In this document: positions 1 through 64,000 of the stretch, piece after piece | Numbering within the stretch: position 1 is the stretch's first letter | Layout: every line of letters starts with the position of its first letter | Virus record (IMG/VR): IMGVR_UViG_3300032294_002710 | Coordinates: 1 to 64,000 of that record | DNA: 64,000 bases | Reading direction: 5' to 3' (one strand) | DNA from: a virus | Translations under genes and position numbers: made by a program | The notes under the pieces: generated by a model | Told to the model about the DNA's origin: nothing | What the model saw: the letters and a program-made list of their open reading frames with translations, nothing else | Database searches by the model: none

Positions 1-2
1 CT

Positions 3-3000
3 AAAGATTGGATCAATTCTTCTATTTCAATTATTGGTAAATTTTCACTAATGGCTATCGGTTTAGCATTCGCCTTGCCATTAATAATACTTGGTGGTGT
101 TTCAATTTTAGCGGTAGCTGGTATGATTTGGCTAATGGATAAAGTTTTCAGTAAAGGTGAATATAAAAAATGGCCATCTGACAAATGGATTAACGGAGTA
201 TCTCATGTTATTTCTAAGTTTTCAAAATTATTACAAACTATAAGAAAAGAACTCGGATTCGGAGACTTAGTACTAGGAGCTATCAAGTTACTCGGTACAG
301 TTTACACAATTAAGACAATAGATGATGTTTTGAAGAAAGGAGAGTTCGAGAAATTTCCTTCAAAGAAATGGAATGATGGTGTATCATATACTCTTAGAAG
401 CTTCATGGATCTTATGAAAGATAAGAGCTTCCTAACGGTTATAAGTGAGAAAATCGGTAGTCTTTTGGGTGGTGGTTTAGATGATGTTGCTGGTATTATT
501 GTAAAAATTGATAAAAAATTATCACAAGGAGAATTTAAAAAATTCCCTAGCTCTGAATGGAATAAGGGAATTTCATCATCATTAAAATCAGTAATGGATT
601 TAATGCAAAATAATAGCCTATTATCATCTATAGGTAATAAAATAGGTGATATGTTTGGCGGTGGATTAACTGGAACTGCAAAAACTATATTGGAGGTTGA
701 CAGAATATTAAGTCAAGGTACATATACAAAGTTTCCATCATCTGACTGGTCTAAGAATGTTTTGAATACCTTGATGGCATTTAAATCCGCTAGTGGTGGT
801 GGAGGAGTTGTGTCTAATATAGTATCCGCCGCTGGTAGTGCTATATCAGCTGGAATAGATTTTATTTCTTCACTGTTTGGTGGAGATCAGCCAAATCAAT
901 CAGCACCATCAAGTAGTAGAGGTTTGGTAGAAATTGCAGAAGAAGTTAAAAATGTATCTTTAAAAATATCTAGTGGTAAATATGATGTTTTCCCTAGTCA
1001 GTCTTGGTTGACATCAATTTTAAACACATTCTCAACTTTTAGAATGATTTCTAACCTTACTTCTAAATTAGATACAACTTCTATACTATTAGTTAGTGAT
1101 TCGATTGTATTGACATCACTAAAAATGTCTAGTGGTTCTTATACTAAATATCCAGACTCTAAATGGGTTAAAAGTGTTACCAAGGTATTCATCGACTTTA
1201 CATCCTTATTGAAAAAACTTTCTAGTTCAGCTTTATCTACATCGATAGGAATGATGATGGTTAATAACTTATCTAAGGTCATTCTTGGAGTTGATCAGAA
1301 TTTCAATAAGGGCAAATTCAATAAGTATCCATCTGATAAGTGGATTGTTTCAGTATTTAATGTCTACGACAAATTTTCAAAACTTCTTTCTAATGTTGGA
1401 AAGAATATAGTTTCAAATACAATAGGAATAAAATCACTATCACAGGTCACTAAAGCGATCATATCAATAGATACCGATTTGAGTAAAGGTAAGTTCAATA
1501 AGTATCCATCTGATAAATGGATTATGTCTATTCAAAGTACAGTGAAAAAATTCACAGATTTATTATCAACCACCTCAAAGAATATAGGAGTCTTATTATT
1601 GGGCTCAACATCTATAAAAATGTTGATTAAATCAATATTAGATACCGATAAGAGTATCTCATCTGGGAAATACTTAAAATATCCTGATATTAAATGGATC
1701 AATGGTATTAAAAAAGTTTTTTCTGATTTTATTTCTTTACTTAATAATATAAATAAGAGTATTTCTCTTCCTACTTTGTATATAAGTCAGTCTAAGATAA
1801 AATCAATTGTTGACTTTATATTATTGATAGATAAAAAGCTAGGACTTGGTAAGTTCCAAAAGTGGCCAAGTGATAATTGGATTAAAAAAACAATTTCATC
1901 TATACAGTCATACGGTGATCTTATTATGAATGTTGATAAAAAGTATCCTATATCGAAAATTTTTACCGGAACAAAAAAGGGTAAAATGATAGTAGAAATG
2001 ATATTATGGGTTGATAAGACAATAGATAAAGGATCTTATAAGAAGTGGCCAGAGCAAATTTGGTTGAATAAAACTTCAAATGCTATACTAAAGTTTGGTG
2101 ATTTAGCAGTAGCGGCGGATAAGAGGTTTAGTTCATTGAGATTAATGTTTGGACTTAAAAAAGTTAGAGATATATCTGATACCATTAGACATGTATCTTT
2201 AGCACTTGATAAGGGTAAATATACGAAATATCCAAGCTCTGAGTGGGCGAGTGCTGTTCCAAAGGCAATTTCTCAATTTATGTCAATTCCATTTAAAGGA
2301 TTAATAGGATCATTTATGGATTCTATGTTTGGACCTTCTGAAGATGATAAAAAGTCTCAATTGGGAAAAATCGTAGATCTAATGTTGTATGTTGATAAAA
2401 AGTTTCAAGCTGGAAATTGGACAAAGTTTCCAACTGTTCAGTGGGTAAATGGAACAATATTGGCACTTCAGAAGTTTAAAGATATAGTTGGATTACTTAG
2501 TTTTAGCTCATTAAAAGATAAGATGTTTTCATACTTTGGTGTTAAAAGTCCAATTATAAGTGCTGTTTCAAATATTGAAAAATTAGCAAATTCATTTAGT
2601 AAACTTTCTTCATCAATGAAGTCGTTTAGTGATACAATCAAAGAGATAGATAATGAGAAGTTGGCTGCTATAAGAAGTTTATCAACTAATGTTGTTATGT
2701 TGTCTTTAATGGATCCAGAACAGTTTGATCAAATGATGAATAAACTCGAAGAAAGAGCTGGTATATTTAATGATTTAATCAAGGATTTTGAGTATAAAAA
2801 GGAAGAAGCTCAAAAAACGACTGGAACTGCTGTTGGTCCGAATAATAAAGCTGCTAAATCAACTCCAATGAAATTAGATACTAAGGATTTATCACAAAAA
2901 ATGGATGTTATGAATGCGATACTTGGTGATATAGCTTCTGTAGTAGGATCTAGAGGTACATTAAAAACATATTTGAATAAAATAAAAGATGATACTACTA

Positions 3001-3260
3001 TTGGTGGTAGCTCAAATACTGTAACTAATAAGTCCGACTCAAGATTGAAGAAGATAATTAAGAAATTAGGAGTGTCAAGTTCAGGTATCAATATTTATCT
3101 ATTTAGTTATAATTTTGATCCTACTACTCTTTACCAAGGTGTAATAGCTCAAGAGTTATTAAATACTGAATTTGAAAGTGCCGTACATATCGATAAGAAT
3201 GGAATTTACTCTGTAGATTACTCTAAAATAGATGTCGAATTTAAAAAAACATTTGCATAA
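3..3260 (+). CDS. 5'-truncated giant repeat protein with C-terminal S74 self-cleaving chaperone
   Basis: The reading frame is open to the left window edge. Codons 3-50 read KDWINSS...GKFS, which is one more copy of the repeat, so the ATG at 51 is internal and the true start lies outside. About 13 further copies of a roughly 75-85 residue unit follow, each marked by G-x-[FYW]-x-K-[YFW]-P-x-x-x-W and then a helix ending in F..LL. Numbering from the ATG at 51, the C-terminus (995-1069) has the S74 signature SDSRLKKI...GVIAQEL...YSVDY. Ser995 and Lys1000 are spaced like the catalytic Ser-Lys dyad of intramolecular chaperones. Such domains trimerise fibres or spikes and then cut themselves off. 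The preceding hydrophobic helices would also suit a tape-measure-like role. It is a virion protein, but which organelle it belongs to is uncertain. Confidence 0.75.
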   Translation, partial: KDWINSSISIIGKFSLMAIGLAFALPLIILGGVSILAVAGMIWLMDKVFSKGEYKKWPSDKWINGVSHVISKFSKLLQTIRKELGFGDLVLGAIKLLGTVYTIKTIDDVLKKGEFEKFPSKKWNDGVSYTLRSFMDLMKDKSFLTVISEKIGSLLGGGLDDVAGIIVKIDKKLSQGEFKKFPSSEWNKGISSSLKSVMDLMQNNSLLSSIGNKIGDMFGGGLTGTAKTILEVDRILSQGTYTKFPSSDWSKNVLNTLMAFKSASGGGGVVSNIVSAAGSAISAGIDFISSLFGGDQPNQSAPSSSRGLVEIAEEVKNVSLKISSGKYDVFPSQSWLTSILNTFSTFRMISNLTSKLDTTSILLVSDSIVLTSLKMSSGSYTKYPDSKWVKSVTKVFIDFTSLLKKLSSSALSTSIGMMMVNNLSKVILGVDQNFNKGKFNKYPSDKWIVSVFNVYDKFSKLLSNVGKNIVSNTIGIKSLSQVTKAIISIDTDLSKGKFNKYPSDKWIMSIQSTVKKFTDLLSTTSKNIGVLLLGSTSIKMLIKSILDTDKSISSGKYLKYPDIKWINGIKKVFSDFISLLNNINKSISLPTLYISQSKIKSIVDFILLIDKKLGLGKFQKWPSDNWIKKTISSIQSYGDLIMNVDKKYPISKIFTGTKKGKMIVEMILWVDKTIDKGSYKKWPEQIWLNKTSNAILKFGDLAVAADKRFSSLRLMFGLKKVRDISDTIRHVSLALDKGKYTKYPSSEWASAVPKAISQFMSIPFKGLIGSFMDSMFGPSEDDKKSQLGKIVDLMLYVDKKFQAGNWTKFPTVQWVNGTILALQKFKDIVGLLSFSSLKDKMFSYFGVKSPIISAVSNIEKLANSFSKLSSSMKSFSDTIKEIDNEKLAAIRSLSTNVVMLSLMDPEQFDQMMNKLEERAGIFNDLIKDFEYKKEEAQKTTGTAVGPNNKAAKSTPMKLDTKDLSQKMDVMNAILGDIASVVGSRGTLKTYLNKIKDDTTIGGSSNTVTNKSDSRLKKIIKKLGVSSSGINIYLFSYNFDPTTLYQGVIAQELLNTEFESAVHIDKNGIYSVDYSKIDVEFKKTFA

Positions 3261-3278
3261 AAAATTCATATAATTTGC

Positions 3279-3707
3279 ATGAATATTTTTAAGAAAATAA
3301 GACTTTATAGAGAATATAAATCATTGATTAAAAAAAATCGAGTTAGGTTAGAGTCTGATTTTGGAATTAGAATTGATAGAGCTAACAGAATATATACTGT
3401 TCTAAATATTCCAGAAGAAAGCTTCGGAGAGCCATATAACTTGAGAAAGGGTGACATCGATATAATTTCTGAAAGATTTATTAGAGAATATGTATCTAAA
3501 CTTTCGATGTTTCTTAATGAGATAGGATTATCAGAACTATATGACTTTTATGAGCCCATAAAAAAAGTAGACAAATATTCTTATTTGATAATTTTTGGAT
3601 ATAAGCCTTTCAATTCGGTTGAATATAGTAGATTCATTTGGTTTAGACTAATTCCTATTTCTTTGGTTATTTCGTTAATATTAACTCTTCTTTTCATTTT
3701 AAATTAA
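3279..3707 (+). CDS. Small C-terminally anchored membrane protein, unknown function
   Basis: 142 residues with a basic N-terminal half (KKIRLYREYKSLIKKNRVR). A single strongly hydrophobic segment at the very C-terminus, about residues 119-141 (LIPISLVISLILTLLFIL), suggests a tail-anchored inner-membrane protein. It follows the repeat protein by only 18 bases and is probably co-transcribed with it. I recognise no family. A lysis-related or superinfection role is possible, but nothing in the sequence shows it. Confidence 0.6.
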   Translation: MNIFKKIRLYREYKSLIKKNRVRLESDFGIRIDRANRIYTVLNIPEESFGEPYNLRKGDIDIISERFIREYVSKLSMFLNEIGLSELYDFYEPIKKVDKYSYLIIFGYKPFNSVEYSRFIWFRLIPISLVISLILTLLFILN

Positions 3708-3752
3708 ACAAAGTATATAGATTCTTTTATAATAATAAAAATATATTATTGT

Positions 3753-4178
3753 ATGAGTAAGTTTTATGAAATATCAGAAGATACGAGGAAGGAATTTTTT
3801 GATATCTTTAATAAGAAAAGCTTTCCATTGTCTTTAAATTTTCAGTTTATCGGTAGTGAAAGTCAGAAAAATCTAATTAAAATATCTAAAATATCTGATC
3901 AGTTTTCATTCTTGATGAATAAAGATCTATTAGTATCAATTAATGAGGATTTGATGAGTGTGTTTGATAAAACATCAATCACGATTCTCATCGAACAAGA
4001 GATTGATAAGATTAACATGGATATTAAATCCGGTAAAATTAAAATGGTAAAGCCAGATTTAACAACATTTTCATCAATCATATCTAAGTATGGTGTTGAA
4101 AAAGTTGCTAAGGCAAATCAAGTAGAAGAATTATATCATCAACAAGTTAGTGATGGTAATGAAGAATTTATAGTATAA
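3753..4178 (+). CDS. Hypothetical protein, 141 aa
   Basis: A soluble, mixed alpha/beta-looking protein with no signal peptide, membrane segment or motif that I recognise. It starts after an AT-rich leader containing AATATATTATTGT directly before the ATG, a variant of the recurrent promoter-like element of this genome. Its stop is two bases from the next start at 4181, so the two genes are surely co-translated. Function unknown. Confidence 0.6.
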   Translation: MSKFYEISEDTRKEFFDIFNKKSFPLSLNFQFIGSESQKNLIKISKISDQFSFLMNKDLLVSINEDLMSVFDKTSITILIEQEIDKINMDIKSGKIKMVKPDLTTFSSIISKYGVEKVAKANQVEELYHQQVSDGNEEFIV

Positions 4179-4180
4179 TT

Positions 4181-4405
4181 ATGGATATTAAAAGTAACTA
4201 TTATAACGCCTTAGTTAAAAGATATGAGGCTCAAATAGAAGAAGCGAAGGCTAATTTGTCTTTGTATTTTTCAAATACACATCTTGCTGCTATCGGCGAA
4301 CATTCAGACCTTTTAGCTGAACATGATAAATGGATAGAGGTTATGGCAAATGCTCAAGATAAGCTCGATGTTCTAAAATCTTTTTATGAAAATCAAATCA
4401 AATAA
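4181..4405 (+). CDS. Hypothetical small helical protein, 74 aa
   Basis: A short, alanine- and glutamate-rich, wholly helical-looking protein (YEAQIEEAKANLSLYFSN...AQDKLDVLKSFYE), likely a two-helix hairpin. It sits two bases after the preceding stop and 14 bases before the next gene, in a row of small same-strand genes. No family recognised. Confidence 0.6.
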   Translation: MDIKSNYYNALVKRYEAQIEEAKANLSLYFSNTHLAAIGEHSDLLAEHDKWIEVMANAQDKLDVLKSFYENQIK

Positions 4406-4419
4406 AAAATAAAATAAAT

Positions 4420-5064
4420 ATGAATCAAAAAATTGAAGTTTCAACAATAAAACCTGAATTGACCTTACTCAATGAGGATCAATCATACCGTATATTGGAC
4501 ATCATCGATGAATCTAGACTAGATCTCAAAATAGATGATATTCAAAAATATATGAGTAAAACCAACGGCATCGGTAAAAACGACGATCAAAAAGATGCTG
4601 ATTATGCATATGCACAAAAACTTTGGAAAGAGTTTCAAAATGATTTAAGAGATGTTAAATTTAATTTCTATTTAGATAGATCCCAATTTACGCTTTTAAC
4701 TGATATTCTTCTAAAGAAATTAGAATATGATTCCAACACAGTTTTCATAGCAATCGAACTTACAGAACTTTTAGGTGGGATGCATGGTACTAAATTTAGT
4801 AATGATAAAGAGGTAAAATCATTTAATGTTACCGCAACAGAGATAACTTATATTTATCATCTAATTCAGAATTTTAAAATTAAAGGTCTTTCAAAAGACG
4901 CATATACTTTCTCTAAAATATTGAGAAGAATTGGTGAGATCTCAAAGATTGTTAATTACTATGATGCACATGCTAAAAATCTTACCGAGGAGATATCTAA
5001 ATGGGCTCTTACACTTGATGGTAATGAGTCAATAATGGATGAGCTACCTGAGATTAATTCATAA
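4420..5064 (+). CDS. Hypothetical protein, 214 aa, last gene of its transcript
   Basis: A charged soluble protein, mainly helical by composition, with no recognisable catalytic motif. It is the fourth of four closely spaced plus-strand genes. The stop codon runs straight into a strong hairpin followed by T residues (5064-5092), which marks the end of the transcription unit. Function unknown; the position behind virion genes is compatible with an accessory or assembly role (inference). Confidence 0.6.
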   Translation: MNQKIEVSTIKPELTLLNEDQSYRILDIIDESRLDLKIDDIQKYMSKTNGIGKNDDQKDADYAYAQKLWKEFQNDLRDVKFNFYLDRSQFTLLTDILLKKLEYDSNTVFIAIELTELLGGMHGTKFSNDKEVKSFNVTATEITYIYHLIQNFKIKGLSKDAYTFSKILRRIGEISKIVNYYDAHAKNLTEEISKWALTLDGNESIMDELPEINS

Positions 5065-5092
5065 AAAAAGAGGAGTTTAACTCCTCTTTTTT
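5064..5092. terminator. Bidirectional intrinsic terminator
   Basis: GAGGAGT at 5070-5076 pairs with ACTCCTC at 5080-5086 around a 3-base loop, flanked by an A tract on the left and a T tract on the right. It lies between two convergent genes (stops at 5064 and 5091), so it can serve both strands. Confidence 0.85.
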
Positions 5093-5711
5093 ATTTTATA
5101 GGACAGTGGTTAGCCGACCAAATATACTTGTGATTTCTTTTTATCTTCACACCTAACGATTCTGCAGTTGTGAATATATCATCTAAGCATTCTGAATCAG
5201 AACCTCCAACTATTTCTATACTTTTACCGTTTAATCCATTCAATATATTGTAAAGTTTTTTCGGACAGTGAAACCATTTGTGTTTGTTTCCAATATATGT
5301 TATTATTGTACCTTCTTTTGTTTTATAAACATCTCCTTTCTTTAGGAGACCTTTGTCTTCCTTATTAGAAATTTCATTGTATATTTTTTTATCTAGAATT
5401 TTTTTATAAAAATCAGCATCCACATCATAATTATATCTTTTTTCGATAATATCTATTTGATTGGGAAATGAATATAGATCTGGATGAATAGGTATTTCAG
5501 GATTTTCATCATACAGATAATCTACACCTACATTCTTACCATCTATATGATTATCAAAGATTTGATATACATTTGTAAAGTTTTTACAATAATTTTTCAA
5601 CTCGTTTAAATACATTTCTGTGAAAAATTTTCTAAAACTTTTTTGCACATCTACTATTATTAGTACATTATCCTTTCGATTAAAGTTTTCAAATGTTAGT
5701 AGATTATTCAT
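5091..5711 (-). CDS. Isochorismatase-like cysteine hydrolase
   Basis: The N-terminus VLIIVDVQKSF (Asp21) is the hallmark first strand of isochorismatase-like hydrolases. Near the C-terminus, IEIVGGSDSECLDDIFTTAESLGVKI matches the family's cysteine strand and following helix, so the nucleophile Asp and Cys are both present. The Lys of the triad is not certain; a Lys in the IIEKRY segment is a candidate. The middle is longer than in compact family members. Members act on small amides or isochorismate (nicotinamidase, carbamoylases), and the substrate here cannot be told. The first residues, MNNLLTFENF, resemble the short N-terminal signature shared by many proteins of this window. Confidence 0.65.
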   Translation of the reverse strand: MNNLLTFENFNRKDNVLIIVDVQKSFRKFFTEMYLNELKNYCKNFTNVYQIFDNHIDGKNVGVDYLYDENPEIPIHPDLYSFPNQIDIIEKRYNYDVDADFYKKILDKKIYNEISNKEDKGLLKKGDVYKTKEGTIITYIGNKHKWFHCPKKLYNILNGLNGKSIEIVGGSDSECLDDIFTTAESLGVKIKRNHKYIWSANHCPIK

Positions 5712-5716
5712 TATTA

Positions 5717-5727
5717 TTATATATTAA
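5717..5727 (-). promoter_or_regulatory. AATATATAA-type promoter-like element, short spacing
   Basis: The minus strand reads TTAATATATAA, ending 5 bases before the ATG of the isochorismatase-like gene. It is one of many copies of the same element in front of genes in this window. Confidence 0.5.
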
Positions 5728-5756
5728 AAAACCCATCAATTAATTGATGGGTTTTA
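5725..5756 (-). terminator. Intrinsic terminator after the QAQP-repeat gene
   Basis: ACCCATCAAT (5731-5740) pairs with ATTGATGGGT (5743-5752). On the minus strand a T tract follows (plus-strand A residues 5726-5730). It lies 25 bases after the stop of the gene ending at 5781. Confidence 0.75.
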
Positions 5757-5780
5757 GTTATTTAAACATTTTTTATTCTA

Positions 5781-6380
5781 TTAAATTGGTAATTCTTCAG
5801 TACCTTCTTCACCTTCTTCCTTTTCCTCTTCACCTTCACCTTCTTCACCTACTTCTTCAAACTCACCTTGTGCTTGAGGTTGAGCTTCTGTTTGTACCTG
5901 TACTTGCGGTTGAGCTTCTGTTTGAGCTTGTGGTTGAGCTTGTGGTTGAGCCTGTACCGGTTCTGGCTGAGCTTGTGGTTGAGCTTGTGGTTGAGCCTGT
6001 GGTTGAGCCTGTGCTTGAGCCTGTGCTTGAGGTTGAGCCTGTGATTGAGCTTGTACTTCAGAAGGCGCTTGTGTTTCACCACCAGTTTGTGCTTGAGCAT
6101 CTCCCATAAGTGCTCCAGCTGGAATTTGATCAACATTTAAGAAATTTGTGTTGATATATTTAACAACTTCCTCAGCTATATCAACATCTCCGAAAAATTG
6201 ACGAAGATTTTTACCAGTTGTGTCTTTTACTTTTTTAACATAAGCATTTATTAAAGATTGTGGAATGTCTATAAATGTTCTAACTTTATAAATATCATTT
6301 ACTTGAAGAACAGATTCCTTGATTATTTCATCTCTTTTTCTGAGATTAGTGTACTTTCCAAATTTTCTAAGATGTTTCAT
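5781..6380 (-). CDS. Capsid-targeting-like N-terminus plus long QAQP-repeat acidic tail, unknown function
   Basis: 199 residues in three parts. An N-terminus (MKHLRKFGKYTN) matches the short signature found on many small proteins here. A folded-looking domain of about 85 residues follows (YKVRTFIDIPQSL...DVDIAEEVVKYINTNF). The rest is a disordered tail of QAQP/QAQA repeats (about residues 107-170) ending in a very acidic EEGEGEEE stretch. The repeat is built on a 12-base unit and gives long spurious reading frames in other phases. The tail composition resembles disordered virion or internal-head proteins. Function unknown. Confidence 0.6.
   Translation of the reverse strand: MKHLRKFGKYTNLRKRDEIIKESVLQVNDIYKVRTFIDIPQSLINAYVKKVKDTTGKNLRQFFGDVDIAEEVVKYINTNFLNVDQIPAGALMGDAQAQTGGETQAPSEVQAQSQAQPQAQAQAQAQPQAQPQAQPQAQPEPVQAQPQAQPQAQTEAQPQVQVQTEAQPQAQGEFEEVGEEGEGEEEKEEGEEGTEELPI
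5868..6056 (-). repeat. Degenerate 12-base tandem repeat encoding QAQP units
   Basis: Repeats of the plus-strand unit ggttgagcttgt and variants encode Pro-Gln-Ala-Gln on the minus strand. Synonymous and Pro/Ala/Thr/Val variation between copies shows slippage followed by drift. Confidence 0.85.
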
Positions 6381-6422
6381 CTTCTATTATTAATTTTTTT
6401 ATATTGTATATATTAAACTTTT

Positions 6423-6926
6423 TTAACGGCTTTTTATTATTAATATAGTGGTGACAATCCCTAAGGCAATATTTCCACTAATACTTATGACTTTCTTAAC
6501 TTTTTGTCTAAAAATCTCTTTTTTAAGTACTTTTATTTCCTCATCTTTTATTTCAAGTTGATCTTCACACAATCTATTGTTTTTTTGACAATTGCCTAAG
6601 GCTGATCGTAATTGATCAATAACTATATCTTTCTCTTGTCCTTGTTTTATAAGATCTTTTTTCTGTATCTCTAATAGTGCAACCTTCTCCTCAAGTGAGT
6701 TTATAATCTGTACATAGATTGTGTCAATCATATCGCAATTAATACTCATTTGTTTAAATAGATTTAACAACTCAGCACTATTATCAAGAGATTGTGCTTG
6801 CTCTACAGACATTACTATACCAATAGTATCATTATTTTCCACTAAATATCTTGGTAGATCTTGATCCTGTGCTTGACAAAAAAATGTAGATAAGATTGTT
6901 GTTATTGTAAAAATTATTTTTTTCAT
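6423..6926 (-). CDS. Exported coiled-coil protein with C-terminal membrane segment, spanin-like
   Basis: The N-terminus MKKIIFTITTILSTFFCQAQ is a Sec signal peptide, with a cleavage point probably after the CQAQ region. The body (about residues 60-140) is a coiled coil (LEEKVALLEIQKKDLIKQ, QLEIKDEEIKVLKKEI). A hydrophobic C-terminal segment (ISGNIALGIVTTILII) can span a membrane. The gene directly downstream of another membrane-anchored coiled-coil gene (6928-7338, one base apart) makes a spanin-type pair plausible. In phages of Gram-negative hosts such pairs disrupt the outer membrane at lysis. The Cys near the cleavage point does not fit a standard lipobox, so a lipoprotein is uncertain. 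Confidence 0.55.
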   Translation of the reverse strand: MKKIIFTITTILSTFFCQAQDQDLPRYLVENNDTIGIVMSVEQAQSLDNSAELLNLFKQMSINCDMIDTIYVQIINSLEEKVALLEIQKKDLIKQGQEKDIVIDQLRSALGNCQKNNRLCEDQLEIKDEEIKVLKKEIFRQKVKKVISISGNIALGIVTTILIIKSR

Positions 6927-6927
6927 A

Positions 6928-7338
6928 TTATTTTGTTTTTTCTTTTAAAGAGTTAATTAGATCATCGCCAACTCTTTTAATTGGATTATTTTCTAGCTTT
7001 TCTATCTCTTTTCTAATTCTTTCATTTTCTTTCTTATATTTACTCATATTGGATTTCAATCTACTAATCTCTTTATTTTTATTAATGATTACCGATTCTA
7101 CCGAGTCTATTCTATTCTGAAGTAATTCTATCTTTTTTAAGTGAGTGTCTACTTCACCTAAGATCTTTTTATTCAGTTTATCTAAAGAATCTCTTTTATT
7201 TTGAAGTTCATCACTACTAATTTCTAATTTTTTTATTGTCTCTTTATACCCAGACGATGAAAAAAAGTAGCTAATTGATAGTGATGTTACAGCTAAAAAC
7301 AATATGATTATTGCCCAATCTTTTATTCCAAGTTTCAT
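6928..7338 (-). CDS. N-terminally anchored coiled-coil protein, candidate inner-membrane spanin
   Basis: I place the start at the ATG ending at 7338 (MKLGIKDWAIIILFLAVTSL), because an upstream ATG at 7377 would only add a polar leader before the membrane segment. One transmembrane helix (residues 8-25) is followed by a long coiled coil (about 30-125) of KLEISSDELQNKRDSLDKLNKK type. This is the layout of Rz-like inner-membrane spanins, and the gene downstream encodes an exported coiled-coil partner. No endolysin or holin is adjacent in the window, so the lysis role is inferred only from architecture. Confidence 0.55.
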   Translation of the reverse strand: MKLGIKDWAIIILFLAVTSLSISYFFSSSGYKETIKKLEISSDELQNKRDSLDKLNKKILGEVDTHLKKIELLQNRIDSVESVIINKNKEISRLKSNMSKYKKENERIRKEIEKLENNPIKRVGDDLINSLKEKTK

Positions 7339-7407
7339 TTTGTGCGTTTGAATTTTTTTTGTATATTTACAATTCAATATATATATTCAATAAAAAAACC
7401 AATTTTT

Positions 7408-7917
7408 GTGAAAAAATTAATATCTTTTGATTTCGATAAAACACTTTGCTTCACTCCTGAGCCAGAAGAGGGTAAGGTTATTTTTAAAAATGTTACCGGT
7501 TTAGACTGGCCATATAGAGGATGGTGGGGTCGAGGCGAAACATTGAACCTGGAAATATTTCCAGTTCCTGTTAATCCATATGTGTATAAAGAGTACTTGA
7601 AGTATTCTGATGATTCAGATGCTTATATTATTCTAGCAACAGGCAGACTCTCAAAATTGAGAAAAGAGGTTGAAGATGTTCTTATGTCTCATAATTTTTC
7701 ATTTGATGAGGTACATTTGAACCCTGGTATGGATACTTATCTATTCAAAACACAACTTTTTGAAAGGTTAATTTCAAAACAAAGGCCTGATATTTTTGTA
7801 ATGTATGATGATAGATTTGAACATCTTTCCAAATTTGTACATTGGGCTAAAACTCAACCTTGTGAAATTCATATAATTGATGTTATAAATAAAACAACTA
7901 AAATCGTAAATAAATAA
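7408..7917 (+). CDS. HAD-superfamily phosphatase, RNA-repair-type (SAK-like)
   Basis: I choose the GTG at 7408, because translation from there begins KKLISFDFDKTL, the HAD motif I (DxD) at the right distance from the start. The 22 extra codons from the ATG at 7342 are low-complexity. Motif II is seen as ILATGR and motif IV as VMYDDR. The stretch GWWGRGETLN resembles the W-W-x-x-x-x-S/TL insert of the HAD domain in Swiss-army-knife RNA repair proteins. Likely activity is phosphate removal from a nucleic acid end or nucleotide. The gene is followed after one base by clpS, so the two form an operon. Confidence 0.65.
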   Translation: MKKLISFDFDKTLCFTPEPEEGKVIFKNVTGLDWPYRGWWGRGETLNLEIFPVPVNPYVYKEYLKYSDDSDAYIILATGRLSKLRKEVEDVLMSHNFSFDEVHLNPGMDTYLFKTQLFERLISKQRPDIFVMYDDRFEHLSKFVHWAKTQPCEIHIIDVINKTTKIVNK

Positions 7918-7918
7918 T

Positions 7919-8200
7919 ATGGCGACTATTACAGAAAAGAAATCTCAATCTAAAGCAGATGAAATCCTATCTAAACCATTTAAACTGATTCTTCACAATG
8001 ACGACTATAACACATTTGATTGGGTTATAACCTGTCTAATGAAGGTTTGCAATCATGAGTATGAGCAGGCTAGTCAGTGTGCTCATATTGTTCACTTTAA
8101 AGGTGAATGTGATGTTAAATATGGTGATTATGATAAGATCTCGGCTATGAAAGATAAACTTTCAAATGCTGGTCTCTCAGTTACAATTGAGGCTAATTAA
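7919..8200 (+). CDS. clpS: ClpS N-degron adaptor
   Basis: 93 residues, the normal size of ClpS. The core KLILHNDDYNTFDWVI is the ClpS signature. Asn27, Asp28 and His59 (in HIVHFKGEC) have the same 32-residue spacing as Asn34 and His66 of E. coli ClpS, the residues that hold the alpha-amino group of an N-degron. A flexible N-terminal extension (MATITEKKSQSKADEIL) is present, which in bacteria inserts into the ClpA pore. ClpS delivers proteins with destabilising N-terminal residues to ClpAP. A phage copy could redirect or inhibit host proteolysis, or help remove N-terminally processed phage proteins (inference). Confidence 0.9.
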   Translation: MATITEKKSQSKADEILSKPFKLILHNDDYNTFDWVITCLMKVCNHEYEQASQCAHIVHFKGECDVKYGDYDKISAMKDKLSNAGLSVTIEAN

Positions 8201-9000
8201 AATTTATTAACATTTCCAGACTGAATCAAATTCTTGATTTGAAGTAAATCATCTTTGGTTAATTTATCCATTGTGTGGTTTACTTCAAATCTTTTTTCAT
8301 GATCAGATTCCTTTTCCTTTACATTATTAATCATTTTTCTAATATCTTTTACAGATAGATTAGTCGATTTAATAAATTCTGGCATAACTGTTAGGTTTTC
8401 AGATTCTTTTTCAAATTTATCCCACTCCTCTTTATAGTTAGGAATTTCCTCTACAAATTCCTCTTTTTCTTCATCCGAAAAATCATTTATTATCGATACG
8501 ATTCTCCAATCGAGTTTATCTTTATTTTTTCTAATAAAATCTGTTGGTAAATTATTAGCACTTATTAACTTCCATAAGTTATATTTTTCTATTATCCATT
8601 CGTACTTTGATATGTCTTCAATTTTTTCAGAAGAACTTAGATATAATATCATTCTTTCCCAGTTAATATATTTATCAAATATTTTGATGAACTTCTCTGA
8701 AAGATTTGAATATGTTTTCATATTTAAATTAAAAATATCTTCGGGTAATAAATAGTCTATTTCAATCGCTTCTTTAATAAATTTTTCTGATAAATTCATT
8801 ATTGATATGACAATATCTTTTGACATACCATCAAATTCTACACTAGGATTGCCCCATTTTAATATAAATTCCTCAGGTACATCATAATTTGTTAGTACTG
8901 AAATTAATCCATCTTCTTTTATCATTTTAAGTAAATCAGTTTCAGTTAATTTTAAAACCTCATCAGTTTTTACTTCATTTACTATTTCAATTTTTCTCAT
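8197..9000 (-). CDS. Phage LSEKFI-repeat protein, unknown function
   Basis: 267 residues with degenerate repeats of the form LSEKFI....DxINWE and LPTDFIRKNKDKLDWRIVS, a repeat type common in large phages and viruses whose function is not established. The N-terminus MRKIEIVNEVK is weakly like the shared short signature. Its ATG overlaps the TGA of the terminase gene upstream (ATGA), so it is translationally coupled to it. Its 3' end overlaps the clpS stop from the other strand by 4 bases. Confidence 0.6.
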   Translation of the reverse strand: MRKIEIVNEVKTDEVLKLTETDLLKMIKEDGLISVLTNYDVPEEFILKWGNPSVEFDGMSKDIVISIMNLSEKFIKEAIEIDYLLPEDIFNLNMKTYSNLSEKFIKIFDKYINWERMILYLSSSEKIEDISKYEWIIEKYNLWKLISANNLPTDFIRKNKDKLDWRIVSIINDFSDEEKEEFVEEIPNYKEEWDKFEKESENLTVMPEFIKSTNLSVKDIRKMINNVKEKESDHEKRFEVNHTMDKLTKDDLLQIKNLIQSGNVNKF

Positions 9001-11111
9001 ATTTTATTGTTATTTTTAAAAGGATTATTCCAATTTGAAAGAACATCATTTTTGTATCTATTTTGATATATCTTTTTCCTCCTTATATCTAATAATTGTG
9101 AATAATCAACACCTTCAACATATTCTAAACTTGTAAGTACTTCATTTATTTTACTTCTGAAATATTCATCTGTTGTTTCATAATATTCCTCAACCATCTG
9201 TTTGAATTCATTTTTTTGAAAAATAGCACACATATCTATTATAGTCATAACTGTATCATCATGTGAGGATCCATCAGCTGCATATCTTACATTTCCAGCA
9301 TTTGTGGTGTGTTTTATGAATGTTGTCATCTCAGATATATTTGTCTCATTTGTTATTATTATCGATCTTTCTTCCATTTTATCCTGGTACTCTTTGACCA
9401 ATAGATTTTTATTTTCACCTACTTTAAGACCTATTTTTTCCTCTAATGCGTCAGATCTATGCTTAAATCTAAAGAAAATTGAAGAACCGTAGTCATTCCT
9501 ACCATCAAATACATGTGGAAGATGTGCTAACAATTCATTTCCGTAGGTATTAATTTCTAATACAATTTTAACATTATCCGGATTTAGATATTCAAATGAT
9601 ATTAGGTAGAGTAGTTCAGCCAGTTGTTGAACAGAAATTAAGTTACTTCTAAAAATGCCTATTTGTTCTAGTCTAAAAAGATCAATTATAGACTTATACT
9701 TATGTTTCTGCTTTTCTATTAGATCTAATGGTTTTTGTGATATTTTAAAAATATTTATAACTGTTGAGTCTTGTCCAAGTCCTTCCGCGACATCAACTGA
9801 TATTATTATTTTATAATTTTTTCTATTTAATGGGATAAATGTATCATCATCTTGAATCCATTTTAAGTCTTGATATGAGAATTTTAGCTTTCCTTCTAAT
9901 TCATCTAAAAGCTCCCATTCGTAATTCTTTTTATTTTTAGTTAGTTCGTCGATTAGTGGCTCACTCAATAGACTTCTAGAAGAATTAATAAATCTCAAGT
10001 CATATTCTTGGTTAAATGCTTCTTCACCACCTATATCCTTTATCGTTTCTTTTTTCCATGTTGTTATGTCGGAAAATTCTAAAAATCTAATATCATTAAA
10101 TGACTCTGCTAAAATATCTTCTTCAGTACAATCTGAATTATTAAGTGTTGTTATAACCCATTTTTTTAATTCATCATTATATTTTAATGAGTGTTCATTT
10201 TTAGAATATTTTGATTTTAAATATTCTAAAACATCTTCTTTTTTAATATTAAATTCTTCTAATTTTTTACTATTCAATCGAATAAAGGTTGCGAATCTCT
10301 TAGGAACTTGCCACCAATACACTCTCTTTGCGCAGTATGATGATTTTTCACCTTCCGGTTTTTCTGCATCACTTAATAATTTGTGAAATAAATTAAATCC
10401 GTTAGGTGTCGATGTTATAATAATTTTTGAATTCTCAATGTTTGATACGGTTGGAAAAACCGATTTATAAAACTTATCAGCTATATTATCTGGAAGATAA
10501 GCAAACTCATCTAAGTAAAGAAAGTCAGCAGTTTGACCTATTGAGGATGTCTTTGTTGTTGCGAATCCTTTAATTCTACTTTTATTTTCAAATACCATGA
10601 ATTTTTGATTCCAGTTTATTATTCCCTGTTGTAAAAAGAACGGTAGCCTTTGATATATCTCTCTTATTTTATCTAATACTTCAACTGCGGTATCCAATTT
10701 ATTGGCTGTTACTAAAACATTCTTATTATTGTTAAAAAGAACATAGTGTAACATCATTATCGATGAGCATATTGTTTTACCTATCTGGCGACTAGCCATT
10801 AGTATGTTAAATCTATTATTGAAAAAGTTATCAAGAATTTCATTTTGATAATCTCTTAGTGGTATTATTATTGGTTGTCCTTCTTCTCCTTTTATATAAC
10901 AATAAGTTGCTGCGAAATAGTGTATATCTAAAGCGCACTTTATATACTCTTCTTGTTCATCTGGTGACATTTTAAATGTTAATCCAGATGTTCTAAGTCC
11001 AACAACTTTTTCAAAGAACGGATTTTCTAATCTACTTAATATGAATCCGTTATTAATTTTTTCTGTCGCTTCTTCTACCATTTTGGTAGTCCATATAATC
11101 TGCCTTGACAT
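8997..11111 (-). CDS. terL: Terminase large subunit (T4 gp17-like ATPase-nuclease)
   Basis: Start set at the ATG ending at 11111 (MSRQIIWTTKMVEE), since the frame further upstream is a hydrophobic, AT-rich leader unlike terminases. That gives 704 residues. Walker A is ASRQIGKT (about 106-113). Walker B with catalytic acid is FLYLDEFAYL, followed by the coupling motif IITSTPNG. The C-terminal RNase-H-like nuclease shows its acidic residues in ISVDVAEGLGQDST, VLEINTYG and DGSSHDDTVM. It translocates DNA into the prohead through the portal and cuts it at headful. It ends in TGA, showing that UGA is a normal stop in this phage. Confidence 0.95.
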   Translation of the reverse strand: MSRQIIWTTKMVEEATEKINNGFILSRLENPFFEKVVGLRTSGLTFKMSPDEQEEYIKCALDIHYFAATYCYIKGEEGQPIIIPLRDYQNEILDNFFNNRFNILMASRQIGKTICSSIMMLHYVLFNNNKNVLVTANKLDTAVEVLDKIREIYQRLPFFLQQGIINWNQKFMVFENKSRIKGFATTKTSSIGQTADFLYLDEFAYLPDNIADKFYKSVFPTVSNIENSKIIITSTPNGFNLFHKLLSDAEKPEGEKSSYCAKRVYWWQVPKRFATFIRLNSKKLEEFNIKKEDVLEYLKSKYSKNEHSLKYNDELKKWVITTLNNSDCTEEDILAESFNDIRFLEFSDITTWKKETIKDIGGEEAFNQEYDLRFINSSRSLLSEPLIDELTKNKKNYEWELLDELEGKLKFSYQDLKWIQDDDTFIPLNRKNYKIIISVDVAEGLGQDSTVINIFKISQKPLDLIEKQKHKYKSIIDLFRLEQIGIFRSNLISVQQLAELLYLISFEYLNPDNVKIVLEINTYGNELLAHLPHVFDGRNDYGSSIFFRFKHRSDALEEKIGLKVGENKNLLVKEYQDKMEERSIIITNETNISEMTTFIKHTTNAGNVRYAADGSSHDDTVMTIIDMCAIFQKNEFKQMVEEYYETTDEYFRSKINEVLTSLEYVEGVDYSQLLDIRRKKIYQNRYKNDVLSNWNNPFKNNNKI

Positions 11112-11169
11112 AATTTTTAATTTTTTTAAAAAAATCCACAAAGAGTGAATTTTTAGTATATATAGTACT

Positions 11170-11781
11170 ATGAGTGCTACGATGTCTAAAGTTGAAAAAG
11201 AACACAATAGAATAAACGACGAATTTGACTTAATACAAGAGGAAAATAGAGAGTTTGATATATCAAGTCATTTGGCTAAAATTGACGATCTTCCAGATCT
11301 AGGTCAGATAGAGTTATATGATTATGATTCCGATCTAACTGTAGTTACACAAAAGGGTATGGAAGTAATAGAGTCACTTGTTGACCTCTATCTAAGTGAG
11401 TTTGGTGATCTTAAAAGCCATCCTTATATAAGAAATAAGGTTAGAGAGGATGCTATGGTCTATGCAGAGACTCTTTTCCTTTCAAAAATGACTAGAAAGA
11501 ACTTTTTAACTCAAATGAGACAAGTTGATAATGGTGATAACTCAGCTAGAATGCACGAAGTCATTAATCAAACCATAAGGGAGATAAGAGAGAATTCTAA
11601 ATTTTCATCTTCACAGAGAACAGAACTCGAAGAATATTATAAAAAGTTCAGACAAGACCTTAGTGAGGTGGCCTCTTCTATGAAGATGGAAGCTGGTTGT
11701 AAAGAAGATGATGGTCAAATTGTTGATAATAAAAAGCTAAATGATCTAATTAGCGAGGCGATGAAGAAGAAAAGGGGTTAA
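11170..11781 (+). CDS. Probable small terminase subunit (T4 gp16-like)
   Basis: 203 residues, divergent from and directly upstream of the large terminase. An N-terminal acidic part containing DDLPDLGQIELYDY recalls the start of T4 gp16 (ISDLPGI...IKVYEP). A long helical core suitable for the central coiled-coil oligomerisation domain follows, then a variable charged C-terminus. No helix-turn-helix is evident. The call rests on layout and gene position. Alternatively it is another small virion protein. The element TTAGTATATATAG lies just before the ATG. The 3' end overlaps the convergent HAD-like gene by 32 bases. Confidence 0.5.
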   Translation: MSATMSKVEKEHNRINDEFDLIQEENREFDISSHLAKIDDLPDLGQIELYDYDSDLTVVTQKGMEVIESLVDLYLSEFGDLKSHPYIRNKVREDAMVYAETLFLSKMTRKNFLTQMRQVDNGDNSARMHEVINQTIREIRENSKFSSSQRTELEEYYKKFRQDLSEVASSMKMEAGCKEDDGQIVDNKKLNDLISEAMKKKRG

Positions 11782-12613
11782 AGTTTTCAAAGCTTTTTAT
11801 TAAATTAGAAAATTCTAATTGTACAGAAGACTCTTTAAACTTATTAGCCTTATTGTTTGTAAACTCTTTAATGTTTAAAATCTTGTCACTATTTTGAACT
11901 TTTAATTTTATTGATTCTTTAATAGACTTTTCAGTATTCATTGTGAACTTTTCAAAAATTTCATTTATATCTAATGATAGTTTTGTTGATAGCGAGCTAT
12001 CATCATAATAAAATATCTCTGAATACTCATCAATATTCTCATCAATGAACTTATCACCATCTACTTTAAGACCAACAAGATGTTGTAGTATTATTTTATT
12101 CTTTATGAACGCCATTTTATCTTCATCTTTATTAAAGAATGTCTCCGATAAATAGTAGAAGTTTTTAATTTTTAAACCAATTTTCTCAAATTCTTCTTCA
12201 AGCTTTAAAATCTGACTTTTAAAGTTTTCTTTAGTATTTTTTGAGCAAAAGATATAAATATCATCATTGGTATTTACGATGTTTTTTAAAATAGATAAAT
12301 CTATTTCAAATTTAACATTTTCAATTAACTCTGGGTTTAAAAATTCCTGGAATGATATTCCTAAATTTGAAATATCAGACTTGTGCTTCTTTACTTTTGA
12401 CTTTAATTTGTTCATAAAGTCATTTGATAGATAAAAAGTTTTACCATTAAATGACATTTTATTGTTTTGACTTTTTAGTATGCCGGATTTAAATACTGAT
12501 AAGTCCGAATTATCAATTTTCAATATTGGAATATTGGGATTACTTTTATCTACAATCCAGGCTTTTGAATCGTTCTTAATTAGAATATCTAAGTCAATAA
12601 AGTGAGATTTCAT
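11750..12613 (-). CDS. HAD-like hydrolase of a phage family, 287 aa
   Basis: The N-terminus MKSHFIDLDILIK carries a DxD motif at residues 7-9. A later strand IYIFCSKNTKENFKSQI is where HAD motif II (S/T) is expected, followed by a helix and FYYLSETFF. The part after the first strand (AWIVDKSNPNIPILKI...FNGKTFYLS) resembles a conserved insert in phage HAD-like proteins. A dimetal or motif IV acid is not clear, so activity is uncertain. The C-terminal 80 residues are helical and end in a Ser-rich stretch. Confidence 0.45.
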   Translation of the reverse strand: MKSHFIDLDILIKNDSKAWIVDKSNPNIPILKIDNSDLSVFKSGILKSQNNKMSFNGKTFYLSNDFMNKLKSKVKKHKSDISNLGISFQEFLNPELIENVKFEIDLSILKNIVNTNDDIYIFCSKNTKENFKSQILKLEEEFEKIGLKIKNFYYLSETFFNKDEDKMAFIKNKIILQHLVGLKVDGDKFIDENIDEYSEIFYYDDSSLSTKLSLDINEIFEKFTMNTEKSIKESIKLKVQNSDKILNIKEFTNNKANKFKESSVQLEFSNLIKSFENFNPFSSSSPR

Positions 12614-12617
12614 AAAC

Positions 12618-12628
12618 TTATATATTAA
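12618..12628 (-). promoter_or_regulatory. TTAATATATAA promoter-like element, short spacing
   Basis: Exact minus-strand TTAATATATAA ending 4 bases before the ATG at 12613. The same element with the same GTTT spacer precedes the gene starting at 54211. Confidence 0.55.
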
Positions 12629-12657
12629 AAAACCCGTTTGAAAACAAACGGGTTTTT
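12627..12657 (-). terminator. Intrinsic terminator
   Basis: AACCCGTTTG (12631-12640) pairs with CAAACGGGTT (12645-12654) around AAAA, with T residues on both outer sides. It ends the transcript of the minus-strand gene stopping at 12662. Confidence 0.8.
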
Positions 12658-12661
12658 AATT

Positions 12662-13111
12662 TTAGGCTATATTTTTATCAAGTGCAAACTCATATAAGAT
12701 GGGTAAACTAATATATTTTAGAAATCCTTCTCTAATATCGTTCATAGTTTTTGACTTTTTTATAATATTAAATACTGTTATTCCAAATTCTTCCTGAAAG
12801 TCTAAACTACACTCCATCCATTGTTTTTTATAATTATTCATAACTTTCCATTCGTAGTCACCTCCTGTTAGCCAATAAAGTGCTAATTCCGGTTTTATAT
12901 TATAATAGTCAATTTCTTTTAGTTCCAATTGCCAAAATTTATCATTATTTTTATTTTTATAAGTCATCATAATAGCAACAGCCTCTGAGATATCTGTAGT
13001 TATATCACTACCTATTTCAAAATAATACTGATCACCTTCTTTGTCTATTTTGATAAAACTATCAGACCAGAAGTTGAATTTTCTCATAAGGTCTACTTTT
13101 TTTCTTTTCAT
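12662..13111 (-). CDS. Hypothetical protein, 149 aa
   Basis: A soluble protein rich in aromatic residues (YWLTGGDYEWKVMNNYKKQW). An internal ATG (MRKFNFWSDSFIK) eight codons later is an alternative start. No motif recognised. It is the last gene before a strong terminator and lies 22 bases downstream of the MORN-like gene on the same strand, so they probably form an operon. Confidence 0.55.
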   Translation of the reverse strand: MKRKKVDLMRKFNFWSDSFIKIDKEGDQYYFEIGSDITTDISEAVAIMMTYKNKNNDKFWQLELKEIDYYNIKPELALYWLTGGDYEWKVMNNYKKQWMECSLDFQEEFGITVFNIIKKSKTMNDIREGFLKYISLPILYEFALDKNIA

Positions 13112-13133
13112 AAATGAAAAATTATTTTTTATA

Positions 13134-13424
13134 TCAATTTTGATTAATCTTTAAACCGCTTTTCCAATTTCCTTTAAAATCACCTCCTTCAAATATTCCA
13201 TTATTCCAATTACCGTGAAATTCACCATCTTTAAAGATGCCATATTTCCAATTGCCAAAAAAATATCCAGAATGCCATATAATAGTATTATTTTTTAATT
13301 CTATTTTAGCATTCTCTATTTCAGAATCAATTATCCAGTAAAATTTATTTGAGCTTAATATTTGATCTATTTTATTCTGATCCTTTATAGACTTACCATC
13401 TATCAATAATTCTTTGTACCTCAT
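13134..13424 (-). CDS. Small MORN-like repeat protein
   Basis: 96 residues. The C-terminal half consists of repeated beta-hairpin units: GYFFGNWKYGIFKDGEFHG, then NWNNGIFEGGDFKGNWKSG. The periodic Gly, Phe and Trp pattern is that of MORN-like repeats, which are common in large phage genomes and usually form an elongated beta ribbon. The N-terminal 45 residues are unrelated. Binding partner unknown. Confidence 0.6.
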   Translation of the reverse strand: MRYKELLIDGKSIKDQNKIDQILSSNKFYWIIDSEIENAKIELKNNTIIWHSGYFFGNWKYGIFKDGEFHGNWNNGIFEGGDFKGNWKSGLKINQN

Positions 13425-13495
13425 ATGTTAAATTAAAACTTGAGGTATATATTCAGTCTAAATTTACAATTAAATATCTTGGTGGATTTTTTAGC

Positions 13496-13522
13496 AAAAA
13501 AAAACCCTGACAGGGTTTTTTA
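13496..13522 (-). terminator. Intrinsic terminator
   Basis: ACCCT (13504-13508) and AGGGT (13512-13516) with long A and T flanks that extend the pairing. On the minus strand it directly follows the stop of the gene ending at 13520. Confidence 0.75.
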
Positions 13523-13870
13523 TTTTAAGTTGTCAAGAAATTCTTTTTCATTGGGTTTCAATGATTCGATTCCATATGTTGAGATTTTCTCAAGAATGGT
13601 ATCTAAATCCAATACTTTTGGTTGTTTAGGTACATCAACTGAAACCATCTCTGATAAGTCTTTTGAAAATTCGTCTGTGAAGCGAACTGTATCATCCTTC
13701 TTCATTGTGAAGGCAAATATTTTCATAGTGTCTTTGTTAATCCAGATTTTTGCAAATCCTTGATTTTTTGTCGATAAGAGAACTTGATATTCAAATCCAT
13801 GAATATCACAAACTTCTTTCAACTTAATATGATTAAACATTCTTAAATCTATACAAATGGTGTTGTTCAT
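13520..13870 (-). CDS. Hypothetical protein with Bacteroidota-type C-terminal helix motif
   Basis: 116 residues. The C-terminus LDTILEKISTYGIESLKPNEKEFLDNL closely follows the ILdKIsxxGxxSLtxxEkxFL motif that ends many Bacteroidota proteins such as rhomboid-family members. This is a useful host hint. The N-terminal 80 residues form a small beta-rich domain (YQVLLSTKNQGFAKIWINKDTMKIFAF). Function unknown. Confidence 0.6.
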   Translation of the reverse strand: MNNTICIDLRMFNHIKLKEVCDIHGFEYQVLLSTKNQGFAKIWINKDTMKIFAFTMKKDDTVRFTDEFSKDLSEMVSVDVPKQPKVLDLDTILEKISTYGIESLKPNEKEFLDNLK

Positions 13871-13924
13871 ATCTCTTATTTTATATAAATATACGAATAA
13901 TATATTGATTTGTCAAATTTATTT

Positions 13925-13935
13925 TTTATATATAA
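13925..13935 (+). promoter_or_regulatory. TATATATAA promoter-like element, long spacing
   Basis: TTTATATATAA ending 20 bases before the ATG at 13956. Its position supports that ATG over the one at 13857, which lies upstream of the element. Confidence 0.5.
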
Positions 13936-13955
13936 GAAAAGTTTTAAAAATATTT

Positions 13956-16900
13956 ATGAGAAAAATATTAACAAGAAAGGAGTATTTATCTGAATTAACT
14001 GAAAAGTATTATACCAGTCATACTGGATATAGTGTAATAAATGAAGAAGCTCCTATGGCTAATGATATTCCTTGGGGTGACTCACTTGTTGGTAGATTAA
14101 TAAACTCATTCGCTAGAAAATCTAAAATAGCCTTTAATAAAAGAAGAATAAGTGGACTAGTTACTGGATTGAAGGCTTTATTTGAGGAGATGTTAGTAAC
14201 TGGAACCATTCAAATGCCTGAAGAAAGTCTTAGAAGAATTGAGACATCAAACTTACTAGGTATTTTAGTAGAACAAGTTGAATCTGGAGAAGATGTTAAT
14301 GTCTTGATTGACACATCAACACAAATAAGAGAAAAGGTAATAGATTGGAACCCTGATAATAAAGATGTGATGATTAAGGCAATTGATGACTTTTTGGAGT
14401 ATCTAAGAGGACTTAAAACAGGTGATTCTGTAGATGATGAGACACCTGAAGAAGAAGGTGAGAGTCAAGATCCAAATAAGATATTTTATCAAAATTCTAG
14501 AAACCTATTACAATCGGTAGTTGATTTGCATATGATGATCTCACAAAATGTTGTTAGAATTGGTGGTGGTCAAGAATCCTATGATAATAAAATTAATGCT
14601 GCCAAATCTAGGTTAAAAGTTGGTAGTGAATATATTTATACGAATTCTAAGGGAGAAAAGATTAGATGTATGCTATTGAGTTTGAAAAATCAGATTCAAA
14701 GAAGTGCTGATAAAAAATGGTTAACTAAAGACGATATTATAGGAGATAAATTGAACTCTGATCAAGCTTGTGTTGTTTATAAGAGAGATAAAGATGGTAA
14801 TGATGTTCAAGACTATAATAAGGTATATAATAGTCAGGTTGTTGAATTATTAAAACTTTACCCTATTGGTGGTAAAGAGCCTGGTAAAGTAGAAAAGCCT
14901 GGTGAGAATGTATCTACAAATTTTAATAAAGAAAAGTATTTAGATTTAGAAAAGAAATACCTTTCTTCTAAAAACTATGAGATTCTTAAAAATCTTATAA
15001 AAATGGGTGGACAAGCTGTTAATGTATTTAATGCTAAAGATGATAAGCAGAATGTTAAGTTTTATACAGATAAGACAAATAACTATTTATCTTCATTGAT
15101 TAAAATGCAGGCGAAGAGCTACGGTATAAGCACTCAAGTTACTAAAGATATTAAGCAGCCAAATGGTACTACTATAAAGAAAAATACTGGTCAAAGTAAA
15201 GACATAAAGACTTTAAAGGATGAAATATCAAAAGCTTCAAAAGGTTCTTGGTCTGTAGATCTTCCTTTAGGTAAGTCATCTGGTAAAGTATCACAACCAC
15301 CTTCTGGGGTTGGAACTATGCAAAAGGCTAGTTATGATATCGAGTTCGACTTCGATTATATTTTTGAAGCAGAGGCTAATTTACAAAAAGAGGAATCTCA
15401 AGCAAAAAATGCTTGGAAAAAAATTGTAAATTCTTATAATCAATCAAAAATATCTTCTTTAATTCCAGAAATTGAAAAATTATTGAAAGTCTCTATTAAG
15501 GACGGTAAAGATGAGTATAAAAAGGCTAAGAGTTTAATAACCACACTTTGTAAGCAAATAGTTCTTAATAAATCTACTGTTGGTAAGCCTATATCATTTG
15601 AAGATTTAGTTAAAGAAGATTTAAATATTAATGATACCTCTAAGTCTATATCACTTATGGGAAGAGTTATTTTATCTCTTAAAGAAGATATGGGACTTGT
15701 CGGTTCATTTGGTAGTGCTATTAAGCCTTTAAAAACTTTTATAACATCTTTTGGAGAACTTGAAAAAAATATTTCAAAAATATCAACTGAAAAGAAGGAA
15801 TCGCTTCATAGATATACAGATTTTTCTATAATATTGGAAAGAAATGAATTTTCTGAAGATATTAAAAACAAATTTGATGAGATATTTACTAATGATATTA
15901 AGACTTACTTCGAAATACAAACTAGTGAAGTAGATGAAATAAAAAATTCAGCTAAGGAAACACCTGGTGGTGAGTTGTTATTTACAACAAGTGATCCTAT
16001 AATTGAGATTGTTAGATTATTTCACAGAGCAAATAGAATACACACTCCTGGTGTTATACCTTCTGGTAGAACAGGTGGTAAAGTATCAAACTCAGTTTTT
16101 AGAGAATATGAAGACTTAGGAGCTGGTGGTGGTACACCTGAGGCACCTGGTAGAGGACCTTATAGAAATATTGAACTATATGATTCGTGGTTTAATGCCG
16201 TTCAAGATATTTTATCAGATACAAAGTATCGTCCAATTTTTAGTGAAAAAACCGTTTTCCAGTTTAAGAATGAAGAGACTGGAGGAGAAGGTGATAAAAT
16301 TGAAAAAGGTGGTAAAATATTATTAAGATTTATTAATAATTTACTCTCAGATTCTAAGATGTATAATGGTGGTGCTATTAATACTTTTATAGAGGAGTAT
16401 TTTAAATTAAAAGGTGGAATTTCTAAAGAGAAACAAGCATATCCTTCATATAAAAAAGATATAGATGTAAACGAAGACAATTCCGAAGGTGTTGTTCTTA
16501 CTGATGTTAAGTATGTTAAGTCATCGCCTGCTGGGTCTATTAAAGATATCAATACCGATGATTTATATAAGTTATTTATTGGACCAGAAAGTGGTGATAA
16601 TGAAAATTTGGCATTCAAATTGGTTGGTAAGACCGATGAGGGTAAAGATTTTCAATGGTATTGTATATTTAAGGAATATATAAATCAATATCCAGTATTT
16701 ATTTTCTCATTGGGTAATTTTCCTTCTGATCTATCAAGGATAAATGGAATACCAAAATCAACAATACCAACAACTGCTTATCTAGCTTCGTTGCCGAAAT
16801 TCACCGGAGCTACTCAAAGACTAAAGGTTGGTGAGAAAATTGCAATAAGAATGGTCGATTTAAAGACACCACAGCAAGAAAAAGTAAATTCTGGTAAGGG

Positions 16901-17054
16901 TAAAGATCGAATAGAAGTATCTATTACTAAACTGGAAATACTATGTAATAACAATTCTGAAAAATATTTAGAACTAACAAACTATTCTCCAAGTTTGAAG
17001 TCGGTTATATCTAGTGGATACGATGCTGCTAAAAATTTAGTTACAAGAAAGTGA
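13956..17054 (+). CDS. Large phage protein of unknown function, 1032 aa
   Basis: Start set at 13956 (MRKILTRKEYLSEL), because the upstream 33 codons are hydrophobic low-complexity and contain the promoter-like element. The N-terminus, with charged residues, YLSE and later VINEEAPM, is similar to the capsid-targeting-like signature of other proteins here. The protein has a helical first third with acidic and Gly-containing linkers (ETPEEEGE, GGKEPGKVEKPGE, GAGGGTPEAPGRGP) and no obvious enzymatic motif. It heads a three-gene unit: its TGA overlaps the GTG of the next gene. The size and linkers suggest a virion or internal-head protein (inference). Confidence 0.6.
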   Translation: MRKILTRKEYLSELTEKYYTSHTGYSVINEEAPMANDIPWGDSLVGRLINSFARKSKIAFNKRRISGLVTGLKALFEEMLVTGTIQMPEESLRRIETSNLLGILVEQVESGEDVNVLIDTSTQIREKVIDWNPDNKDVMIKAIDDFLEYLRGLKTGDSVDDETPEEEGESQDPNKIFYQNSRNLLQSVVDLHMMISQNVVRIGGGQESYDNKINAAKSRLKVGSEYIYTNSKGEKIRCMLLSLKNQIQRSADKKWLTKDDIIGDKLNSDQACVVYKRDKDGNDVQDYNKVYNSQVVELLKLYPIGGKEPGKVEKPGENVSTNFNKEKYLDLEKKYLSSKNYEILKNLIKMGGQAVNVFNAKDDKQNVKFYTDKTNNYLSSLIKMQAKSYGISTQVTKDIKQPNGTTIKKNTGQSKDIKTLKDEISKASKGSWSVDLPLGKSSGKVSQPPSGVGTMQKASYDIEFDFDYIFEAEANLQKEESQAKNAWKKIVNSYNQSKISSLIPEIEKLLKVSIKDGKDEYKKAKSLITTLCKQIVLNKSTVGKPISFEDLVKEDLNINDTSKSISLMGRVILSLKEDMGLVGSFGSAIKPLKTFITSFGELEKNISKISTEKKESLHRYTDFSIILERNEFSEDIKNKFDEIFTNDIKTYFEIQTSEVDEIKNSAKETPGGELLFTTSDPIIEIVRLFHRANRIHTPGVIPSGRTGGKVSNSVFREYEDLGAGGGTPEAPGRGPYRNIELYDSWFNAVQDILSDTKYRPIFSEKTVFQFKNEETGGEGDKIEKGGKILLRFINNLLSDSKMYNGGAINTFIEEYFKLKGGISKEKQAYPSYKKDIDVNEDNSEGVVLTDVKYVKSSPAGSIKDINTDDLYKLFIGPESGDNENLAFKLVGKTDEGKDFQWYCIFKEYINQYPVFIFSLGNFPSDLSRINGIPKSTIPTTAYLASLPKFTGATQRLKVGEKIAIRMVDLKTPQQEKVNSGKGKDRIEVSITKLEILCNNNSEKYLELTNYSPSLKSVISSGYDAAKNLVTRK

Positions 17055-17536
17055 AAAATTTAAAAACATACGAGAGTTTTTTTTCGGGCTTATTTGGAAA
17101 AAATAAGAACAGAAAGAGTAATGGATCTATTTTATCTAATATTTTTAATAAGGAGGATGATGATCTAGCAAAAAAAGTTTTGAAATCATTGGAGGATAGT
17201 ATTGAATCTACAGATAATAATTCTGGAATTATTGGTGATGTACAGAGATATGCCGACTATAAAAGATCCGTTAAGTTTAAATCTAAAGATGGTAAGATAC
17301 ATACTATCTCAATTCAGAAAAGCAAGCATCCTAGAAGGTTTACAACAAAATCATTTATAGGACTTAACTCCGGTGAGAATTATATATTGATCATAGATGG
17401 TAAACATTTTATAGATAGAAACTCAAATAAAAGTACTGTATCTCAAAGTGTATCAAAAAAGATTTGGAATTTGTTAGATCAACATTCCGATAAAAAGTTG
17501 ATTGATAAGGAAAACCTTATGAAAAGTTTCGACTAA
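17051..17536 (+). CDS. Small protein with capsid-targeting-like N-terminus, GTG start
   Basis: 161 residues starting with GTG that overlaps the preceding TGA (GTGA), a coupled start. The first residues, MKNLKTYESFFSGLFGKN, fit the shared M-K-x-L-K-x-Y-x-x-F pattern. The rest is basic and has a beta-rich middle (YADYKRSVKFKSKDGKIHTI). No family recognised. As a neighbour of two other proteins with similar N-termini, it may be packaged with them (inference). Confidence 0.55.
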   Translation: MKNLKTYESFFSGLFGKNKNRKSNGSILSNIFNKEDDDLAKKVLKSLEDSIESTDNNSGIIGDVQRYADYKRSVKFKSKDGKIHTISIQKSKHPRRFTTKSFIGLNSGENYILIIDGKHFIDRNSNKSTVSQSVSKKIWNLLDQHSDKKLIDKENLMKSFD

Positions 17537-17554
17537 TTTTTTGATATATAGAGT

Positions 17555-18178
17555 ATGAGATATCTTAAAAAGTTTCAATTATTTTTAGAAGCAGAAGAAT
17601 TAGAGAGATCTGATGATATTAAGTCGGTCCCTGATGATAAAACCTTAGACTCATCCACTGATAATGCTCAAAAAAATGCCTTAATGGAGGTTGAAAAGAA
17701 TTTAAAAGACTTTCAAAATAGAAGGCAGAAAATGGAAAATATTTTCAATGATAAAAAAATAGTTTCAGATTCTGACTTGGAAAAAGAGCTAATGAATGGG
17801 GTCTATGATAATAAAAAAAATAATAGAGAAAGAAATAGATTTTTGAAAGACTTTGAATCTGTTCTTAGAAGTGAGAGAAGAAAGAAAAATCTTGAACAAT
17901 CTATTTCCAAAGATCAAGATAGCCTTAAATCCACTAATGATGAGATAAGCAGATTAAATGATGAGATGAAGATGGATTTGAGTGATAAAAGAAAAGAAGA
18001 ATTAATAATTAGTCTTAAAAAAAATGAGGATAGACTAAAAGAACTCAAGGATAATATACTTAAAAATCAGCAGATTCTAAAAAGAGACATTGTGGTCTGG
18101 CAAAAGAAAAGGGAAGATTTTAAAAAGGATATGAAAGATGAAGAGGAGAGAATAAAAAAACTGTCCACTAAAATATAA
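17555..18178 (+). CDS. Coiled-coil protein with capsid-targeting-like N-terminus
   Basis: 207 residues. MRYLKKFQLFLEAEELE matches the shared signature and contains a FLE/LEAE stretch suitable for T4-type protease cleavage. The rest is almost entirely charged coiled coil (DEISRLNDEMKMDLSDKRKEELI), very rich in Lys, Asp and Glu. An element TTGATATATAG ends 3 bases before the ATG. The layout (targeting peptide plus charged helical body) is that of an internal head or core protein. Unproven. Confidence 0.6.
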   Translation: MRYLKKFQLFLEAEELERSDDIKSVPDDKTLDSSTDNAQKNALMEVEKNLKDFQNRRQKMENIFNDKKIVSDSDLEKELMNGVYDNKKNNRERNRFLKDFESVLRSERRKKNLEQSISKDQDSLKSTNDEISRLNDEMKMDLSDKRKEELIISLKKNEDRLKELKDNILKNQQILKRDIVVWQKKREDFKKDMKDEEERIKKLSTKI

Positions 18179-18204
18179 AAATAGAAAAAAATTGATTTTT
18201 TCTT

Positions 18205-18215
18205 TTAATATATAA
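18205..18215 (+). promoter_or_regulatory. TTAATATATAA promoter-like element before the tail sheath gene
   Basis: Exact TTAATATATAA ending 28 bases upstream of the sheath ATG, in an AT-only leader. A strongly expressed late gene is a natural target for the gp55-like sigma factor. Confidence 0.55.
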
Positions 18216-18243
18216 AACATAAAATAAAAAATAATTAAAAAAT

Positions 18244-21200
18244 ATGGCAATTCAAATCGGTAAATACAAAAGACCAGGGATCTTCATAGAAGAGATTGAC
18301 AAATCGATTATTACCAGTCCAACAGTAGAAGGTTTTGCAAACCTTGTAATTGGTTTCTCTAAAAAAGGACCAGTTAACTCGGCTGTTCTTTTAAAAACGG
18401 TTGGTGACTTAGAGAGAATCTTTGGTTCTATTGATAGACAATTAGAAAGAAAGGGTTCATTCTTCCACAGAACAATTTCAAAAATGTTAGAAGCATCTCC
18501 AGTTTATGCAGTTAATTTATTACTTACAGATGACGCACTTGATACAATAGAATATCAGTCACTTTCAGCGTCTCCTGTTCATGGTAATGATTCTGAGAGA
18601 TTGGCGTCTTACAGAAAATTCTTTGATACTACTGGATTCTGGAAAAGAGATACTGACTCTTTTATAGACATCACAAAGGTTAACTCAGGATATGAAAATA
18701 GAGTTTTAAACTTTACTAACTTATCAGACAGATATATTACAGTATTCTGTGTTAAATCCGCGGTGTCTGGATTTGATAGACCATTACTTGAGTGGTATGG
18801 TTCTATAGAAAAATTACCACCATATCTCTACCCTACTGATTTGGCTTCTGATTATTTAGTTGATGTGGTTGTTGTTGGTGGCGACTGGTCAAATTATCAA
18901 GAGTTATCAGTTGATCCAAGATGGACAGCTTACTTCTCTGCAGATGGTCTTAAAAAATCTCAAATTAGAAACTTTGCTAATGATAGAAACGTGACTCTAT
19001 TGGGATATTATGAAGGACTTTCTTTGATTCCGTATTTTAGAGATTTAAATGGTAGAAATATTTTTATTGAAACAATTATAAATAGAGAAACAGATAGAAC
19101 TGGACTATTTTGCGCATTTAATAATGATTTATTTGAAACAGATTATCCAAAAGGTCTTGTTGATTTAGTTGGTAATGGTTTAGTTTCTGATGATCTATTA
19201 AGTAATCCTCCATCTTTAGATGAAACTTATTATCAGTCTTTAGATAAGAATGATGGTACAGTAGACGGTGAATTGTCAATTAACTTTTTATCATATAAAG
19301 AGCAAATTACTGAGACACTTACATTTGCTAATAGAGTATTAGATAGACCAGGTAACGTAGTTGCTTTATTCTCAGATTGGAATAACTCAGCATTAACTAA
19401 TAACGAATATGCTCACTCATTCAATGATAATAGTGGTACAGTGTTGGGTGGTATTTTATCAGGTGATAATTTAGGATATATCGCAAATCCTAACAGAACT
19501 TACTGGTTTGCAGAAGGTTATGTAAACGACCTTGAATCTTTAGGACCTGATGATAGTGGTACTCAGAGTTGGACATGGACATATAAAGTAGATAGTACTT
19601 CTAATAATGGATACGCTGTTATTGGTGGTAACTATGTTGCTTTATCTGGTACATATTCTATCGAATTAAAAGCTAGCTCATTCCCAAGTATTTCAGGAAC
19701 TAATTCATTTAATTGGGCTACAGTAATCGAATCGACTGGAAATATTACTTTTAAAGTATCTACTGCTACTTCATCAAATGCAACTGTTGCTCCTACTGAT
19801 ATAGTTTTACACTACGGTACAGCCGATTTAAATGGTGGTGTGTTTGTTACGAGTTCGATTAATGATACTGTTGTTACTGTTAATAGTGCCGGTGGCGGTG
19901 GTGCATTCTCTTATAATACACTAGAGTTAAATAGTGATTATATAATTAGTACAGCTTCAACTCCTCAATTAGTATTGAATGAGGGAGACTTCAAGGTTGA
20001 ATTCTTGAATACTAATTCCACACCAGATGTTAAAAACTATGAACAATATAGAAGATTTAAGATGTTTAATTCAATTTTATCTTATATTGACACAAGTACT
20101 GCATTTAGAGGACTTATGTTATTGGGTCCTGGTGGAACAGTAAATACAAACTACGAGACTGTTAAGAAAAGCTTATCAGAAATAAGAATTACAGATATTA
20201 AAACTGGAACAACTGCTAATAAGTCATTCGTTGTTAGAACTGGTTTACCATATGCTGATATTCAAGATGTTGTTGAAAACGGAGAACTTGTATTCTACAA
20301 ATTAGATGATGAATTCTTAGTTGACTACGCTGGATTTGAGACTAAAAACACTTTGCCAGTATTGGATGGAAGTACAGCATCATTTGGTGTTGTAGGAAAG
20401 TACTCACAATTCTATACAAGATATGATCAAGGTTTAATAGGAACTGGAGATGTATTTTATCAGAATGAACTTTGGGATGGTGTTCAAGTACAATTTGTAC
20501 CTGGTGCTAGTGCTACTGCATCATTGACTGGATATAATTACATTGTATTTAGAGTTGATGAGAGTGGAAATTATGCAACTGAAAATAATGCATTCTTTGG
20601 AGAATTGAACAATTATCAAGGAGATAGATCTTCTGATGTTTTGGGTTATCAGTTCTTAATAGGTGGTGTTAATAACAGTGGAGCATTTGAAATAAAGTAT
20701 GACGAAGGTATGACTGTAGAAAATGGATTAGATTTACCGGGTGATGCTACAGGGGATTCACTTATTCCAGGTAGAGCAGCTTTACTATCATCTTATAGTA
20801 ATGGTATTATCGACTCTCTTAATACTGCTTCTTATAGCTTCTATGCTTATGAAGTTTACGAAACAATTGTTGATGAAACAATTAACATAACTAAATTATA
20901 TGGATTTAATAATCAATTTAACGGTAGTCCAATATATTTAGCACCTTACCAAAAAGATAATGGTGATTTGGTTGTAACATTCCAAAACTACAACTTAGGA
21001 ACACAGTCGGTATTAAATTCTGTTAATACTACTGCTGATAGTGCACTTGCAACTAATGGAACAATCTATGTTAAGTCTGCTAGAAGCAATTTCAAACAAA
21101 CTCTTGAAGTTGAAAGTCCATCTGGATGGGTAGAAGTTCCAAATAAAGTGTTGGTTAAGAGAAACAGATACGCTGAGGTTAAAGTTGGTGATTATCTTGA

Positions 21201-22440
21201 AGCATCTTACGACCCATCTTTATTGAAGTCCGATCAAATGCCTAAGAAGCTTACAAGAATACAAACTAAGAAGGTTTGGTCTGGTAACAGTGATTATGTA
21301 GAGTTGTCTTGTGATTCTTCTATTAAATTGAGAACATTTAATGGTGATAAGCAAACCAATAGATATACTAAAATTGATGATTATGTTTCAACTTATAAAG
21401 CAATATCTCTTAAAGGATTTAGAATAAGAGAAGCATCTATACCAGATGGTACTGAGGCAAAACAGTCAGCTATACTTGATGTTGTTGCTAAAGGAACACC
21501 ATTGTTCAAGGCTCTTGCGAACAAAGAAGCATTTGACTTTAGATACTTAATTGACTCGTTTGGTTTGGGATTAACACCAGACTCAAAACAACAATTAGTT
21601 GATATTTGTGGTGATAGATTGGACGCTTTTGGTATATTAAATATGCCTTCATTGAAGACATTCAAAAATTCAGTATCTCCTACATTTAAAGATGGTAATG
21701 GTACTTTACAATTGGAGTATGTTGCTAAGGGTGGTGATCCTGAGAGTAATCCAGAGTTCCTTTATTCATTTGGTAAGGGAGTCGGTGTAACTTCAGTTGG
21801 ATATTTCTTACCGTATGTTACAATAGATGACTTTGGTAGACCAATTGATGTGCCACCAGCATCTTATGTTGGATTAACATTTATGAGAAAGCACAACAGC
21901 ACAACAACAAGTATAGTTCCTTGGACTATCGCTGCTGGTGTTACAAATGGTAGAATTACTGGTATACAAGATCTTGAGCAGATATTCACACCATCTGACC
22001 TTGAATTCTTAAACCAAGCACAAATGAACCCATTAACATTCAAGAGAAACAGAGGATTCGTAATTGAGACTGAAAATACGGCACAGGTTCTTTATAAGTC
22101 AGCATTATCTTTCATACACGTAAGAGAGGTGTTGATTGAATTAGAAAGAGAACTTTCAAGAATGTTGTTAGACTTCCAATGGAGATTTAACACCGCTGAA
22201 ATCAGAGCTCAGATTAAATTACAAGCTGATGTTATCTGTGAAAAGTATGTTGCGCAAAATGGTCTATTTAACTACTTTAATAAGATAGACGAGGAAAATA
22301 ACACAGCAGAGATTATCGATAATCAAATCGGTGTGTTAGATACTTATGTTGAACCAATCAAGGGTATGGGTATTATTGTAAATAATATCACAATTCTTAG
22401 AACAGGCGCTATCTCAGCAGGTGGATTTATAAATTCATAA
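18244..22440 (+). CDS. gp18: Tail sheath protein (T4 gp18-like), unusually large
   Basis: 1398 residues, about twice T4 gp18 (659). The N-terminus YKRPGIFIEEIDKSIITSPT is typical of sheath proteins that form the handshake strands. The C-terminal 300 residues are the conserved sheath core (GKGVGVTSVGYFLPYVTIDD, WTIAAGVTNGRITGI, LSFIHVREVLIELERELSRM, ending in a strand before GGFINS). The extra length lies in the middle (about residues 330-950), is rich in Ser, Thr, Gly and Asn, and looks like inserted surface beta domains. Sheath subunits contract to drive the tube through the host envelope. The gene is followed by a strong terminator. Confidence 0.95.
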   Translation: MAIQIGKYKRPGIFIEEIDKSIITSPTVEGFANLVIGFSKKGPVNSAVLLKTVGDLERIFGSIDRQLERKGSFFHRTISKMLEASPVYAVNLLLTDDALDTIEYQSLSASPVHGNDSERLASYRKFFDTTGFWKRDTDSFIDITKVNSGYENRVLNFTNLSDRYITVFCVKSAVSGFDRPLLEWYGSIEKLPPYLYPTDLASDYLVDVVVVGGDWSNYQELSVDPRWTAYFSADGLKKSQIRNFANDRNVTLLGYYEGLSLIPYFRDLNGRNIFIETIINRETDRTGLFCAFNNDLFETDYPKGLVDLVGNGLVSDDLLSNPPSLDETYYQSLDKNDGTVDGELSINFLSYKEQITETLTFANRVLDRPGNVVALFSDWNNSALTNNEYAHSFNDNSGTVLGGILSGDNLGYIANPNRTYWFAEGYVNDLESLGPDDSGTQSWTWTYKVDSTSNNGYAVIGGNYVALSGTYSIELKASSFPSISGTNSFNWATVIESTGNITFKVSTATSSNATVAPTDIVLHYGTADLNGGVFVTSSINDTVVTVNSAGGGGAFSYNTLELNSDYIISTASTPQLVLNEGDFKVEFLNTNSTPDVKNYEQYRRFKMFNSILSYIDTSTAFRGLMLLGPGGTVNTNYETVKKSLSEIRITDIKTGTTANKSFVVRTGLPYADIQDVVENGELVFYKLDDEFLVDYAGFETKNTLPVLDGSTASFGVVGKYSQFYTRYDQGLIGTGDVFYQNELWDGVQVQFVPGASATASLTGYNYIVFRVDESGNYATENNAFFGELNNYQGDRSSDVLGYQFLIGGVNNSGAFEIKYDEGMTVENGLDLPGDATGDSLIPGRAALLSSYSNGIIDSLNTASYSFYAYEVYETIVDETINITKLYGFNNQFNGSPIYLAPYQKDNGDLVVTFQNYNLGTQSVLNSVNTTADSALATNGTIYVKSARSNFKQTLEVESPSGWVEVPNKVLVKRNRYAEVKVGDYLEASYDPSLLKSDQMPKKLTRIQTKKVWSGNSDYVELSCDSSIKLRTFNGDKQTNRYTKIDDYVSTYKAISLKGFRIREASIPDGTEAKQSAILDVVAKGTPLFKALANKEAFDFRYLIDSFGLGLTPDSKQQLVDICGDRLDAFGILNMPSLKTFKNSVSPTFKDGNGTLQLEYVAKGGDPESNPEFLYSFGKGVGVTSVGYFLPYVTIDDFGRPIDVPPASYVGLTFMRKHNSTTTSIVPWTIAAGVTNGRITGIQDLEQIFTPSDLEFLNQAQMNPLTFKRNRGFVIETENTAQVLYKSALSFIHVREVLIELERELSRMLLDFQWRFNTAEIRAQIKLQADVICEKYVAQNGLFNYFNKIDEENNTAEIIDNQIGVLDTYVEPIKGMGIIVNNITILRTGAISAGGFINS

Positions 22441-22457
22441 TAGAATTTGATAATATT

Positions 22458-22488
22458 AAAAAACCCAGAATTAAATTCTGGGTTTTTT
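22458..22488 (+). terminator. Intrinsic terminator of the tail sheath gene
   Basis: ACCCAGAATT (22463-22472) pairs with AATTCTGGGT (22474-22483), followed by TTTTT. It lies 18 bases after the sheath stop codon. Confidence 0.85.
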
Positions 22489-22512
22489 ATTTTGCTGCTG
22501 AAGATGTAGAAT

Positions 22513-22547
22513 AAAAAATCCGAATCAATTTGATTCGGATTTTTTTA
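22513..22547 (-). terminator. Intrinsic terminator for the minus-strand tail-assembly genes
   Basis: ATCCGAATCA (22518-22527) pairs with TGATTCGGAT (22531-22540), with A residues to the left (T residues on the minus strand). It overlaps the stop of the gene ending at 22545. Confidence 0.8.
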
Positions 22548-22805
22548 TATTCCTATATTTCCAAGATTTGAGCCTATATTTCCAATATTATTCATCATAG
22601 AACCTGGATTAAAGTTAGGCATCGATTTCTGTTGCTGATCTTCTTCCTGTTTTCTTTGTTTTTCTTCTTCTTCGTTTAGTTCGTTTATTATTTTAATATT
22701 CTCTTCTAACATCCAGAATGGCCACTCATCTATACAAAATTCATTTATATGAAAGTGCTTTTGTAAAAGAAGTTTATTTTTTAATAAAGGCCTCAAAGGC
22801 ATCAT
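22545..22805 (-). CDS. Small tail-assembly-chaperone-like protein in a shifted overlapping frame
   Basis: A frame 86 residues long from the ATG-ATG pair at 22805/22802, or reached by frameshifting from the upstream gene. It reads MMPLRPLLKNKLLLQKHFHINEFCIDEWPFWMLEENIKIINELNEEEEKQRKQEEDQQQ and then an Asn/Gly-rich end. The conserved-looking part lies after the upstream gene's stop. In T4, the small gp51 and gp26 are baseplate-hub assembly proteins, and tail chaperone pairs of other phages use a frameshift. The 32-base overlap, the shifted frame and an A6 run at the upstream stop fit that scheme. Confidence 0.6.
   Translation of the reverse strand: MMPLRPLLKNKLLLQKHFHINEFCIDEWPFWMLEENIKIINELNEEEEKQRKQEEDQQQKSMPNFNPGSMMNNIGNIGSNLGNIGI
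22774..22785 (-). other. Candidate programmed frameshift site
   Basis: On the minus strand the upstream gene ends ATT AAA AAA TAA. A lysyl-tRNA can slip two bases back on the six A residues with full pairing, or one base forward at the stop. Both place the ribosome in the frame of the small downstream gene and would give a fused long form. Confidence 0.4.
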
Positions 22806-23715
22806 GAACAACGAAAATACCTGACGCTCCGTTGGGAAATTGCATTTCAGCACGGACCTCCTGGCCGTCAATTATCTTGACGAGCTCCTTAATTCCAAAA
22901 GTCATTTTACCAACTGCTGCATTCAAAAACTGGAAAGATATATCATCAAGTTGCTCGAATTCTTTTAATTTAGCTTTAATTCCATCATATGTTATTGATG
23001 TTCTACCCTCTAACATAAAAGGAATTATTTTTAAGAATGCTAAATTTGGTGTTCTATTTTCATTATTTTCTTTAATAATATAGTCAGTAAATGCTTTTTG
23101 AATTCCTATATTTGGAGGTGTTAATTCAAATTCCTTACCATTTATCGTTTGGAAAACATAGGAATTTTTTGATTTAGAAAAGTACCTTTCTAATTGTTCA
23201 TCTGATTCAAAGAATTTAAAATTCTCTCTAACTAGTTCAACCTGAACTTCACCTGATCCAGATTGTACAGTTACTGCTAAACTGTTTCCTTGTTGGAATG
23301 TTAATTCTCTTATAGTGAAAATTAAATATAATCTATCTTGGTCCTTAACATCTAAATAAGATGCTATATTTCCATTTGGATATTTTACTCTAACACAGGC
23401 TTGTAGCATATCATTCATTTTTTCGACAATATCATAGAAGTTATTGTCATCCACCATAGAATATGCTTGAATTTCTTTCACCTGAGCTGGTCTAATCATT
23501 AAAAGAGTTCCTTGTGGATAGAATTTTCCACATGGTAGGTCCTTTACATCAAAATTGAAATATTGCAAATCCGTAGTCCTTGTTGAGTCAACATTTTGAG
23601 TAGGAATTTGTTCCACCATACTCTTAGCTGGATTGAAATTTGAAGACTTACTTTCCCTTTCCTCTAAATGTTTTCTTAGGAAATCTTCTTCTGACATTTC
23701 TTTATTATTTGACAT
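22774..23715 (-). CDS. Tail/baseplate-hub assembly protein, T4 gp26-like
   Basis: 313 residues. The segment FDVKDLPCGKFYPQGTLLMIRPAQVKEIQAYSM is the characteristic start of gp26-like baseplate hub assembly proteins of T4-type phages (LPS.G.fYp.G....RP....EI). The remainder is helical and ends in AFEAFIKK directly at an A6 run and stop. It lies convergent to the sheath gene and divergent to the tail tube gene. Probable role is chaperoning the tape measure or hub during tail assembly. The hub-assembly label rests on the motif, and the chaperone role is inference from the overlapping downstream frame. Confidence 0.65.
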   Translation of the reverse strand: MSNNKEMSEEDFLRKHLEERESKSSNFNPAKSMVEQIPTQNVDSTRTTDLQYFNFDVKDLPCGKFYPQGTLLMIRPAQVKEIQAYSMVDDNNFYDIVEKMNDMLQACVRVKYPNGNIASYLDVKDQDRLYLIFTIRELTFQQGNSLAVTVQSGSGEVQVELVRENFKFFESDEQLERYFSKSKNSYVFQTINGKEFELTPPNIGIQKAFTDYIIKENNENRTPNLAFLKIIPFMLEGRTSITYDGIKAKLKEFEQLDDISFQFLNAAVGKMTFGIKELVKIIDGQEVRAEMQFPNGASGIFVVHDAFEAFIKK

Positions 23716-23902
23716 AGAATTTTTTTATTTTTTTAAGGTATATATACTTATATCTATGTTCTCCTTTTATGTTTTTTTAAAATAGAAAAAAGTTAGTTTT
23801 TTTAGTGAATATATATTATGAAAATTGTTAGGAACATATTAGATTAAAATATATAATCTATAATTGTTAAAGCAATTAAACAAAAAATAATAAAAAAAAA
23901 TT

Positions 23903-24529
23903 ATGCCGCTTCCACATTTTACCCAATTACAGGTTACTGGTAGTCCTGGTGGGCCTGGAACTCAACCACAGGAACCAGTATACTTGAACCTATTTGAGAT
24001 TAATTTTGTACTTCCAACAATATTACAAGCTCAAGGTAGAGATCCAGTATTGTTGTTACAACAGGCTCTTTCAGTTGATTTGAATACAACAAATAAAACA
24101 TTAGCTACTTCTAACCAAAGATGGAAGTATACAACTAGAGCATTCGTGAATGCTGGTCCTGCTGAAACTCACATAGATGATTTGGCTATAACTTTTAACG
24201 TAAATGTTAATAATAATGGTTCTATGGAAAGTTGGGCTGCATTGAGAGCATGGTATGATCTAGCTTGGAATTCTCAGAATGGTTATTTACATTATAAGGC
24301 TGATATGGTTGGTACTATCATCGTAAGTCAACACGATAAAAAAGGACTTGTATTGAGAAGAGTAACCTTCCAAAACGCTCAAATTAAAGCTGTTACTAGT
24401 CCAAGTTTAACTTATGAAGGACAAGGTATATTGCAAAATATCACCGCAAACTTTGTTTGTGACTACTGGGTTGATGAATACATTGATAACAACTTCACTA
24501 TTTCACCACCATTCGTTGAGGGTTACTAA
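23903..24529 (+). CDS. gp19: Tail tube protein (T4 gp19-like)
   Basis: 208 residues, close to T4 gp19 (163) plus a short extension. It has the alternating strand pattern of tube proteins: NLFEINFVLPTIL, TRAFVNAGPAETHIDDLAITF, a helix SMESWAALRAWYDLAWN, GLVLRRVTFQNAQI and a final ITANFVCDYWVDEY strand. It forms the hexameric inner tube under the sheath. The 187 bases upstream hold two AATATATA-type elements (near 23802 and 23850) and no gene beyond a 9-codon frame. A terminator follows. Confidence 0.9.
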   Translation: MPLPHFTQLQVTGSPGGPGTQPQEPVYLNLFEINFVLPTILQAQGRDPVLLLQQALSVDLNTTNKTLATSNQRWKYTTRAFVNAGPAETHIDDLAITFNVNVNNNGSMESWAALRAWYDLAWNSQNGYLHYKADMVGTIIVSQHDKKGLVLRRVTFQNAQIKAVTSPSLTYEGQGILQNITANFVCDYWVDEYIDNNFTISPPFVEGY

Positions 24530-24548
24530 TAGTAATTTAAAAATACTT

Positions 24549-24577
24549 AAAGTCGATAAGAAATTATCGACTTTTTT
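24549..24577 (+). terminator. Intrinsic terminator of the tail tube gene
   Basis: AGTCGATAA (24551-24559) pairs with TTATCGACT (24564-24572) around GAAA, followed by a run of T. Confidence 0.85.
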
Positions 24578-24629
24578 ATTTAAAACAAGTCTTAATCTAT
24601 TCATATAAATTACAAATATAATTATATGA

Positions 24630-25736
24630 ATGAAAGTTTTTATTACAACAGATTGGCATTTTGGTGTGTATGTCAATAATTTAGATAAATGGTTAAATAT
24701 GATGGAAGATTATTTCTATAACTTCTTCATCCCATTTCTTAAAGAAAATGCTAAAGAAGGTGATGTATTAATACATTGTGGTGACCTTTATGATAACAGA
24801 ACTTCTATTCCTATCATCGCATCATACAAAGCTGAAAAAATACTAACTGAAATATCTAAAATACTTCCAGTTCACTTGATTGTTGGTAATCATGATCTTT
24901 GGAATAAAGGATCTAATGATATTAATTCTGTGCGTCTTTTTAATTTTGTTGATAATATTAATGTCTATACTGATACAACCACCATTGAATTATTTGGAAA
25001 CAAATTGATATTGATGCCTTGGATTGAGAAGAGATTGGATATGATTAAACAGATTCAATCAAACTCTGGTGATTATCTATTCTGTCATAGTGATTTAAAT
25101 GGGTGTAGGATGCATTTAAATTCTGTCGCTCATAGAAATGCTGATAAAATAGATGTTGATGAGTTTAATCGATTTAAACATGTATTTTCTGGACATATAC
25201 ATATAAGACAAACTAATAAGAATTTTACATTTATTGGTTCACCATATCAAATGGATAGAAATGATATGGGTGATCAAAAGGGTATCACAGTATTAGACTT
25301 AATAAGTGGAAGTATTCATTTTGAACCAAATACATATTCTCCGGTATTTAAAAAAGTTCAAGTTGTTAATGAAGATGATGTTGAACTAATAGAGGGTTTA
25401 AAAAACTCAAAGGATTACATTGATCTTGTTATTTCCAATAATCTTCTTATAAATAATAGAAAGCTTAGAAGAAAGTTAGAAACTATTTTAGAGACTGGTA
25501 ATTTTGCATCTGTTGAATATTTAGATGATATAGTTAAAACTGAAAAAGAGAAGAAAGAAAAAGAATTAACCGAAGAAGAATTACAGATTTCTATTCAGTT
25601 AGAATATGAGGAATTCATCAAAGGTTATATTGAGAACCAAAAGTATGAAAATTCTGATTTCAGAGATGGTATGTTAGGTGAATTCAATGAGATTATAAGG
25701 ATTTATAATGAGAATTATAAGGTTAAAAGTGAATAA
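24630..25736 (+). CDS. gp47: Mre11/SbcD-type recombination nuclease subunit (T4 gp47-like)
   Basis: 368 residues. All calcineurin-type phosphoesterase motifs are present in order: DWHFG (residues 8-12), GDLYDNR, GNHD, CHSD and SGHIHIRQ, followed by FIGSPYQMDR. T4 gp47 with gp46 forms the Mre11-Rad50-like complex that resects DNA ends for recombination-dependent replication. The gp46 partner is not in this window. The C-terminal 100 residues are helical and charged, as expected for the Rad50-binding region. Confidence 0.9.
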   Translation: MKVFITTDWHFGVYVNNLDKWLNMMEDYFYNFFIPFLKENAKEGDVLIHCGDLYDNRTSIPIIASYKAEKILTEISKILPVHLIVGNHDLWNKGSNDINSVRLFNFVDNINVYTDTTTIELFGNKLILMPWIEKRLDMIKQIQSNSGDYLFCHSDLNGCRMHLNSVAHRNADKIDVDEFNRFKHVFSGHIHIRQTNKNFTFIGSPYQMDRNDMGDQKGITVLDLISGSIHFEPNTYSPVFKKVQVVNEDDVELIEGLKNSKDYIDLVISNNLLINNRKLRRKLETILETGNFASVEYLDDIVKTEKEKKEKELTEEELQISIQLEYEEFIKGYIENQKYENSDFRDGMLGEFNEIIRIYNENYKVKSE

Positions 25737-25754
25737 AATTATTATATTTGCTCA

Positions 25755-25765
25755 TTAATATATAA
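25755..25765 (+). promoter_or_regulatory. TTAATATATAA promoter-like element, short spacing
   Basis: Exact TTAATATATAA ending 4 bases before the ATG at 25770. A host-type TATATTTG lies just upstream at 25743-25750, but no TTTG is found 20 bases before it. Confidence 0.55.
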
Positions 25766-25769
25766 ATTA

Positions 25770-26621
25770 ATGAGACATTTAAGAAGGTTCGAAGAATTGG
25801 ACCTTGATAAATATAAAAATTTTCTTGATAAGTATCAAAAGACCGGATACATATCTACCTCTTCTATTAAGAAATTAAAAGAATGGGGTTTAGATATTAA
25901 AGACTTTTCTCATATCGAGAATCAAGTTGTAAAATCCCTTGATTTCTTTAGAGATGGTGATGTTCATTTGTTTAATGATTATTTCATGGAGGTAAAAGAT
26001 AAATATCCGTATATATCATCTTATTTTTATTACTCATTAGATGTTACTCCTAAGAGCGCAGTAAAGTGGTCTAGTTCATTAGATAAATTTAATATTGTTG
26101 TCTCGATGGATGAGAATAATTTACCATCTAAAGATTCTACTAAAATAGATACTAATACTAGTGTTATTGATAAAGTTATTTCTGGTATAGAGGGTGCTCG
26201 TCAAAAAGAAATTGAAAAGCGAAAAGAACAGATGGATTCTTTCATGAAAAGAAGACCCGGAGCAGATGATGATTGGGTTAAGGGTTCCTATTTAAGAGCA
26301 AAATCTGAAAATTTTATAGAAAATTGCACTATATCTACAATTATAAATCTTCAAGTATTTTTGAATTTAAATGATTATGATCATTATTATAATCTAGGCG
26401 AAGACGAATGGGAATCCTATGATAAATATCTTAGAGAATTGAGAAAAACGGTGGTTGATGATATCGAATTAAATTTAAATTCAATTCTTAAAACATATTT
26501 TTCATCAATTGGACATTCTAATATTAATTCTAAAATAGAAAAAGGAGGATTTGGATGGAGAGGATTTTACGATCCTTCAAGTGATATTGTTATTTTTAAT
26601 ATAAAATGTGAACTAAATTAG
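25770..26621 (+). CDS. Hypothetical protein with capsid-targeting-like N-terminus, 283 aa
   Basis: The N-terminus MRHLRRFEELDLDKYKNF is the shared signature in nearly its commonest form. The rest is a mixed domain with no recognised motif: an aromatic-rich first half, a Lys/Glu-rich helix (KEIEKRKEQMDSFMKRR), and a C-terminal GGFGWRGFYDPSSDIVIF strand. A single gene with its own promoter-like element, it converges on a minus-strand operon with an 8-base overlap. Function unknown. Confidence 0.55.
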   Translation: MRHLRRFEELDLDKYKNFLDKYQKTGYISTSSIKKLKEWGLDIKDFSHIENQVVKSLDFFRDGDVHLFNDYFMEVKDKYPYISSYFYYSLDVTPKSAVKWSSSLDKFNIVVSMDENNLPSKDSTKIDTNTSVIDKVISGIEGARQKEIEKRKEQMDSFMKRRPGADDDWVKGSYLRAKSENFIENCTISTIINLQVFLNLNDYDHYYNLGEDEWESYDKYLRELRKTVVDDIELNLNSILKTYFSSIGHSNINSKIEKGGFGWRGFYDPSSDIVIFNIKCELN

Positions 26622-26879
26622 TTTCTCTAATTTAATTTTTAAATCACCAGTTCCTTTTATTATTCTGTGATATACCCCTTTGTGTATAAAAACTTTACCT
26701 TCAATTTTTATTGGTAGTTCATTATCTAATTGAAATTTCCAATCAGTTTCTTCAATAGGTTCTATTATTCTATCCTCTCTGTCACGATGCCAAGTTAATT
26801 CACCAGATTCTATATCTTGATAGAATGTTCTAATAAAAGTATTTTCAGATATTTTTTCTTCTTTAAATGGTAGTGTCAT
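26613..26879 (-). CDS. Cupin-like small protein conserved in large phages
   Basis: 88 residues. GELTWHRDREDRIIEP, TDWKFQLDNELPI and FIHKGVYHRIIKGTGDL form the strands and metal-like His/Glu pattern of a small cupin (jelly-roll) fold that I associate with T4-like phage genomes. Its ATG overlaps the TGA of the gene before it, so it is the last member of a coupled four-gene operon. The biochemical role is not known. Confidence 0.55.
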   Translation of the reverse strand: MTLPFKEEKISENTFIRTFYQDIESGELTWHRDREDRIIEPIEETDWKFQLDNELPIKIEGKVFIHKGVYHRIIKGTGDLKIKLEKLI

Positions 26880-27238
26880 AATGTAAATGTTAAATGTATT
26901 TCTCTTTCTATTATTCCTTGGCGATCTACTTGAATATCTTCAAAATCAAACTCAATTTTAATATCTGGATATTCTTCTTTGACTTTATCAATACAGGACT
27001 TCAAATTATTTGAAAAATCGTATAACTCTTTTATATTTTCATCGTAATAATCAAACATTGTGGTTCTCTTTAAGACTGGTTCTTTTATAAAGATCTCATA
27101 ATAGTCTTCTATTTCATCTGATTCTCCATCACGATTAAATCCTTCAGCTCCCTCATCTAAAAATTCTGAGAATATAAATTTTAAATATTGAATATCTAGC
27201 TCATTAGAATTTGACTCGTTAAATTTTTTTATTTTCAT
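26876..27238 (-). CDS. Small acidic protein with capsid-targeting-like N-terminus
   Basis: 120 residues: MKIKKFNESNSNELD, then a very acidic domain (GESDEIEDYYEIF, EEYPDIKIEFDFEDIQ). Start and stop overlap the neighbours by ATGA on both sides. F-N-E at residues 6-8 is a possible T4-type protease site. No family recognised. Confidence 0.55.
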   Translation of the reverse strand: MKIKKFNESNSNELDIQYLKFIFSEFLDEGAEGFNRDGESDEIEDYYEIFIKEPVLKRTTMFDYYDENIKELYDFSNNLKSCIDKVKEEYPDIKIEFDFEDIQVDRQGIIEREIHLTFTL

Positions 27239-27813
27239 ATTTTTTCAAAATTTTTTATAGAATCTTCACTGAATATTGCAACATTTTTTGAACCTTTTTC
27301 AATCACAAAGAATCCATCATATCCAGATTCTTTTATCTTATTGATAATAGGTTCACATTCAATTATTCTCCAAGCTCCATTTTTTATTCTCCAAAGATAA
27401 AAACTCACACTTTGTGATTTATCTGTTATATCAAATTCTTTATCTGTATCATAATCATAACCTTTAAATCCAGTGCCAACTTCTATAAACTTCGTACCAT
27501 TAGTCTGATCAACATATTTATCATTAATCATACTCTGTAAAGTGGATTTTAGATTTAATTTTTTCATTGTTTCTTTTTCCATTGGGTTGCAAAGCTTTAA
27601 ATTATCTTTCAATGTAACTTCCCAAACTGCACCATTTGGAAATTCGTCTTTTTCATTGAATCCTGCAAAGTCTTTTGCAAATTCTAAATTAGATGTTAGA
27701 AATATAGCACCTGCAAATCTTTTTTTCTCTGGTGGAAAATCTCCTTTTCTATTTCCGTGATATAGTTTCTCAGAAATAGATTCAAATAGTTTATATGGTT
27801 TTAAATGTTTCAT
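27235..27813 (-). CDS. ADP-ribosyltransferase-like protein with capsid-targeting-like N-terminus
   Basis: 192 residues. After the N-terminus MKHLKPYKLFESISE comes KLYHGNRKGDFPPEKKRF, then AIFLTSNLEFAKDFAGF and AVWEVTLKDN. The order YHG, then a T/S-rich strand followed by a helix with A..FA, then a beta strand is the front half of the ART fold (H-Y-E or R-S-E families). No definite catalytic Glu is assigned. T4 packages its ART (Alt) in the head and injects it, and Alt is also processed by the prohead protease. That parallel makes this the best candidate for an injected host-modifying enzyme. The fold is inferred from motif resemblance only. Confidence 0.5.
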   Translation of the reverse strand: MKHLKPYKLFESISEKLYHGNRKGDFPPEKKRFAGAIFLTSNLEFAKDFAGFNEKDEFPNGAVWEVTLKDNLKLCNPMEKETMKKLNLKSTLQSMINDKYVDQTNGTKFIEVGTGFKGYDYDTDKEFDITDKSQSVSFYLWRIKNGAWRIIECEPIINKIKESGYDGFFVIEKGSKNVAIFSEDSIKNFEKI

Positions 27814-28298
27814 ATTTTTTCAAAAATTAGTTCTACTTGATACATTTCTGGTAAGTAATTTTTTATAGATTTTTTGTTTATTTTAAAATCAAATCCGCTT
27901 TTTTTGTATCCTCTGTAATAAATTTGATAAAATTTATAATCTTCATTTTCCAAAAAACTAATTAAGTGGTTGATTTCATTTTCTATATCATCGAATTGAA
28001 ACGGCGTCCTGTGCCAAATCTCATACGGACCATTGACTTCCACCGCATTTATTTCTACACAAATAAAATTTTTGACGTGTTTGGAACTTTTAAGTCTTTC
28101 CTCATATGCACTTTTATCTTTTTCTGAATAAAATTGGCCGTATGTTGATAAGCTCGGATCGTTTTTTGATTTTCCTACCTTAATTAGATTCGATATAGAA
28201 ATTAAAAAATCATCATCAACTATATTGATAAATATATCCTTAATAGGCAATTCCAAATCATGAGATTCAAAAATTTTATATGATTTTAAATATTTCAT
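27810..28298 (-). CDS. Hypothetical protein with capsid-targeting-like N-terminus, 162 aa
   Basis: MKYLKSYKIFESHDLE is almost identical in pattern to the neighbouring gene's MKHLKPYKLFESISE, though the rest is unrelated. The body is alpha/beta (KNFICVEINAVEVNGPYEIW, YKFYQIYYRGYKKSGF). It overlaps the next start by ATGA. The first gene of the coupled set lies 3 bases upstream. No family recognised. Confidence 0.55.
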   Translation of the reverse strand: MKYLKSYKIFESHDLELPIKDIFINIVDDDFLISISNLIKVGKSKNDPSLSTYGQFYSEKDKSAYEERLKSSKHVKNFICVEINAVEVNGPYEIWHRTPFQFDDIENEINHLISFLENEDYKFYQIYYRGYKKSGFDFKINKKSIKNYLPEMYQVELIFEKI

Positions 28299-28301
28299 AT
28301 T

Positions 28302-28877
28302 TTACCAATAACCGGGATATGTTTTTCCACCAAATAAATGTCCGAATTTATTCAGTCGGCATGCCCAGTAACCTGGTTTAGTTTTATCTTTTTTCAAATG
28401 ACATTGATGACGAGCTGCAAAAGATTTTCTCGATTTTGGATCTGAAACTTTAGCACTCAATCCACCAGAAACATCACCAAAGTGAACCACTTTAACTTTT
28501 CCTGTTTTTGGATTCTTGACAAATACCTTATATTTCTTTGGACCAGAACTTCTTGTCGGATAGTTTAATTTAACTTCACGACCTTTATATTCTGCTTCAT
28601 TAATTTCCTCTATTATTTCAAGAGGTAAATCTAAAGGTACTAATTCACCTTCGAACATTTCAAATCTACCAATATCTGAACCTTCAAAAAGTTCTTTATC
28701 GTGTCCTGATAGTTCTATTCTACCACTATCATATAACTCTCTGGATTCTTTTAATAGTTTAAAATATGAATCTGATCCATATCTAAATATATTTTCAGTA
28801 ACTGACATATTATTATCAATATGATATTGTAGATGTTCGGATACTAACTCCTCGTTGAACTTTTTGATGTATTTCAT
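28302..28877 (-). CDS. Phage protein with conserved basic C-terminal domain and targeting-like N-terminus
   Basis: I take the ATG ending at 28877 (MKYIKKFNEELVSE), since the frame beyond has only a TTG and the promoter-like element sits 18 bases before this ATG. The C-terminal 70 residues, with KYKVFVKNPKTGKVKVVHFG, SRKSFAARHQCHLKKD and KPGYWACRLNKFG, form a basic Cys/His-containing module that I recall from many large T4-like phages, where its role is unknown. It could bind nucleic acid or zinc (inference). Confidence 0.6.
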   Translation of the reverse strand: MKYIKKFNEELVSEHLQYHIDNNMSVTENIFRYGSDSYFKLLKESRELYDSGRIELSGHDKELFEGSDIGRFEMFEGELVPLDLPLEIIEEINEAEYKGREVKLNYPTRSSGPKKYKVFVKNPKTGKVKVVHFGDVSGGLSAKVSDPKSRKSFAARHQCHLKKDKTKPGYWACRLNKFGHLFGGKTYPGYW

Positions 28878-28895
28878 AAAGAAAATCAATTTTTA

Positions 28896-28906
28896 TTATA
28901 TATTAA
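28896..28906 (-). promoter_or_regulatory. TTAATATATAA promoter-like element heading the 28.9-26.6 kb operon
   Basis: Exact minus-strand TTAATATATAA, 18 bases upstream of the ATG at 28877. Five minus-strand genes follow without room for another promoter. Confidence 0.6.
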
Positions 28907-28961
28907 CTCTTCACCAAGAATTAAAGTTTTTATATATATTCAAAATGCTATTTGAATTTAG

Positions 28962-31900
28962 ATGCAAAATTTGATATTCTTTGATAAAGAGGGAAATCCA
29001 TTAAACTTTTATTATAATGAGACCGTTGAAAGATATGAGGGAGATATTTTATTTCCTGTTAGTTCAAGTGATACCTTTAAAACTCAATCACTCTATTTAT
29101 TTGAAAAGATACCTGCTTTTGAGTATGAGAACAATCCAGATTTGAGTCTAAGAAAATGGCAGTTGTTTAATGAATATGGATTTCATTTTTATCAGGGAGT
29201 TGCAACTCAGTCTGTAACTAAAATTGAGCCGGTTAATCAAGAGGCCGATTATTTTTCTAAGTGGATTTATGGTAAGAATATAGAGTCTAAGTTTAAATTA
29301 GGAACTTTTGTAAGAATAAACGGTAGTGTGTTTGAGTTTACTGACTCAAATAGAGTTTACTGCGTGGTTGGATCTAAAAAAAATGCAATATTAATTATTT
29401 CAAATGTTGATAACCAATCATTTCATAGTATGTACTCAGGATCATATGGTCTTACCTCAAGTTATGATGGTGTTAGTATAAAAGGAGTTAATATTCTTGG
29501 AATATACAATTACATAACTCCACAATTGAGAGATACACTTTCTATTTGGAATGAGCCAACTTTTTATGATAGATTATATGAGTTTAGAAAACTAAATATT
29601 ATAAATACTGAAAAAAATGATAGTTATAGAAAAACTGGAAGATTTGACGATGTTGATGTAGTTACAATTAAAAATCCTGAGTTGAAAGATAATATTCACT
29701 ATGAATATGATCTATCAAAAAACTCACTTCCCGATAATAGTACCCTCATAATAGAAGTTATAACAAAAACCGATTTGCCAAGAGTTTATAAAGGCGGATT
29801 GTCATTTGAGTCGTTGAGTAAAAGATTGAATTTTTTAGATCCTATTCCTGATATAATTAAACCAGGATTAGAATTTAAAGTTTCTAATTCTGCGCTTAAT
29901 ACTGACTTTTATAAAGTTAGTCCTATTAAATCATTTTTAGGAAATGTAAATCTTACATATTATGCTACTGGTAGTCAAGTCATTTATAATAATGATATTT
30001 ATCAATGTATTCAAGCATACACTTGGTCAGGTGCGACAGAATCTGTTGCTCCTATTGGATCATTACAATCTGACCTATATTGGGGACCGCCTACATATTT
30101 ACCAATAGATCCATCATCAATATCCGGTGGAATAGTCGATGAGTTTCTTGTTGGTGGTGAGGTTTACTTTACAAATGATAGATTATATTTTACACAATCT
30201 TTCACACAATCTTCTGAGGTAACTTTAGCTATAGCTGCTGAGAGATTTAAGAGTGAGTTTAAAGTTCTTAAAATGGATCTTTATTATGAAGATACAAAAT
30301 TAAAGGCTGATTTAATATATCCATCAAAGTATGCAATTGTTAATTACTATTATGATCAATTGAGTAGCACTTATAGTATAGGTGCGGTAAAAAATGTTTA
30401 TGAGAAGTGTATAGAAACATATGAACCACTAGTTAGGGAGTTTAATTATAATATTTCAAGTAATTGGAATTATAATATAGTATTTACAGATATTGATGAG
30501 TTTGGTATAATTGTAAAAATCAACAAACTGGTTTATAAAGAGAGAGTGGCTTGGATATACTCTTCTGGACTTGTTGATTTACAAAGAACTATTGATAGAA
30601 CACTTAGAAATTGGTTAACAAGACACTTTTTATCACTAAATACACTTGGTATTTTACCGACTTTAAATACAGTTGGATACTCATCTGTTTATTATAATTC
30701 TATTACTCTTAGTACTGACTTTCCGAATGTTCCTATAGATTTTTCCGTTCAGGTTGGAACGACTGCAAATTTTTACATCGAACACACAGTTGTAGTATTT
30801 AATACAATTGGAAAATACTTAACAGTTAATATTAATGGAAGATCTTATGAAGAAGCTGCGGTTATGGATTCGATAACTGGATTGACTGATATTGCTACTA
30901 CATTGGCAAATTGGACTGAAAGCTGGGCTGAAACTATAAATGACTTTGGAATCTATGTTTCTAATTCCGCAAGTTCATTAAAATTTAATGTTAAGAAGCA
31001 AACACAAAGGGTTAGTTTGGAAATAAATGTTGGAATATCCAGTCTTCCAGGAATTGAAAACTATCAAATAATTAAAAAGTATAGTGGTAATTTAGGAGCT
31101 TTGATAACTTCTAATGAGATTATTTTAGCAACACAGAGTGCATCATTAGAAGAGGTTGGTTTTGCAACCGGACAAGTAATTGGTATAAATAAGACATATT
31201 ATCCCCTACAAAATATTGAGTATAACTCATTATATTTAAATCCGGATGTTATAAATCTTAGTTACGAGGGTCCTTTTTGGGGATTAACAGATTCTTTATG
31301 CAATAGTTCGGCTTTCACAACAGTTGCTTTTACTATAGGATTCGGTCAAACAGGTTGTCCACCATCTTTCGCACCGAGTTTGATTAAAGGAATGTATGAT
31401 AAAATGGCCTTTACTGCTAGCTTTAGTATTGAGTACATATTTACAAATTCATATATACCATATACACATGATGGTGTGCCAGGAATGGTCGACTTGACTT
31501 ATGTTGAGCCTGTTAATTCAATTTATGTTCTTGGTGAGAAGTTAAGAGTTTACAATTCAAATTATGCAAATGTTTTAGGAGACATTGAAATACCTGGATT
31601 GACTAATAGTATTTCACTTTGTTATAATCATGTTTCAAGCTATTTATATGCTTTGAGTAAAAATGCATTATTTCAAATCGATCCATATATTAATTTACTT
31701 ATAGCATCATATTCTTTTGCTTCTAATGCTCATAGTATTCAATTGAATTCCGATAATGGTGATATTTACATATCATTTGAAAATTCAACTGATATGTATG
31801 TGTACCCTGTTAATCAGGATACACCTGAGACAATTAATGTTAGTCCATATTATACTTATAATATGGTATTTAATGATTTTGAAAAAGATATGTATGTTAC

Positions 31901-34900
31901 TACTAATGTTGCTTCTGTTCTTAGAATTGATGGTAGTAATAGAACAATAGATACAACATATCCAATTTTTGTTGCCACTCATTCAATCGCTTATGATCCT
32001 GAAAATGAGGCTGTTTATGTTATGGAATCTGGTGGTAATTTAAAGAAAATTGATAACAACTCGGTAGTTGACATACCATCTATTACAACTGGAACTTTTG
32101 ATAGTTTATTATTTAATAACTTAACAAGTACGATGAATGTATCAAGTGATTTAGGATTTAGTTCTATATTAGTTGATAATGATGTTATAAATTTCACATC
32201 ATCTCCAATTGGATATGGTAATCAATCTTTAAATCAATTTGATGGTGATATCTATTTAGGTATTGACTCTCAGATTTTAGTTATAGATTCAAATACAGGA
32301 CAGACTAAGAATCTTCAGCCTTTTTCTGGTGGTTATATAACTAGATTGATATATAATCCTGATAGAAGAAGCATTTGGGCTATTCAACCATCTACAAAAA
32401 ATGTAGTTGAAGTTCAAGTACAGTTAGGTAGTTATTTTACATTAGAAACTACAGTTGGCACACAATCTAATGATAATTTCTATGGCACTCTAAGTCCTGA
32501 ATATATTGATAGAGATTATCTTTGGTTAAATGTTAGAGAATATATTAGAAGACCAAGAGCTAATTTTAATGGTGGTGCTACAGTTAGCTTCTACTGGAAA
32601 TGGTTTTCAGATAATGTTCCTCAGTTTTTTATGTATGACTTTTCGGGTAGTCAACTAACCACAACAGGTTTACTTGCATATACTGGTCCTAAACCATTAC
32701 CAACAGTTCATTTAAATTCAAAACCAAATAGAGATATAACAAAGACGAGTCATCCAGAATATCAGCAAACAATTTTTAATACTATTGAATACGATCTTGA
32801 GTTTATAGACGATAATGATGACATTAGTATAGTTCCTGAGCCAATAGAATTATTTTTAGGATTTAATTCACCGGATGAAGGTGCTCTTAGAAGCGTCCTT
32901 CAGCTTTATAAAAAAGAAGATGTCGATTTCACTATATCAACCACTTCTATTAATAATGATGTTATAACATTTGAGACCATTGTTGATGAACTTACATCAG
33001 AAAGATATGGTAAAATAAGTTTAAGTGATGACTCTACGAGTCTTTTCACAACTAACTCATTTGGTGATTCGAGAGGTCTTAGAGTTGGTCAGCATATCGC
33101 TATTTTTATTAAAGATATAACAAATTCAAAAAAACAATATATTTCCAATAATAATGGATACTTATTAAAGATTAAGAGTGTTTTCTCAAGAGAGATTCTA
33201 GTTGATTTCTTTAAAGAGGTGGATAGTTTAGATTTTGAAAAAACAATAATTTCTAATTTTCCAAAAACTGGAGAAACCACTTATTTATCTACAAGGATAT
33301 TAGTTTGGAATCAAGAAATTGGTCGATTTAATGTATTTGGGCAAACAGAAATTGAGGATGTTAGATTTCATACTGAGTTAAATAATGTTGGTAAACTAGT
33401 TTCATCAGATGATGTCTATATTTTTAAAGAGTATGATATTAAAGAAGAAGGAATAGATTGGGACTATCTTAACATGAAGAGAAAGGAAATGTTAATGGTT
33501 AAGAATTTAATTTTTCCATATATTGGTAGTTATAAGTCTATTATTAATGCTATTAACTACTTCGGATATAACGATTTGGAGTTATATGAATATTATAGGA
33601 ATGTTGATATTGAGTCTGAGAACTACTATAAATTATTTAAAGTTGAGGTTCCTGATATATTTGATAATACTGTTGAAGGATGGAAAGACAATGATTTTAT
33701 AAAACATCTTTTTCCTAATGATAAGTATCAAGATACTAATCTTTTTAATTTAACTTATAGAATAACTGATAAAGAGGGTAATAATATATTATACTATACT
33801 CTAGAAGAGGTTCAGAAAAAATTACAAGGACTTAAATATTGGTTACAAAAGAATATTATACCAATAACACATAAGATACTCGATATAACGGGTAGAGCTG
33901 ATTTTGTAGGAGATACTGTAATAACACACCAAACAAGAGATGCCAGTATTTTCAATATAAAACAGAGTTACACACCAGTGACCTTTGATATGAATGAGGC
34001 TTATTTACTACCTGTTAATAGTGGATCTACTGTATACAATTGTGTTTTGGATTTTTATATACTAGGTACATCATCTGCTTTATTACCAGACTACTACACT
34101 GTGGATATAAGAAGTTATGAGATCTACAGAGAATGGTATGCTTTTAGAAACTATCAAATAGGTGAGAGAGTTGTTTACTATGATAAATTATATGAGTCTG
34201 TAATATCTAATAATAAGACAAACAATCCAAGAAAGTTTGAAAACGCTGAAACTTGGTCATTTGGAACATCTTATAAAATTGGTGATATTGTTAAGTATAA
34301 TAGACTAATTTATGTTTGGAGTGGACAATCTGGGGCTACATCATCAACAGTTTCTCCTGTTTTAGATGAAGGAGTTGGTAGTAATTGGTTAAATATAACA
34401 GAGTGGAAGGAAATTGATTTAGTGCCTGTGGATAGAATTTCTGAATATAGACATATTTCTAATCTTTATCCTTTTAACTTTACAATTGACTCAAACATCA
34501 CACCATATTTAGTTATTGAGGTCACCTCTGATAATGGATATGGACTTACTTATAGAGATAGAAAGAATTTTGAGATAAAGGGTATTTTAGATATTCAAGA
34601 AATTGAAGCCTTTTCAAACCTTACCACAAAGCAATATAGGGATGCTACTTTACCAGTTGTTTCAGTCGATCTTGATAAGGTTCCTAATTTAGAGCTTTTA
34701 AGATACTCATATACATCCGGATTCTTGGATCAATATGGTAATTATACTGATAGACCATATGTTACAAAATCGGGAGATGTTGTGTTTCCTCGTATTAAAC
34801 ATGGTTTCCCTTATAAAGTTGAGAATAATTCAAGTTTTGTGGTTAATAATTTTACTGTAGAACTTGATGGTGACTTCATTTATATGCAAAATCCATATGT

Positions 34901-35612
34901 AATAACTGATATTGGAAGTGCAAATATCATGGGTAAGAATCTTAATTGGTATGGTAATCTAATGCCAGGTGCGACTGTTTCATTTGAAGTTAGAGCTGAT
35001 GTTACAAGAGGTGGTAAGGCTAATTGGAGACAACCAACTAATACATCAAATAATGAGGCATTGGTACCTGTTAATTATAGAGTTGGTGCTAAATTAACTA
35101 CTGGTATTAATTATGGTGCTAGTTATTCAACAATTGGTAGCCTTAATCCTAGATATAGATATGTATATAATAGATTAGCTTCACTAAGTAGTAAGCCATT
35201 ATTTGCCACACAATCGTTTACTGCTATGTCAATTTATGGTGGTCCTGGATATGTTCATAAGTTTATTATGTCCACATTCTCACAAAATGGAGTTGATATT
35301 ATTAGAAGTAGTGATAATGTATTTGATGGATCTAATTTTGGTAGCTTGGCTGATACTTTAAATCGAGCAGTCGGTTCTTATGGATACTTCTACTATCAAT
35401 TAAGAACAAGTTCTACATTGCATGATCCTAGAATATTGTTTAGTACTTATTATCAAGCAATTAGTTCTACACAATCTTATCTATTAAGATATAGAGATGT
35501 TACATTACAGGAAACTGATGGTCCTAATTTGTTTGCTGATACTACTGGATTTGCATTGGGAACAAATTCAACAGTCGGTGCTTGGACAATAGATCAATAC
35601 TATTACCCATAA
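28962..35612 (+). CDS. Giant baseplate-type structural protein, 2216 aa
   Basis: One of the longest genes in the window. It lies just upstream of gp25, which in T4-type phages neighbours the baseplate wedge genes. The protein is beta-rich and modular. Residues about 850-1180 contain repeated units such as ISLCYNHVSSYLYALSKNAL, SIAYDPENEAVYVMESGG and RLIYNPDRRSIWAIQPS, the pattern of a seven-bladed beta-propeller of NHL/YncE type. Paired YxxGD-type motifs (IGERVVYYDKLYESV, IGDIVKYNRLIYVWSG) near residues 1730-1790 look like small carbohydrate-binding domains, and the C-terminus resembles fibre-like beta structure. Likely part of the baseplate or its fibres; no single T4 counterpart identified. 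Confidence 0.7.
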   Translation: MQNLIFFDKEGNPLNFYYNETVERYEGDILFPVSSSDTFKTQSLYLFEKIPAFEYENNPDLSLRKWQLFNEYGFHFYQGVATQSVTKIEPVNQEADYFSKWIYGKNIESKFKLGTFVRINGSVFEFTDSNRVYCVVGSKKNAILIISNVDNQSFHSMYSGSYGLTSSYDGVSIKGVNILGIYNYITPQLRDTLSIWNEPTFYDRLYEFRKLNIINTEKNDSYRKTGRFDDVDVVTIKNPELKDNIHYEYDLSKNSLPDNSTLIIEVITKTDLPRVYKGGLSFESLSKRLNFLDPIPDIIKPGLEFKVSNSALNTDFYKVSPIKSFLGNVNLTYYATGSQVIYNNDIYQCIQAYTWSGATESVAPIGSLQSDLYWGPPTYLPIDPSSISGGIVDEFLVGGEVYFTNDRLYFTQSFTQSSEVTLAIAAERFKSEFKVLKMDLYYEDTKLKADLIYPSKYAIVNYYYDQLSSTYSIGAVKNVYEKCIETYEPLVREFNYNISSNWNYNIVFTDIDEFGIIVKINKLVYKERVAWIYSSGLVDLQRTIDRTLRNWLTRHFLSLNTLGILPTLNTVGYSSVYYNSITLSTDFPNVPIDFSVQVGTTANFYIEHTVVVFNTIGKYLTVNINGRSYEEAAVMDSITGLTDIATTLANWTESWAETINDFGIYVSNSASSLKFNVKKQTQRVSLEINVGISSLPGIENYQIIKKYSGNLGALITSNEIILATQSASLEEVGFATGQVIGINKTYYPLQNIEYNSLYLNPDVINLSYEGPFWGLTDSLCNSSAFTTVAFTIGFGQTGCPPSFAPSLIKGMYDKMAFTASFSIEYIFTNSYIPYTHDGVPGMVDLTYVEPVNSIYVLGEKLRVYNSNYANVLGDIEIPGLTNSISLCYNHVSSYLYALSKNALFQIDPYINLLIASYSFASNAHSIQLNSDNGDIYISFENSTDMYVYPVNQDTPETINVSPYYTYNMVFNDFEKDMYVTTNVASVLRIDGSNRTIDTTYPIFVATHSIAYDPENEAVYVMESGGNLKKIDNNSVVDIPSITTGTFDSLLFNNLTSTMNVSSDLGFSSILVDNDVINFTSSPIGYGNQSLNQFDGDIYLGIDSQILVIDSNTGQTKNLQPFSGGYITRLIYNPDRRSIWAIQPSTKNVVEVQVQLGSYFTLETTVGTQSNDNFYGTLSPEYIDRDYLWLNVREYIRRPRANFNGGATVSFYWKWFSDNVPQFFMYDFSGSQLTTTGLLAYTGPKPLPTVHLNSKPNRDITKTSHPEYQQTIFNTIEYDLEFIDDNDDISIVPEPIELFLGFNSPDEGALRSVLQLYKKEDVDFTISTTSINNDVITFETIVDELTSERYGKISLSDDSTSLFTTNSFGDSRGLRVGQHIAIFIKDITNSKKQYISNNNGYLLKIKSVFSREILVDFFKEVDSLDFEKTIISNFPKTGETTYLSTRILVWNQEIGRFNVFGQTEIEDVRFHTELNNVGKLVSSDDVYIFKEYDIKEEGIDWDYLNMKRKEMLMVKNLIFPYIGSYKSIINAINYFGYNDLELYEYYRNVDIESENYYKLFKVEVPDIFDNTVEGWKDNDFIKHLFPNDKYQDTNLFNLTYRITDKEGNNILYYTLEEVQKKLQGLKYWLQKNIIPITHKILDITGRADFVGDTVITHQTRDASIFNIKQSYTPVTFDMNEAYLLPVNSGSTVYNCVLDFYILGTSSALLPDYYTVDIRSYEIYREWYAFRNYQIGERVVYYDKLYESVISNNKTNNPRKFENAETWSFGTSYKIGDIVKYNRLIYVWSGQSGATSSTVSPVLDEGVGSNWLNITEWKEIDLVPVDRISEYRHISNLYPFNFTIDSNITPYLVIEVTSDNGYGLTYRDRKNFEIKGILDIQEIEAFSNLTTKQYRDATLPVVSVDLDKVPNLELLRYSYTSGFLDQYGNYTDRPYVTKSGDVVFPRIKHGFPYKVENNSSFVVNNFTVELDGDFIYMQNPYVITDIGSANIMGKNLNWYGNLMPGATVSFEVRADVTRGGKANWRQPTNTSNNEALVPVNYRVGAKLTTGINYGASYSTIGSLNPRYRYVYNRLASLSSKPLFATQSFTAMSIYGGPGYVHKFIMSTFSQNGVDIIRSSDNVFDGSNFGSLADTLNRAVGSYGYFYYQLRTSSTLHDPRILFSTYYQAISSTQSYLLRYRDVTLQETDGPNLFADTTGFALGTNSTVGAWTIDQYYYP

Positions 35613-35614
35613 AA

Positions 35615-35625
35615 ATAATATATAA
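35615..35625 (+). promoter_or_regulatory. ATAATATATAA promoter-like element, short spacing
   Basis: Ends 3 bases before the ATG of the gp25-like gene, in the 16-base gap after the giant baseplate gene. Confidence 0.4.
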
Positions 35626-35628
35626 ATT

Positions 35629-36006
35629 ATGGCAGAATTAGATTTTAGAGATCATTATTTAGGATATCTTGGTCATCCAAGATTTGTTATAAATAAAATT
35701 GTTGAGGATGATGCAATAAGAGTTGTTATTCAAAAATACGAAATGCTCTTATTTACAAATAAAGGAGACCTGTTGGGTGATCCTGATTTTGGATGCGATC
35801 TACAGAGAATACTATTTCAAACAAAAGTTTCCTCACAAGGTGTTAAAAAAGTTATTTTACAACAAATAGAAAAGTATATACCAGAGCTATCAACCGCTAA
35901 TTTTACATTAGAGACAACTTTTTTCCAGGATCCTGAAAATTATCAAGATGTTTTACAAATTGATTTTACACTGGCTGACTATGAAGTATATGCTGTAATA
36001 TCTTAA
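35629..36006 (+). CDS. gp25: Baseplate wedge protein gp25-like
   Basis: 125 residues, the size of T4 gp25 (132). The core IQKYEMLLFTNKGDLLGDPDFGCDLQRIL is the gp25/GpW signature, with the glutamate and the G-x-x-x-x-D-P-x-x-G motif of this family. gp25 starts sheath polymerisation at the baseplate in all contractile systems. It overlaps the convergent clamp-loader gene by 4 bases. Confidence 0.9.
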   Translation: MAELDFRDHYLGYLGHPRFVINKIVEDDAIRVVIQKYEMLLFTNKGDLLGDPDFGCDLQRILFQTKVSSQGVKKVILQQIEKYIPELSTANFTLETTFFQDPENYQDVLQIDFTLADYEVYAVIS

Positions 36007-36971
36007 TTACCAATTAAAATATCTCGGAATTTACCGATTAGTGTCATTCCTAATATAATAGGATCTGTATTTGTTTCTAATTTAAAGTGTAGTTCCGATA
36101 TTATTGAGTTAAGTTCAAACAATTTTTCTATGTTTTCTTTTCTACTTGATATCGACCAGTTTATAAAATCTCTTCCAAGAAGTTTGAAAACAAGATCTAT
36201 TTTTTCAGGTCCGAAATTAGACATCAAAAAGTGATATATTTGTTCGTAGTCTAAAGATTTATCATATAAAATATTGTACAAATCTAATTTTAATTTATTC
36301 GAACTATTTGAATCAGAGATATAAATATCACCAGTCTCTTTATAGTTTTGAATTTCGACTAATATTGATCTGAAATCTGGAAATTTTTTTGTTATTAAAT
36401 TAACTAATTTATCTTTTGAAATTTCAAATCCTTCGTTTGGAGCTATTTTATTTATTACTCTTTTATATAACTCTTGTTTTATAAACTTCTCCTCATTGAT
36501 ATCCATACAATCAAAATTTATACAAGTAAATCTTGATTTTATACCATCTGAAATTTTGTTCAGATGATTTGTTGTTAATATGAATCTTACATTTTTGTGG
36601 TAATGTTCAATAAAGGCTTTTAATGCGTCTTGATAACTGGCAGATACTTTCTCAAACTCATCTAAGAAAACATATTTTTGAGAATCGGATGTTTCTAACA
36701 TGGGTTGAGTTTTGCAGAAGTTATCAACATCATTTCTAAGAGTTTCAATAGATGTATATAATGAACTATTAATCTCTAAGAATGCCTTGTCTTTTGAGTA
36801 TTTTCCAATAAGTATTCTAGCGAGTGTAGTTTTTCCTGTTCCGTAGTGGCCATGGAAGATGTAATTTTTAGTTACTCCATTTTCAAATTGCTTAAGTATT
36901 CTTTCTGGAAGAATTACATCTTCAATTTTTTTTGGTCTATATTTTTCCCAAAGTAAAAGATTTTTTGACAT
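36003..36971 (-). CDS. gp44: Sliding-clamp loader large subunit (T4 gp44-like AAA+ ATPase)
   Basis: Start set at the ATG ending at 36971 (MSKNLLLWEKYRPKKIEDV); the frame upstream starts with TTG. LWEKYRPKKIEDVILP is the canonical RFC/gp44 N-terminus. Walker A is GHYGTGKTT, Walker B is VFLDEFEK, sensor 1 is LTTNH and the SRC-like motif is IKSRFTCINF (the Cys is shifted). The C-terminal domain carries the oligomerisation helices. It loads the phage sliding clamp for replication and, in T4, for gp55-dependent late transcription. The clamp and gp62-like partner are not in this window. Confidence 0.93.
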   Translation of the reverse strand: MSKNLLLWEKYRPKKIEDVILPERILKQFENGVTKNYIFHGHYGTGKTTLARILIGKYSKDKAFLEINSSLYTSIETLRNDVDNFCKTQPMLETSDSQKYVFLDEFEKVSASYQDALKAFIEHYHKNVRFILTTNHLNKISDGIKSRFTCINFDCMDINEEKFIKQELYKRVINKIAPNEGFEISKDKLVNLITKKFPDFRSILVEIQNYKETGDIYISDSNSSNKLKLDLYNILYDKSLDYEQIYHFLMSNFGPEKIDLVFKLLGRDFINWSISSRKENIEKLFELNSIISELHFKLETNTDPIILGMTLIGKFRDILIGN

Positions 36972-37017
36972 AATCAATATATTCTAATCAAGATAAAATG
37001 TTTTTATATATACTAAC

Positions 37018-38058
37018 ATGATAGGACAAAAATTTAATTTTGATGAGGTATTCTTTAGAGATTTGACAGTTTGTGTTTTAGATACTTTAGAAGGTAGATT
37101 AAATTGGATAAATAGGTTCACTTCTGGTGATATTGAGGTTCAAGTTCCTATTTACTATTCTTTAACTGGTGATGAGAGATTTTTACTAGACTCATTTCAA
37201 GACGATATTGTTTCTGAAAATAGGTATGTTGAGTTAAATACTGATCAAATTCCTAGAGGACATTTGACCTTTAATAATTTTAACATTAGAAGTGATGAGT
37301 TTAGAAATCCGAATGTTTGGCTTAGATCAGTTGTTGAAGACAATTTAGAAGTCAAAAAGTTGCTAAAACAAGTTAGGGCCATTCCAATTACAGTAACCTA
37401 TGATTTAGGAATTATTCTAAAAACAGAAATTGATGTATTTAAGTGTGCTCAAGAGATAATGAATACACTATGGTTGTATAGATTTATCTACTTTGAGCAC
37501 AATTATATGAATATTGATGCGGTTTTGACTATGCCAGATACTAATGCTATTGAAATAGTTAGAGAAAAAAATTTAAAAAGTGATAATACGGTAAAATTAA
37601 CACTCTCGTTGGAGGTACAAACATACTATCCTGCATTTACTTCTACAAAGGATTGTAAAATTTCAACTATCTTCACACCAGTTTGTGGTGTTGGTGATAA
37701 ATCTACCACTGTTGTAAAAGTTGGACCTGTTTTTTTAAAAAATTGCTCGAGTGTGAAATCTGTCAATTCTAATCTTTCTGAAGTTAGCATTGGTAATTTA
37801 GCAATTGGTGATGGAGTTCCAACTGGAACAGTTGTTAGATCAATTGATATTAATAACTCTGAAGTAACTCTTAGTAGAAGTATTTCTTGTGATATTGAAG
37901 GTTCGCAAATAACTTTTATACAAGACTTATCAGATTTTGTACAACCTTATAGAACAAGATGGTTTGGAAATTTACAACCAATGTTAGTAAATAGTATTAA
38001 GAGTAATAATCCTAATGCCAATTTCAATAATCCAAATTTTAACTCTAATCAAAAATGA
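37018..38058 (+). CDS. gp15: Tail completion/sheath stabiliser, T4 gp15-like
   Basis: 346 residues. The order of segments follows T4 gp15: an N-terminal helix, GDIEVQVPIYYSLTGDERFL (T4: GDKFIRVPITYASKEHFM), IPRGHLTFNNFNI (T4: LPRINLHLVDFSY), PITVTYDLGIILKTEIDVFKCAQEI (T4: IKMIYELSIFTRYEDDMFQI) and a strand LTLSLEVQTYYPAF. An extra beta domain (residues about 215-310) is inserted before the C-terminus. gp15 caps the tail and holds the last sheath ring at the neck. It ends in TGA. Confidence 0.7.
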   Translation: MIGQKFNFDEVFFRDLTVCVLDTLEGRLNWINRFTSGDIEVQVPIYYSLTGDERFLLDSFQDDIVSENRYVELNTDQIPRGHLTFNNFNIRSDEFRNPNVWLRSVVEDNLEVKKLLKQVRAIPITVTYDLGIILKTEIDVFKCAQEIMNTLWLYRFIYFEHNYMNIDAVLTMPDTNAIEIVREKNLKSDNTVKLTLSLEVQTYYPAFTSTKDCKISTIFTPVCGVGDKSTTVVKVGPVFLKNCSSVKSVNSNLSEVSIGNLAIGDGVPTGTVVRSIDINNSEVTLSRSISCDIEGSQITFIQDLSDFVQPYRTRWFGNLQPMLVNSIKSNNPNANFNNPNFNSNQK

Positions 38059-38118
38059 GAAAAAAAGACTTTTTAATTGTAATATATAGTTTATATAAAA
38101 AAAATAAAATACAAAAGT

Positions 38119-39399
38119 ATGAAGAATCTTAAACTTGAGTTGTTTAACTTCAAAAAGTCATTGTCTATTGACCAAAGCGACATTGAATATGTAATAGAAG
38201 GACATTTGAATTCACAGGAACTATCTGAGAAACAAGTAATTATTTCATTAAATGAGAAATTGAAGCCATTCACCTATGATAAGGAAGTAAAATCTTTCTT
38301 AGAAAATTTGAATGATGATATGAAAAATTATGAGCTTTTATATGAATTGAAAAATTTATATAATGTTCTTAATTCAAAAAATCAGGGAGAACTATATCGT
38401 CATCCAATAAATGTTTTATTACAAACTATTAATTTAGAATCTGATCAAGATAGAATGTCTAAGATTTTAAATGAATTAGCTGTATATGATTGGGTTCCAG
38501 AAATTAAATTATTTGTACATAATTTATCAAAATCACCTCAGCAAAAAACCAACCTATTGAGTGGTGGTAAAGCAGATTCAGTTTATACTATAGTTGAACA
38601 AGTAGAGGAAGGTCATTTGGCATTTTTAAGAGATTCTTGGTTTTTATTAACAGAAAATTCTATTGAAAAAACGCTTTTAGAAAATCATATTAAAGATGAG
38701 GAGAAATTAAGAACACTTAGAACATTACAAACTGCTATGCAGTTTTCTAGTATTTCAGAAAGTAGAATTGACTTTAGAATCTCTGAATATTTAACAGTTG
38801 GATTGTCTGTTGGATCAAAGGGTGGAATATTTATCAATGATGATGAATTGAATGAAGAAACAACTTTAGAAAGTCTGTTTTCATCTCCTGTTGTTCCAAT
38901 TGTTAATAAGAATTTTTATCCACTTTTAGTCGAAGTTTCCAAGAATATAGATTCTTTTGTTGAATTGGATGTTGTAAAAAGAGTTACTAACTTAATCACA
39001 CCTACTTTAGAGGTTTATGCTTTTAACTATAAGAATAATACATTTGTATACCGTTGTGATGAGAGATATGGTAATTCTTTCTTTAAGTATGAGTCGGCTC
39101 TTGAATTAGTTAACGAAGTAAGAAATGAGTTAAATTTTGATTTGACATATTTTTATGAAAATAAGTTATCTAAAGAATTAGTAACTAAGAGAAAATTAGA
39201 AGATAAAGAGAGAGAAATTACATTAAAATTAGAAGATGTTCATTTTAATATTTCTAAAGTTCAAGGATCAATAAAAATGATAGGAGAGTCTGAAGTTTTA
39301 GCTCAAGCTCTTTCAAACTTGAAGAAAAGAGAAGAATCTCTTTCGTTGGAATTACAAGCTGTTAAAGAGCTTCAGTATAAGGAAAGAGTTAGAATTTAA
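38119..39399 (+). CDS. Late phage protein with C-terminal coiled coil, 426 aa
   Basis: The N-terminus MKNLKLELFNFKKS partly matches the shared short signature. The middle (about 150-330) is a mixed domain, including GLSVGSKGGIFINDDEL. The last 90 residues are a coiled coil (KLEDKEREITLKLEDVHFNI...LKKREESLSLELQAVKELQ). It stands alone between two clear AT-rich gaps and is followed by a strong terminator, so it is probably well expressed. A virion or core role is plausible; no family recognised. Confidence 0.55.
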   Translation: MKNLKLELFNFKKSLSIDQSDIEYVIEGHLNSQELSEKQVIISLNEKLKPFTYDKEVKSFLENLNDDMKNYELLYELKNLYNVLNSKNQGELYRHPINVLLQTINLESDQDRMSKILNELAVYDWVPEIKLFVHNLSKSPQQKTNLLSGGKADSVYTIVEQVEEGHLAFLRDSWFLLTENSIEKTLLENHIKDEEKLRTLRTLQTAMQFSSISESRIDFRISEYLTVGLSVGSKGGIFINDDELNEETTLESLFSSPVVPIVNKNFYPLLVEVSKNIDSFVELDVVKRVTNLITPTLEVYAFNYKNNTFVYRCDERYGNSFFKYESALELVNEVRNELNFDLTYFYENKLSKELVTKRKLEDKEREITLKLEDVHFNISKVQGSIKMIGESEVLAQALSNLKKREESLSLELQAVKELQYKERVRI

Positions 39400-39418
39400 T
39401 TTAAAATTAAATTAAAAA

Positions 39419-39451
39419 TAAAAAAGACGAACTTTGGAGTTCGTCTTTTTT
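39419..39451 (+). terminator. Intrinsic terminator
   Basis: AGACGAACT (39425-39433) pairs with AGTTCGTCT (39438-39446) around TTGG, flanked by A and T runs. Confidence 0.85.
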
Positions 39452-39520
39452 ATTTTTAATAGTATAATAAATACTGAAGCATTAGAAGAGTTTCGTACTC
39501 AAAAAATAAATGCTTAATGA

Positions 39521-39886
39521 ATGTATCTTAATAATAAAGATTTGTATGTTGAAATGATTGTATCTAAAGCCCAAGGTAGATTAACAAGAAAGGCTGAAAA
39601 AATGTTAGAGCTATTGGCTAAAGAAACAATAAAAAAAATGAGATATTGGTCCAATGATGATAAAATGGATTGTTACCAATCTGGTCTTTTAGATATGTTC
39701 CAAAATTGGTATAATTTTAATGAGGAAAAGTCAGTAAATGCTTTCGCTTATTTTACTGAGGTTTTTAAACGAGGTATAGCCAAAGGTTTCAATGAGTTAT
39801 ATAAAAAGAAAGGAGATAACGATAATCTAATTAAAGTTATATCTATTGAAGGTTCTAATGATGGTCAAGGACTACATAGTCTTTAA
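39521..39886 (+). CDS. gp55: Late-transcription sigma factor, T4 gp55-like
   Basis: 121 residues, shorter than T4 gp55 (185). MYLNNKDLYVEMIVSK matches the gp55 start (YVNNKELLQAIIDWK). The segment CYQSGLLDMFQNWYNFNEEKSVNAFAYFTEVFKRGIAKGFNELYKKKGD aligns with the sigma region-2 part of gp55 ([41 protein letters not shown]). The T4 C-terminal extension that contacts the sliding clamp is replaced by a short tail ending in GLHSL. It should direct host RNA polymerase to late promoters, for which the TTAATATATAA elements are the obvious candidates. Confidence 0.8.
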   Translation: MYLNNKDLYVEMIVSKAQGRLTRKAEKMLELLAKETIKKMRYWSNDDKMDCYQSGLLDMFQNWYNFNEEKSVNAFAYFTEVFKRGIAKGFNELYKKKGDNDNLIKVISIEGSNDGQGLHSL

Positions 39887-39918
39887 TTTTAAAATAAATC
39901 AGTATAAATATAGAAAAT

Positions 39919-40965
39919 ATGAATAAAAAAGTAGCTTTAATCACTGGAGTAACTGGTCAAGATGGATCATATCTATCCGAATTTCTATTAGATAAGAATT
40001 ATATAGTTCATGGTATAAAAAGGAGAAGTTCATCCTTCAATACAGAGAGAATTGATAGTTTATATGAAATAACAAGGAATAGTAAAAACTTTCACCTACA
40101 TTATGGTGATTTAACTGATTCTACTAATTTAATTAGAATTATACAAGAAGTTCAACCTGATGAGATTTATAATTTGGCTGCTCAGTCACATGTTAAAGTT
40201 TCGTTTGAAACACCAGAATATACTGCAAATGCTGATGGTATAGGCACACTTCGAATATTAGAAGCTATAAGAATTTTAGGTCTTGATAAAAAGACAAAAT
40301 TCTACCAAGCATCAACATCAGAGATGTTTGGACTAGTTCAAGAAGTTCCTCAAAAAGAAACAACTCCTTTTTACCCTCGAAGTCCTTATGGCGTTGCTAA
40401 ATTATATTCTCATTGGATAACTGTAAATTACAGAGAGGCTTATAATATCTTCGCTTGTTCTGGAATTTTATTTAATCATGAGAGTCCTGTTCGTGGAGAG
40501 ACATTTGTTACTAGAAAAATAACACAAGCAGCTTGTAAAATTAAATTAGGACTACAAGAAAAGCTACTAATCGGTAATTTAGATGCTGAAAGAGATTGGG
40601 GCCACGCTAAAGATTATGTCGAGGGTATGTGGTTGATGTTACAGCAGGATAAACCAGATGATTATGTTCTGTCTACCGGTGAAAAAATATCTGTAAGAGA
40701 TTTTTGTACTATGTCATTTAAAGAACTTGGAATTGATATAGATTGGATTGGATCCGGAATAAACGAGAAAGGAGTGGATAAAAATACTGGTAGAGTTATA
40801 GTTGAAATTGATGAGGAATATTTTAGACCAACAGAGGTAGATCAATTATTAGGAGACTCAACTAAAGCTCGAACTATTTTGGGATGGAGACCAAAATACA
40901 CTGTTTATGACTTATGTAAAGAGATGGTGTTCTCGGATTTTGAAAAAATCTCAAAAGGATTATAA
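39919..40965 (+). CDS. gmd: GDP-mannose 4,6-dehydratase
   Basis: 348 residues, full length. The NADP-binding motif [19 protein letters not shown] opens a Rossmann fold. [13 protein letters not shown] is the GMD-specific loop. The catalytic set is STSEMFG (Thr and Glu) and [15 protein letters not shown] (Tyr-x-x-x-Lys), followed by [16 protein letters not shown]. The enzyme makes GDP-4-keto-6-deoxy-mannose, precursor of GDP-fucose and related sugars. In a phage it may alter host surface glycans or supply sugars for glycosylation. No partner epimerase or transferase is in the window. Confidence 0.95.
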
Positions 40966-41037
40966 TGATATTTTATCAAACTTTTTAATGTTTAAAAAAT
41001 ACATTATTTTACTTGTTTAACTTTAAAAATATTAATT

Positions 41038-41331
41038 ATGAATAGATGTGTTTTTCAATTATGGGAAGAATCCGAAAAGGGGTGGGGAATTCGACCAGAT
41101 GGATGTTCAATTCACTTAGACGAACAAGAACTAAAAAGATATATTAGTAAAATCTATCAAAGTAGAACGGATGTCGTTCCTGATGAGTATGAAAGAGTTG
41201 TTGGTAGTAATGTAGATTGTTTTATTTCAGATACTTTATATGATAGGCTTTTAGAAAAGGGAACACTTAGACTTTTGGAAAATGAAAAAAATAACTTAGT
41301 TTCAATGGAGGAAATTATTTTTAAACCATGA
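41038..41331 (+). CDS. Hypothetical protein, 97 aa
   Basis: A compact acidic protein beginning MNRCVFQLWEESEKGWGIRPDG. Its TGA overlaps the ATG of the next gene (ATGA), so both are coupled. The family is not recognised, but the sequence looks like a genuine folded protein and not a shadow frame. Confidence 0.6.
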   Translation: MNRCVFQLWEESEKGWGIRPDGCSIHLDEQELKRYISKIYQSRTDVVPDEYERVVGSNVDCFISDTLYDRLLEKGTLRLLENEKNNLVSMEEIIFKP

Positions 41332-41654
41332 GTTTGTTTTTTATCATAATGAGTTTCTATTACCTAATTAATAGGACACAGCTACTCTACGATCCAGTGA
41401 ATTTGAGTTTTAAATTCAAAGATAGAAAATATAAATATAAAATATTTGTATTTACGGACATTTTATATTTTATATCTGAGCTAATTTACTACCCTTGGAT
41501 CTTAATACTACTCTTTTTTAATTTACATTTGTCGATATTTTTAATACTGTTGGTTTTACTTAGATGGGCCTTTTTAGATCCACAGAATGTAAAAACAGAT
41601 ACTACACATAGTATTATGAGGATAATGATATTGTCCTTATCTTTTATAAGTTAA
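41328..41654 (+). CDS. Small multi-spanning membrane protein
   Basis: 108 residues with hydrophobic segments at about 3-16, 45-70 and 70-85 (ILILLFFNLHLSIFLILLVLL) and a final short one. It is translationally coupled to the preceding gene. Possible roles include holin-like or exclusion functions, but no family motif is seen. Confidence 0.5.
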   Translation: MSLFFIIMSFYYLINRTQLLYDPVNLSFKFKDRKYKYKIFVFTDILYFISELIYYPWILILLFFNLHLSIFLILLVLLRWAFLDPQNVKTDTTHSIMRIMILSLSFIS

Positions 41655-42177
41655 ATTTCTTTAAGTGATCCTCAGTTATTACGATAAATTCCCATCCTTT
41701 CTTTTCACAGAATCTTATCATAGTATTCCATTTATCTCTATTTTTTTGAGCCATTTTTAAATCATACTCAAAATTTTTAAGTTTTTTCATTTTTGATGAA
41801 GAATCTGGTACTTGAAGTCTTTTTTCCTGTAAGGCAACAACCATTTCAAATTCTTTTTTTGGTTTAACTTCAGCTATTACTTTTTTTGTTAGACCATTTT
41901 CAAGTTTCATTTCGTAATAAAAGTCAGGATAATAATTGTGTGTTTTTACTCTGACATCACCATTATCAAAATGTGTCATTTGATATGGTATTGTTATGCA
42001 CTCTGCTCCCCACATAGATACTTTCTCACTTAAATCGAGCCAATTCATTATTTTAAATTCCCAAGAACTTCTATAATAGATCCCACCCTGTGAGTTCAAT
42101 TTTAATACCTTATCTTTATTTTTAGGTATAAAGTTACCTTGATGATAGTTACTATTTTTCGGAGCATTATTTAACAT
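41644..42177 (-). CDS. gp4: Head-completion nuclease, T4 gp4-like
   Basis: 177 residues. GGIYYRSSWEFKIMNWLDLS, SMWGAECITIPY, YYPDFYYEMKLENG and VIAEVKPKKE match the phage gp4 head-completion nuclease family, a PD-(D/E)xK-like fold with Glu in the SSWE helix, Asp in YPDF and E-x-K in AEVKP. T4 gp4 acts after packaging to finish the head before tail joining. The C-terminal KWNTMIRFCEKKGWEFIVITE is also typical. Confidence 0.85.
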   Translation of the reverse strand: MLNNAPKNSNYHQGNFIPKNKDKVLKLNSQGGIYYRSSWEFKIMNWLDLSEKVSMWGAECITIPYQMTHFDNGDVRVKTHNYYPDFYYEMKLENGLTKKVIAEVKPKKEFEMVVALQEKRLQVPDSSSKMKKLKNFEYDLKMAQKNRDKWNTMIRFCEKKGWEFIVITEDHLKKFNL

Positions 42178-42193
42178 AATAATATATATTGTT

Positions 42194-42889
42194 ATGGGTG
42201 CTTTACAAGAAAGAGTTAATTTAAATCAAAAGGTTTATGGAACAGATATAGTTGATTTCTATAAAAAAAATTCAATCTATATGGTTGATAAATATTCAAA
42301 AAGTGATGATATGTGTGAGGCTATACCCTTGAGTGACATATCTATGGGTAGGTTTTATTTCTTTCACTATGAGGATCCATCAAATTGGATGAGATATTCT
42401 CCAGTTTTTACTATAGAGTATAAACAGCTGAAGGATTTTAAAATTTTAATTTGTTTGAATTTTAATTTTATTCCTTTAGAGATTAGATCAGGCATTTTTG
42501 ATAAGTTTATATCTGAAAAAATGTTTGAAAGTAATTCACCACTAGAAGTTAATTTCCAAGGTATTTATACAGAGCTATTAAAATATGGATTTGAGTATAG
42601 TATTGTGGAATATAATGCTATTCAGTTGAAAATGGCACATAGAATAAATTTAGATCTCCTTCCTAGATTTCTCTACTCTTCGCATCCAAAAAATATTTAT
42701 GATCCAAATAAACTAATGCAAATTTGGACTGCTAAATTAGAAACGAGAAAAGAAAGACATGATGAACTCAATACATCAACATTGTCAGATTTTTATGATG
42801 CAAATTCACTTATTAATAATAAATATGATGTTTTATTAGGACATGTTAAAAGACTACAAGAAAGCTACGATAAGTTTAAAAACAAATAA
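42194..42889 (+). CDS. Conserved T4-like phage protein, 231 aa, probable virion-associated
   Basis: The region GRFYFFHYEDPSN, YSPVFTIEYKQLKDFKILICLNFNFIPLEIRSGIFDKF follows the pattern G-x-x-Y-F-x-Y-x-P ... P-x-x-x ... LNxxxxPxxxR that I recall from a conserved protein of T4-like phages. There it is usually read as a LGLNLHYLP motif. The C-terminal 50 residues are helical. It is divergent from the gp4-like gene, with an ATATATATT element just before the ATG. Confidence 0.5.
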   Translation: MGALQERVNLNQKVYGTDIVDFYKKNSIYMVDKYSKSDDMCEAIPLSDISMGRFYFFHYEDPSNWMRYSPVFTIEYKQLKDFKILICLNFNFIPLEIRSGIFDKFISEKMFESNSPLEVNFQGIYTELLKYGFEYSIVEYNAIQLKMAHRINLDLLPRFLYSSHPKNIYDPNKLMQIWTAKLETRKERHDELNTSTLSDFYDANSLINNKYDVLLGHVKRLQESYDKFKNK

Positions 42890-42924
42890 TTATAATTTCA
42901 TATAATTTGTAAAAAAAACTTTAT

Positions 42925-43962
42925 ATGAAAACTTTCTTTCTTGAGTACATTTGGTTGGATGGTAATACTCCTCAAAAACTTAGATCTAAAACAAAAATCG
43001 TAAAGGCTAAAAACGAAGATAAAATTAAATTGTCTAATTGGGGTTTTGATGGATCTTCTACAAATCAGGCCGAGACTTCAAAGTCTGAAATGGTTTTAGT
43101 TCCTGTTAATAAATTTAAAGATCCTTTTCGTGAAAACGGATTTTTAGTTATGTGTGAAGTGTATAATACTGACATGACTCCACATTCTTCTAATAAGAGA
43201 TACCAACTTTCAGAAACTTTAAAAGTTTCTGATGAAAAAACTATGTATGGATTTGAGCAAGAGTATATAATTTATGATAGAGAAACAGATAAACCATTAG
43301 GGTGGCCAAAAGATGGTTATCCTCGTCCTCAGGGGGACTATTATTGTGGTGTTGGTGGTAGTAATGTTTCTGGTAGAAAGTTTGTAGACAGACACGCTGA
43401 TCTTTGTTTAGAGGCTGGTCTCTCTTTTACTGGTATAAATGCTGAGGTTATGTTGGGTCAATGGGAGTATCAAATTGGACCGGTTTATGCCTTAGATGGA
43501 TCAGATCAACTTTGGATATCAAGATGGATTTTAGAAAGAGTTTCTGAAGAGTTTAACTATTTTATAGAGTTTCATCCTAAACCATTTAGAGGAAATGATT
43601 GGAATGGTAGTGGAATGCATGTTAACTTCTCTACTGAGTCTATGAGAGAAGATATGAATAATAAAAAACAATTAGTATTTGATGCTTGTGAAAAACTTGG
43701 AAAGTCAATAGACGATCACATAGATGTTTATGGTATTGATAACGAATTTAGATTAACTGGTGCTAATGAAACATGTTCTATAAGTCAGTTTAAATTTGGA
43801 ATCGGTGATAGAACAGCTTCTATACGAATTCCTTTTTCTATAAATGATGATGAAACACCAGGCTATTTAGAAGATCGAAGACCAGCTTCAAACGCTAATC
43901 CATATGAAATATGTGATGTGATGATTAAGACAATATGTGTTGGTGTTGAGGTTGAAAGTTAA
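42925..43962 (+). CDS. glnA: Glutamine synthetase, type II (GSII)
   Basis: 345 residues, full length for the compact eukaryotic-type GSII. Motifs in order are WGFDGSSTNQAET, MYGFEQEYIIYD (metal-binding Glu), YCGVGGSNVSGR, INAEVMLGQWEYQIGP, NGSGMHVNFST (ATP-side loop) and IRIPFSINDDETPGYLEDRRPASNANPY. All catalytic strands look intact. It condenses glutamate and ammonia to glutamine using ATP. A phage copy could sustain nitrogen supply for nucleotide synthesis. GSII is common in Bacteroidota, so host origin by transfer is likely (inference). A single gene with its own terminator. Confidence 0.96.
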   Translation: MKTFFLEYIWLDGNTPQKLRSKTKIVKAKNEDKIKLSNWGFDGSSTNQAETSKSEMVLVPVNKFKDPFRENGFLVMCEVYNTDMTPHSSNKRYQLSETLKVSDEKTMYGFEQEYIIYDRETDKPLGWPKDGYPRPQGDYYCGVGGSNVSGRKFVDRHADLCLEAGLSFTGINAEVMLGQWEYQIGPVYALDGSDQLWISRWILERVSEEFNYFIEFHPKPFRGNDWNGSGMHVNFSTESMREDMNNKKQLVFDACEKLGKSIDDHIDVYGIDNEFRLTGANETCSISQFKFGIGDRTASIRIPFSINDDETPGYLEDRRPASNANPYEICDVMIKTICVGVEVES

Positions 43963-43966
43963 TATT

Positions 43967-43995
43967 AAGTCCGATATAAATATCGGACTTTTTAT
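43967..43995 (+). terminator. Intrinsic terminator of the glutamine synthetase gene
   Basis: AAGTCCGATA (43967-43976) pairs with TATCGGACTT (43981-43990), loop TAAA, then TTTTATTTT. Confidence 0.85.
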
Positions 43996-43996
43996 T

Positions 43997-44007
43997 TTAA
44001 TATATAA
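43997..44007 (+). promoter_or_regulatory. TTAATATATAA promoter-like element, long spacing
   Basis: Exact TTAATATATAA directly behind the terminator, 19 bases before the ATG at 44027. Confidence 0.6.
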
Positions 44008-44026
44008 CTAAAACTTATCTGTAAAT

Positions 44027-44374
44027 ATGAGACATTTAAAAAAGTTTGAAGATCTTGACTATAAAGATATACTAGCTCAACAGGCTAAATTTAGAGAAGA
44101 GATTGAAAAATCTCGACTTGAAGAAATAGAAAGAAGAAGACAGGAATTATCTGGAAAGCATTTGTCAAAGCTATCATCAGAGTCTGAGAGAAAGAGTAAG
44201 ATGGAAACAATGATACAAGAACGACAAGAACTTACCCATTTAGTCATTCAAGCTTTAATTTATTCAGAACAGAATAAAGATGGATTTGATAATTTTAAAA
44301 ATGATTTAAAAGAACTATTGGATAAATATCCATTAGATAAGCTTCCTAGAAGTGGGTCATCAATTTATAGATAA
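44027..44374 (+). CDS. Small charged helical protein with capsid-targeting-like N-terminus
   Basis: 115 residues starting MRHLKKFEDLDYKD, which shares its first eight residues with the gene at 54211 but uses different codons for them. The rest is a charged helix (KFREEIEKSRLEEIERRRQEL) and a short helical domain. It sits directly upstream of the portal gene, among head genes, as expected for an internal head or core protein. Function unproven. Confidence 0.6.
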   Translation: MRHLKKFEDLDYKDILAQQAKFREEIEKSRLEEIERRRQELSGKHLSKLSSESERKSKMETMIQERQELTHLVIQALIYSEQNKDGFDNFKNDLKELLDKYPLDKLPRSGSSIYR

Positions 44375-44383
44375 ATTTAGGGA

Positions 44384-44409
44384 AAAGGTATAGTTAAATA
44401 TATACCTTT
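44384..44409 (+). terminator. Hairpin between small head gene and portal gene
   Basis: AAAGGTATA (44384-44392) pairs with TATACCTTT (44401-44409). A weak AT-rich stem followed by AAAATTTTT. It may be an attenuating terminator or an mRNA processing/stability hairpin. Confidence 0.4.
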
Positions 44410-44427
44410 AAAATTTTTAAAAATTTA

Positions 44428-46137
44428 ATGGCATCAACTTATAATCCTCTTGGGCAAAATACAACTCAGTTTAACAGCGCTATTGAAAATCGAGGACTTT
44501 TTAGTAGAATTTTAAGAAACTTATCATCATGGGGTATGAACTATGATGATATGATTATGAGAAACCAAGTCGGTGTTGGTATAAACGAAGATCCTTATAC
44601 TATACAAGGTAACTCAATGTATGACTTCTTTAGTAGAAGAGCTGTTGCCTCTGTTTTAAATAGAAAGTCAATTCCTTATTTAGATAGATCTTATGCTGAT
44701 AAAAGAAGAATTTTAAGAGAATATTCTATAAAGGATGAAATAAGAGATTTCGTATCAACAGTTTGTGATGAATGTGTTATTTACTCTGATAAAGATTTTT
44801 GCAGACCTAAAAACTTATCTAATGACTATACACAAGATGTTACGGATAAATATCAGGAATTCTTTGAGAAAATTTATAATAGATACGGTTTTTCAGATTC
44901 TGTTACCGCTTGGAACTTCATGAAAGATTTCTTGATTGATGGATATTTGGCAATGGAGATAGTTTGGGATGATAAAAAAAAGAATATTATACACTTTAAT
45001 AGATTAAGACCTGAGACTTTGGTTCCAGCTTTTGAACCATCTATAGGTAATATTTGGATTCAGTACCCGGAAGATCCACAATTAAGAAGAATATTTCTTG
45101 ATTCACAAATTATTTTTATTTCTTACTCTACTCAAAATGACTATTCTGAAACTTCATATGTGGAGGGCTTGATAAAACCATATAATCAGTTGAAGATAAT
45201 TGAGCAGACTAAAATTATGTTTAACATAATAAATGCCACTGTTTATCAAAAATTTACTATACCTGTTAAAGGTTTATCTAGACAAAAGGCTGAGGAGCAA
45301 ATAGGTCAATTAATAAATGATTACTCAGAGGAAGTTGAGTGGGATGACTCGTTAGGTACACTTCAAATAAATGGTACTAAACACCTACCATATAATAAAC
45401 AAATTTGGTTTCCAGAGGGTGATGCGGGTACTCCAAATATGGAGTTAGTCTCACCACAAGGACATAACCTAAATGAAGACGATATATTAAAGTGGTTTTA
45501 TAATATTTTAAAAAGAGCTTCAAAAATTCCAGTTCAAAGATTTGAAGGTGATAATGGTGGTGGTAATGTATTTACCGATGCTGCTGAGATGACAAGAGAT
45601 GAGGCTAAGTTTAGTAATTTTATTGGTAGATTAAGAGCGAATTTCAAAGAATTACTTGTTAAACCATTGAAATTGCAAATGTTGGTGGAATTTCCAGAAT
45701 TTAAAGATGATGAGGTTATTTTAAATCAAATTGATGTTGATTTTATTTCAAATCAATTGTTTGAGGAGTGGAAAAAATTAGGAAATATGTCTAAGAAAAT
45801 TGAAATACTTGGTAGTTATACTGGAATTCAGAAGGCTGATGGTACACCTTATTTCCACATAGAATATTTAATAGATCACGTGTTGAAATTATCATCTGAA
45901 GAAAAAGAGGAAAATAAAAGATACTGGGTTAAAGATGCTGCAGGAGCTGGATCTTCAGAGGCAACTCCTGGTGAGGCTGGTGCTGGTGAGGCTGGTGCTG
46001 AATTCGGTGGAGAAGAGGCCGGTGGCGCTCAAGCTACTCCTGAGACCCCTGAAGCTCCCGCTCCTGAGACAGGTGGTGGAGAAGCTGGTGGTGAGGCAGG
46101 TGGTGGAGAAGCTGGTGGTGGAGAATTTGAATTCTAA
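44428..46137 (+). CDS. gp20: Portal protein (T4 gp20-like)
   Basis: 569 residues. The N-terminal part (SMYDFFSRRAVASVLNRKSIPYLDRSY...KRRILREYSIKDEI) and the body (DGYLAMEIVWDDKKKNII, NRLRPETLVPAFEP, VEGLIKPYNQLKIIEQT, WFYNILKRASKIPVQRFEGD) follow the gp20-type portal. The last 75 residues are a low-complexity Gly/Ala/Glu/Pro tail, unusual for a portal. The dodecameric portal is the packaging vertex and head-assembly initiator. The gene order portal, protease-scaffold, capsid matches T4 (20-21-22-23). Confidence 0.93.
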   Translation: MASTYNPLGQNTTQFNSAIENRGLFSRILRNLSSWGMNYDDMIMRNQVGVGINEDPYTIQGNSMYDFFSRRAVASVLNRKSIPYLDRSYADKRRILREYSIKDEIRDFVSTVCDECVIYSDKDFCRPKNLSNDYTQDVTDKYQEFFEKIYNRYGFSDSVTAWNFMKDFLIDGYLAMEIVWDDKKKNIIHFNRLRPETLVPAFEPSIGNIWIQYPEDPQLRRIFLDSQIIFISYSTQNDYSETSYVEGLIKPYNQLKIIEQTKIMFNIINATVYQKFTIPVKGLSRQKAEEQIGQLINDYSEEVEWDDSLGTLQINGTKHLPYNKQIWFPEGDAGTPNMELVSPQGHNLNEDDILKWFYNILKRASKIPVQRFEGDNGGGNVFTDAAEMTRDEAKFSNFIGRLRANFKELLVKPLKLQMLVEFPEFKDDEVILNQIDVDFISNQLFEEWKKLGNMSKKIEILGSYTGIQKADGTPYFHIEYLIDHVLKLSSEEKEENKRYWVKDAAGAGSSEATPGEAGAGEAGAEFGGEEAGGAQATPETPEAPAPETGGGEAGGEAGGGEAGGGEFEF

Positions 46138-46577
46138 GCAGCTTCATTATATTCATAATACGCGTAGAATCCAATTATGAATTTTTGTTTTACCTTTACT
46201 CCCATTATTATTGGATTTATTTGTAAATCTATTCCAGAATTAATTAAACTTTTTAATAGTTTACCATTTGGTGTTTCTAATATCTCAATATTGAGTATTA
46301 TCTCATTTACTTCTAAATGACTATCAATAATAAATGATATTTCATTTATTCTAAAGGCCACATTTTTAAGATTAGTTGTTGATGAAAATATTTCAGAAAT
46401 TCCTAATTCGCACAAGAGTGGTGGATTAATTTCAGTTATATCAAACTGACATTTTTTACCTAAAATAGAGTTTATTTTTATTTCTCTGTATATTGATTTA
46501 TAGTCTCTATACTTTTCAAGTAAATATTTAAAACATTCAAGATTATATCTTTCCTTTAGATTAACATTAGTTATCAT
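46134..46577 (-). CDS. Hypothetical protein, 147 aa, inserted in the head cluster
   Basis: On the opposite strand between portal and protease. The stretch IEILETPNGKLLKSLINSGIDLQINPIIMGVKV resembles the T-P-x-G-x-x-L-x-x-L-I-x-x-G segment of prohead proteases, but the following Ser-Ser-Arg catalytic motif is absent (NPII instead). It could be a decayed or repurposed protease paralogue; alternatively the likeness is chance. It overlaps the end of the gene before it by 11 bases. Confidence 0.45.
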   Translation of the reverse strand: MITNVNLKERYNLECFKYLLEKYRDYKSIYREIKINSILGKKCQFDITEINPPLLCELGISEIFSSTTNLKNVAFRINEISFIIDSHLEVNEIILNIEILETPNGKLLKSLINSGIDLQINPIIMGVKVKQKFIIGFYAYYEYNEAA

Positions 46578-46935
46578 TTTGTGACTTTTTCTTTTCAGAA
46601 ATTGTTAGTTTCATTTTCTTGAAAAGTTTTTTATTCTGAATTGGATATTCTACTCCATAGTTTTTCTGAAGTGTCTCTTTTCTTTTCGATTCTGAGCACT
46701 TTCTACAGTAGTAGATGCCCCAGATATTTCCATACTTAATATAATTCTTGTAGATTACATCTTTTTTAATTCCACATCCGTCACATTCACAGAGTATTTT
46801 ATAGTGAGATCCTTTTGATAGCAATTCTGTTGGTATTATTAAATCATCTCCAATAGAAATATCATATCCTAAATTTTCAAAATATGAAAAATTAGACTCA
46901 TTGATTTTGATTTTAATTTCTCTAGTTATGATCAT
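46567..46935 (-). CDS. Zinc-finger fragment of a homing-endonuclease-type protein
   Basis: 122 residues. Two CxxC pairs (CECDGCG and YYCRKCS) are followed by KRKETLQKNYGVEYPIQN. This N-terminal module usually precedes a nuclease domain in phage homing endonucleases and related proteins (K..T...KYGV..P.Q...). No catalytic domain follows, since the frame ends in a Lys-rich tail, so it is either a truncated mobile gene or a stand-alone DNA-binding module. Confidence 0.5.
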   Translation of the reverse strand: MIITREIKIKINESNFSYFENLGYDISIGDDLIIPTELLSKGSHYKILCECDGCGIKKDVIYKNYIKYGNIWGIYYCRKCSESKRKETLQKNYGVEYPIQNKKLFKKMKLTISEKKKSQNDN

Positions 46936-46944
46936 AAAAAACCG

Positions 46945-47061
46945 TTAATTTTTAATGTATATATCTATTTTATCATGTCTCTGTGAGATTTTATAGATTA
47001 AAGTTTTTCTAAATCCTATAAAAAATCCACCTTTAATTTTTTTTGGTTTTTTAATACCCAT
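46945..47061 (-). CDS. Possible 38-codon basic peptide
   Basis: An ATG ending at 47061 opens a frame MGIKKPKKIKGGFFIGFRK... with stop at 46945-46947, 10 bases before the next minus-strand gene. It fills most of the 153-base gap. It is basic and could be chance in an AT-rich gap, though gap-filling and strand agreement favour a real small gene slightly. Confidence 0.3.
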   Translation of the reverse strand: MGIKKPKKIKGGFFIGFRKTLIYKISQRHDKIDIYIKN

Positions 47062-47088
47062 ATATAACTAAAATTAACGTTAAATTTC

Positions 47089-49275
47089 ATGAAATCTATT
47101 CTTATTGTTGAAAATTCAACAAACTCTCTCTCAAAGATTAACGAGAGCAATAATAAGTCCCAAAATATTTTAGGTGGTATTTTCACAGAATTCGATATTA
47201 AAAATCGTAATGAGAGAATTTATACTGCTGATAAATTTCTTCCTTGTTTAGAGGAAATGAATGAAAGGATTACAAACATGGGTTCTGTTTATGGTGAGTT
47301 TGATCATCCAGATGTATTTGATACATCTTTGGCTAGAGCATCACACTTAGTTACAAAAGCGGAATTCGTTAAAGAAAATAATAGAGTCGAAGGTGAAATT
47401 AGATTACTCAACACTCATTGGGGTAAAGAAGCTCAAGCATTGGTTAACGATGGTTGTCCAGTTTTTGTTTCTTCACGCGCTGCTGGTATTACAGAGTCAG
47501 ACGGTACTGTTACATTGAAAAAGTTATTTACTTATGATATTGTGGCTGACCCTGGTTTTGCATCAGCAAAAATGAATGTTAAGACACTTAATGAATCGTT
47601 CGGCTTCTCTAATAAAGCTAACTTTAGGATATATGAAATGTCCGATGAGTCAAAAATAAATGATTTATTTAATATGAACACTAATGATTTAGTTACTAAA
47701 GAACAGTTAACTGATTATTCTAAATATCTTATTAATGAGTTGGCTTCTACTAAGAAAGAAGTTCGTGACGCAATTAAGAAAGGTAATCTTAACCCAAAGA
47801 AATTAGAACAGTTACTTGAGTACTATGAAAACTTAAACGAGACAAATTCTCAAATTGTTAAGTACTTAGACTATTTGGCTGAAAAAGTTCAAGTTGTTGT
47901 TAATGAGAACACAAGTCTTAAAACAACTGCTGAAAAACTTATCAAGCACAATGATTATTTGGCAGAAAACCTTGAAAAGGCAATAAATTACACTGAGTAT
48001 GTTGCTGAAAATCTTGATAAGAATATTGAGTATTCAGAATACTTAGCAGAAAATCTTGACAAGAACATCTCTTACTCAGAATACATCGCTGAAAATCTTG
48101 ATAAGAACATTTCTTATTCTGAATATTTGGCTGAAAATCTTGATAAGAATATAGCTTATTCTGAATATTTGGCTGAAAATCTTGATAAGAACATTGCATA
48201 CGCAGAATACATCGCTGAAAATCTTGATAAGAACATTTCTTATTCAGAATATTTAGCAGAACATCTTGATAATTCTATCGCTTACTCAGAATATTTGGCT
48301 GAGCATGTTGAGGGAAATATCGCATACTCAGAGTACATCGCAGAAAATCTTGATGATAACATTGCATACTCTGAATATATTGCAGAAAACCTTGATAAGT
48401 CAATCTCTTATCAAAGTTTGATTGTTGAAAAATTAAATGGTGGTAAGTTATTTGAAAGTAACGAAGAAGAAGATAGATTACCATCTTTAAATGTCGTTGG
48501 TATTGATTCATACGAAGAAGAGGCCGATGATAAATATGAAGAGGAAGAAGAAAATGCATGGAATGATAACTCAGAAGCTCCTTCTGCTGAAGAAACTCCA
48601 GGCGTATCTGAATCTAATGAGGCTGAAGAAACATCTTCTGAAGCTGATGAGGCTGAAGAAACATCTTCTGAAGCTGATGAAATGTCATCTGAATCTGAGG
48701 AAACACCTTCTGAATCTGATGAATATAATGAGTCACCTGCTTATGAAGGTAACTCTGATACTGAATTATCTAAATCTATTGATAAATTGATCGAAGAAGC
48801 TAAAAAACGTAAAGCTATTGAAACATCCGATCTACACTTTTTAAAATTCTTAAACAAATCTCAGGTTGATAGTTACTACTCTTTAACTAATGAAGAGCAG
48901 GAAGCTGTTACACTTTACATAAGCGAAAAAAGTTTCTTTACACAACAAGATGTGTTGAGATTAATCTCTGAGGCTTTGACATCTAAGAATGAAACTCTTG
49001 AAGAAAGAGTAATCAGATTGATGCCTGAAAACATCAAGCCAATCTGGAATCAATTAAATGAGAGTGCTAGAAAATCCATTTTATCTCAAGCTAGATTATA
49101 TCCAGCTGAGGTTATGTCAACTGATTCACAAGTTGAACATTTCTGGATGACTAGAAATCTCAAGAAAAATGAATCTGTTACTAAGAAATTAGTTTCACAT
49201 GAGAGTATGATTCAAGAAGATAAAATATCTGAAAAGGAATTGAATGCAATCATGGAAAGATTTAAAAACCTTTAA
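47089..49275 (+). CDS. gp21: Prohead protease fused to a scaffold-like repeat and helical domain
   Basis: 728 residues against about 212 for T4 gp21. Residues 1-190 are the S80-type prohead protease: GSVYGEFDHPD gives the catalytic His, VFVSSRAAG the Ser, and LFTYDIVADPGF follows. Residues about 288-440 hold ten 14-residue repeats of the type Y-x-E-Y-[LIV]-A-E-N-L-D-K-N-I-x. An acidic Ser/Glu linker (about 460-560) and a helical C-terminal domain follow. T4 has a separate protease (gp21) and scaffold (gp22), and here both functions seem joined (inference). The repeats contain [LIV]-A-E, matching the T4 protease preference for L/I-x-E, so the core may be digested by its own head. Confidence 0.85.
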   Translation: MKSILIVENSTNSLSKINESNNKSQNILGGIFTEFDIKNRNERIYTADKFLPCLEEMNERITNMGSVYGEFDHPDVFDTSLARASHLVTKAEFVKENNRVEGEIRLLNTHWGKEAQALVNDGCPVFVSSRAAGITESDGTVTLKKLFTYDIVADPGFASAKMNVKTLNESFGFSNKANFRIYEMSDESKINDLFNMNTNDLVTKEQLTDYSKYLINELASTKKEVRDAIKKGNLNPKKLEQLLEYYENLNETNSQIVKYLDYLAEKVQVVVNENTSLKTTAEKLIKHNDYLAENLEKAINYTEYVAENLDKNIEYSEYLAENLDKNISYSEYIAENLDKNISYSEYLAENLDKNIAYSEYLAENLDKNIAYAEYIAENLDKNISYSEYLAEHLDNSIAYSEYLAEHVEGNIAYSEYIAENLDDNIAYSEYIAENLDKSISYQSLIVEKLNGGKLFESNEEEDRLPSLNVVGIDSYEEEADDKYEEEEENAWNDNSEAPSAEETPGVSESNEAEETSSEADEAEETSSEADEMSSESEETPSESDEYNESPAYEGNSDTELSKSIDKLIEEAKKRKAIETSDLHFLKFLNKSQVDSYYSLTNEEQEAVTLYISEKSFFTQQDVLRLISEALTSKNETLEERVIRLMPENIKPIWNQLNESARKSILSQARLYPAEVMSTDSQVEHFWMTRNLKKNESVTKKLVSHESMIQEDKISEKELNAIMERFKNL
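47950..48420 (+). repeat. Tandem 42-base repeat encoding 14-residue scaffold units
   Basis: About eleven head-to-tail 42-base units in frame, encoding YSEYLAENLDKNI and variants. Several neighbouring units are nearly identical in DNA (CTTGATAAGAACATT), others have synonymous changes. Antisense frames over this block are repeat artefacts. Confidence 0.9.
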
Positions 49276-49314
49276 TCTCAGGTAGAAAGAGATAAAAATT
49301 AAAAAGAAAAAATT

Positions 49315-51045
49315 ATGTCACACATTAGAATAGACAAACAAAAAGCAGTCAAGAAGTGGTCTCCAGTTCTTGAAAACATGGGTGTTACTGGTGATAGAGT
49401 AGAATGGATGTCAGAATATGCTGAGTTCCACTCAATTAACGAGAACGCTTATGCTAACACAGCTATCGCTGGTATGGGAGCTGTTTTAAATCCAGTTATT
49501 GGTGCTAACACACCAGCTGGTGCTTTGACTACAGGTCAAGGTTTCGCTGGAGTTGCTGGTTCTGGAGATTTAGGTCAAAACCTTCTTCCAGTAGCTATGA
49601 AAATTGCAGCTCAAACAATAGGTCTTGACCTTGTTGCTGTTAAACCTTCTCCAGGTCCAAAAATCGATTTACTTTATATTGACTTTCAGTACGATGATAC
49701 TGATTTGACTTTTAACGGTAGACCACAAGTTTTCAAAGTTACTGCACTTAACGGTACTGCATGGTCAGCAGCTAACACTGCAACTGTAACAGCAGCTTTA
49801 TCAGCAGCTACTACATTGACTTCAGGTGGTCTTAGAGGTGGTAGATTATTCTGTACTGGCTCAACAACTGCTGGTGCTACTGGTGCTTTCACTACAACTG
49901 TACCAAGTGATAACGCTTCTAAAGCAGGTGTTCTTGAATTCTTAGGTTTCTCTCGTGTAGATGGTTACCCAATGTTCAGAGCATGGAGACAATCAAACTC
50001 TCAATCAACAGGTGGTGTTTTCAACTCATTACATGCTGGTTACCCATACACTTTTGACCAAACTCAAAACACATTTGGACCAACTGGTTCAATCGTTTCT
50101 CAATTGAACTTCATTGGTACAATCGTTGCATCAGCTTCTTCAGTTGATTTAGTATCAGCTCTTGAAGATCACCTTCCAGGTTTCTCAACTAACTGGACTT
50201 CTTCATCTGCTTCAGGTGATTATCCAATGAGTCGTCAAACTGATGATAATACTTATGCTGGTATTATCGGACCAAAAGTTTCTTCTAAAACTGTAGCTGT
50301 AGGTACTATTGAAGTATCAACTGCTCTTAGAAGAACAGAAATTGAAGATATCAAGGCTAACACAGGTATGGATATCGTTCAAAAGATGGAATCTATCCTT
50401 GTTAACGAATTGTCTCAGACAATCTCTAGACAAATTGTTGATAGAATCTTCTCATTAGGTACTGCTAACAGAAACACTTCTCCATTATCTTATGGTTGTG
50501 CTACTATCCAAGCTACTGCTTCTACAATCTTCGACCTTAACACAGTTTACGCTGGTTCAAGTATCGTTGGTGGTGAAACTACTCACGCTGTTCAACGTAA
50601 GTTGATCACTAAGATGGTTCACGCTTCTAACTACATTGCAACTGAAGGTCGTGTTGGTCCAGCTCAATTCGCTGTAACTAACGGAGGTCTTGCAGCAGCT
50701 CTTATGGATATCGCTGGTTATACAATTAACCCAGTTAAATCTAAGATTACTGGTCAAGGTCAATTATACCCAGTTGGTCAAATCGGTGATATTTCTATCT
50801 ATGTTGATCCTTATATGAAGTATAACGACAACAGAATCGTTCTTGGTAGAAAGAATAACCCAGATCAACCAGGTCTTATCTTCATTCCTTACTTGATGGC
50901 TCAGTCTATCAGTGTAATTTCTGAAGCGACTTTCGCACCAAGAATGTTGTTACGTTCAAGATACGCAATTGCAGATGTTGGATTCTTCCCAGAAAAACAA
51001 TATATGACAATTGTTGTTACAGACATTAACCAATTATTGAACTAA
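49315..51045 (+). CDS. gp23: Major capsid protein (T4 gp23-like)
   Basis: 576 residues. The helical N-terminus (KKWSPVLENMGVTGDRVEWMSEYAEFHSINE) is like the gp23 pro-region. NTAIAGMGAVLNPVIGANTPAGAL, KIAAQTIGLDLVAVKPSPGPKIDLLYIDFQY, RTEIEDIKANTGMDIVQKMESILVNELSQTISRQIVDRIF and GFFPEKQYMTIVVTDINQLL follow T4 gp23 closely. The pro-region would be cut by the protease encoded upstream. Codon use is richer in GCT, AAC and CTT than in its neighbours, as expected for the most highly expressed gene. Confidence 0.96.
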   Translation: MSHIRIDKQKAVKKWSPVLENMGVTGDRVEWMSEYAEFHSINENAYANTAIAGMGAVLNPVIGANTPAGALTTGQGFAGVAGSGDLGQNLLPVAMKIAAQTIGLDLVAVKPSPGPKIDLLYIDFQYDDTDLTFNGRPQVFKVTALNGTAWSAANTATVTAALSAATTLTSGGLRGGRLFCTGSTTAGATGAFTTTVPSDNASKAGVLEFLGFSRVDGYPMFRAWRQSNSQSTGGVFNSLHAGYPYTFDQTQNTFGPTGSIVSQLNFIGTIVASASSVDLVSALEDHLPGFSTNWTSSSASGDYPMSRQTDDNTYAGIIGPKVSSKTVAVGTIEVSTALRRTEIEDIKANTGMDIVQKMESILVNELSQTISRQIVDRIFSLGTANRNTSPLSYGCATIQATASTIFDLNTVYAGSSIVGGETTHAVQRKLITKMVHASNYIATEGRVGPAQFAVTNGGLAAALMDIAGYTINPVKSKITGQGQLYPVGQIGDISIYVDPYMKYNDNRIVLGRKNNPDQPGLIFIPYLMAQSISVISEATFAPRMLLRSRYAIADVGFFPEKQYMTIVVTDINQLLN

Positions 51046-51064
51046 TAATTAGTTTCATATTAAC

Positions 51065-51092
51065 AAAAACCCTCCAATTGGAGGGTTTTTTG
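51065..51092 (+). terminator. Intrinsic terminator of the capsid gene
   Basis: AACCCTCC (51068-51075) pairs with GGAGGGTT (51080-51087) around AATT, followed by a T run. Confidence 0.88.
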
Positions 51093-51102
51093 TTTTATAT
51101 AA

Positions 51103-51113
51103 GTAATATATAA
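51103..51113 (+). promoter_or_regulatory. GTAATATATAA promoter-like element, short spacing
   Basis: Directly behind the capsid terminator and ending 3 bases before the ATG at 51117. Confidence 0.5.
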
Positions 51114-51116
51114 CAT

Positions 51117-51512
51117 ATGATAAATAAATACGAGAAGTTTTTAGAATCTAAAAAAGATAAATTTCCTAATATCCAGACAAAAAAATTAGATGATTTTAGT
51201 ATTTTAATAGGTAAAGATGCTGTATCAAATGATTTTTTGACAACTAATATGGCGAATGATGATGACTTGTGGTTTCATGCAGCTGGTGTTCCGGGAAGTC
51301 ATATTGTTATAAAGGTAAGTGATAAGTTACCTATGGAAAAACATATTGAAGAAGTCGCAAAGTTGGCGGCTAAAAACTCGAAAGCACCAAAAGGTGTTAA
51401 AGTTAAGGTAGTCTATTGTAAAGCTAAGTTTGTTAAGAAAAATTCAGATATGAAACCTGGTCAAGTTAGTGTAGATTATAAAAACGCTCAAGAAATAGTT
51501 GTAGAAAATTAA
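51117..51512 (+). CDS. Stand-alone NFACT-R (RqcH/NEMF-type) domain protein with targeting-like N-terminus
   Basis: 131 residues. After MINKYEKFLESKKDKF comes a complete NFACT-R domain: SILIGKDAVSNDFLTTNMANDDDLWFHAAGVPGSHIVIKV, with the hallmark D-x-W-F-H and GSH motifs, then a helix EVAKLAAKNSKAPKGVKV and a final strand. In RqcH/NEMF proteins this domain sits beside NFACT-N and the coiled coil that bind stalled 60S/50S-tRNA complexes and promote alanine tailing. Here it is alone, as in some small bacterial proteins. The function is presumably in ribosome or RNA quality control, and the N-terminal FLE signature suggests it could be packaged (inference). Confidence 0.8.
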   Translation: MINKYEKFLESKKDKFPNIQTKKLDDFSILIGKDAVSNDFLTTNMANDDDLWFHAAGVPGSHIVIKVSDKLPMEKHIEEVAKLAAKNSKAPKGVKVKVVYCKAKFVKKNSDMKPGQVSVDYKNAQEIVVEN

Positions 51513-51519
51513 TATATAA
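51509..51519 (+). promoter_or_regulatory. TTAATATATAA promoter-like element, long spacing
   Basis: Exact TTAATATATAA overlapping the stop of the NFACT-R gene, 18 bases before the ATG at 51538. Confidence 0.6.
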
Positions 51520-51537
51520 CAAAACGAATTAAATTAT

Positions 51538-52896
51538 ATGGCAGATCCAATTATCTGGTTTAGTGATAAATTACATGATATAATAGATGATATAAATGGT
51601 CCAGTTGCTGAAGCAATGCTTAAGATGTTAGATGGAAACTATTTAACAAAAAATGAATTAAAAATTAAAAAAGTAGATGTTTCTGTTACCGATTGGAATT
51701 TTGATGTTACTGTTGGTAGTGATGGCCAAGTTCCTGTAAAGCAGCGAATGAAAGTTGGTAAGTTTATAAGACATTTCTTTGGTAGTACATTTACCGATAA
51801 ACAGATTTATGACTTTACAATGGCTTATAATAATTTGAAGAAGGGAATTCCTGCTTCTACTCAAACGGCTAAAGTTAGCTATAAAAAGGTAGAAGTTCCA
51901 GAATTTTCATATAATCCAAAAGATGTTAGATCTACATTTTTATCTCTAACAACTAAGACATATCCACACGGACATGAAGAAGAAGTTTTAAAGTTCTTAC
52001 CAAGCCTTGAAAAGGATCAGTTTGGAAATTATTATAAAATAATTGGCAAATCAGAAACAATGTTTACATCACACTTAGATACAGCTGATAGACAACAAAA
52101 AAATGTTAATGTCTATAGTACAATATTAGCAGATGGTGATGAAATGTTCGTTACTGATAATAAATCTATATTGGGTGCAGATGATAAATCAGGTGTATCT
52201 GTTATGTTGTATATGATGGCTCATAATATTCCAGGTGTTTACTACTTCTTTATTGGAGAAGAGAGAGGAGGAATAGGTTCGCATCAGGTTGCTGGTGTTT
52301 TTGAAACAGTTGAACATTTAAAAGGCATGAAGAGATGTGTATCTTTTGATAGAAGAAATTATTTTTCAATAATAACACATCAATTAGGTAGACAATGTTG
52401 TTCAGATCAGTTTGCTCAAGCTTTAGCAAACGAATTGAATAAAGGTGGATTATCCATCGCTTTAGATCCAACAGGTGTTTATACTGACTCCGCTTCTTTT
52501 ATAGATGAGATACCAGAGTGTACGAATATCTCAGTTGGATATTTTTCAGAACATACTGATAGAGAAAGTCAAAACATTTCATATTTAGAAAGATTAGCAA
52601 AATCTTGTCTAAATGTTAAATGGGAAGAACTTCCAACTGTTAAAAAAGTTGGATTTGATGAGGAAATAATGAGAAAGTATAAGCCATTTATTTCAGATTT
52701 TAAATCAACTATATTTAATCTTGAAACAAAGATGGTTAGTGAGTATGGAAGAGCATTTATTAAAATTGATGTTGATGATCCAGATCCTGCTATTGTTTTT
52801 CAAGATTTAAAATCAGTAGAATCATTATTATCTAAGCATAAAATGGATCCAGATATTCAATTTGATGATAATTATATAAAAATAGAACTAAAATAA
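51538..52896 (+). CDS. Zinc metallopeptidase of the M20/M28/M42 type
   Basis: 452 residues: an unrelated N-terminal domain of about 130 residues, then a peptidase domain. Metal-site motifs occur in order: TSHLDTA (His, Asp), ILGADDKSG (bridging Asp), GEERGGIGSHQ (catalytic Glu and metal Glu), SFDRRNYF (Asp) and a late His in SEHTDRE. This is the co-catalytic zinc aminopeptidase arrangement. It directly follows the NFACT-R gene, and its stop overlaps the next ATG. Possible roles are trimming tagged or released peptides or digesting host proteins. The target is unknown. Confidence 0.8.
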   Translation: MADPIIWFSDKLHDIIDDINGPVAEAMLKMLDGNYLTKNELKIKKVDVSVTDWNFDVTVGSDGQVPVKQRMKVGKFIRHFFGSTFTDKQIYDFTMAYNNLKKGIPASTQTAKVSYKKVEVPEFSYNPKDVRSTFLSLTTKTYPHGHEEEVLKFLPSLEKDQFGNYYKIIGKSETMFTSHLDTADRQQKNVNVYSTILADGDEMFVTDNKSILGADDKSGVSVMLYMMAHNIPGVYYFFIGEERGGIGSHQVAGVFETVEHLKGMKRCVSFDRRNYFSIITHQLGRQCCSDQFAQALANELNKGGLSIALDPTGVYTDSASFIDEIPECTNISVGYFSEHTDRESQNISYLERLAKSCLNVKWEELPTVKKVGFDEEIMRKYKPFISDFKSTIFNLETKMVSEYGRAFIKIDVDDPDPAIVFQDLKSVESLLSKHKMDPDIQFDDNYIKIELK

Positions 52897-53363
52897 TGAT
52901 AAAGAATGTTAAATTACAAAATATAATTCTTGAAACAAACAGAACTTTTCAAGACGGATATGAAGACGACTATGAGGATGACTATTTTGATCAGTATGGT
53001 AAAGAAGACTTTATTGATGATGATGAGATATCTGAAGAGGAAGAAGAGGATAATCTTGGTTATCTTATAAGAACATTTTTAAGTGCTAGAGGAATTCGTT
53101 CCTATGTTGAAACTGATGGTAAGGATGTTATTATATATGTTTATTTAAATAAAAAAGAGAAAATAAAAAATCTAACTAAAATTTTTGACGTTGTAGTTAA
53201 TAATATGAAGGTACAAATGTTTGAAGATTATGATTTAGAAACTGAGTTGTATGAAACAAAAGAAGGTGAGCATATATTCTCTTTTACTTTCTATGCTGAT
53301 GGAAGTATAGATAAAGATGATTATTCGGATCAAGAAGATTTTACTTCAAGGATACCTTTTTAA
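52896..53363 (+). CDS. Small very acidic protein, 155 aa
   Basis: MIKNVKLQNIILETNRTF is followed by a dense acidic stretch (YEDDYEDDYFDQYGKEDFIDDDEISEEEEED) and a small alpha/beta domain with a KKEKIKNL basic helix. The start overlaps the peptidase stop, so the two are coupled. The IILE segment near the N-terminus is a weak version of the shared signature. Function unknown; the acidic part suggests a nucleic-acid mimic or scaffold-like role (inference). Confidence 0.55.
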   Translation: MIKNVKLQNIILETNRTFQDGYEDDYEDDYFDQYGKEDFIDDDEISEEEEEDNLGYLIRTFLSARGIRSYVETDGKDVIIYVYLNKKEKIKNLTKIFDVVVNNMKVQMFEDYDLETELYETKEGEHIFSFTFYADGSIDKDDYSDQEDFTSRIPF

Positions 53364-53380
53364 AAATAGAAAATAAACTA

Positions 53381-53412
53381 TTTGGTGGTTTAATATATAA
53401 TGTGTATATTTG
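53381..53412 (+). promoter_or_regulatory. Bacteroidota-type promoter of the tmRNA gene
   Basis: TTTG at 53381-53384, a 20-base spacer, and TATATTTG at 53405-53412 match the Bacteroidota -33/-7 consensus. The RNA 5' end (GGGGATG at 53426) is 14 bases downstream. The same arrangement with the same spacing precedes the release-factor gene. Confidence 0.75.
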
Positions 53413-53425
53413 TTAAATCTTATTC

Positions 53426-53799
53426 GGGGATGATATGAATTGATTCGCAGAGTAGAGATGATTAAGCAGGCATCGGTTTGGTAAAGTCCGATTAAAATAA
53501 ATTATCAAAATCGTAAACGGAAACGTTACAAATGAAGTAGGAACCAGTGAAGATTTAGTAGCTGCTCTACAAAACAACTTGCTCACTGTGAATGAGCTTG
53601 AAGTAGCCTAATCTTAGGATACATTCTAAAAATTCACACTGAATCACAACAGTATAAATAGTGATAGTTTTTTGTTAGAGTGTTTTTGAGTCGAAACAAC
53701 TATCTATTTTGTAAGTTACAGAAAAACTTTCTAAGCTTGTGAACGATTAACCGTTTTTAACTGAGGAAGACTCCGGTTCGTTACCGGACATCTCCACTA
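53426..53799 (+). ncRNA. ssrA: Transfer-messenger RNA (tmRNA) with an unusually long tag frame
   Basis: About 370 bases, the usual tmRNA length. The ends pair as a 7-bp acceptor stem, GGGGATG (53426-53432) with CATCTCC (53789-53795), including the third-position G-U that marks alanine charging. The 3' end is A-CTA, so CCA is not encoded. A T-arm (TCCGG, loop TTCGTTA, CCGGA at 53772-53788) precedes it; the loop lacks the usual A58. The 5' part (GATTAAGCAGGCATCGG...CCGATTAA) resembles bacterial tmRNA. After an upstream TAA at 53498, an open frame runs to TAA at 53609-53611. If resumption is at GTA 53513, the tag has 32 residues, beginning VNGNV, containing LVAA, and ending NELEVA. It frees stalled ribosomes and marks the product for proteolysis. 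Confidence 0.85.
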
Positions 53800-53828
53800 A
53801 CCACTCCAAAGATAGTATTTTTGGACTG

Positions 53829-53860
53829 ACACCAACTCAAAAGGTTGGTGTTTCTTTTTA
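53829..53860. terminator. Terminator after the tmRNA gene
   Basis: ACACCAAC (53829-53836) pairs with GTTGGTGT (53844-53851), followed by TTCTTTTT. It is also close to the stop of the convergent gene at 53858. Confidence 0.8.
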
Positions 53861-54211
53861 TACAATATTGATTTGAATTTTATTTTCTTGGCCACAATCC
53901 CAAATGTTTATAACTTTACATTTTTTATTTAGAGCCTTTTCTATTCTTTCTAAGACTTCTAAAATAGATTTTATTAATTCTAATTTTAGCTTTGAGTATT
54001 CAATTGAATATATGTCTCCCGATATTAATTTGTAGGTATTTATCATTAATGATATCCCTTTTACACTCTTATCAAGAGAGTTGAATGGATATAATTCACC
54101 AGTAATTTCGGGGTAATCATCTTTTAGTTCTTTTAAAATATCTTTAATTTCTGAAATGTCATTTTGATAATCCTCATATTCTGAGTTTTCAAATTTTTTA
54201 AGGTGTCTCAT
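53858..54211 (-). CDS. Small protein with capsid-targeting-like N-terminus, 117 aa
   Basis: Begins MRHLKKFENSEYEDYQ, identical in its first eight residues to the protein at 44027 but with other codons (CAC CTT against CAT TTA). The rest is an acidic helical domain and a C-terminal strand with CKVINIWDCGQEN. A single gene with its own short-spaced TTAATATATAA. Function unknown. Confidence 0.6.
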   Translation of the reverse strand: MRHLKKFENSEYEDYQNDISEIKDILKELKDDYPEITGELYPFNSLDKSVKGISLMINTYKLISGDIYSIEYSKLKLELIKSILEVLERIEKALNKKCKVINIWDCGQENKIQINIV

Positions 54212-54215
54212 AAAC

Positions 54216-54226
54216 TTATATATTAA
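54216..54226 (-). promoter_or_regulatory. TTAATATATAA promoter-like element, short spacing
   Basis: Exact minus-strand TTAATATATAA followed by GTTT and the ATG at 54211, the same 18-base string as before the gene at 12613. Confidence 0.6.
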
Positions 54227-54242
54227 TAAACATATATTAATT

Positions 54243-54743
54243 ATGATAAACTCTTTTACAGGAAGATATAGATTTCTTTCAAATTTCTATCCAGTTGAAA
54301 TAGAACACCAAGGTATTAAATACCCATCAGTTGAACATTATTATGTTGCTATGAAGATTAAAAATGATCAACAAATTGATGGTAAATTTATAACCATGAT
54401 AGATTGTAGAGAAATGATTGCTAAAATACCCGATGCTGGTAAAGCGAAACAATTTGGTAAATTTCTTAAATTGAGAAAAGATTGGGAAGATGTCAAATTA
54501 GATGTTATGCTTTGGGGAATTAGAGAAAAGTTTAAAAATGAAGAACTTAAACAATTGTTAAATGAAACAGGAGATGAGGAATTAGTTGAAGGTAATTTTT
54601 GGGGTGATAAATTTTGGGGCGTTAGTTCTGGTGAAGGTGAGAATCATCTTGGTAAAATTTTAATGAGAGTTAGAGAAGAGGTTAGACAAGTAAATAAGAA
54701 GCCCTCACTTGAAGAGTTTCTAAAAAATAGAAATAAAGAATGA
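54243..54743 (+). CDS. NADAR (YbiA-like) ADP-ribose glycosidase-family protein
   Basis: 166 residues. FLSNFYPVEIEHQGIKYPSVEHYYVAMK, IPDAGKAKQFGKFLKLRKDW, VMLWGIREKF and NFWGDKFWGVSSGEGENHLGKILMRVR are all hallmarks of the NADAR fold, including the conserved Glu in SVEH and the WGD...WG motif. Family members cleave N-glycosidic bonds of riboflavin intermediates or of ADP-ribosylated guanine in DNA, and some counter DarT-type toxins. In a phage it may undo anti-phage ADP-ribosylation of its DNA. Its TGA overlaps the next ATG, so it is coupled to the DNA methylase. Confidence 0.88.
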   Translation: MINSFTGRYRFLSNFYPVEIEHQGIKYPSVEHYYVAMKIKNDQQIDGKFITMIDCREMIAKIPDAGKAKQFGKFLKLRKDWEDVKLDVMLWGIREKFKNEELKQLLNETGDEELVEGNFWGDKFWGVSSGEGENHLGKILMRVREEVRQVNKKPSLEEFLKNRNKE

Positions 54744-55693
54744 GTATTATAAGTTATTTTGGAGGTAAATCCTCTAACACATTTATTGATTTTATCAATA
54801 AACAAATTCCAAAAGATGGTTCTGTAAAAACCTATTTAGAACCGTTCTCTGGTTCTATGGGGACTTATATGGATGATGATAATATGACATTTGATACTGT
54901 CATCTATAATGATAAAAATCGTCACCAGGTGAATCTTTTTAAGTGTTGTTCAGAACCTGAAAAATTTGTTACATATTTAGAAAATTTATCAAAACCATTT
55001 AATCTACTTTATACAGATTTAAAAGATCCATTAAAGAAATGGGATTTCTATAAAGGTATCTATAAAGAGTATATTAAAAACTCATTTTTAGATGATATGA
55101 ATTTTGAAATTGGTGATTTTGAAAAGGCTGCTATTTATGCTTTTCTTATCACATCGGCTCATAATTCTGTTTATCCAAGAGGAGCTGGGTTTAATGGATA
55201 TAAGAAAGATAAAGATAGATTGAAGTTAGAAGTTTTAATTAAGAAGTTGAAACAAAACACATATACTAAAAAACTGCAATCAATTACAGAGTTCAATAAT
55301 ATCGACTTTGAAGAACTTATTTTAAAATATGATTCTGAAGACACTTATCTTTATTTAGATCCACCATATGCTCGTTTTGATGAGACTAAGGGAGAAGATG
55401 ATGCTAAAAGATTGTTTTGGTATGGCGCTGATAAAGATGGTGTTTTTGGACCGGCTTCTCATAGAAGATTATTGGAATTATTAAAGACAACTAAATGTAG
55501 ATGGTCACTTTCATACTATTATTTTCCACTTTTAGAGGAATTATTACCAAGAGACAAATATCGTTGGACACAAAAAGAAGTTTTTAGAAGCTCTGCACAA
55601 GGTGGTAATAATTCAGATCTTAAAAAAGAACAGGCTAAAGGTGTTGAATTACTTATCATGAACTATGATGAGAATTTTAAAAAATTAAGTTAA
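54740..55693 (+). CDS. DNA N6-adenine methyltransferase, D12/Dam class
   Basis: 317 residues. ISYFGGKSSNTFIDFI is the N-terminal Dam motif (FxGxK, AdoMet binding), YLEPFSGSMGTYM the FxGxG-like motif I, YLYLDPPYARFD the catalytic DPPY motif IV, and AFLITSAHNSVYPRGAGFNGY the N-terminal-side recognition segment. It is likely to methylate adenine in the phage's own DNA, protecting it from restriction. The coupled NADAR gene upstream suggests a shared DNA-protection theme. The specificity (GATC or other) is not visible. Confidence 0.85.
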   Translation: MSIISYFGGKSSNTFIDFINKQIPKDGSVKTYLEPFSGSMGTYMDDDNMTFDTVIYNDKNRHQVNLFKCCSEPEKFVTYLENLSKPFNLLYTDLKDPLKKWDFYKGIYKEYIKNSFLDDMNFEIGDFEKAAIYAFLITSAHNSVYPRGAGFNGYKKDKDRLKLEVLIKKLKQNTYTKKLQSITEFNNIDFEELILKYDSEDTYLYLDPPYARFDETKGEDDAKRLFWYGADKDGVFGPASHRRLLELLKTTKCRWSLSYYYFPLLEELLPRDKYRWTQKEVFRSSAQGGNNSDLKKEQAKGVELLIMNYDENFKKLS

Positions 55694-55697
55694 TTAA

Positions 55698-56447
55698 ATG
55701 GACTTTCAAGGATATTTTAATACCGTTTTTAAAAATGTAAAATTTGAAGGATTAGAAAATTTTAATCTATCATCATTTGATCTTTATGAAAAAAGTTCAA
55801 TACAAATTTCTTTACCACCATCTGTGTCTGAGAATGAGGAGTTTTATTTAAACTCTCTATTTGAGACTATTAGAAATCAGATCTCATTAGATGCTCAAAA
55901 AAGGATTTTAGAATCTATTCATAAAAATCCATCAATGTATTTTATTGATATTATGAATTCGCAAGAGAAGTCTAAAAGTAATTTACTTACAGACTATGAT
56001 ACACATGTGTCTTTAGTTAGAGGAATAACATCTCAAATATTGAGACTTAATATTAAAAATATAGTTTCTAATGGTAAGATTCTATCTGAGTATATTGTAG
56101 ATTCTCCGGCTTTTTCACAAGAACCATTAAGTAATAAATTATCAACATCTAATACATTTACTAAGTATGGTAAATTAATTAATATTAATGTCTATATGGA
56201 TTCATTTATGAAATGGAATGATGATTTTATACTTTCTTATGATGATATCTATTATCATATAAAAGATCTGAGTCTTGATATTATTAGTGATTCAAGATTT
56301 GCTCCTCTTTTAAAGGTTAGTTTTAATTTTGCATTTAGAGTAGATAATCCGGGTAAAATATGGGTAATTGATAGTATTAGTTCTGGCGGTTATGTTCATT
56401 ATAAGTCAACTTTAAGAGATAAAAAGATTGATAGTCTATTGGATTAG
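55698..56447 (+). CDS. Hypothetical protein, 249 aa
   Basis: A soluble protein, four bases behind the methylase gene, with alternating strands and helices (DFQGYFNTVFKNVKFEGLENF, GKLININVYMDSFMKWNDDF, LLKVSFNFAFRVDNPGKIWV). It has the look of a virion assembly protein, but I find no specific family motif. The stop is followed by an AT-rich gap with a new promoter-like element. Confidence 0.55.
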   Translation: MDFQGYFNTVFKNVKFEGLENFNLSSFDLYEKSSIQISLPPSVSENEEFYLNSLFETIRNQISLDAQKRILESIHKNPSMYFIDIMNSQEKSKSNLLTDYDTHVSLVRGITSQILRLNIKNIVSNGKILSEYIVDSPAFSQEPLSNKLSTSNTFTKYGKLININVYMDSFMKWNDDFILSYDDIYYHIKDLSLDIISDSRFAPLLKVSFNFAFRVDNPGKIWVIDSISSGGYVHYKSTLRDKKIDSLLD

Positions 56448-56467
56448 CAATATTCTTATTTTTAGAA

Positions 56468-56478
56468 TTAATATATAA
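56468..56478 (+). promoter_or_regulatory. TTAATATATAA promoter-like element, long spacing
   Basis: Exact TTAATATATAA, 18 bases before the ATG at 56497. Confidence 0.6.
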
Positions 56479-56496
56479 AAAAATAAAATTACTAAA

Positions 56497-56784
56497 ATGA
56501 TAATTAAGAAGTTTAACGAGTCACAAGATAGTGGAAATGAACTCGAAATGTATTTAGCAGATCTAAAAAAATTAGGATTTGAGGTTAAATATCGTGTTTT
56601 ACAAGGACTTAATGGCACATCAATAAGAGCTACTAAAAGAGATTGTGATTTTAATGCATCTGTTGATGCTTATAAATCTTTATATAACAAATTAGAAAGT
56701 AGTGATAAATATAGTTTTATAAATAATTCTATTAATTTTAATTATGGAACATGCCGTATCTCAATGGATATGAAAAATAAATAA
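56497..56784 (+). CDS. Small protein with capsid-targeting-like N-terminus, 95 aa
   Basis: MIIKKFNESQDSGNELE matches the signature, with F-N-E as the candidate cleavage site. It is followed by a compact alpha/beta domain (YLADLKKLGFEVKYRVLQGL...INFNYGTCRISMDM). A single gene between its own promoter-like element and a terminator. Function unknown. Confidence 0.55.
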   Translation: MIIKKFNESQDSGNELEMYLADLKKLGFEVKYRVLQGLNGTSIRATKRDCDFNASVDAYKSLYNKLESSDKYSFINNSINFNYGTCRISMDMKNK

Positions 56785-56811
56785 CCACCTTAGAGTTTTA
56801 TTACTAAATAT

Positions 56812-56842
56812 AAAAAAAGGGAGATGAAAATCTCCCTTTTTT
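56812..56842. terminator. Bidirectional intrinsic terminator
   Basis: AAAGGGAGAT (56816-56825) pairs with ATCTCCCTTT (56830-56839) around GAAA, with A and T flanks, between convergent genes. Confidence 0.88.
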
Positions 56843-56865
56843 GTATAATAACTTTGTATTTAATA

Positions 56866-57306
56866 TTAGAATCCATTTTCATTTAAAGCCTCTTGTATTG
56901 CAGCTCTAAGAGATGCATGGTGATCATTATCACCTTCATCAAATCCAATTGATTTATCATTGTTTATATCATCGATAAATTCTTGTATAGCCACTTTTAG
57001 AGTTTCTGAGAACTTCTCATAGGCTACAGACTCTTTGATACCACTAAGTACACTTTCCTCAATATGTGATTCCTCGATTGCGTCAATTTTATCTTCGATA
57101 TATCCAGGATTTAAATAATCTATTTTATGAGTTACTTTATTATACTTAGCTCTTGGATTACCAATTAGTTGTTGTCTTTCAGAATTTGGCTTATTCTGTC
57201 TTTTAATTTTCTTTAATTCTGCTTCTTCAGCGTCTTTATTGAAGTCTTTAAAATTAACTACTTTTCTGTTAACATTAAATGTTGGTGTATTATCTTTGTA
57301 AGTCAT
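56866..57306 (-). CDS. Hypothetical acidic helical protein, 146 aa
   Basis: Start set at the ATG ending at 57306 (MTYKDNTPTFNVNRK), 18 bases after a promoter-like element; the two further codons begin with TTG. A Lys-rich, then Glu-rich helical protein (DAIEESHIEESVLSGIKES) ending SLRAAIQEALNENGF. No family recognised. The composition is like core or internal proteins. Confidence 0.55.
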   Translation of the reverse strand: MTYKDNTPTFNVNRKVVNFKDFNKDAEEAELKKIKRQNKPNSERQQLIGNPRAKYNKVTHKIDYLNPGYIEDKIDAIEESHIEESVLSGIKESVAYEKFSETLKVAIQEFIDDINNDKSIGFDEGDNDHHASLRAAIQEALNENGF

Positions 57307-57324
57307 AATCAATATTAGATTTTT

Positions 57325-57335
57325 TTATATATTAA
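57325..57335 (-). promoter_or_regulatory. TTAATATATAA promoter-like element, long spacing
   Basis: Exact minus-strand TTAATATATAA, 18 bases before the ATG at 57306. Confidence 0.6.
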
Positions 57336-57351
57336 ATTTTAATACTATTTT

Positions 57352-58557
57352 TTAATAGTCATCATCTTCCCAATGTTCATCATCATCTCCATCACCGTCA
57401 TCATCCCATATTATAGTTTCACATCCTGTGAAGCTACTATTGCTTATTTTTCCAGTATTTCTATCCCAGTATCTCATAGTGTCAACTGATGGGTATGAAT
57501 CATATCCACTTGGTTTTACTTTTGTATAGGCTACCCAGGTATCTCTATGTGATTCTTCTCTTACAATGAATCCTTTAGCTTTTGCATACTCTTTAAATAC
57601 ATTTTTATCAGAGTCTTTACTCACATATATGTAGTCCATTAGTTTTTTACCATCTTCTAAGTTCCAAAGTAGTGCACGACCAATAATTTTATTAGGTTGA
57701 TCAAATGATTTAAGTATTAATAGACTAACAGTATCTGGATTGTCGATATAGATTTCCAACCAATCTCTTCTACCAACTGCCTGACAAGATGATCCTAAAT
57801 TACCCATTCTTGGGAACTCATAATTTTCTCTTTTATACCAGAAGTATAGTTCCTCACCGTTTACTATTTCAAATCTTGAGAAAACATCGTTCATAACTGA
57901 TAATATTCCTCTAAATTCGTTTACAAAAACCTCGATTTCAGCATCTGTAAACTTTAAACTCTTCGCATTTAATAGTGATCTAATGGCTCTACCAACTCTA
58001 ATTTCTTGTCTACTAGTTGTGAATATTTTTTTCTTAATTTCTTCACGAGCATCTTTTAACCTTTCTGCATTATACACACCTTCACCATTTTCAAACTTAA
58101 CATAACACCAGGTTTTATTAGTTTTAACTGATAGCCATTTTGAAATAACTTCACCGACTTCTGTTCTATTTGGTTGGTATACCGGTGTTCCGATTGGTGG
58201 CGCCTCATATCCAAGTCTTTTGAAAATATTTTGATTACCTTCTGTGTTTGTTAACCAAGCTCCTCTATTTCCTGTCCAATTTACTAATTCTTTATCATTT
58301 CTTAAAAGTGCTTGAGCTGCTCTATCATTCGTAAATGTTACTATATTATCATTATCTATTTTAACATCAAAGAAGTTAGCTGTTACATCCAAATCTTGAT
58401 TTTCGATTTCTATTAGAGATTTAGCGATGTTGTTATCTTTCATTTTAGAAAGTACATTCTTAAACTTAGGCGAGTAAACAACATTCGACTCAAGAAGTAA
58501 ATTTTCTAATAGTATTCTTTCGGATATAAATTCTCTGTATTCTAAAACTAATTTCAT
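57352..58557 (-). CDS. Conserved phage protein with capsid-targeting-like N-terminus, 401 aa
   Basis: The N-terminus MKLVLEYREFISERILLEN is the closest in this window to the T4 sequence MKTYQEFIAE, with FISE in place of FIAE. In the C-terminal half, FPRMGNLGSSCQAVGRRDWLEIYIDNPDTVSLLIL, KIIGRALLWNLEDGKKLMDYIYV and VFKEYAKAKGFIVREES form a module that I associate with large DNA phages and viruses (SCM..Y..NP..LLil....GRALLW..FMDRIY), without known activity. It ends in a dense Asp/Glu tail. The module and targeting-like start make it a candidate injected protein (inference). Confidence 0.6.
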   Translation of the reverse strand: MKLVLEYREFISERILLENLLLESNVVYSPKFKNVLSKMKDNNIAKSLIEIENQDLDVTANFFDVKIDNDNIVTFTNDRAAQALLRNDKELVNWTGNRGAWLTNTEGNQNIFKRLGYEAPPIGTPVYQPNRTEVGEVISKWLSVKTNKTWCYVKFENGEGVYNAERLKDAREEIKKKIFTTSRQEIRVGRAIRSLLNAKSLKFTDAEIEVFVNEFRGILSVMNDVFSRFEIVNGEELYFWYKRENYEFPRMGNLGSSCQAVGRRDWLEIYIDNPDTVSLLILKSFDQPNKIIGRALLWNLEDGKKLMDYIYVSKDSDKNVFKEYAKAKGFIVREESHRDTWVAYTKVKPSGYDSYPSVDTMRYWDRNTGKISNSSFTGCETIIWDDDGDGDDDEHWEDDDY

Positions 58558-58588
58558 ATAGATATATATTATTTTTATATTTGCATTT

Positions 58589-59047
58589 ATGAACGCTCAT
58601 AAAAAATTACGAGAACTTGGTTTTAAAAAGACCAATTTTTATAAGCCAGGTTATGACCCTGAGACTTATGAATCTTGTATGCTTTTAGATGAGTATGATA
58701 CTAAATGGGAAACAGTTAATGGTAAAAGAGTTTCAGTAAAAGTTAATAAGATACATCCTAAATCAGATTCATTTTGGGTTTTAAAGTATAATGAAAATTA
58801 TATACTTTGGTGTTATGTGAAGTCACATCAAATAGACAAAATATGGGTAGAGAATAAATTAGGAAAGAGTCGAAGTAAAAGTAGGTTGTTATATTATGGT
58901 GTTGGTTCGGGTGATGATAGGTTAAAAATGGTTTTTGATTATAATAACAGGGAATCAAATCCATTACAAGGTAAAAATCAAATTATGAATTTACTACCTA
59001 AAGAAGTAAAAAGAGATTTCTTACTTGAACAACTTTTTGGATTTTAA
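58589..59047 (+). CDS. Hypothetical protein, 152 aa
   Basis: A soluble protein starting MNAHKKLRELGFKKTNFYKPG, with a basic end. TATATTTG at 58576-58583 lies just before the ATG, but without a TTTG 20 bases upstream. It is divergent from the gene at 58557. The stop is 116 bases before the release-factor gene, whose promoter overlaps the end of this gene. No family recognised. Confidence 0.55.
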   Translation: MNAHKKLRELGFKKTNFYKPGYDPETYESCMLLDEYDTKWETVNGKRVSVKVNKIHPKSDSFWVLKYNENYILWCYVKSHQIDKIWVENKLGKSRSKSRLLYYGVGSGDDRLKMVFDYNNRESNPLQGKNQIMNLLPKEVKRDFLLEQLFGF

Positions 59048-59067
59048 TATATAATATTGTATATTTG
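59036..59067 (+). promoter_or_regulatory. Bacteroidota-type promoter of the release-factor gene
   Basis: TTTG at 59036-59039, 20 bases, TATATTTG at 59060-59067: the same boxes and the same spacing as for the tmRNA gene. A phage-type AATATATAA (59046-59054) overlaps it, as it does upstream of the tmRNA. The leader to the ATG is about 90 bases. Confidence 0.7.
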
Positions 59068-59105
59068 TACTATGTTTAAAATTTGACTACATAATTATTA
59101 GCGTC

Positions 59106-59127
59106 TGTGAGTAAAAATCTACTCACA
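59106..59127 (+). promoter_or_regulatory. Leader hairpin upstream of the release-factor gene
   Basis: TGTGAGT (59106-59112) pairs with ACTCACA (59121-59127), 8-base loop. It is not followed by a clean T run, so it may be a regulatory leader hairpin instead of a terminator. Confidence 0.45.
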
Positions 59128-59163
59128 AACAATTTTATTGTCTAAAAAATAAAAATAATAATT

Positions 59164-59841
59164 ATGGAACAAATCATTATAGAAATAAGAGCCGCTGAAG
59201 GTGGACAAGATTCAAAACTACTTGTTGAAGATTTAAGAGATATCTATCTCAAAACTGCTAGAGTTAATAACTTTGATTATAAAGTTACTAATCGTGATGG
59301 ATTTACATCAATTTGACTGACTGGTCAGGGAGTTAAATCACTTTTTAAAAACGAAAGTGGTCCTCATCGTTGGTTAAGAATTCCACCAACTGAGAAGAGA
59401 GGTCGAACACAAACTTCAATTATCACTGTTGCACTAACCGATCCTAATGATAAATTAGATTTCAGGTTTAATCGAAATGAGGTTATAAAACAATATACTC
59501 GTAGTAGCGGAAAAGGTGGACAGAATGTTAATCGTAGATCTACCTGTGTTCAATTAACCCATGTACCAACTGGTATTCAAGTTAAATGTCAGGATCAAAG
59601 AGATCAAAGTAAAAATGAGGAATTAGCTTGGATTCGTATTGAAGAGAAACTTAGAATAATACATGATGATTCTCAAAGTAAGACTATTTATCAAAATCGT
59701 TTTGATCAAGTTGGTACTGGTTCAAGATCGGATAAAAAAAGATCATATAGGATCAAAGAGAATTTGGTAGTTGATCATGAGACTGGTAAAACCTGCACAT
59801 TTACTGACTTCTTAAAGGGAAGAATTGATTTATTGTCCTAA
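59164..59841 (+). CDS. Peptide chain release factor lacking domain 1, interrupted by an in-frame UGA
   Basis: From ATG 59164 one frame gives MEQIIIEIRAAEGGQDSKLLVEDL..., the start of release-factor domain 2. TGA occurs at codon 51 (59314-59316). The same frame then continues LTGQGVKSLFKNESGPHRW, RIPPTEKRGRTQTS, SSGKGGQNVNRRST and so on to TAA. GGQ is residues 118-120 and the P-x-T tripeptide (RF1-type, UAA/UAG reading) is 74-76. Total 225 residues including the UGA position, with no room for N-terminal domain 1. Against RF1/RF2 the UGA replaces one strand residue (Lys of IAKISG), so nothing else is missing. Neither a +1 nor a -1 shift bypasses it. Readthrough, editing or a pseudogene are the options. 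Sequence conservation on both sides favours function. Confidence 0.85.
59311..59338 (+). other. Hairpin containing the in-frame UGA
   Basis: AUUUGACU (59311-59318) can pair with AGUUAAAU (59331-59338) in eight pairs (one G-U), placing the UGA codon inside the 5' arm. GA-UC adds two inner pairs around CUGG. Alternatively CUGA (59317-59320) pairs with UCAG (59325-59328) right behind the UGA. The UGA is followed by C, the leakiest context. Confidence 0.45.
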
Positions 59842-60582
59842 TATTAATTTAAACTCCTCTTCATTTTTAAAACTTTTTTTGGTATTATTTTTCCTTTTGG
59901 TTATACAAAGGTTATCAAGTGATGATATTTCTTCTACTTGATAACCTTTTTTAAATCCTTCAAAGATAGAAATCTTGTGGTCTATTGTTGGATATCTTTC
60001 ATCGTTATAGTTAAGATTGAAGTTTATTTTTATATCTTCTCCGTCATAATAATCAAGTCCGTTCCATTCTTCTATTAGTTTCTTCTTATTTCTTTTGGTT
60101 AGATTGTCAATTAGTTTTCTGTATCTGATGTATTCACTCTTTTCGTCTTCAGATATAAAAATATTATTAATTTGAAAGTAATTATTTACAGACTTTGATA
60201 TTTTATCTTTAATTTCTGGATTATCCTCATAGAGTTTTAAAATAGAGTTTCTTATTTTTTCTCTAACTTCTGGTTTTTTTGCGGGATTTTTACCTCCAAT
60301 TTTTGAATCAGAGTATCTCTTTTTCGACTCATCACTTCTTACTTTACCTTTACAAGATAGACCGATTTTATCTTTATGTTCTTTAGATAATTTTTTTCCT
60401 TTGTGTGACTCAGATAGATTTTTCTTATGATCATCAGAAAAAATTTGTCCTTTTTTTACTTCTGATTGCTTTTTGTAGCCACATTTTCTACAAGAGGAGT
60501 TTTTATCATTTGCTATATTTAAAGAGTCCTTTGACTTATAAGTTATCTCGACAAAACATAATGGACAATTTCTTTTATACAT
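59830..60582 (-). CDS. HNH homing endonuclease with NUMOD3-type repeats
   Basis: 250 residues. An N-terminal zinc finger (CPLCFVEI...CRKCGYKK) is followed by NUMOD3-like DNA-binding repeats (FSDDHKKNLSESHKGKKLSKEHKDKIG, KGKVRSDESKKRYSDSKIG). The C-terminal HNH domain is YPTIDHKISIFEGF...EISSLDNLCITKRKNNTKK with its His and Asn residues. It converges on the release-factor gene and overlaps its last 12 bases, a typical placement for a free-standing homing endonuclease beside a conserved target gene. Confidence 0.85.
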   Translation of the reverse strand: MYKRNCPLCFVEITYKSKDSLNIANDKNSSCRKCGYKKQSEVKKGQIFSDDHKKNLSESHKGKKLSKEHKDKIGLSCKGKVRSDESKKRYSDSKIGGKNPAKKPEVREKIRNSILKLYEDNPEIKDKISKSVNNYFQINNIFISEDEKSEYIRYRKLIDNLTKRNKKKLIEEWNGLDYYDGEDIKINFNLNYNDERYPTIDHKISIFEGFKKGYQVEEISSLDNLCITKRKNNTKKSFKNEEEFKLILGQ

Positions 60583-60601
60583 AAAAATTATTGATTTATT
60601 T

Positions 60602-60612
60602 TTATATATTAA
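60602..60612 (-). promoter_or_regulatory. TTAATATATAA promoter-like element, long spacing
   Basis: Exact minus-strand TTAATATATAA, 19 bases before the ATG of the homing endonuclease gene. Confidence 0.5.
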
Positions 60613-60644
60613 AATAATTAGGTCAAAAAGTGAATAAAGTCAAA

Positions 60645-61334
60645 TTATTTTTTACTTATTGTGTTTATAATATCTCTCTCACTTTCGGTTTTTTGAATAT
60701 TAAAATCAGTTAAATCAATGTCTCTAATTAGATTTCTGAATTTTCTATCGGTATATGACCAACTATTTGATTTTATAACAATATTGTTGTCTACTAGTCT
60801 AACAGTTGTGTCATTACTAAAATCACTTTTTGCTGCTGAATTTCTACTTTTAATTTCTTTAAAAGTCTGCATTAATTTAATATCACTTCTATCTACTTCG
60901 GTTTCTAATAATATGAATAGGTATATTGCTGGGTTATAGGTTATTGTTCCAACATTTATGTGTAAAAAGCAATTATCGTATCTTTCTGATATTTGATAAA
61001 GCTCTCTAAAAATACTGAATATCTTTTTATCTTTTATAAGATTTCTTTTTCCGAATCTATCTCCTAATTTTACAGTATCTTGAAGTTGGTCTAATTTAAT
61101 TTCTATGCAGAAACAATATTTATCATCATCATAAATTGGCTTATTGTGTAAAATATTTAATACCTTCTCACCAATTTGTCCTCTATCTAAAGCTTGTTTA
61201 CTAAAATACCCTTTATGTAGTTCGTAATTAATTAGTTCATCTCTTAGATCTAATAGTACATCACTAAGATCTTGCTCGTCTTCTTCATGTGCCTCTCTTA
61301 GTAACTCTATGAACTTTAATATTTTATTTTTCAT
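60645..61334 (-). CDS. Hypothetical protein, 229 aa
   Basis: The N-terminus MKNKILKFIELLREAHEE is a longer version of the shared signature (KFIELLRE). The body is alpha/beta (IYDDDKYCFCIEIKLDQL, YDNCFLHINVGTITYNPAIYLFILL) and ends in a basic helix. It overlaps the gene before it by 11 bases and is the last of four minus-strand genes. No motif recognised. Confidence 0.55.
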   Translation of the reverse strand: MKNKILKFIELLREAHEEDEQDLSDVLLDLRDELINYELHKGYFSKQALDRGQIGEKVLNILHNKPIYDDDKYCFCIEIKLDQLQDTVKLGDRFGKRNLIKDKKIFSIFRELYQISERYDNCFLHINVGTITYNPAIYLFILLETEVDRSDIKLMQTFKEIKSRNSAAKSDFSNDTTVRLVDNNIVIKSNSWSYTDRKFRNLIRDIDLTDFNIQKTESERDIINTISKK

Positions 61335-62118
61335 AGATATTTACTAAAAATTTAACTTTTATTTCACCTCTCATTGTCGGTGAATTTTTACTTGTTACTG
61401 TTTCAATGTCAAAAAAATGTTTAACTTGATAGATATCTGGTAAATTAAATAATTCTTCAGTTAATTTTATAAAAATCGATTTAATTTTTGATAACTCATC
61501 AATCATCTCTAATTCAATTTTATATGTTTTTTCTAAAGTCATATAGTACATTGGTAAAGATCCAGTTGTGTGCATTAGATTCATTTTAGAATCTTTTAAA
61601 AAAACTCTACTAACATTACATTCATATTTATTTGCTCTAAAATCTTTTAGAAGATCGTTAAAAGATCTAGCTGATTTTTTGTGATATAATGCTTTTGTTT
61701 CTAGACTATTTTCGTCAAATTTCAATCTTAGTTTTAAATATCCATCACCTCTTTTTAAATCAAATAATGAATAGTCTTCTATGTGATATAAAGATTCAAT
61801 TGCATAAGAGTGCATTCTTCTATCTTTTTCTTTACTCTCATTCGATTTAATATAGACTTCGATACATGGTGTTAGTCCAGCTGCTGCGTATGCTTCAGTC
61901 TTTTCCTCAACTTCCAATTTGTTCTCATATACATATTCAAAATTCTTTCCTTTTAGATAAAACTTTACCTCGATTGAAACATCTATCCCATCATGTAGTT
62001 CAGCAAATGATTCAAATATTTCATCTTCTGTGATAAACCAAATAGATTTTATAAAATTTTCATTTCTATCGTGTCTTCTGACGTATGTACTTTCAAAAAG
62101 ATATTTTAGACTTCTCAT
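61324..62118 (-). CDS. Hypothetical protein, 264 aa, related to its upstream neighbour
   Basis: MRSLKYLFESTYVRRHD gives a clear L-F-E-S targeting-like start. The middle contains IEDYSLFDLKRGDGYLKLRLKF, paralleled by ITDYSIFDVKYEPKF in the next gene upstream (62120-62809). Similar overall strand order suggests the two are distant paralogues. Beta-rich, no catalytic motif seen. Function unknown. Confidence 0.55.
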   Translation of the reverse strand: MRSLKYLFESTYVRRHDRNENFIKSIWFITEDEIFESFAELHDGIDVSIEVKFYLKGKNFEYVYENKLEVEEKTEAYAAAGLTPCIEVYIKSNESKEKDRRMHSYAIESLYHIEDYSLFDLKRGDGYLKLRLKFDENSLETKALYHKKSARSFNDLLKDFRANKYECNVSRVFLKDSKMNLMHTTGSLPMYYMTLEKTYKIELEMIDELSKIKSIFIKLTEELFNLPDIYQVKHFFDIETVTSKNSPTMRGEIKVKFLVNIYEK

Positions 62119-62119
62119 T

Positions 62120-62809
62120 TTATTTAAGTTTTTTATCTAATATTCTAGCGATATTTGAACCTATTGTGAAGTGTATGTTTCTAAGTGTATCTGTTTCAAT
62201 TGTCTCGAATTCTCCCATAAATTCAAATTGATATCTGTAAGTATCTGATTCATCATCATCAGTTTTTTTATCAATTTTATAAATTGATACAGATATTTTA
62301 TAGTTATTATTTACATCAATTTCAAAATCGAAAGTCACTTCATCACAAGGTGTAGTCTTGAATTTTGGTTCATACTTAACATCAAAAATACTATAGTCTG
62401 TTATTTTAGCTCTTCTCATATAGTAGTTCAAAAACATAGCTGGTGCCTCTATAAAATCTGATAAAATTTGAATATCCTCTCCAAAGTCATTTGATTGTAT
62501 GATATCTTCAATTTTATTTTTCATATCAACTATTGTATTTATATCTACTTTTCTATAATTACAATTTATATCGTATAGATATATGAATGAATTATCAATT
62601 AACTGTTTTTTATCTAAATCAACTTTAAATATAAATTTAGTGTGTATAATAAGTGTGTCTTCGATTGAAAGACCATGTATTGATATTACTAATTTATAGA
62701 ATTTTTCATCCTCCGACATTTCATATACTGTGTCTATGGATTGTACTAATCCTTCTTCTTCCTCAAATATATCTTTAAATGTTTGTTCTATTTCTGCAAT
62801 TCTTATCAT
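62120..62809 (-). CDS. Hypothetical protein, 229 aa, paralogue-like partner of the next gene
   Basis: A beta-rich acidic protein with ITDYSIFDVKYEPKFK and a long antiparallel strand region (VTFDFEIDVNNNYKISVSIYKI). It lacks the basic targeting-like N-terminus of its partner (MIRIAEIEQTFKDIFEEE), although IFE at 14-16 is similar. One base separates it from each neighbour, so the operon is tightly coupled. Confidence 0.55.
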   Translation of the reverse strand: MIRIAEIEQTFKDIFEEEEGLVQSIDTVYEMSEDEKFYKLVISIHGLSIEDTLIIHTKFIFKVDLDKKQLIDNSFIYLYDINCNYRKVDINTIVDMKNKIEDIIQSNDFGEDIQILSDFIEAPAMFLNYYMRRAKITDYSIFDVKYEPKFKTTPCDEVTFDFEIDVNNNYKISVSIYKIDKKTDDDESDTYRYQFEFMGEFETIETDTLRNIHFTIGSNIARILDKKLK

Positions 62810-62810
62810 A

Positions 62811-63905
62811 TTAAAAATTTTCTTTTATTTCTTGTAATAATTCTTCAAACGATGAGAATTTCATATCATATTCATTTTCTCCATCACCATATGGTCCAGA
62901 ATGACTCTCAGATCTTTTGACAAGTATTTCTTCTAAATCATTGAAGTCTATATTCCAATCTTCGTGAAATCCTTCTGAATATCCACTGGCACCAAAACCA
63001 ATATGAATTGTGTTATTTTCTTCATTGTATTCATAATCTAACCATTTTCCCCAACTCTCATCACTTTCCTCGTTGAGCTTTTTGGATATTTCATCCAGTT
63101 CATAGAAGAAATTTAAAAGAGTATCATCGTACCATTCATAAACTCTTTCAAATTGTTTATCATATGCGTATTTTTTTAACTCCATTACTTTACCAACATA
63201 TCCGTTTCTTCTCAATAATTTGAATACTAAGTTGCCGGTCGAATACTCACCACCTTCTTCTAATCCTGATTGTCTAGATTTTTTTATTTTCTTCCAGATT
63301 TTATCAATTTTTTCCTTAAATGCAGAATATTTATCTTCATCTACCTGAGATTCAATCTCGTCTACAACGTCCATTATTGCAGTTGCCTTTTTGGCTAGAA
63401 CTTCTTCATCTGGTACAAATTCTACTTTTTCTGGTTTCTTAATCCATTTATTTTTCATTAATGAAAATACACCACCCATTCTACCAGTTGATATACCTTC
63501 TTTAAGACTCTTAACATCTTGAAGAGCTACTTCAACTTCATATCCCTTTAGTGTGATATCGTGTTGCATATTCCATTGTTTTTTGGCATAATCGCAAAGT
63601 TTTTCTACAAGCTCTTCATTTTCATCTATTTCTTTATAATCAATAATTATATGTAGGTCATAGTCAGAATATTTTTCGGACCAGTTGTAATTACAAAGAG
63701 ATCCGCAGAATGCGATGTCTTTAACTTCACAGTTTAGTTCAACAGACTCAAAAAAATCTCTACCAATTTGAAGAAGATCTTCTCTTACTTTTGAGTCAAT
63801 TTCAAAATTGTCCCAAATTTTTGGATTTAGATCATCTTTTAAATAAAATGATTTAATTGGCTCAAGATCTTTTTGTTGAAATTCTTCAAATTTTTTGAAT
63901 CTCAT
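62811..63905 (-). CDS. Nucleotidyltransferase-fold protein with capsid-targeting-like N-terminus
   Basis: 364 residues: MRFKKFEEFQQKDLEP (signature), then a Pol-beta-type nucleotidyltransferase domain. FCGSLCNYNWSEKYSDYDLHIIIDY gives the G-S and D-x-D motifs, and YEVEVALQD the third acid. The family is widespread in phages without a settled substrate. A Lys-rich helical middle and an acidic C-terminal domain (HIGFGASGYSEGFHEDWNIDF...) follow. First gene of the four-gene minus-strand operon. The product could modify a nucleotide, RNA or protein of the host (inference). Confidence 0.7.
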   Translation of the reverse strand: MRFKKFEEFQQKDLEPIKSFYLKDDLNPKIWDNFEIDSKVREDLLQIGRDFFESVELNCEVKDIAFCGSLCNYNWSEKYSDYDLHIIIDYKEIDENEELVEKLCDYAKKQWNMQHDITLKGYEVEVALQDVKSLKEGISTGRMGGVFSLMKNKWIKKPEKVEFVPDEEVLAKKATAIMDVVDEIESQVDEDKYSAFKEKIDKIWKKIKKSRQSGLEEGGEYSTGNLVFKLLRRNGYVGKVMELKKYAYDKQFERVYEWYDDTLLNFFYELDEISKKLNEESDESWGKWLDYEYNEENNTIHIGFGASGYSEGFHEDWNIDFNDLEEILVKRSESHSGPYGDGENEYDMKFSSFEELLQEIKENF

Positions 63906-63922
63906 TATCGCAGTTCATTTTT

Positions 63923-63935
63923 TTATATATATTAA
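63923..63935 (-). promoter_or_regulatory. TTAATATATATAA promoter-like element for the last operon
   Basis: The minus strand has the recurrent element with one extra TA, 17 bases before the ATG at 63905. The remaining 65 bases to the window end are AT-rich and show no further feature. Confidence 0.5.
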
Positions 63936-64000
63936 AAATCACTTCTGAAATTATAAGTGAATAGTTAAAAACAAAAAACTAAAAGTGGATTATAATAATA

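What the first reader, a model, noticed from the sequence alone, without database searches (positions are those of the whole stretch)
53426..53799. Phage-encoded tmRNA with an atypically long, internally degron-like tag
Acceptor stem with the third-position G-U, T-arm and a 5' region like bacterial tmRNA are visible. The only open frame in the right place gives a tag of about 32 residues if it resumes at GTA 53513, ending LEVA. Most bacterial tags are about 8-20 residues and end LAA. An internal LVAA at residues 15-18 looks like an older tag end that was extended. A phage tmRNA could rescue ribosomes during infection while sending products to a different fate.
Basis: partly seen in the sequence, partly recalled or inferred. 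Interest (0 to 1): 0.75.

Follow-up and report, generated by a model that had tools for sequence, protein, structure and literature searches.

The report
Huge-phage tmRNA with long tag
This giant-phage fragment carries a real but strongly divergent tmRNA, the RNA that frees stuck ribosomes and tags their unfinished proteins; its 32-residue tag is kept across many related phages, and the tRNA/tmRNA finder ARAGORN misses almost all members of the family.

Summary
Rfam's tmRNA model matches exactly 53426-53799 (38.2 bits, E 1e-12, below the gathering score of 47); ARAGORN finds nothing. Relatives settle it. I collected 61 distinct full-length copies, relatives from huge Bacteroidota-type phages included. 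All 61 keep a 7-bp acceptor stem, G3-U70 and discriminator A, and the same tag frame of 29-32 residues. Two exceed Rfam's gathering score. Tag residues 1-20 are under protein-level constraint. The tag ORF also holds two hairpins with compensatory changes, so the internal "LVAA" is not an old tag end. ARAGORN misses 60 of 61, probably because the D-loop/T-loop elbow is remodelled. The RNA has its own Bacteroidota-type promoter and lies in a conserved cluster with an orphan RqcH NFACT-R domain. Both complete relatives with this tmRNA also encode SmpB, several ClpP and a ClpC-like ATPase. Most likely it is a working phage-owned trans-translation RNA. Phage tmRNA and SmpB were already reported in huge phages; this subclass, its conserved long tag and its structure are a new variant.

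The parts
53381..53412 (+). Bacteroidota-type promoter: TTTG (53381-53384), 20-nt spacer, TATATTTG (53405-53412), 13 nt before the tmRNA
   Evidence: pattern TTTG-N18-22-TANNTTTG within 120 nt upstream in 30 of 60 distinct tmRNAs, 0.7% in random windows of the same loci; promoter consensus recalled
53426..53799 (+). tmRNA (ssrA), divergent subclass
   Evidence: RF00023 38.2 bits E 1e-12; 61 distinct copies, two above the gathering score
53426..53432 (+). acceptor stem 5' strand GGGGATG, pairs with 53789-53795 (G3-U70)
   Evidence: 7 of 7 pairs and G3-U70 in 61 of 61
53433..53449 (+). D-loop region; U18 = 53436, G19 = 53437 (consensus GG lost)
53472..53506 (+). pseudoknot PK1 before the resume codon: 53472-53476/53488-53492 and 53480-53482/53504-53506
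   Evidence: helices 2 and 3: 100% and 91.7% of cells paired, with changes on both sides
53513..53611 (+). tag reading frame: resume codon GTA to TAA, VNGNVTNEVGTSEDLVAALQNNLLTVNELEVA
53537..53570 (+). hairpin HP-A inside the tag frame (codons 9-20)
   Evidence: codon 12/codon 17 association
53581..53597 (+). hairpin HP-B inside the tag frame (codons 23-29)
   Evidence: tail more stable than synonymous recodings
53638..53665 (+). pseudoknot PK2 after the stop: 53638-53641/53650-53653 and 53643-53647/53661-53665
   Evidence: helices 7 and 8
53772..53788 (+). T-arm: stem UCCGG/CCGGA, loop UUCGUUA
   Evidence: (99% paired, all five pairs covary)
53789..53799 (+). acceptor 3' strand, discriminator A (53796), CTA in place of CCA
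53829..53859 (+). intrinsic terminator ACACCAAC..GTTGGTGT + T-run
   Evidence: sequence; terminator-like hairpin downstream in 52 of 60
51117..51512 (+). orphan NFACT-R domain protein (131 aa), homologous to the C-terminal domain of RqcH
   Evidence: PF05670 E 5.1e-17; RqcH 7aqc E 1.4e-22 with alignment A1
51538..52896 (+). PepT/M20-like peptidase, conserved between NFACT-R and the tmRNA
   Evidence: phrog_4191 'peptidase' E 4.4e-68; TIGR01883 PepT-like E 3.6e-07, below cut-off
52896..53363 (+). small conserved protein of unknown function, next to the tmRNA
   Evidence: synteny; no family

Best explanation
A functional, phage-encoded one-piece tmRNA of a divergent subclass found in Mahaphage-type huge phages of Bacteroidota. 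It is transcribed from its own host-type promoter, charged with alanine (G3-U70), and with SmpB (phage-encoded in the larger relatives) enters ribosomes stalled on broken mRNAs. Translation resumes at GTA 53513 and adds Ala plus 32 encoded residues before stopping at UAA. The first 20 residues are kept as peptide. The tail is shaped mainly by an RNA hairpin, but always ends in A or V, like a C-terminal degron. Tagged products are probably degraded by Clp proteases, perhaps the phage's own ClpC-like/ClpP enzymes. Shown by comparison: RNA identity, structure, tag frame, constraint, synteny, co-encoded SmpB and Clp genes in relatives. Inferred: charging, ribosome rescue, degradation, and the protease.
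For: Rfam match. 61 distinct copies with 7/7 acceptor pairs, G3-U70 and discriminator A in 61 of 61. L071 74.6 and L074 58.0 bits exceed the gathering score of 47, and ARAGORN reports L071's tag as GNTNEVASKEELVFALRNNQLKVNEVASVA, the same frame starting two codons later. Structure: 91.1% of 1850 cells paired against 77.2% in shuffles (0 of 500) and 34-46% when slid; 257 double-sided changes against 79. Tag frame open in 61 of 61; pN/pS in codons 1-20 of 0.42-0.48 in frame, 0.90-1.51 in the other frames. Promoter 30 of 60, terminator-like hairpin 52 of 60. SmpB in both tmRNA-bearing complete relatives and in 4 of 4 tmRNA contigs of 385 kb or more. ClpP 3 and 2 copies in those two relatives, with Ser and His motifs in four of the five copies; ClpC-like ATPases with a UVR motif. 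11 further distinct copies in 18 more loci, 18 of 18 with a 29-32 aa tag.
Against: No expression or biochemical data. The window copy and most relatives lack a consensus T-loop, the window copy and both complete relatives do not reach Rfam's gathering score, and CCA is encoded in only 4 of 60, so charging depends on tail addition by a CCA-adding enzyme. No SmpB was found in the 135-kb fragment holding the window, which is incomplete. The tail (codons 21-32) shows no frame-specific constraint (0.68 against 0.69 and 0.74). HP-A is not more stable than synonymous recodings (mean z +0.17). The tagging-degradation step has no direct support.
Confidence: 0.8

Rival explanations
1. A tmRNA-derived RNA that has lost trans-translation and acts as a decoy or inhibitor of the host tmRNA system, like the tRNA-like-domain-only tmRNA of mycobacteriophage DS6A.
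For: The elbow is remodelled and a CDS-less phage tmRNA has been reported; an RNA of that kind inhibits tmRNA (PMC11915505, PMC4131195).
Against: The tag frame is open in 61 of 61 and under protein-level constraint. PK1 and a resume region with -1 triplet GTC in 32 of 61 are kept. The phages keep SmpB.
Confidence: 0.07
2. The conserved frame is an ordinary small gene overlapping a structured RNA, translated by normal initiation.
For: The frame is long and conserved; 17 of 61 have some ATG/GTG/TTG in frame upstream of codon 19.
Against: 44 of 61 have none; the frame begins at the aligned resume position just after PK1; the flanking RNA folds as a complete tmRNA.
Confidence: 0.03
3. A functional tmRNA whose tag is not a degron but a sorting or marking peptide (for example inactivating host products or steering them away from the virion).
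For: Constraint lies in residues 1-20, not in the last residues that proteases usually read; C-termini vary (VA, LV, TV, TA and others); no bacterial tmRNA with this tag was found.
Against: The last residue is A or V in 61 of 61, as expected of a C-terminal degron; complete relatives bring their own ClpP and a ClpC-like ATPase.
Confidence: 0.15

Closest known systems
Bacterial one-piece tmRNA (Rfam RF00023, ssrA)
   Same: Acceptor with G3-U70, T-arm, D-loop, PK1 before the resume codon, tag frame ending in TAA, later pseudoknot; two family members exceed the gathering score.
   Different: Tag 29-32 aa against a most frequent length of 10 (PMC11915505, section read); two hairpins inside the tag frame; elbow pair 18-55 usually A-G instead of G-U; T-loop mostly GGCAGUN.
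tmRNA and SmpB of huge phages (Al-Shayeb et al. 2020, PMC7162821; passages seen)
   Different: tmRNAs there were called with ARAGORN, which detects 1 of 61 of this subclass. The passages seen describe no tag, structure or linkage; its supplements were not read.
Other phage tmRNAs (Bacillus phage G, mycobacteriophages Bxz1 and others; pelagiphage/methylophage two-piece tmRNA)
   Same: Phage-encoded ssrA (PMC4131195 passages; PMC9004378 passages).
   Different: Melnitz-type is two-piece with a glutamine riboswitch; none is reported in the passages seen with this tag. The Bxz1 tag is recalled as long too (not checked).
RqcH/NEMF (bacterial ribosome quality control)
   Same: The neighbour 51117-51512 is homologous to the RqcH C-terminal NFACT-R domain (E 1.4e-22).
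   Different: Only NFACT-R; NFACT-N, HhH and coiled-coil parts are absent, so it is not an RqcH.

Membership tests
tmRNA | tRNA-like acceptor with alanine identity (G3-U70, 7 bp, discriminator A) | tested here: met
   61 of 61
tmRNA | tag reading frame entered without a start codon, ending at a stop | tested here: met
   open in 61 of 61; 44 of 61 without any in-frame start before codon 19; constraint in codons 1-20
tmRNA | PK1 just upstream of the resume codon | tested here: met
   helices 2 and 3, 100% and 91.7% paired with double-sided changes
tmRNA | T-stem with consensus T-loop (UUCRA) and D-loop GG | tested here: not met
   T-stem met (99%). Consensus T-loop UUCRA in 2 of the 45 aligned copies (L066, L071); the window has UUCGUUA. 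I do not count the loop sequence as defining, because the 18-55 pair changes on both sides in step and copies with and without it share the tag.
tmRNA | score above Rfam's gathering threshold | tested here: inconclusive
   window 38.2 < 47; L009 and L010 no match at E 0.01; L071 74.6 and L074 58.0 above, L066 46, L031 34.6, L092 27.9, L098 23.2 below
tmRNA | works with SmpB | not testable with these tools
   SmpB genes present in relatives, passing NCBI equivalog cut-offs for L013; interaction not tested; none in the 135-kb window record
tmRNA | tag directs proteolysis | not testable with these tools
   C-terminal A or V in 61 of 61; ClpP and ClpC-like ATPase in relatives
RqcH | NFACT-N, HhH, coiled coil and NFACT-R | tested here: not met
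   only NFACT-R in a 131-aa protein

The most novel reading that the evidence does not exclude
These phages carry a complete trans-translation and proteolysis pathway of their own, running beside the host's: a remodelled tmRNA with a phage-specific long tag, matching SmpB, an N-domain-less ClpC-like unfoldase with several ClpP that recognise that tag, a PepT-like peptidase to finish the peptides, and an orphan NFACT-R protein as a new rescue cofactor. It would recycle ribosomes and amino acids from broken (host) mRNAs during infection.
Probability: 0.3. Interest if true: 0.82.

Novelty: new variant of a known kind. Interest (0 to 1): 0.62.

Why it matters
A whole subclass of phage tmRNAs, frequent enough to appear in over 60 distinct copies from public viral contigs, is almost invisible to ARAGORN, so surveys of phage ribosome rescue made with it undercount. 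The tag is phage-specific as far as searched, long and conserved, giving a ready antigen or mass-spectrometry signature to see which proteins are tagged during infection. Hairpins inside a tag frame and a double-sided change of the 18-55 elbow pair are testable departures from textbook tmRNA, and the linked NFACT-R gene suggests a possible meeting point of trans-translation and RQC.

Tried and rejected
Chance or pseudogene: rejected by the 61 copies. Short normal tag with another resume codon: not found; ARAGORN on L071 differs by only two codons. Internal LVAA as an ancestral end: rejected. Bacterial origin of the tag: one scan of 84,980 species genomes gave 64 pattern stretches and no relative; the scan looks only for one peptide pattern. 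tmRNA in the 735-kb phage LR756501: none with RF00023 over cut-off, the tag profile, or BLAST; the best BLAST place lies in a region with no tmRNA by profile or ARAGORN, and L021 did not look like a tmRNA on reading. Similar peptides elsewhere: one hit each in two complete relatives, the tag itself; no solved-structure match worth reporting. RF00023 over the window's record listed weaker tRNA-like places but not the tmRNA itself: its first look misses it. Lon protease: none in 4 records. A full-length covariance model was not built because the tool's size limits made calibration unlikely; profile HMMs were used.

The first tag extraction missed 11 of 61 tags, misread one (L136, 9 aa) and truncated another (L125, 25 aa); the alignment-based one search replaced it. 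The regex misassigns the D-loop of L073 (listed U18, by eye A18) and takes the second of two T-loop candidates for L031 (by eye U55); I give both versions in the full report. The ClpP extraction picked a wrong frame for L173 and L178; they are not used.

Full report
1. The observation. Rfam's tmRNA model RF00023 matches window 53426-53799 end to end (38.2 bits, E 1e-12 for 7 kb searched; gathering score 47). ARAGORN reports nothing. The acceptor is GGGGATG/CATCTCC with G3-U70, followed by discriminator A and CTA instead of CCA. The frame from GTA 53513 gives VNGNVTNEVGTSEDLVAALQNNLLTVNELEVA and ends at TAA 53609.

2. Where it lies. The window is part of an unnamed 134,852-base virus record. 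A T4-like portal, head protease, Gp23-type capsid protein, NADAR protein and D12 methyltransferase surround the RNA. Similar DNA lies in uncultured phage records LR756502 (642 kb) and LR745206 (635 kb), at 72% identity over the tmRNA; more distant DNA similarity exists to LR756501/LR756503 (735 kb). These sizes correspond to the largest genomes of Al-Shayeb et al. 2020, a Mahaphage clade with Bacteroidetes hosts predicted (PMC7162821, passages seen).

3. A family. Searching IMG/VR contigs with the neighbouring NFACT-R protein gave 57 loci and with the tag 63 loci; a profile found the RNA in nearly all. From 108 loci with full-length hits I took 61 distinct sequences, the window's included; partial hits at contig ends were dropped. 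A later scan gave 73 loci; all 18 of its loci not seen before carry the RNA with a 29-32 aa tag, 11 of them distinct from the set (two of these 11, L144 and L151, gave no readable 3' end). Counts below use the 61 unless stated.

4. It is a tmRNA. All 61 have 7 of 7 acceptor pairs, G3-U70 and discriminator A; CCA is encoded in 4 of 60 (one copy is cut). In the six loci tested, RF00023 gives 74.6 (L071), 58.0 (L074), 46 (L066), 34.6 (L031), 27.9 (L092) and 23.2 bits (L098), so two pass the curated cut-off. The complete relatives L009 and L010 gave no match at E 0.01: the family spans the detection limit. ARAGORN with 300 nt of context finds 1 of 61, L071, with tag GNTNEVASKEELVFALRNNQLKVNEVASVA, i.e. 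the same frame from two codons further on. Whether translation resumes at codon 1 (GTA) or 3 is therefore not certain. Codon 1 follows the -1 triplet GTC in 32 of 61, the triplet recalled for E. coli.

5. The tag. 61 of 61 frames are open: 41 of 31 aa, 10 of 29, 9 of 32, 1 of 30; 45 distinct peptides; stop TAA in 57 and TAG in 4. The last residue is V (34) or A (27); the first codon is GTA 49, TTA 9, ATA 2, GCA 1. 17 of 61 have some in-frame ATG/GTG/TTG upstream of codon 19, 44 do not. On the 49 distinct tag DNA sequences, pN/pS in frame is 0.42 for codons 1-9, 0.48 for 10-20 and 0.68 for 21-32; the two other frames give 0.90-0.93, 0.93-1.51 and 0.69-0.74. A set thinned to 25 gives the same picture. 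So residues 1-20 are conserved as peptide, the tail is not measurably so. A published range for tags is 8-35 aa (PMC8012679, passage), and the most frequent length is 10 (PMC11915505, section read): this tag is long but inside the known range.

6. Hairpins inside the tag frame. The alignment of 45 of the 61 (A3) folds with hairpin HP-A over codons 9-20. Codon 12 and codon 17 go together: CGT/GCG 30, CGC/GCG 1, AGT/GCT 19, AAT/TTT 6, AAA/TTT 4, CGT/TCG 1, so at least two of three pairs hold in 61 of 61. R, S, N or K at position 12 is thus tied to A, F or S at 17, and R12 with GCG occurs with both GT and AS at positions 10-11. In the 52 tags of QNN type, codon 24 and codon 28 are ATC/GAT 25, CTC/GAG 16, CTT/GAG 8, TTC/GAA 2, TTA/GAA 1: hairpin HP-B. 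On nine helices of my drawing, 91.1% of cells are paired (shuffles 77.2%, slid versions 34-46%), 30 of 42 pairs change on both sides, with 257 such cells against 79. I drew the structure from these sequences, which favours it over slid versions. HP-B is 78.7% paired because the 29-aa tags use another register that was not scored. The tail is more stable than synonymous recodings (mean z -1.6; 19 of 49 at p <= 0.05), HP-A is not (mean z +0.17; 0 of 49). The internal LVAA lies in the 3' arm of HP-A, which explains it without an ancestral tag end.

7. The elbow. Consensus UUCRA T-loops occur in 2 of 45. As computed on 61, residues 18 and 55 are A-G 46, G-U 7, U-U 4, U-G 4; with L073 and L031 corrected by eye, A-G 47, G-U 7, U-U 5, U-G 2. 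A-U and G-G do not occur. G19 and C56 were used as anchors and so are not evidence. L135/L136 carry G-U although other tags of the same 29-aa type carry A-G, so the pair has probably changed on both sides more than once. I read this as a kept but rebuilt D-loop/T-loop contact; it probably explains why ARAGORN fails.

8. Expression. A Bacteroidota-type promoter (TTTG-N18-22-TANNTTTG; consensus recalled) lies 9-26 nt upstream in 30 of 60, against 0.7% of random windows; a terminator-like hairpin follows in 52 of 60 (no control was run for the terminator test).

9. Neighbours. Head protease, capsid protein, NFACT-R, PepT-like peptidase, a small protein, tmRNA, NADAR and D12 methyltransferase recur in this order in most loci. 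Of the 57 NFACT-R loci, 50 have the tmRNA, two of them partial (L030, L075); in the 7 others (L033, L037, L039, L041, L051, L056, L063) the contig ends before or at the expected place, judged from sister loci. In a few (L034, L048-L050) the tmRNA is inverted relative to NFACT-R. L091, L092 and L098 carry the tmRNA in another gene context without NFACT-R, and L135/L136 lack NFACT-R within 3.9 kb, so the linkage is strong but not obligatory. NFACT-R matches the C-terminal domain of RqcH (7aqc E 1.4e-22). In the phage collection, 13 records match it; only two are huge phages, and I take most of the others for bacterial or contaminating DNA (inference).

10. Partners in complete genomes. SmpB: LR756502, LR745206 and LR756501, not the 135-kb window record. 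ClpP: 3, 2 and 0 copies in the three, none in the window record. Lon: none in the four. A Clp ATPase in all three; in the two tmRNA phages it has a UVR motif and no Clp_N domain (ClpC-like; the sequence reads VGF where I recall the ClpP-binding loop), in the 735-kb phage it has Clp_N and no UVR among the families shown. NCBIfam's ClpB and ClpA models hit the two ClpC-like proteins strongly but below their cut-offs. In 15 contigs with the tmRNA or NFACT-R (L033 shows only NFACT-R) ClpP occurs in 9 and SmpB in 5; of the four of at least 385 kb, SmpB in 4 and ClpP in 3. Most are fragments.

11. Mechanism. Best reading: alanine-charged tmRNA plus SmpB rescues ribosomes on broken mRNA, adds Ala + 32 residues, and the product is degraded through its A/V-ending tail. 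Phages break host mRNA, so freeing ribosomes and recycling peptides would serve the infection (inference). Rivals: decoy RNA, non-degron tag, ordinary small gene; see the fields.

12. Novelty. tmRNA and SmpB in huge phages are in print (PMC7162821). I found no paper on this tag, the in-frame hairpins, the elbow change or a phage NFACT-R in ten library searches; these cover only open-licence PMC, of which I saw listings and passages, not supplements. Hence: new variant of a known kind.

Noticed in passing
window 51117-51512: Stand-alone RqcH-type NFACT-R protein in huge phages, with the tmRNA nearby in 50 of 57 loci; a possible phage ribosome-quality-control factor.
   Followed up: partly
window 51061-51096: Bidirectional terminator (AAAACCCTCCAATTGGAGGGTTTTTT) between the capsid gene and NFACT-R; Rfam reports it as a weak Phe_leader on both strands.
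   Followed up: no
window 55698-56447: Protein whose homology search also hits the place of the capsid protein at 20-27% identity in many loci: probably a shortened Gp23 paralogue.
   Followed up: no
LR756501 (L011, L012, L170): The 735-kb phage has SmpB and a ClpB-like ATPase but no ClpP and no recognisable tmRNA: either a still more divergent tmRNA or a SmpB without one.
   Followed up: partly
L091, L092, L098: The same tmRNA and tag in another, AT-rich phage lineage without the usual neighbours, with D-loop GG.
   Followed up: partly
LR756502 (L163, L165, L167), LR745206 (L164, L166): Several ClpP per phage genome; L163, L164 and L165 keep MIHQP, L166 has MIHQV, and a shorter, divergent ClpP-like protein (L167) lacks both motifs.
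   Followed up: no
window record G000 about 122-134 kb: Several short tRNA-like places outside the window, seen only as weak RF00023 matches; possibly a tRNA cluster.
   Followed up: no

What the first reader, a model, noticed from the sequence alone, without database searches (positions are those of the whole stretch)
59164..59841. Phage release factor gene with an in-frame UGA at codon 51, not removable by a single frameshift
Seen: one reading frame encodes a convincing release factor on both sides of a TGA (59314-59316), with P-x-T at 74-76 and GGQ at 118-120. Known: cellular prfB genes use an in-frame UGA near codon 26 with a +1 shift for autoregulation. Here the UGA is at a different place (domain 2), the +1 frame meets TGA at once and the -1 frame meets TAA soon after, so a prfB-type shift is excluded. 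At least eight other genes in the window end in TGA (for example terminase at 8997, and 17054, 38058, 41331, 54743), so UGA is not globally reassigned. Inference: full-length factor is made only by UGA readthrough (a sensor of UGA termination capacity), by a suppressor tRNA encoded elsewhere, or by RNA editing. If the factor is RF1-type (P-x-T) it would not read UGA itself.
Basis: partly seen in the sequence, partly recalled or inferred. Interest (0 to 1): 0.93.

Follow-up and report, generated by a model that had tools for sequence, protein, structure and literature searches.

The report
Phage release factor interrupted by UGA
A large phage carries a gene for a protein that ends translation, but the gene is itself interrupted by a stop signal, and about 140 related phage and bacterial genes keep such an interruption and bypass it in one of two ways, which suggests a built-in gauge of how well the infected cell can still stop protein synthesis.

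Summary
The window (part of a 134,852-base T4-like phage record) encodes a domain-1-less, RF1-like class-I release factor with TGA at codon 51. A 77%-identical homologue from two other assemblies has TGA at the same codon. Of 146 distinct full-length family members, 138 have a premature stop near the N-terminus. About 85 continue in the same frame (all via TGA, ten with a second stop). 53 use a prfB-like CTT-stop +1 frameshift. The stop site and bypass mode changed several times on the family tree. Coding downstream of the stop is under purifying selection. UGA is an ordinary stop elsewhere in these phages, no UCA tRNA was found, and no restart codon exists before the decoding motif. Recoded stops avoid the efficient +4U context (0 of 97, against 28-39% of ordinary TGA stops). 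Best explanation: programmed UGA readthrough, probably inserting Trp, gating synthesis of a phage release factor by termination capacity. A 2016 review says in-frame readthrough was once predicted for RF2 but never found in bacterial release-factor genes; amoeba giant viruses are the only known parallel. Whether this RF1-type factor reads UGA, which would close an autoregulatory loop, is unproven.

The parts
59164..59841 (+). Release-factor gene: domains 2-4 of a class-I release factor without domain 1; 226 codons including the in-frame UGA and the TAA
   Evidence: AlphaFold model pLDDT 88 matches ribosome-bound RF1, TM 0.92
59314..59316 (+). In-frame UGA (codon 51, +4 base C), in beta strand 47-54 of domain 2; aligned column variable (E/R/L/K/T) in relatives
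   Evidence: same codon TGA in L002/L003
59164..59316 (+). Upstream segment: 50-residue product if UGA terminates; lacks PxT and GGQ
59317..59841 (+). Downstream segment under purifying selection (dN/dS about 0.15 against L002); first start-like codon is TTG at codon 201, so no restart can make the active part
59383..59391 (+). PxT-type decoding tripeptide (PPT), with Leu-71 and Gln-83 in place of the Gln and His usual in RF1
   Evidence: alignment with T. thermophilus RF1
59515..59523 (+). GGQ peptidyl-tRNA hydrolysis motif
59072..59086 (+). Leader mini-ORF ATG TTT AAA ATT TGA, followed in frame by CTA CAT AAT TAT TAG; arrangement kept in L002 and L019
59090..59166 (+). Leader fold: 59090-59100 pairs with 59156-59166, which includes the start codon, enclosing hairpin 59106-59113/59120-59127; AUG pairing probability 1.0
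   Evidence: (dG -19.9, z -5.45)
59060..59067 (+). TATATTTG, resembling the Bacteroidota -7 promoter element, just upstream of the mini-ORF
   Evidence: sequence; consensus from own knowledge

Best explanation
The gene makes a short, RF1-like phage release factor only when a ribosome fails to terminate at the UGA at codon 51 and a near-cognate tRNA, most likely tRNA-Trp(CCA), reads it as sense. If termination at UGA is efficient, the ribosome stops and gives an inactive 50-residue peptide. If termination capacity is short (few free release factors for the stops being read, as in heavy late phage translation), readthrough rises and the full factor is made. The premature stop is thus a gauge of termination capacity wired into the factor's own gene: the readthrough counterpart of the prfB frameshift. 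Shown: conserved stop, purifying selection on both sides, same-family frameshift equivalents, no reassignment, no UCA tRNA in the records held, no restart codon, weak stop context. Inferred: the inserted amino acid, the readthrough rate, and that the factor acts on UGA so that the loop is autoregulatory. In the window, L002 and L019 a leader mini-ORF that also ends in UGA, next to the arm of a helix hiding the start codon, may be a second such gauge (weaker inference).
For: Same-codon TGA in a 77%-identical homologue from two assemblies. 138 of 146 distinct family members carry a bypassable premature stop: in-frame TGA 74, two TGA 9, TGA+TAG 1, TGA then CTT-TAG shift 1, CTT-stop +1 shift 53. 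In-frame and frameshift forms form clades with few switches, and the window clade has frameshift forms at its base, L008 and L051. All 64 rows of clade B have TGA, never TGG, in a column that is otherwise almost all L/F/Y. dN/dS downstream 0.04-0.18 in pairs where it is not saturated. TGA is an ordinary stop in the same records. No in-frame ATG/GTG/TTG between stop and PxT in the window. +4U at 0 of 97 recoded stops in the two mainly in-frame clades against 28% and 39% of ordinary TGA stops; +4A at 55 of 65 in clade B against 54 of 181; UGA-A is prone to Trp misreading in E. coli (PMC5289835). No UCA tRNA in 15 clade records, while tRNA-Trp(CCA) is phage-encoded in 7 of 8 records with two bypass events against 1 of 7 with one.
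Against: No protein or reporter data. The decoding tripeptide is PxT, which predicts UAA/UAG rather than UGA, so the factor may not lower readthrough of its own UGA. Several relatives need two readthroughs, which would give little product without help. One relative (L108) has UAG at the window's site, and UAG is read through less readily. The tRNA-Trp association rests on 15 partly fragmentary and related records, and the window's own record has no tRNA-Trp. The leader device is seen in only three genomes.
Confidence: 0.77

Rival explanations
1. UGA is a sense codon in these phages or their hosts (global or infection-stage reassignment), and the release-factor gene merely contains such a codon.
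For: Alternative-code phages that encode release factors and suppressor tRNAs are known; several huge-phage relatives carry CTA (amber) tRNAs.
Against: TGA ends 17 of 149 window-genome ORFs and none continues; TGA ends 181 of 601 ORFs around clade B genes and 61 of 432 around clade C genes; no UCA tRNA; relatives with a +1 frameshift at TGA, TAG or TAA keep a stop, not a codon meaning.
Confidence: 0.05
2. Decayed gene or sequencing/assembly error.
For: A single in-frame stop is the usual sign of either.
Against: Stop at the same codon in independent assemblies and in 18 aligned members; dN/dS well below 1 downstream; only one RF-1 domain per record, so no intact copy is hidden elsewhere in what is held.
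Confidence: 0.02
3. Regulated by readthrough, but not autoregulatory: the factor is an ordinary UAA/UAG-type factor, and the UGA senses exhaustion of host RF2 (a switch for late infection).
For: PxT motif; RF1-like score.
Against: UAG and UAA also serve as the premature stop in frameshift members (12 and 3 of 54), which a pure RF2 sensor would not use; the window subclade replaced the RF1 Gln and His next to PxT, so its specificity may differ.
Confidence: 0.3
4. The UGA is decoded as selenocysteine.
For: UGA followed by in-frame coding.
Against: No Rfam selenocysteine element in the region; the column is E/R/L/K in relatives, not Cys; a relative has UAG there and others shift frame.
Confidence: 0.01

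Closest known systems
prfB (RF2) programmed +1 frameshift of bacteria
   Same: A premature stop, nearly always UGA, early in a class-I release-factor gene gates synthesis by termination efficiency; frameshift members of this family use the same CTT-stop cassette, often with an SD-like run
   Different: Here the stop lies in domain 2 of a domain-1-less RF1-type factor, and the window bypasses it in the same frame. Frameshift members also use UAG, which was never found in 8,164 prfB cassettes (PMC12421855)
Mimivirus/Megavirus class-I release factor with readthrough plus frameshift (PMC3521657)
   Same: A virus-encoded release factor whose gene needs stop-codon readthrough; relative L198 even combines a UGA readthrough with a UAG +1 shift
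   Different: Eukaryote/archaeal-type factor in amoeba viruses; unrelated protein family and host
PrfH (RFH, the rtcB-linked release factor)
   Same: Class-I release factor without domain 1
   Different: Scores far below the PrfH cut-off (70.5 against 166.65 bits), no recognisable rtcB neighbour, keeps a PxT motif; no recoding is described for prfH in the passages read (PMC1586002)
Alternative-code phages with suppressor tRNAs and release factors
   Same: Large phages, many Bacteroidota-infecting, with their own tRNAs and release factor
   Different: UGA is not reassigned in the genome; the recoded stop is confined to the release-factor gene

Membership tests
Bacterial class-I release factor (RF1 type) | GGQ motif in an RF-1 domain | tested here: met
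Bacterial class-I release factor (RF1 type) | PxT decoding tripeptide | tested here: met
   PPT at residues 74-76
Bacterial class-I release factor (RF1 type) | Fold of domains 2-4 | tested here: met
   model pLDDT 88; TM 0.92 to ribosome-bound RF1
Bacterial class-I release factor (RF1 type) | N-terminal domain 1 | tested here: not met
   matches begin at RF1 residue 105-113
Bacterial class-I release factor (RF1 type) | NCBIfam prfA score above the curated cut-off | tested here: not met
   174.9 against 423.25 bits
prfB-type +1 frameshift | CTT immediately before the stop | tested here: not met
   ATT TGA in the window; met in all 54 frameshift relatives
prfB-type +1 frameshift | Rest of the gene in the +1 frame | tested here: not met
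   rest is in frame 0
Functional stop-codon readthrough | Stop conserved in frame among homologues | tested here: met
Functional stop-codon readthrough | Coding constraint continues past the stop | tested here: met
Functional stop-codon readthrough | Full-length product made in cells | not testable with these tools
   needs mass spectrometry or a reporter
Autoregulated release factor | Product recognises the premature stop in its own gene | not testable with these tools
   PxT predicts UAA/UAG; neighbouring residues altered
PrfH | Adjacent rtcB gene | tested here: not met
   flanking genes show no RtcB
PrfH | NCBIfam PrfH score above the cut-off | tested here: not met
   70.5 against 166.65 bits
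UGA-reassigned phage code | UGA no longer used as a stop | tested here: not met
UGA-reassigned phage code | Cognate UCA tRNA | tested here: not met
   none in the window record or 14 related records, several incomplete
Selenoprotein | SECIS element or Cys at the aligned site | tested here: not met

The most novel reading that the evidence does not exclude
A widespread phage family of short, RF1-like release factors with broadened stop recognition (UGA as well as UAG/UAA) uses premature stops, by readthrough or frameshift, as termination-capacity sensors. In the window's lineage a second sensor sits in the leader: a mini-ORF whose UGA controls opening of a helix that hides the start codon, so both initiation and elongation of the factor answer to UGA termination.
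Probability: 0.3. Interest if true: 0.95.

Novelty: new variant of a known kind. Interest (0 to 1): 0.87.

Why it matters
Autoregulation of RF2 through a premature UGA is a textbook circuit, always by +1 frameshift. A 2016 review (PMC5009743) records that the simpler design, an in-frame UGA read through when the factor is scarce, was once proposed but never found in bacterial release-factor genes, and that the RF1/UAG counterpart was unknown too. This family supplies dozens of natural examples, with frameshift and readthrough forms of one gene on one tree, forms that combine both, and UAG in the frameshift cassette. That makes the evolution of recoding mechanisms and the stop specificity of these factors directly testable. 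It also suggests that large phages monitor and take over translation termination.

Tried and rejected
(1) Global UGA reassignment: rejected by stop usage. (2) UCA suppressor tRNA: none among the tRNAs of 15 clade C records, some incomplete. (3) Restart inside the gene: no ATG/GTG/TTG before codon 201 in the window. (4) Selenocysteine: no Rfam element, wrong aligned residues. (5) Stimulatory hairpin at the UGA: z about -0.3 in the window, L002 and L020; only L019 shows a modest z of -2.4. (6) Leader element as a general promoter: found once in the window genome; of 37 stretches in viral contigs, release-factor genes follow only in the L002/L003 contigs. (7) Leader device across clade C: most other members lack a mini-ORF ending in UGA next to a start-codon helix. 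(8) Broken 4-bp anticodon stem of phage tRNA-Trp as a UGA reader (PMC13092985): 4 of 4 in the first three records looked striking, but 5 of 12 in the enlarged set, so only suggestive. (9) Link between premature-stop identity and decoding residues in frameshift members: none clear.

Full report
What was checked. The window is bases 1-64000 of a 134,852-base virus record. Its structural genes are T4-like: Gp23 capsid, terminase, sheath and portal. The frame 59164-59841 encodes a release factor with one in-frame TGA at codon 51 (59314-59316). With the stop read as a residue, the protein matches PCRF and RF-1, scores best with prfA among NCBIfam factors although under its cut-off because domain 1 is missing, and finds RF1 first among solved structures. 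An AlphaFold model from family sequences has mean pLDDT 88 and superposes on ribosome-bound RF1 with TM 0.92. Codon 51 lies in strand 47-54 of domain 2, upstream of PPT (74-76) and GGQ (118-120), so the 50-residue terminated product cannot work.

It is conserved. Two independent IMG/VR contigs (L002, L003) encode a 77%-identical protein with TGA at the same codon. The four largest phage genomes of Al-Shayeb et al. (PMC7162821; LR756502, LR745206, LR756501, LR756504), from phages predicted there to infect Bacteroidetes, carry homologues with TGA at that codon, at a second nearby codon, or both. Scans with a family signature (EIRAAEGG) and with the window's alignment gave many more, and a scan of cellular genomes found the gene in Myxococcota such as Nannocystis, plus a few others.

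A family with obligatory recoding. Reading each locus mechanically gave 146 distinct full-length proteins, of which 138 have a premature stop near the N-terminus. In 85 the frame continues after TGA (74 with one TGA, 9 with two, one with TGA and TAG, one with TGA followed by a CTT-TAG shift). In 53 others a prfB-like CTT-stop is followed by the rest of the gene in the +1 frame. CTT precedes the stop at all 54 shift sites, which use TGA 39 times, TAG 12 and TAA 3; TAG was never seen in 8,164 prfB cassettes (PMC12421855). Thinning at 70% identity leaves the picture unchanged: 80 of 86 recoded. On a maximum-likelihood tree frameshift and in-frame members form separate clades with eight changes in all. 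The window's clade of 22 has frameshift members at its base: L008 at another position, and L051 within a codon or two of the window's site. L198 combines UGA readthrough with a UAG shift. Eight members have no stop.

Selection is on the stop. All 64 rows of clade B keep TGA, never TGG, in a column that is otherwise almost all L, F or Y, where Trp would fit. In the window's column relatives have E, R, L, K or T, so the inserted residue seems unimportant there. L108 has TAG at the window's codon. dN/dS is low on both sides of the stop; window against L002 gives 0.09 upstream and 0.15 downstream, with synonymous sites near saturation. Recoded stops never have +4U in the two mainly in-frame clades (0 of 97) against 52 of 181 and 24 of 61 ordinary TGA stops nearby; +4A is strongly enriched in clade B. 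Related sequences are not independent, so these p-values overstate the significance. UGA-A is known to be misread by tRNA-Trp in E. coli and +4U lowers readthrough (PMC5289835).

Alternatives excluded or weakened. UGA is an ordinary stop: 17 TGA-ended ORFs in the window record, none extendable past 21 codons, and TGA ends 181 of 601 ORFs near clade B genes. Each of 20 clade C records holds exactly one RF-1-domain gene. No UCA tRNA occurs in 15 clade C records, two of them huge-phage genomes covered almost whole; amber-type tRNAs occur in several. In-frame restart is not possible before the decoding motif in the window. There is no selenocysteine element.

tRNA-Trp. Records whose factor needs two bypass events encode their own tRNA-Trp(CCA) in 7 of 8 cases; those needing one, in 1 of 7 (p 0.01). 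Some of these tRNAs have a broken anticodon-stem pair like the UGA-reading variants of PMC13092985, but only 5 of 12. Fragmentary records and shared ancestry weaken this; it is a lead.

Leader. Upstream of the window gene a TATATTTG element is followed at once by ATG TTT AAA ATT TGA and then, in frame, CTA CAT AAT TAT TAG. The stretch after the UGA pairs with the start codon region, hiding the AUG (dG -19.9, z -5.45). L002 and LR756502 keep a mini-ORF ending in UGA, the following codons and a start-codon helix, though L002 uses a shifted pairing with weaker support (z -1 to -2.4). The 17-base element occurs once in the window genome. A ribosome stalled at, or reading through, the mini-ORF's UGA would open the helix. 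This is an inference from three genomes.

Mechanism. The most economical reading is programmed UGA readthrough gating a phage release factor by termination capacity. It is the design that Atkins and colleagues (PMC5009743) describe as once proposed for RF2 but absent from sequenced bacterial genes, with the RF1/UAG counterpart unknown and only a giant virus of amoebae as a parallel (PMC3521657). The weak link is specificity: PxT predicts UAA/UAG. Use of UGA, UAG and UAA as the premature stop within one family, and the replaced Gln and His beside PxT in the window's subclade, allow but do not show broader or shifted recognition. If the factor does not read UGA, the circuit senses host RF2 shortage instead.

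Limits. No expression data exist. Absence from the literature was judged from an open-access library only (nine searches).

Noticed in passing
L155, L151, L154, L157, L158 (Nannocystis) and other Myxococcota loci L147-L168: Chromosomal members of the same family in Myxococcota carry the CTT-TGA/TAG +1 frameshift; automatic annotation would tend to call them pseudogenes.
   Followed up: partly
L149: A Rhodospirillales MAG has a clade B gene (in-frame TGA) beside ordinary chromosomal genes (carbamoyl-phosphate synthase, prolyl oligopeptidase).
   Followed up: partly
L265 (LR756501), L372, L384, L423-L424: Several huge-phage relatives encode tRNAs with a CTA anticodon (called tRNA-Pyl), and L435 one with TTA, although UAG is used as a stop around these genes.
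   Followed up: no
L007:4862-15796 (record 122862-133796): 28 tRNA genes in two clusters near the end of the window's record; the record may be cut off there.
   Followed up: partly
window 51117-51512: Stand-alone NFACT-R domain protein (as in ribosome quality control factors) just after the capsid gene.
   Followed up: no
window 59830-60582, minus strand: Probable NUMOD3 homing-type nuclease gene converging on and overlapping the 3' end of the release-factor gene.
   Followed up: no
L207:4001-4648: A distant family member with CTC TGA and the frame continuing, sitting among frameshift members on a long branch.
   Followed up: no
L026 (Prevotella phage Lak-B5): Lak phages, placed in the same Mahaphage clade, encode a full-length RF2-type factor with no premature stop.
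   Followed up: partly

What the first reader, a model, noticed from the sequence alone, without database searches (positions are those of the whole stretch)
59311..59338. The in-frame UGA sits in the arm of a hairpin and in a leaky UGA-C context
Eight pairs (one G-U) enclose the UGA, and a second, smaller hairpin begins directly after it. The next base is C, the most readthrough-prone context. In-frame GGA codons at 59299 and 59329 flank the structure, reminiscent of the matched GGA take-off and landing codons of T4 gene 60, although a hop would delete conserved residues. A hairpin just at or after a UGA is the sort of element that favours readthrough, selenocysteine insertion or bypassing.
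Basis: partly seen in the sequence, partly recalled or inferred. Interest (0 to 1): 0.7.

Follow-up and report, generated by a model that had tools for sequence, protein, structure and literature searches.

The report
Phage release factor gated by UGA
A large phage carries its own gene for the protein that ends translation, and that gene is interrupted by a stop codon that ribosomes must read through; most of its phage relatives have a similar obstacle, which suggests a control switch not previously described in bacterial or phage release-factor genes.

Summary
The UGA at 59314-59316 is real and conserved; the hairpin around it is not. The gene (59164-59841) encodes a 225-aa RF1-like release factor without domain 1 (PPT and GGQ motifs). 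Of 72 distinct phage sequences, 66 carry one or two internal recoding stops; 0 of 80 bacterial RF1 genes from the same query do. The stops are read in frame (62 UGA, 4 UAG) or are RF2-like +1 shift sites, always on CUU (8 UGA, 10 UAG). UAA never occurs internally, though 63 of 72 genes end in UAA. On a tree, readthrough, frameshift and no-stop states change at least 10 times. The window's phage uses UGA as an ordinary stop, and no UCA suppressor tRNA was found on its contig. Sequence after the UGA is under purifying selection. Best explanation: a programmed stop that lets full-length factor be made mainly when UGA termination is weak, an in-frame counterpart of the prfB frameshift. Selenocysteine, bypassing, pseudogene and code reassignment are not supported for the window. 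Readthrough itself is inferred, not shown. A 2016 review says in-frame readthrough was unknown in bacterial release-factor genes; the nearest parallel is Mimivirus eRF1.

The parts
59164..59841 (+). Phage RF1-like release factor gene (225 codons including the internal UGA, then TAA); domain 1 absent
   Evidence: Pfam PCRF and RF-1 domains; NCBIfam prfA models best, below the equivalog cut-off; predicted fold pLDDT 90.8, TM 0.89 to ribosome-bound T. thermophilus RF1
59164..59316 (+). First open frame: 50 codons ending at the internal UGA
59314..59316 (+). Internal in-frame UGA (codon 51, 'site B'), context UCA AUU UGA CUG ACU GGU
   Evidence: 24 distinct sequences (window included) have an in-frame stop at this position, 3 of them UAG; lies in the strand of residues 47-53
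59317..59841 (+). In-frame continuation encoding the rest of the codon-recognition domain and the GGQ domain; no ORF of 50 aa or more starts in it
   Evidence: dN/dS 0.15 against L002; no ATG/GTG/TTG ORF listed in this frame
59383..59391 (+). PPT (PxT, RF1-type stop-codon recognition motif)
59515..59523 (+). GGQ catalytic motif
   Evidence: invariant in the alignment
59311..59338 (+).

Best explanation
The window holds a phage-encoded, domain-1-less RF1-like release factor whose expression is gated by a programmed in-frame UGA at codon 51. Most ribosomes should terminate there and release a useless 50-residue peptide. When UGA termination is weak (RF2 scarce or overloaded), a near-cognate tRNA, most likely tRNA-Trp, decodes the UGA and full-length factor is made. 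The new factor, being of RF1 type, would take over UAA termination and so free RF2: a negative feedback that works like the prfB frameshift but by readthrough, and indirectly. Shown here: gene identity, conservation of the stop, interchange of UGA with UAG and of readthrough with +1 frameshift sites in relatives, purifying selection downstream, standard code in this phage, no conserved RNA structure. Inferred: that readthrough occurs, which residue is inserted, the RF2-sensing role, and the codon specificity of the product.
For: Family: 66 of 72 distinct phage sequences have internal recoding stops, against 0 of 80 bacterial RF1 hits from the same query. Internal stops are UGA or UAG, never UAA (0 of 84), although terminal stops are UAA in 63 of 72. 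Frameshift members use CUU before the stop in 18 of 18, several as CGG AGG GGU CUU UGA, the RF2-type cassette. States are scattered on the tree: at least 10 changes of mode and 9 of stop type. L138 combines UGA readthrough with a CUU-UAG shift. UGA and UAG alternate at site B (L103, L116, L119). Purifying selection after the stop (ratios 0.08-0.40 in 13 pairs; 0.15 for window/L002). The product folds as RF1. UGA is a working terminal stop in this phage (13 of 134 ORFs, short extensions) and only this gene has a long frame after UGA. No UCA tRNA among 28 tRNAs of the contig, nor among those examined in W01-W04. No start codon giving 50 aa or more after the UGA. Synonymous change is reduced only locally, 0.74 of gene mean within 4 codons of the stop.
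Against: No expression or protein data. An RF1-type (PPT) factor should not read UGA, so the feedback through UGA must be indirect; the window protein also has changed decoding residues (T. thermophilus Q185 to L, H197 to Q), so its specificity is uncertain. Two successive in-frame stops in many relatives would give very little product unless termination is strongly impaired. Some relatives carry suppressor tRNAs, so the trigger may differ between lineages. The contig is probably a fragment, so a suppressor tRNA elsewhere in the genome is possible.
Confidence: 0.68

Rival explanations
1. Suppressor-gated switch: late in infection a phage-encoded UCA (or CUA) suppressor tRNA reads the internal stops, so the release factor is made only once the phage has altered the decoding of stops.
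For: G010 (UGA+UGA) carries one UCA tRNA, G016 (frameshift UGA) two, and CUA tRNAs are common in the set. Double stops need efficient suppression.
Against: No UCA tRNA among the tRNAs of the window contig or those examined in W01-W04, all of which have internal UGAs. In G010 and G016, UGA is still used as a terminal stop. CUU-stop +1 frameshift members need slow termination, not a suppressor.
Confidence: 0.17
2. Genetic-code reassignment (UGA = Trp or another residue) in phage or host; the UGA is an ordinary sense codon.
For: In several relatives the stop falls at a position that is aromatic in homologues (for example KG* where bacterial RF1 has GW, recalled from memory; at site A the window itself has Y).
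Against: UGA terminates 13 of 134 ORFs in this phage and 8-17% of those sampled in W01-W04. Only one gene of this phage has an internal UGA with a long continuation. UAG substitutes for UGA at the same site, and CUU-UGA/UAG frameshift sites in the family require these codons to act as stops.
Confidence: 0.04
3. Selenocysteine insertion at the UGA.
For: In-frame UGA inside a conserved domain.
Against: No conserved structure after the UGA; tRNA-Sec matches stay below cut-off and fall in the ordinary tRNA clusters; no relevant Rfam element; UGA is replaced by UAG in relatives, and the aligned residue is not catalytic.
Confidence: 0.02
4. Pseudogene or sequencing error.
For: An isolated nonsense codon would normally mean this.
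Against: Same codon in independent assemblies and in phages only 50-77% identical; purifying selection downstream; intact catalytic motifs.
Confidence: 0.02
5. Hairpin-driven recoding or T4 gene 60-like bypassing between GGA codons.
For: The elements exist in the window sequence.
Against: Hairpin not conserved; landing GGA replaced by AAA in L002; a hop would delete residues that align in the whole family; a z-score of -1.7 is unremarkable.
Confidence: 0.04

Closest known systems
Bacterial prfB (RF2) programmed +1 frameshift (CUU UGA C)
   Same: Class-I release-factor gene interrupted early by a stop whose slow decoding is needed for full-length product; some members of this phage family carry the same CUU-UGA cassette with an upstream GGAGG
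   Different: The window gene continues in the same frame (no shift); the protein is RF1-type; many relatives use UAG, which was found in none of 8,164 prfB motifs (PMC12421855)
Mimivirus/Megavirus class-I release factor (R726/mg280), UGA-C readthrough plus frameshift
   Same: Virus-encoded release factor with internal stops decoded by readthrough and frameshift; UGA-C context; L138 has both events in the same order (PMC3521657)
   Different: That protein is of eukaryotic/archaeal eRF1 type, not of bacterial RF1 type; it was tested experimentally; this family is bacterial-type and in phages
Bacterial prfA (RF1)
   Same: Fold, PxT and GGQ motifs, best sequence matches
   Different: No programmed recoding known in prfA (PMC12421855); window protein lacks domain 1 and has altered decoding residues
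Release factor H (prfH)
   Same: Short class-I-like factor, weaker matches
   Different: Window protein is closer to RF1 by far and keeps PxT

Membership tests
RF1 (prfA) class-I release factor | PxT recognition motif and GGQ motif | tested here: met
   PPT and GGQ present and conserved
RF1 (prfA) class-I release factor | NCBIfam prfA equivalog score | tested here: not met
   179.9 bits against a cut-off of 400; the protein is RF1-like, not a full prfA
RF1 (prfA) class-I release factor | Full domain set including domain 1 | tested here: not met
   Alignment begins at RF1 residue about 105; 225 aa in all
RF1 (prfA) class-I release factor | Release activity at UAA/UAG | not testable with these tools
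   needs biochemistry
prfB-type programmed +1 frameshift autoregulation | Downstream coding sequence in the +1 frame after CUU-stop | tested here: not met
   window continues in frame 0; +1 after AUU meets a stop after one codon; met in 18 relatives
prfB-type programmed +1 frameshift autoregulation | Product recognises the internal stop | tested here: inconclusive
   PPT predicts no UGA recognition; other decoding residues changed; UAG members could self-sense
Bacterial selenoprotein | Conserved SECIS hairpin after UGA and tRNA-Sec | tested here: not met
   (a host tRNA-Sec was not testable)
T4 gene 60-type bypass | Conserved matched take-off and landing codons | tested here: not met
   landing GGA absent in L002 and others
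UGA-reassigned phage code | UGA absent as terminal stop; UCA tRNA | tested here: not met

The most novel reading that the evidence does not exclude
Huge phages evolved the arrangement once proposed for bacterial RF2 but never found there: a class-I release factor controlled by true in-frame stop readthrough (UGA or UAG, one or two in series), freely interchangeable in evolution with +1 frameshifting, and coupled to a factor with altered stop recognition (L/I/V/S at the third-base residue in the window's 11-member clade).
Probability: 0.4. Interest if true: 0.9.

Novelty: new variant of a known kind. Interest (0 to 1): 0.78.

Why it matters
A 2016 review states that in-frame UGA readthrough was entertained for RF2 genes before they were sequenced but is found in none, and that a UAG counterpart in RF1 genes is also unknown (PMC5009743); a 2025 survey found no UAG in prfB motifs and no programmed recoding in prfA (PMC12421855). 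This phage family appears to supply these missing arrangements, with natural switches between readthrough and frameshift. It also suggests that huge phages monitor and adjust termination capacity during infection, and that standard gene calling would split these genes into a short peptide and a headless release factor.

Tried and rejected
Hairpin as driver. Selenocysteine. Gene 60-type hop. Code reassignment for the window and W01-W04. Reinitiation at a downstream start (none). Long-range RNA signal: an apparent drop in synonymous divergence before the stop in L006/L109 and L122/L128 proved to be recombination, since the upstream flanks are also near identical; over 30 disjoint pairs only a mild local drop remains. 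Hirsh-like tRNA-Trp: U11-A24 is seen in some phage tRNA-Trp, but without a control this means little. L132 and L134 are doubtful sequences: L132 gave no reading path and is not counted, while L134 was left out of the tree but remains in the tallies.

Full report
What is there. The reported UGA lies at codon 51 of a 225-codon frame, 59164-59841. The product matches Pfam PCRF and RF-1 and, among NCBIfam models, prfA best, though below the equivalog cut-off. It has RF1's PxT motif (as PPT) and GGQ, but starts at about RF1 residue 105, so domain 1 is missing. AlphaFold2 gives mean pLDDT 90.8, and the model fits ribosome-bound T. thermophilus RF1 with TM 0.89. The UGA position lies in the strand of residues 47-53, so termination there leaves a fragment without PPT or GGQ.

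The hairpin. In 24 sequences with a stop at the same codon the named helices pair in 57.8% of cells (shuffles 55.9%) and no consensus pair is predicted. It is best taken as incidental.

The stop is conserved, and the family is full of them. A 77%-identical relative keeps the UGA, as do three of the four closest GenBank huge-phage genomes (LR756502, LR745206, LR756501), two of them with a second UGA upstream; LR756504 has only an upstream one. A profile search of IMG/VR gave 80 loci. Reading each with minimal recoding events gives 72 distinct sequences: 29 with one in-frame UGA, 15 with two, 2 with UAG, 2 with UGA+UAG, 8 with a +1 shift at CUU-UGA, 9 at CUU-UAG, 1 with UGA readthrough followed by a CUU-UAG shift, 6 with none. 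Internal UAA: 0 of 84 events, against 63 of 72 terminal stops. Control: 80 bacterial RF1 loci from the same query have none. All but one of 28 contigs checked hold a single RF-1 domain match.

Evolution. On a tree rooted with bacterial RF1 the phage proteins form one group (SH-aLRT 99); mode (none, readthrough, frameshift) changes at least 10 times and the type of the last stop at least 9 times. In the 35-row clade that holds the window, 34 rows have a recoding stop at or within about two codons of site B. Exchange of UGA with UAG, and of in-frame stop with CUU-stop, argues that being a stop is what is kept, not the amino acid.

Not a pseudogene, not a different code. Downstream of the stop, non-synonymous to synonymous ratios are 0.08-0.40 in 13 pairs (0.15 for window/L002). 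In the window's phage 13 of 134 ORFs end in UGA, with short in-frame extensions; only the release factor has a long frame after UGA. ARAGORN finds 28 tRNAs on the contig and none with UCA; none was seen among the tRNAs examined in W01-W04 (45 of 45, 56 of 56, 55 of 62 and 33 of 43 against the counts). Other contigs do carry suppressor tRNAs: UCA in G010 and G016, CUA in several, UUA in G014, so a suppressor-gated version cannot be excluded in some lineages. For the higher-GC KG* group the code was not settled.

Local context. The base after in-frame stops is A 32, C 28, G 5, U 1; after terminal UGA in G000 and W01-W04 it is A 25, C 4, G 10, U 19. Part of this follows from the amino acids required next. 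Synonymous change is 0.74 of the gene mean within four codons of the stop and near normal elsewhere: a short context signal, not a long structure.

How it most likely works. The frameshift members are built like prfB, where slow decoding of the stop allows the shift; the in-frame members need the same condition but resolve it by near-cognate decoding. I therefore infer a gate that opens when UGA (or UAG) termination is weak. With an RF1-type product a UGA gate senses RF2, and feedback would run through relief at UAA; a UAG gate could be direct. The window's 11-member clade has lost the Gln that contacts the third stop base in RF1 (contact from PMC3974865; substitution), and the window protein also has His197 to Gln, so its specificity must be measured.

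Known or new. Atkins et al. 2016 (PMC5009743) state that in-frame readthrough was considered for RF2 but occurs in none, that a UAG/RF1 counterpart is unknown, and that a giant amoeba virus has readthrough plus frameshift in its release factor. Jeudy et al. 2012 (PMC3521657) showed the latter for Mimivirus. Prince et al. 2025 (PMC12421855) found no UAG in prfB motifs and no programmed recoding in prfA. Al-Shayeb et al. 2020 (PMC7162821) mention RF1/RF2 in huge phages and only UAG reassignment. Searches of the held library found no account of this phage family, but most subscription journals and bioRxiv are not held.

Noticed in passing
window 59106-59127: Perfect 8-bp hairpin TGTGAGTA/TACTCACA in the 5' leader of the release-factor gene, also present in altered form in L002; function unknown.
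   Followed up: partly
L138 (from 1501): Release factor needing UGA readthrough and then a CUU-UAG +1 shift, the same order of events as Mimivirus R726.
   Followed up: partly
G000 and W01-W04 ORF ends: ORFs ending in UGA meet the next in-frame stop sooner than those ending in UAA (median 4 against 7 codons, p = 0.003, gene overlap not controlled): possible back-up stops.
   Followed up: partly
L274 (G010), L297 (G016), L298 (G014), L260-L265 (G007), L073-L077 (W03): Phage tRNAs with stop anticodons: UCA in G010 and G016, UUA in G014, several CUA, in phages that still use the same stops to end genes.
   Followed up: partly
L120/L121, positions 454-648: Second, partial copy of the release-factor N-terminal region upstream of the main gene; G009 also has a second RF-1 domain match with an internal TAA.
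   Followed up: no
L006/L109 and L122/L128: Release-factor genes are mosaics: near-identical 5' halves and leaders with diverged 3' halves, a sign of recombination.
   Followed up: partly
L140, L146, L151, L154, L155, L159-L179 in part (KG* group): In-frame UGA at a position that bacterial RF1 fills with an aromatic residue, in higher-GC phages whose code was not settled here.
   Followed up: no
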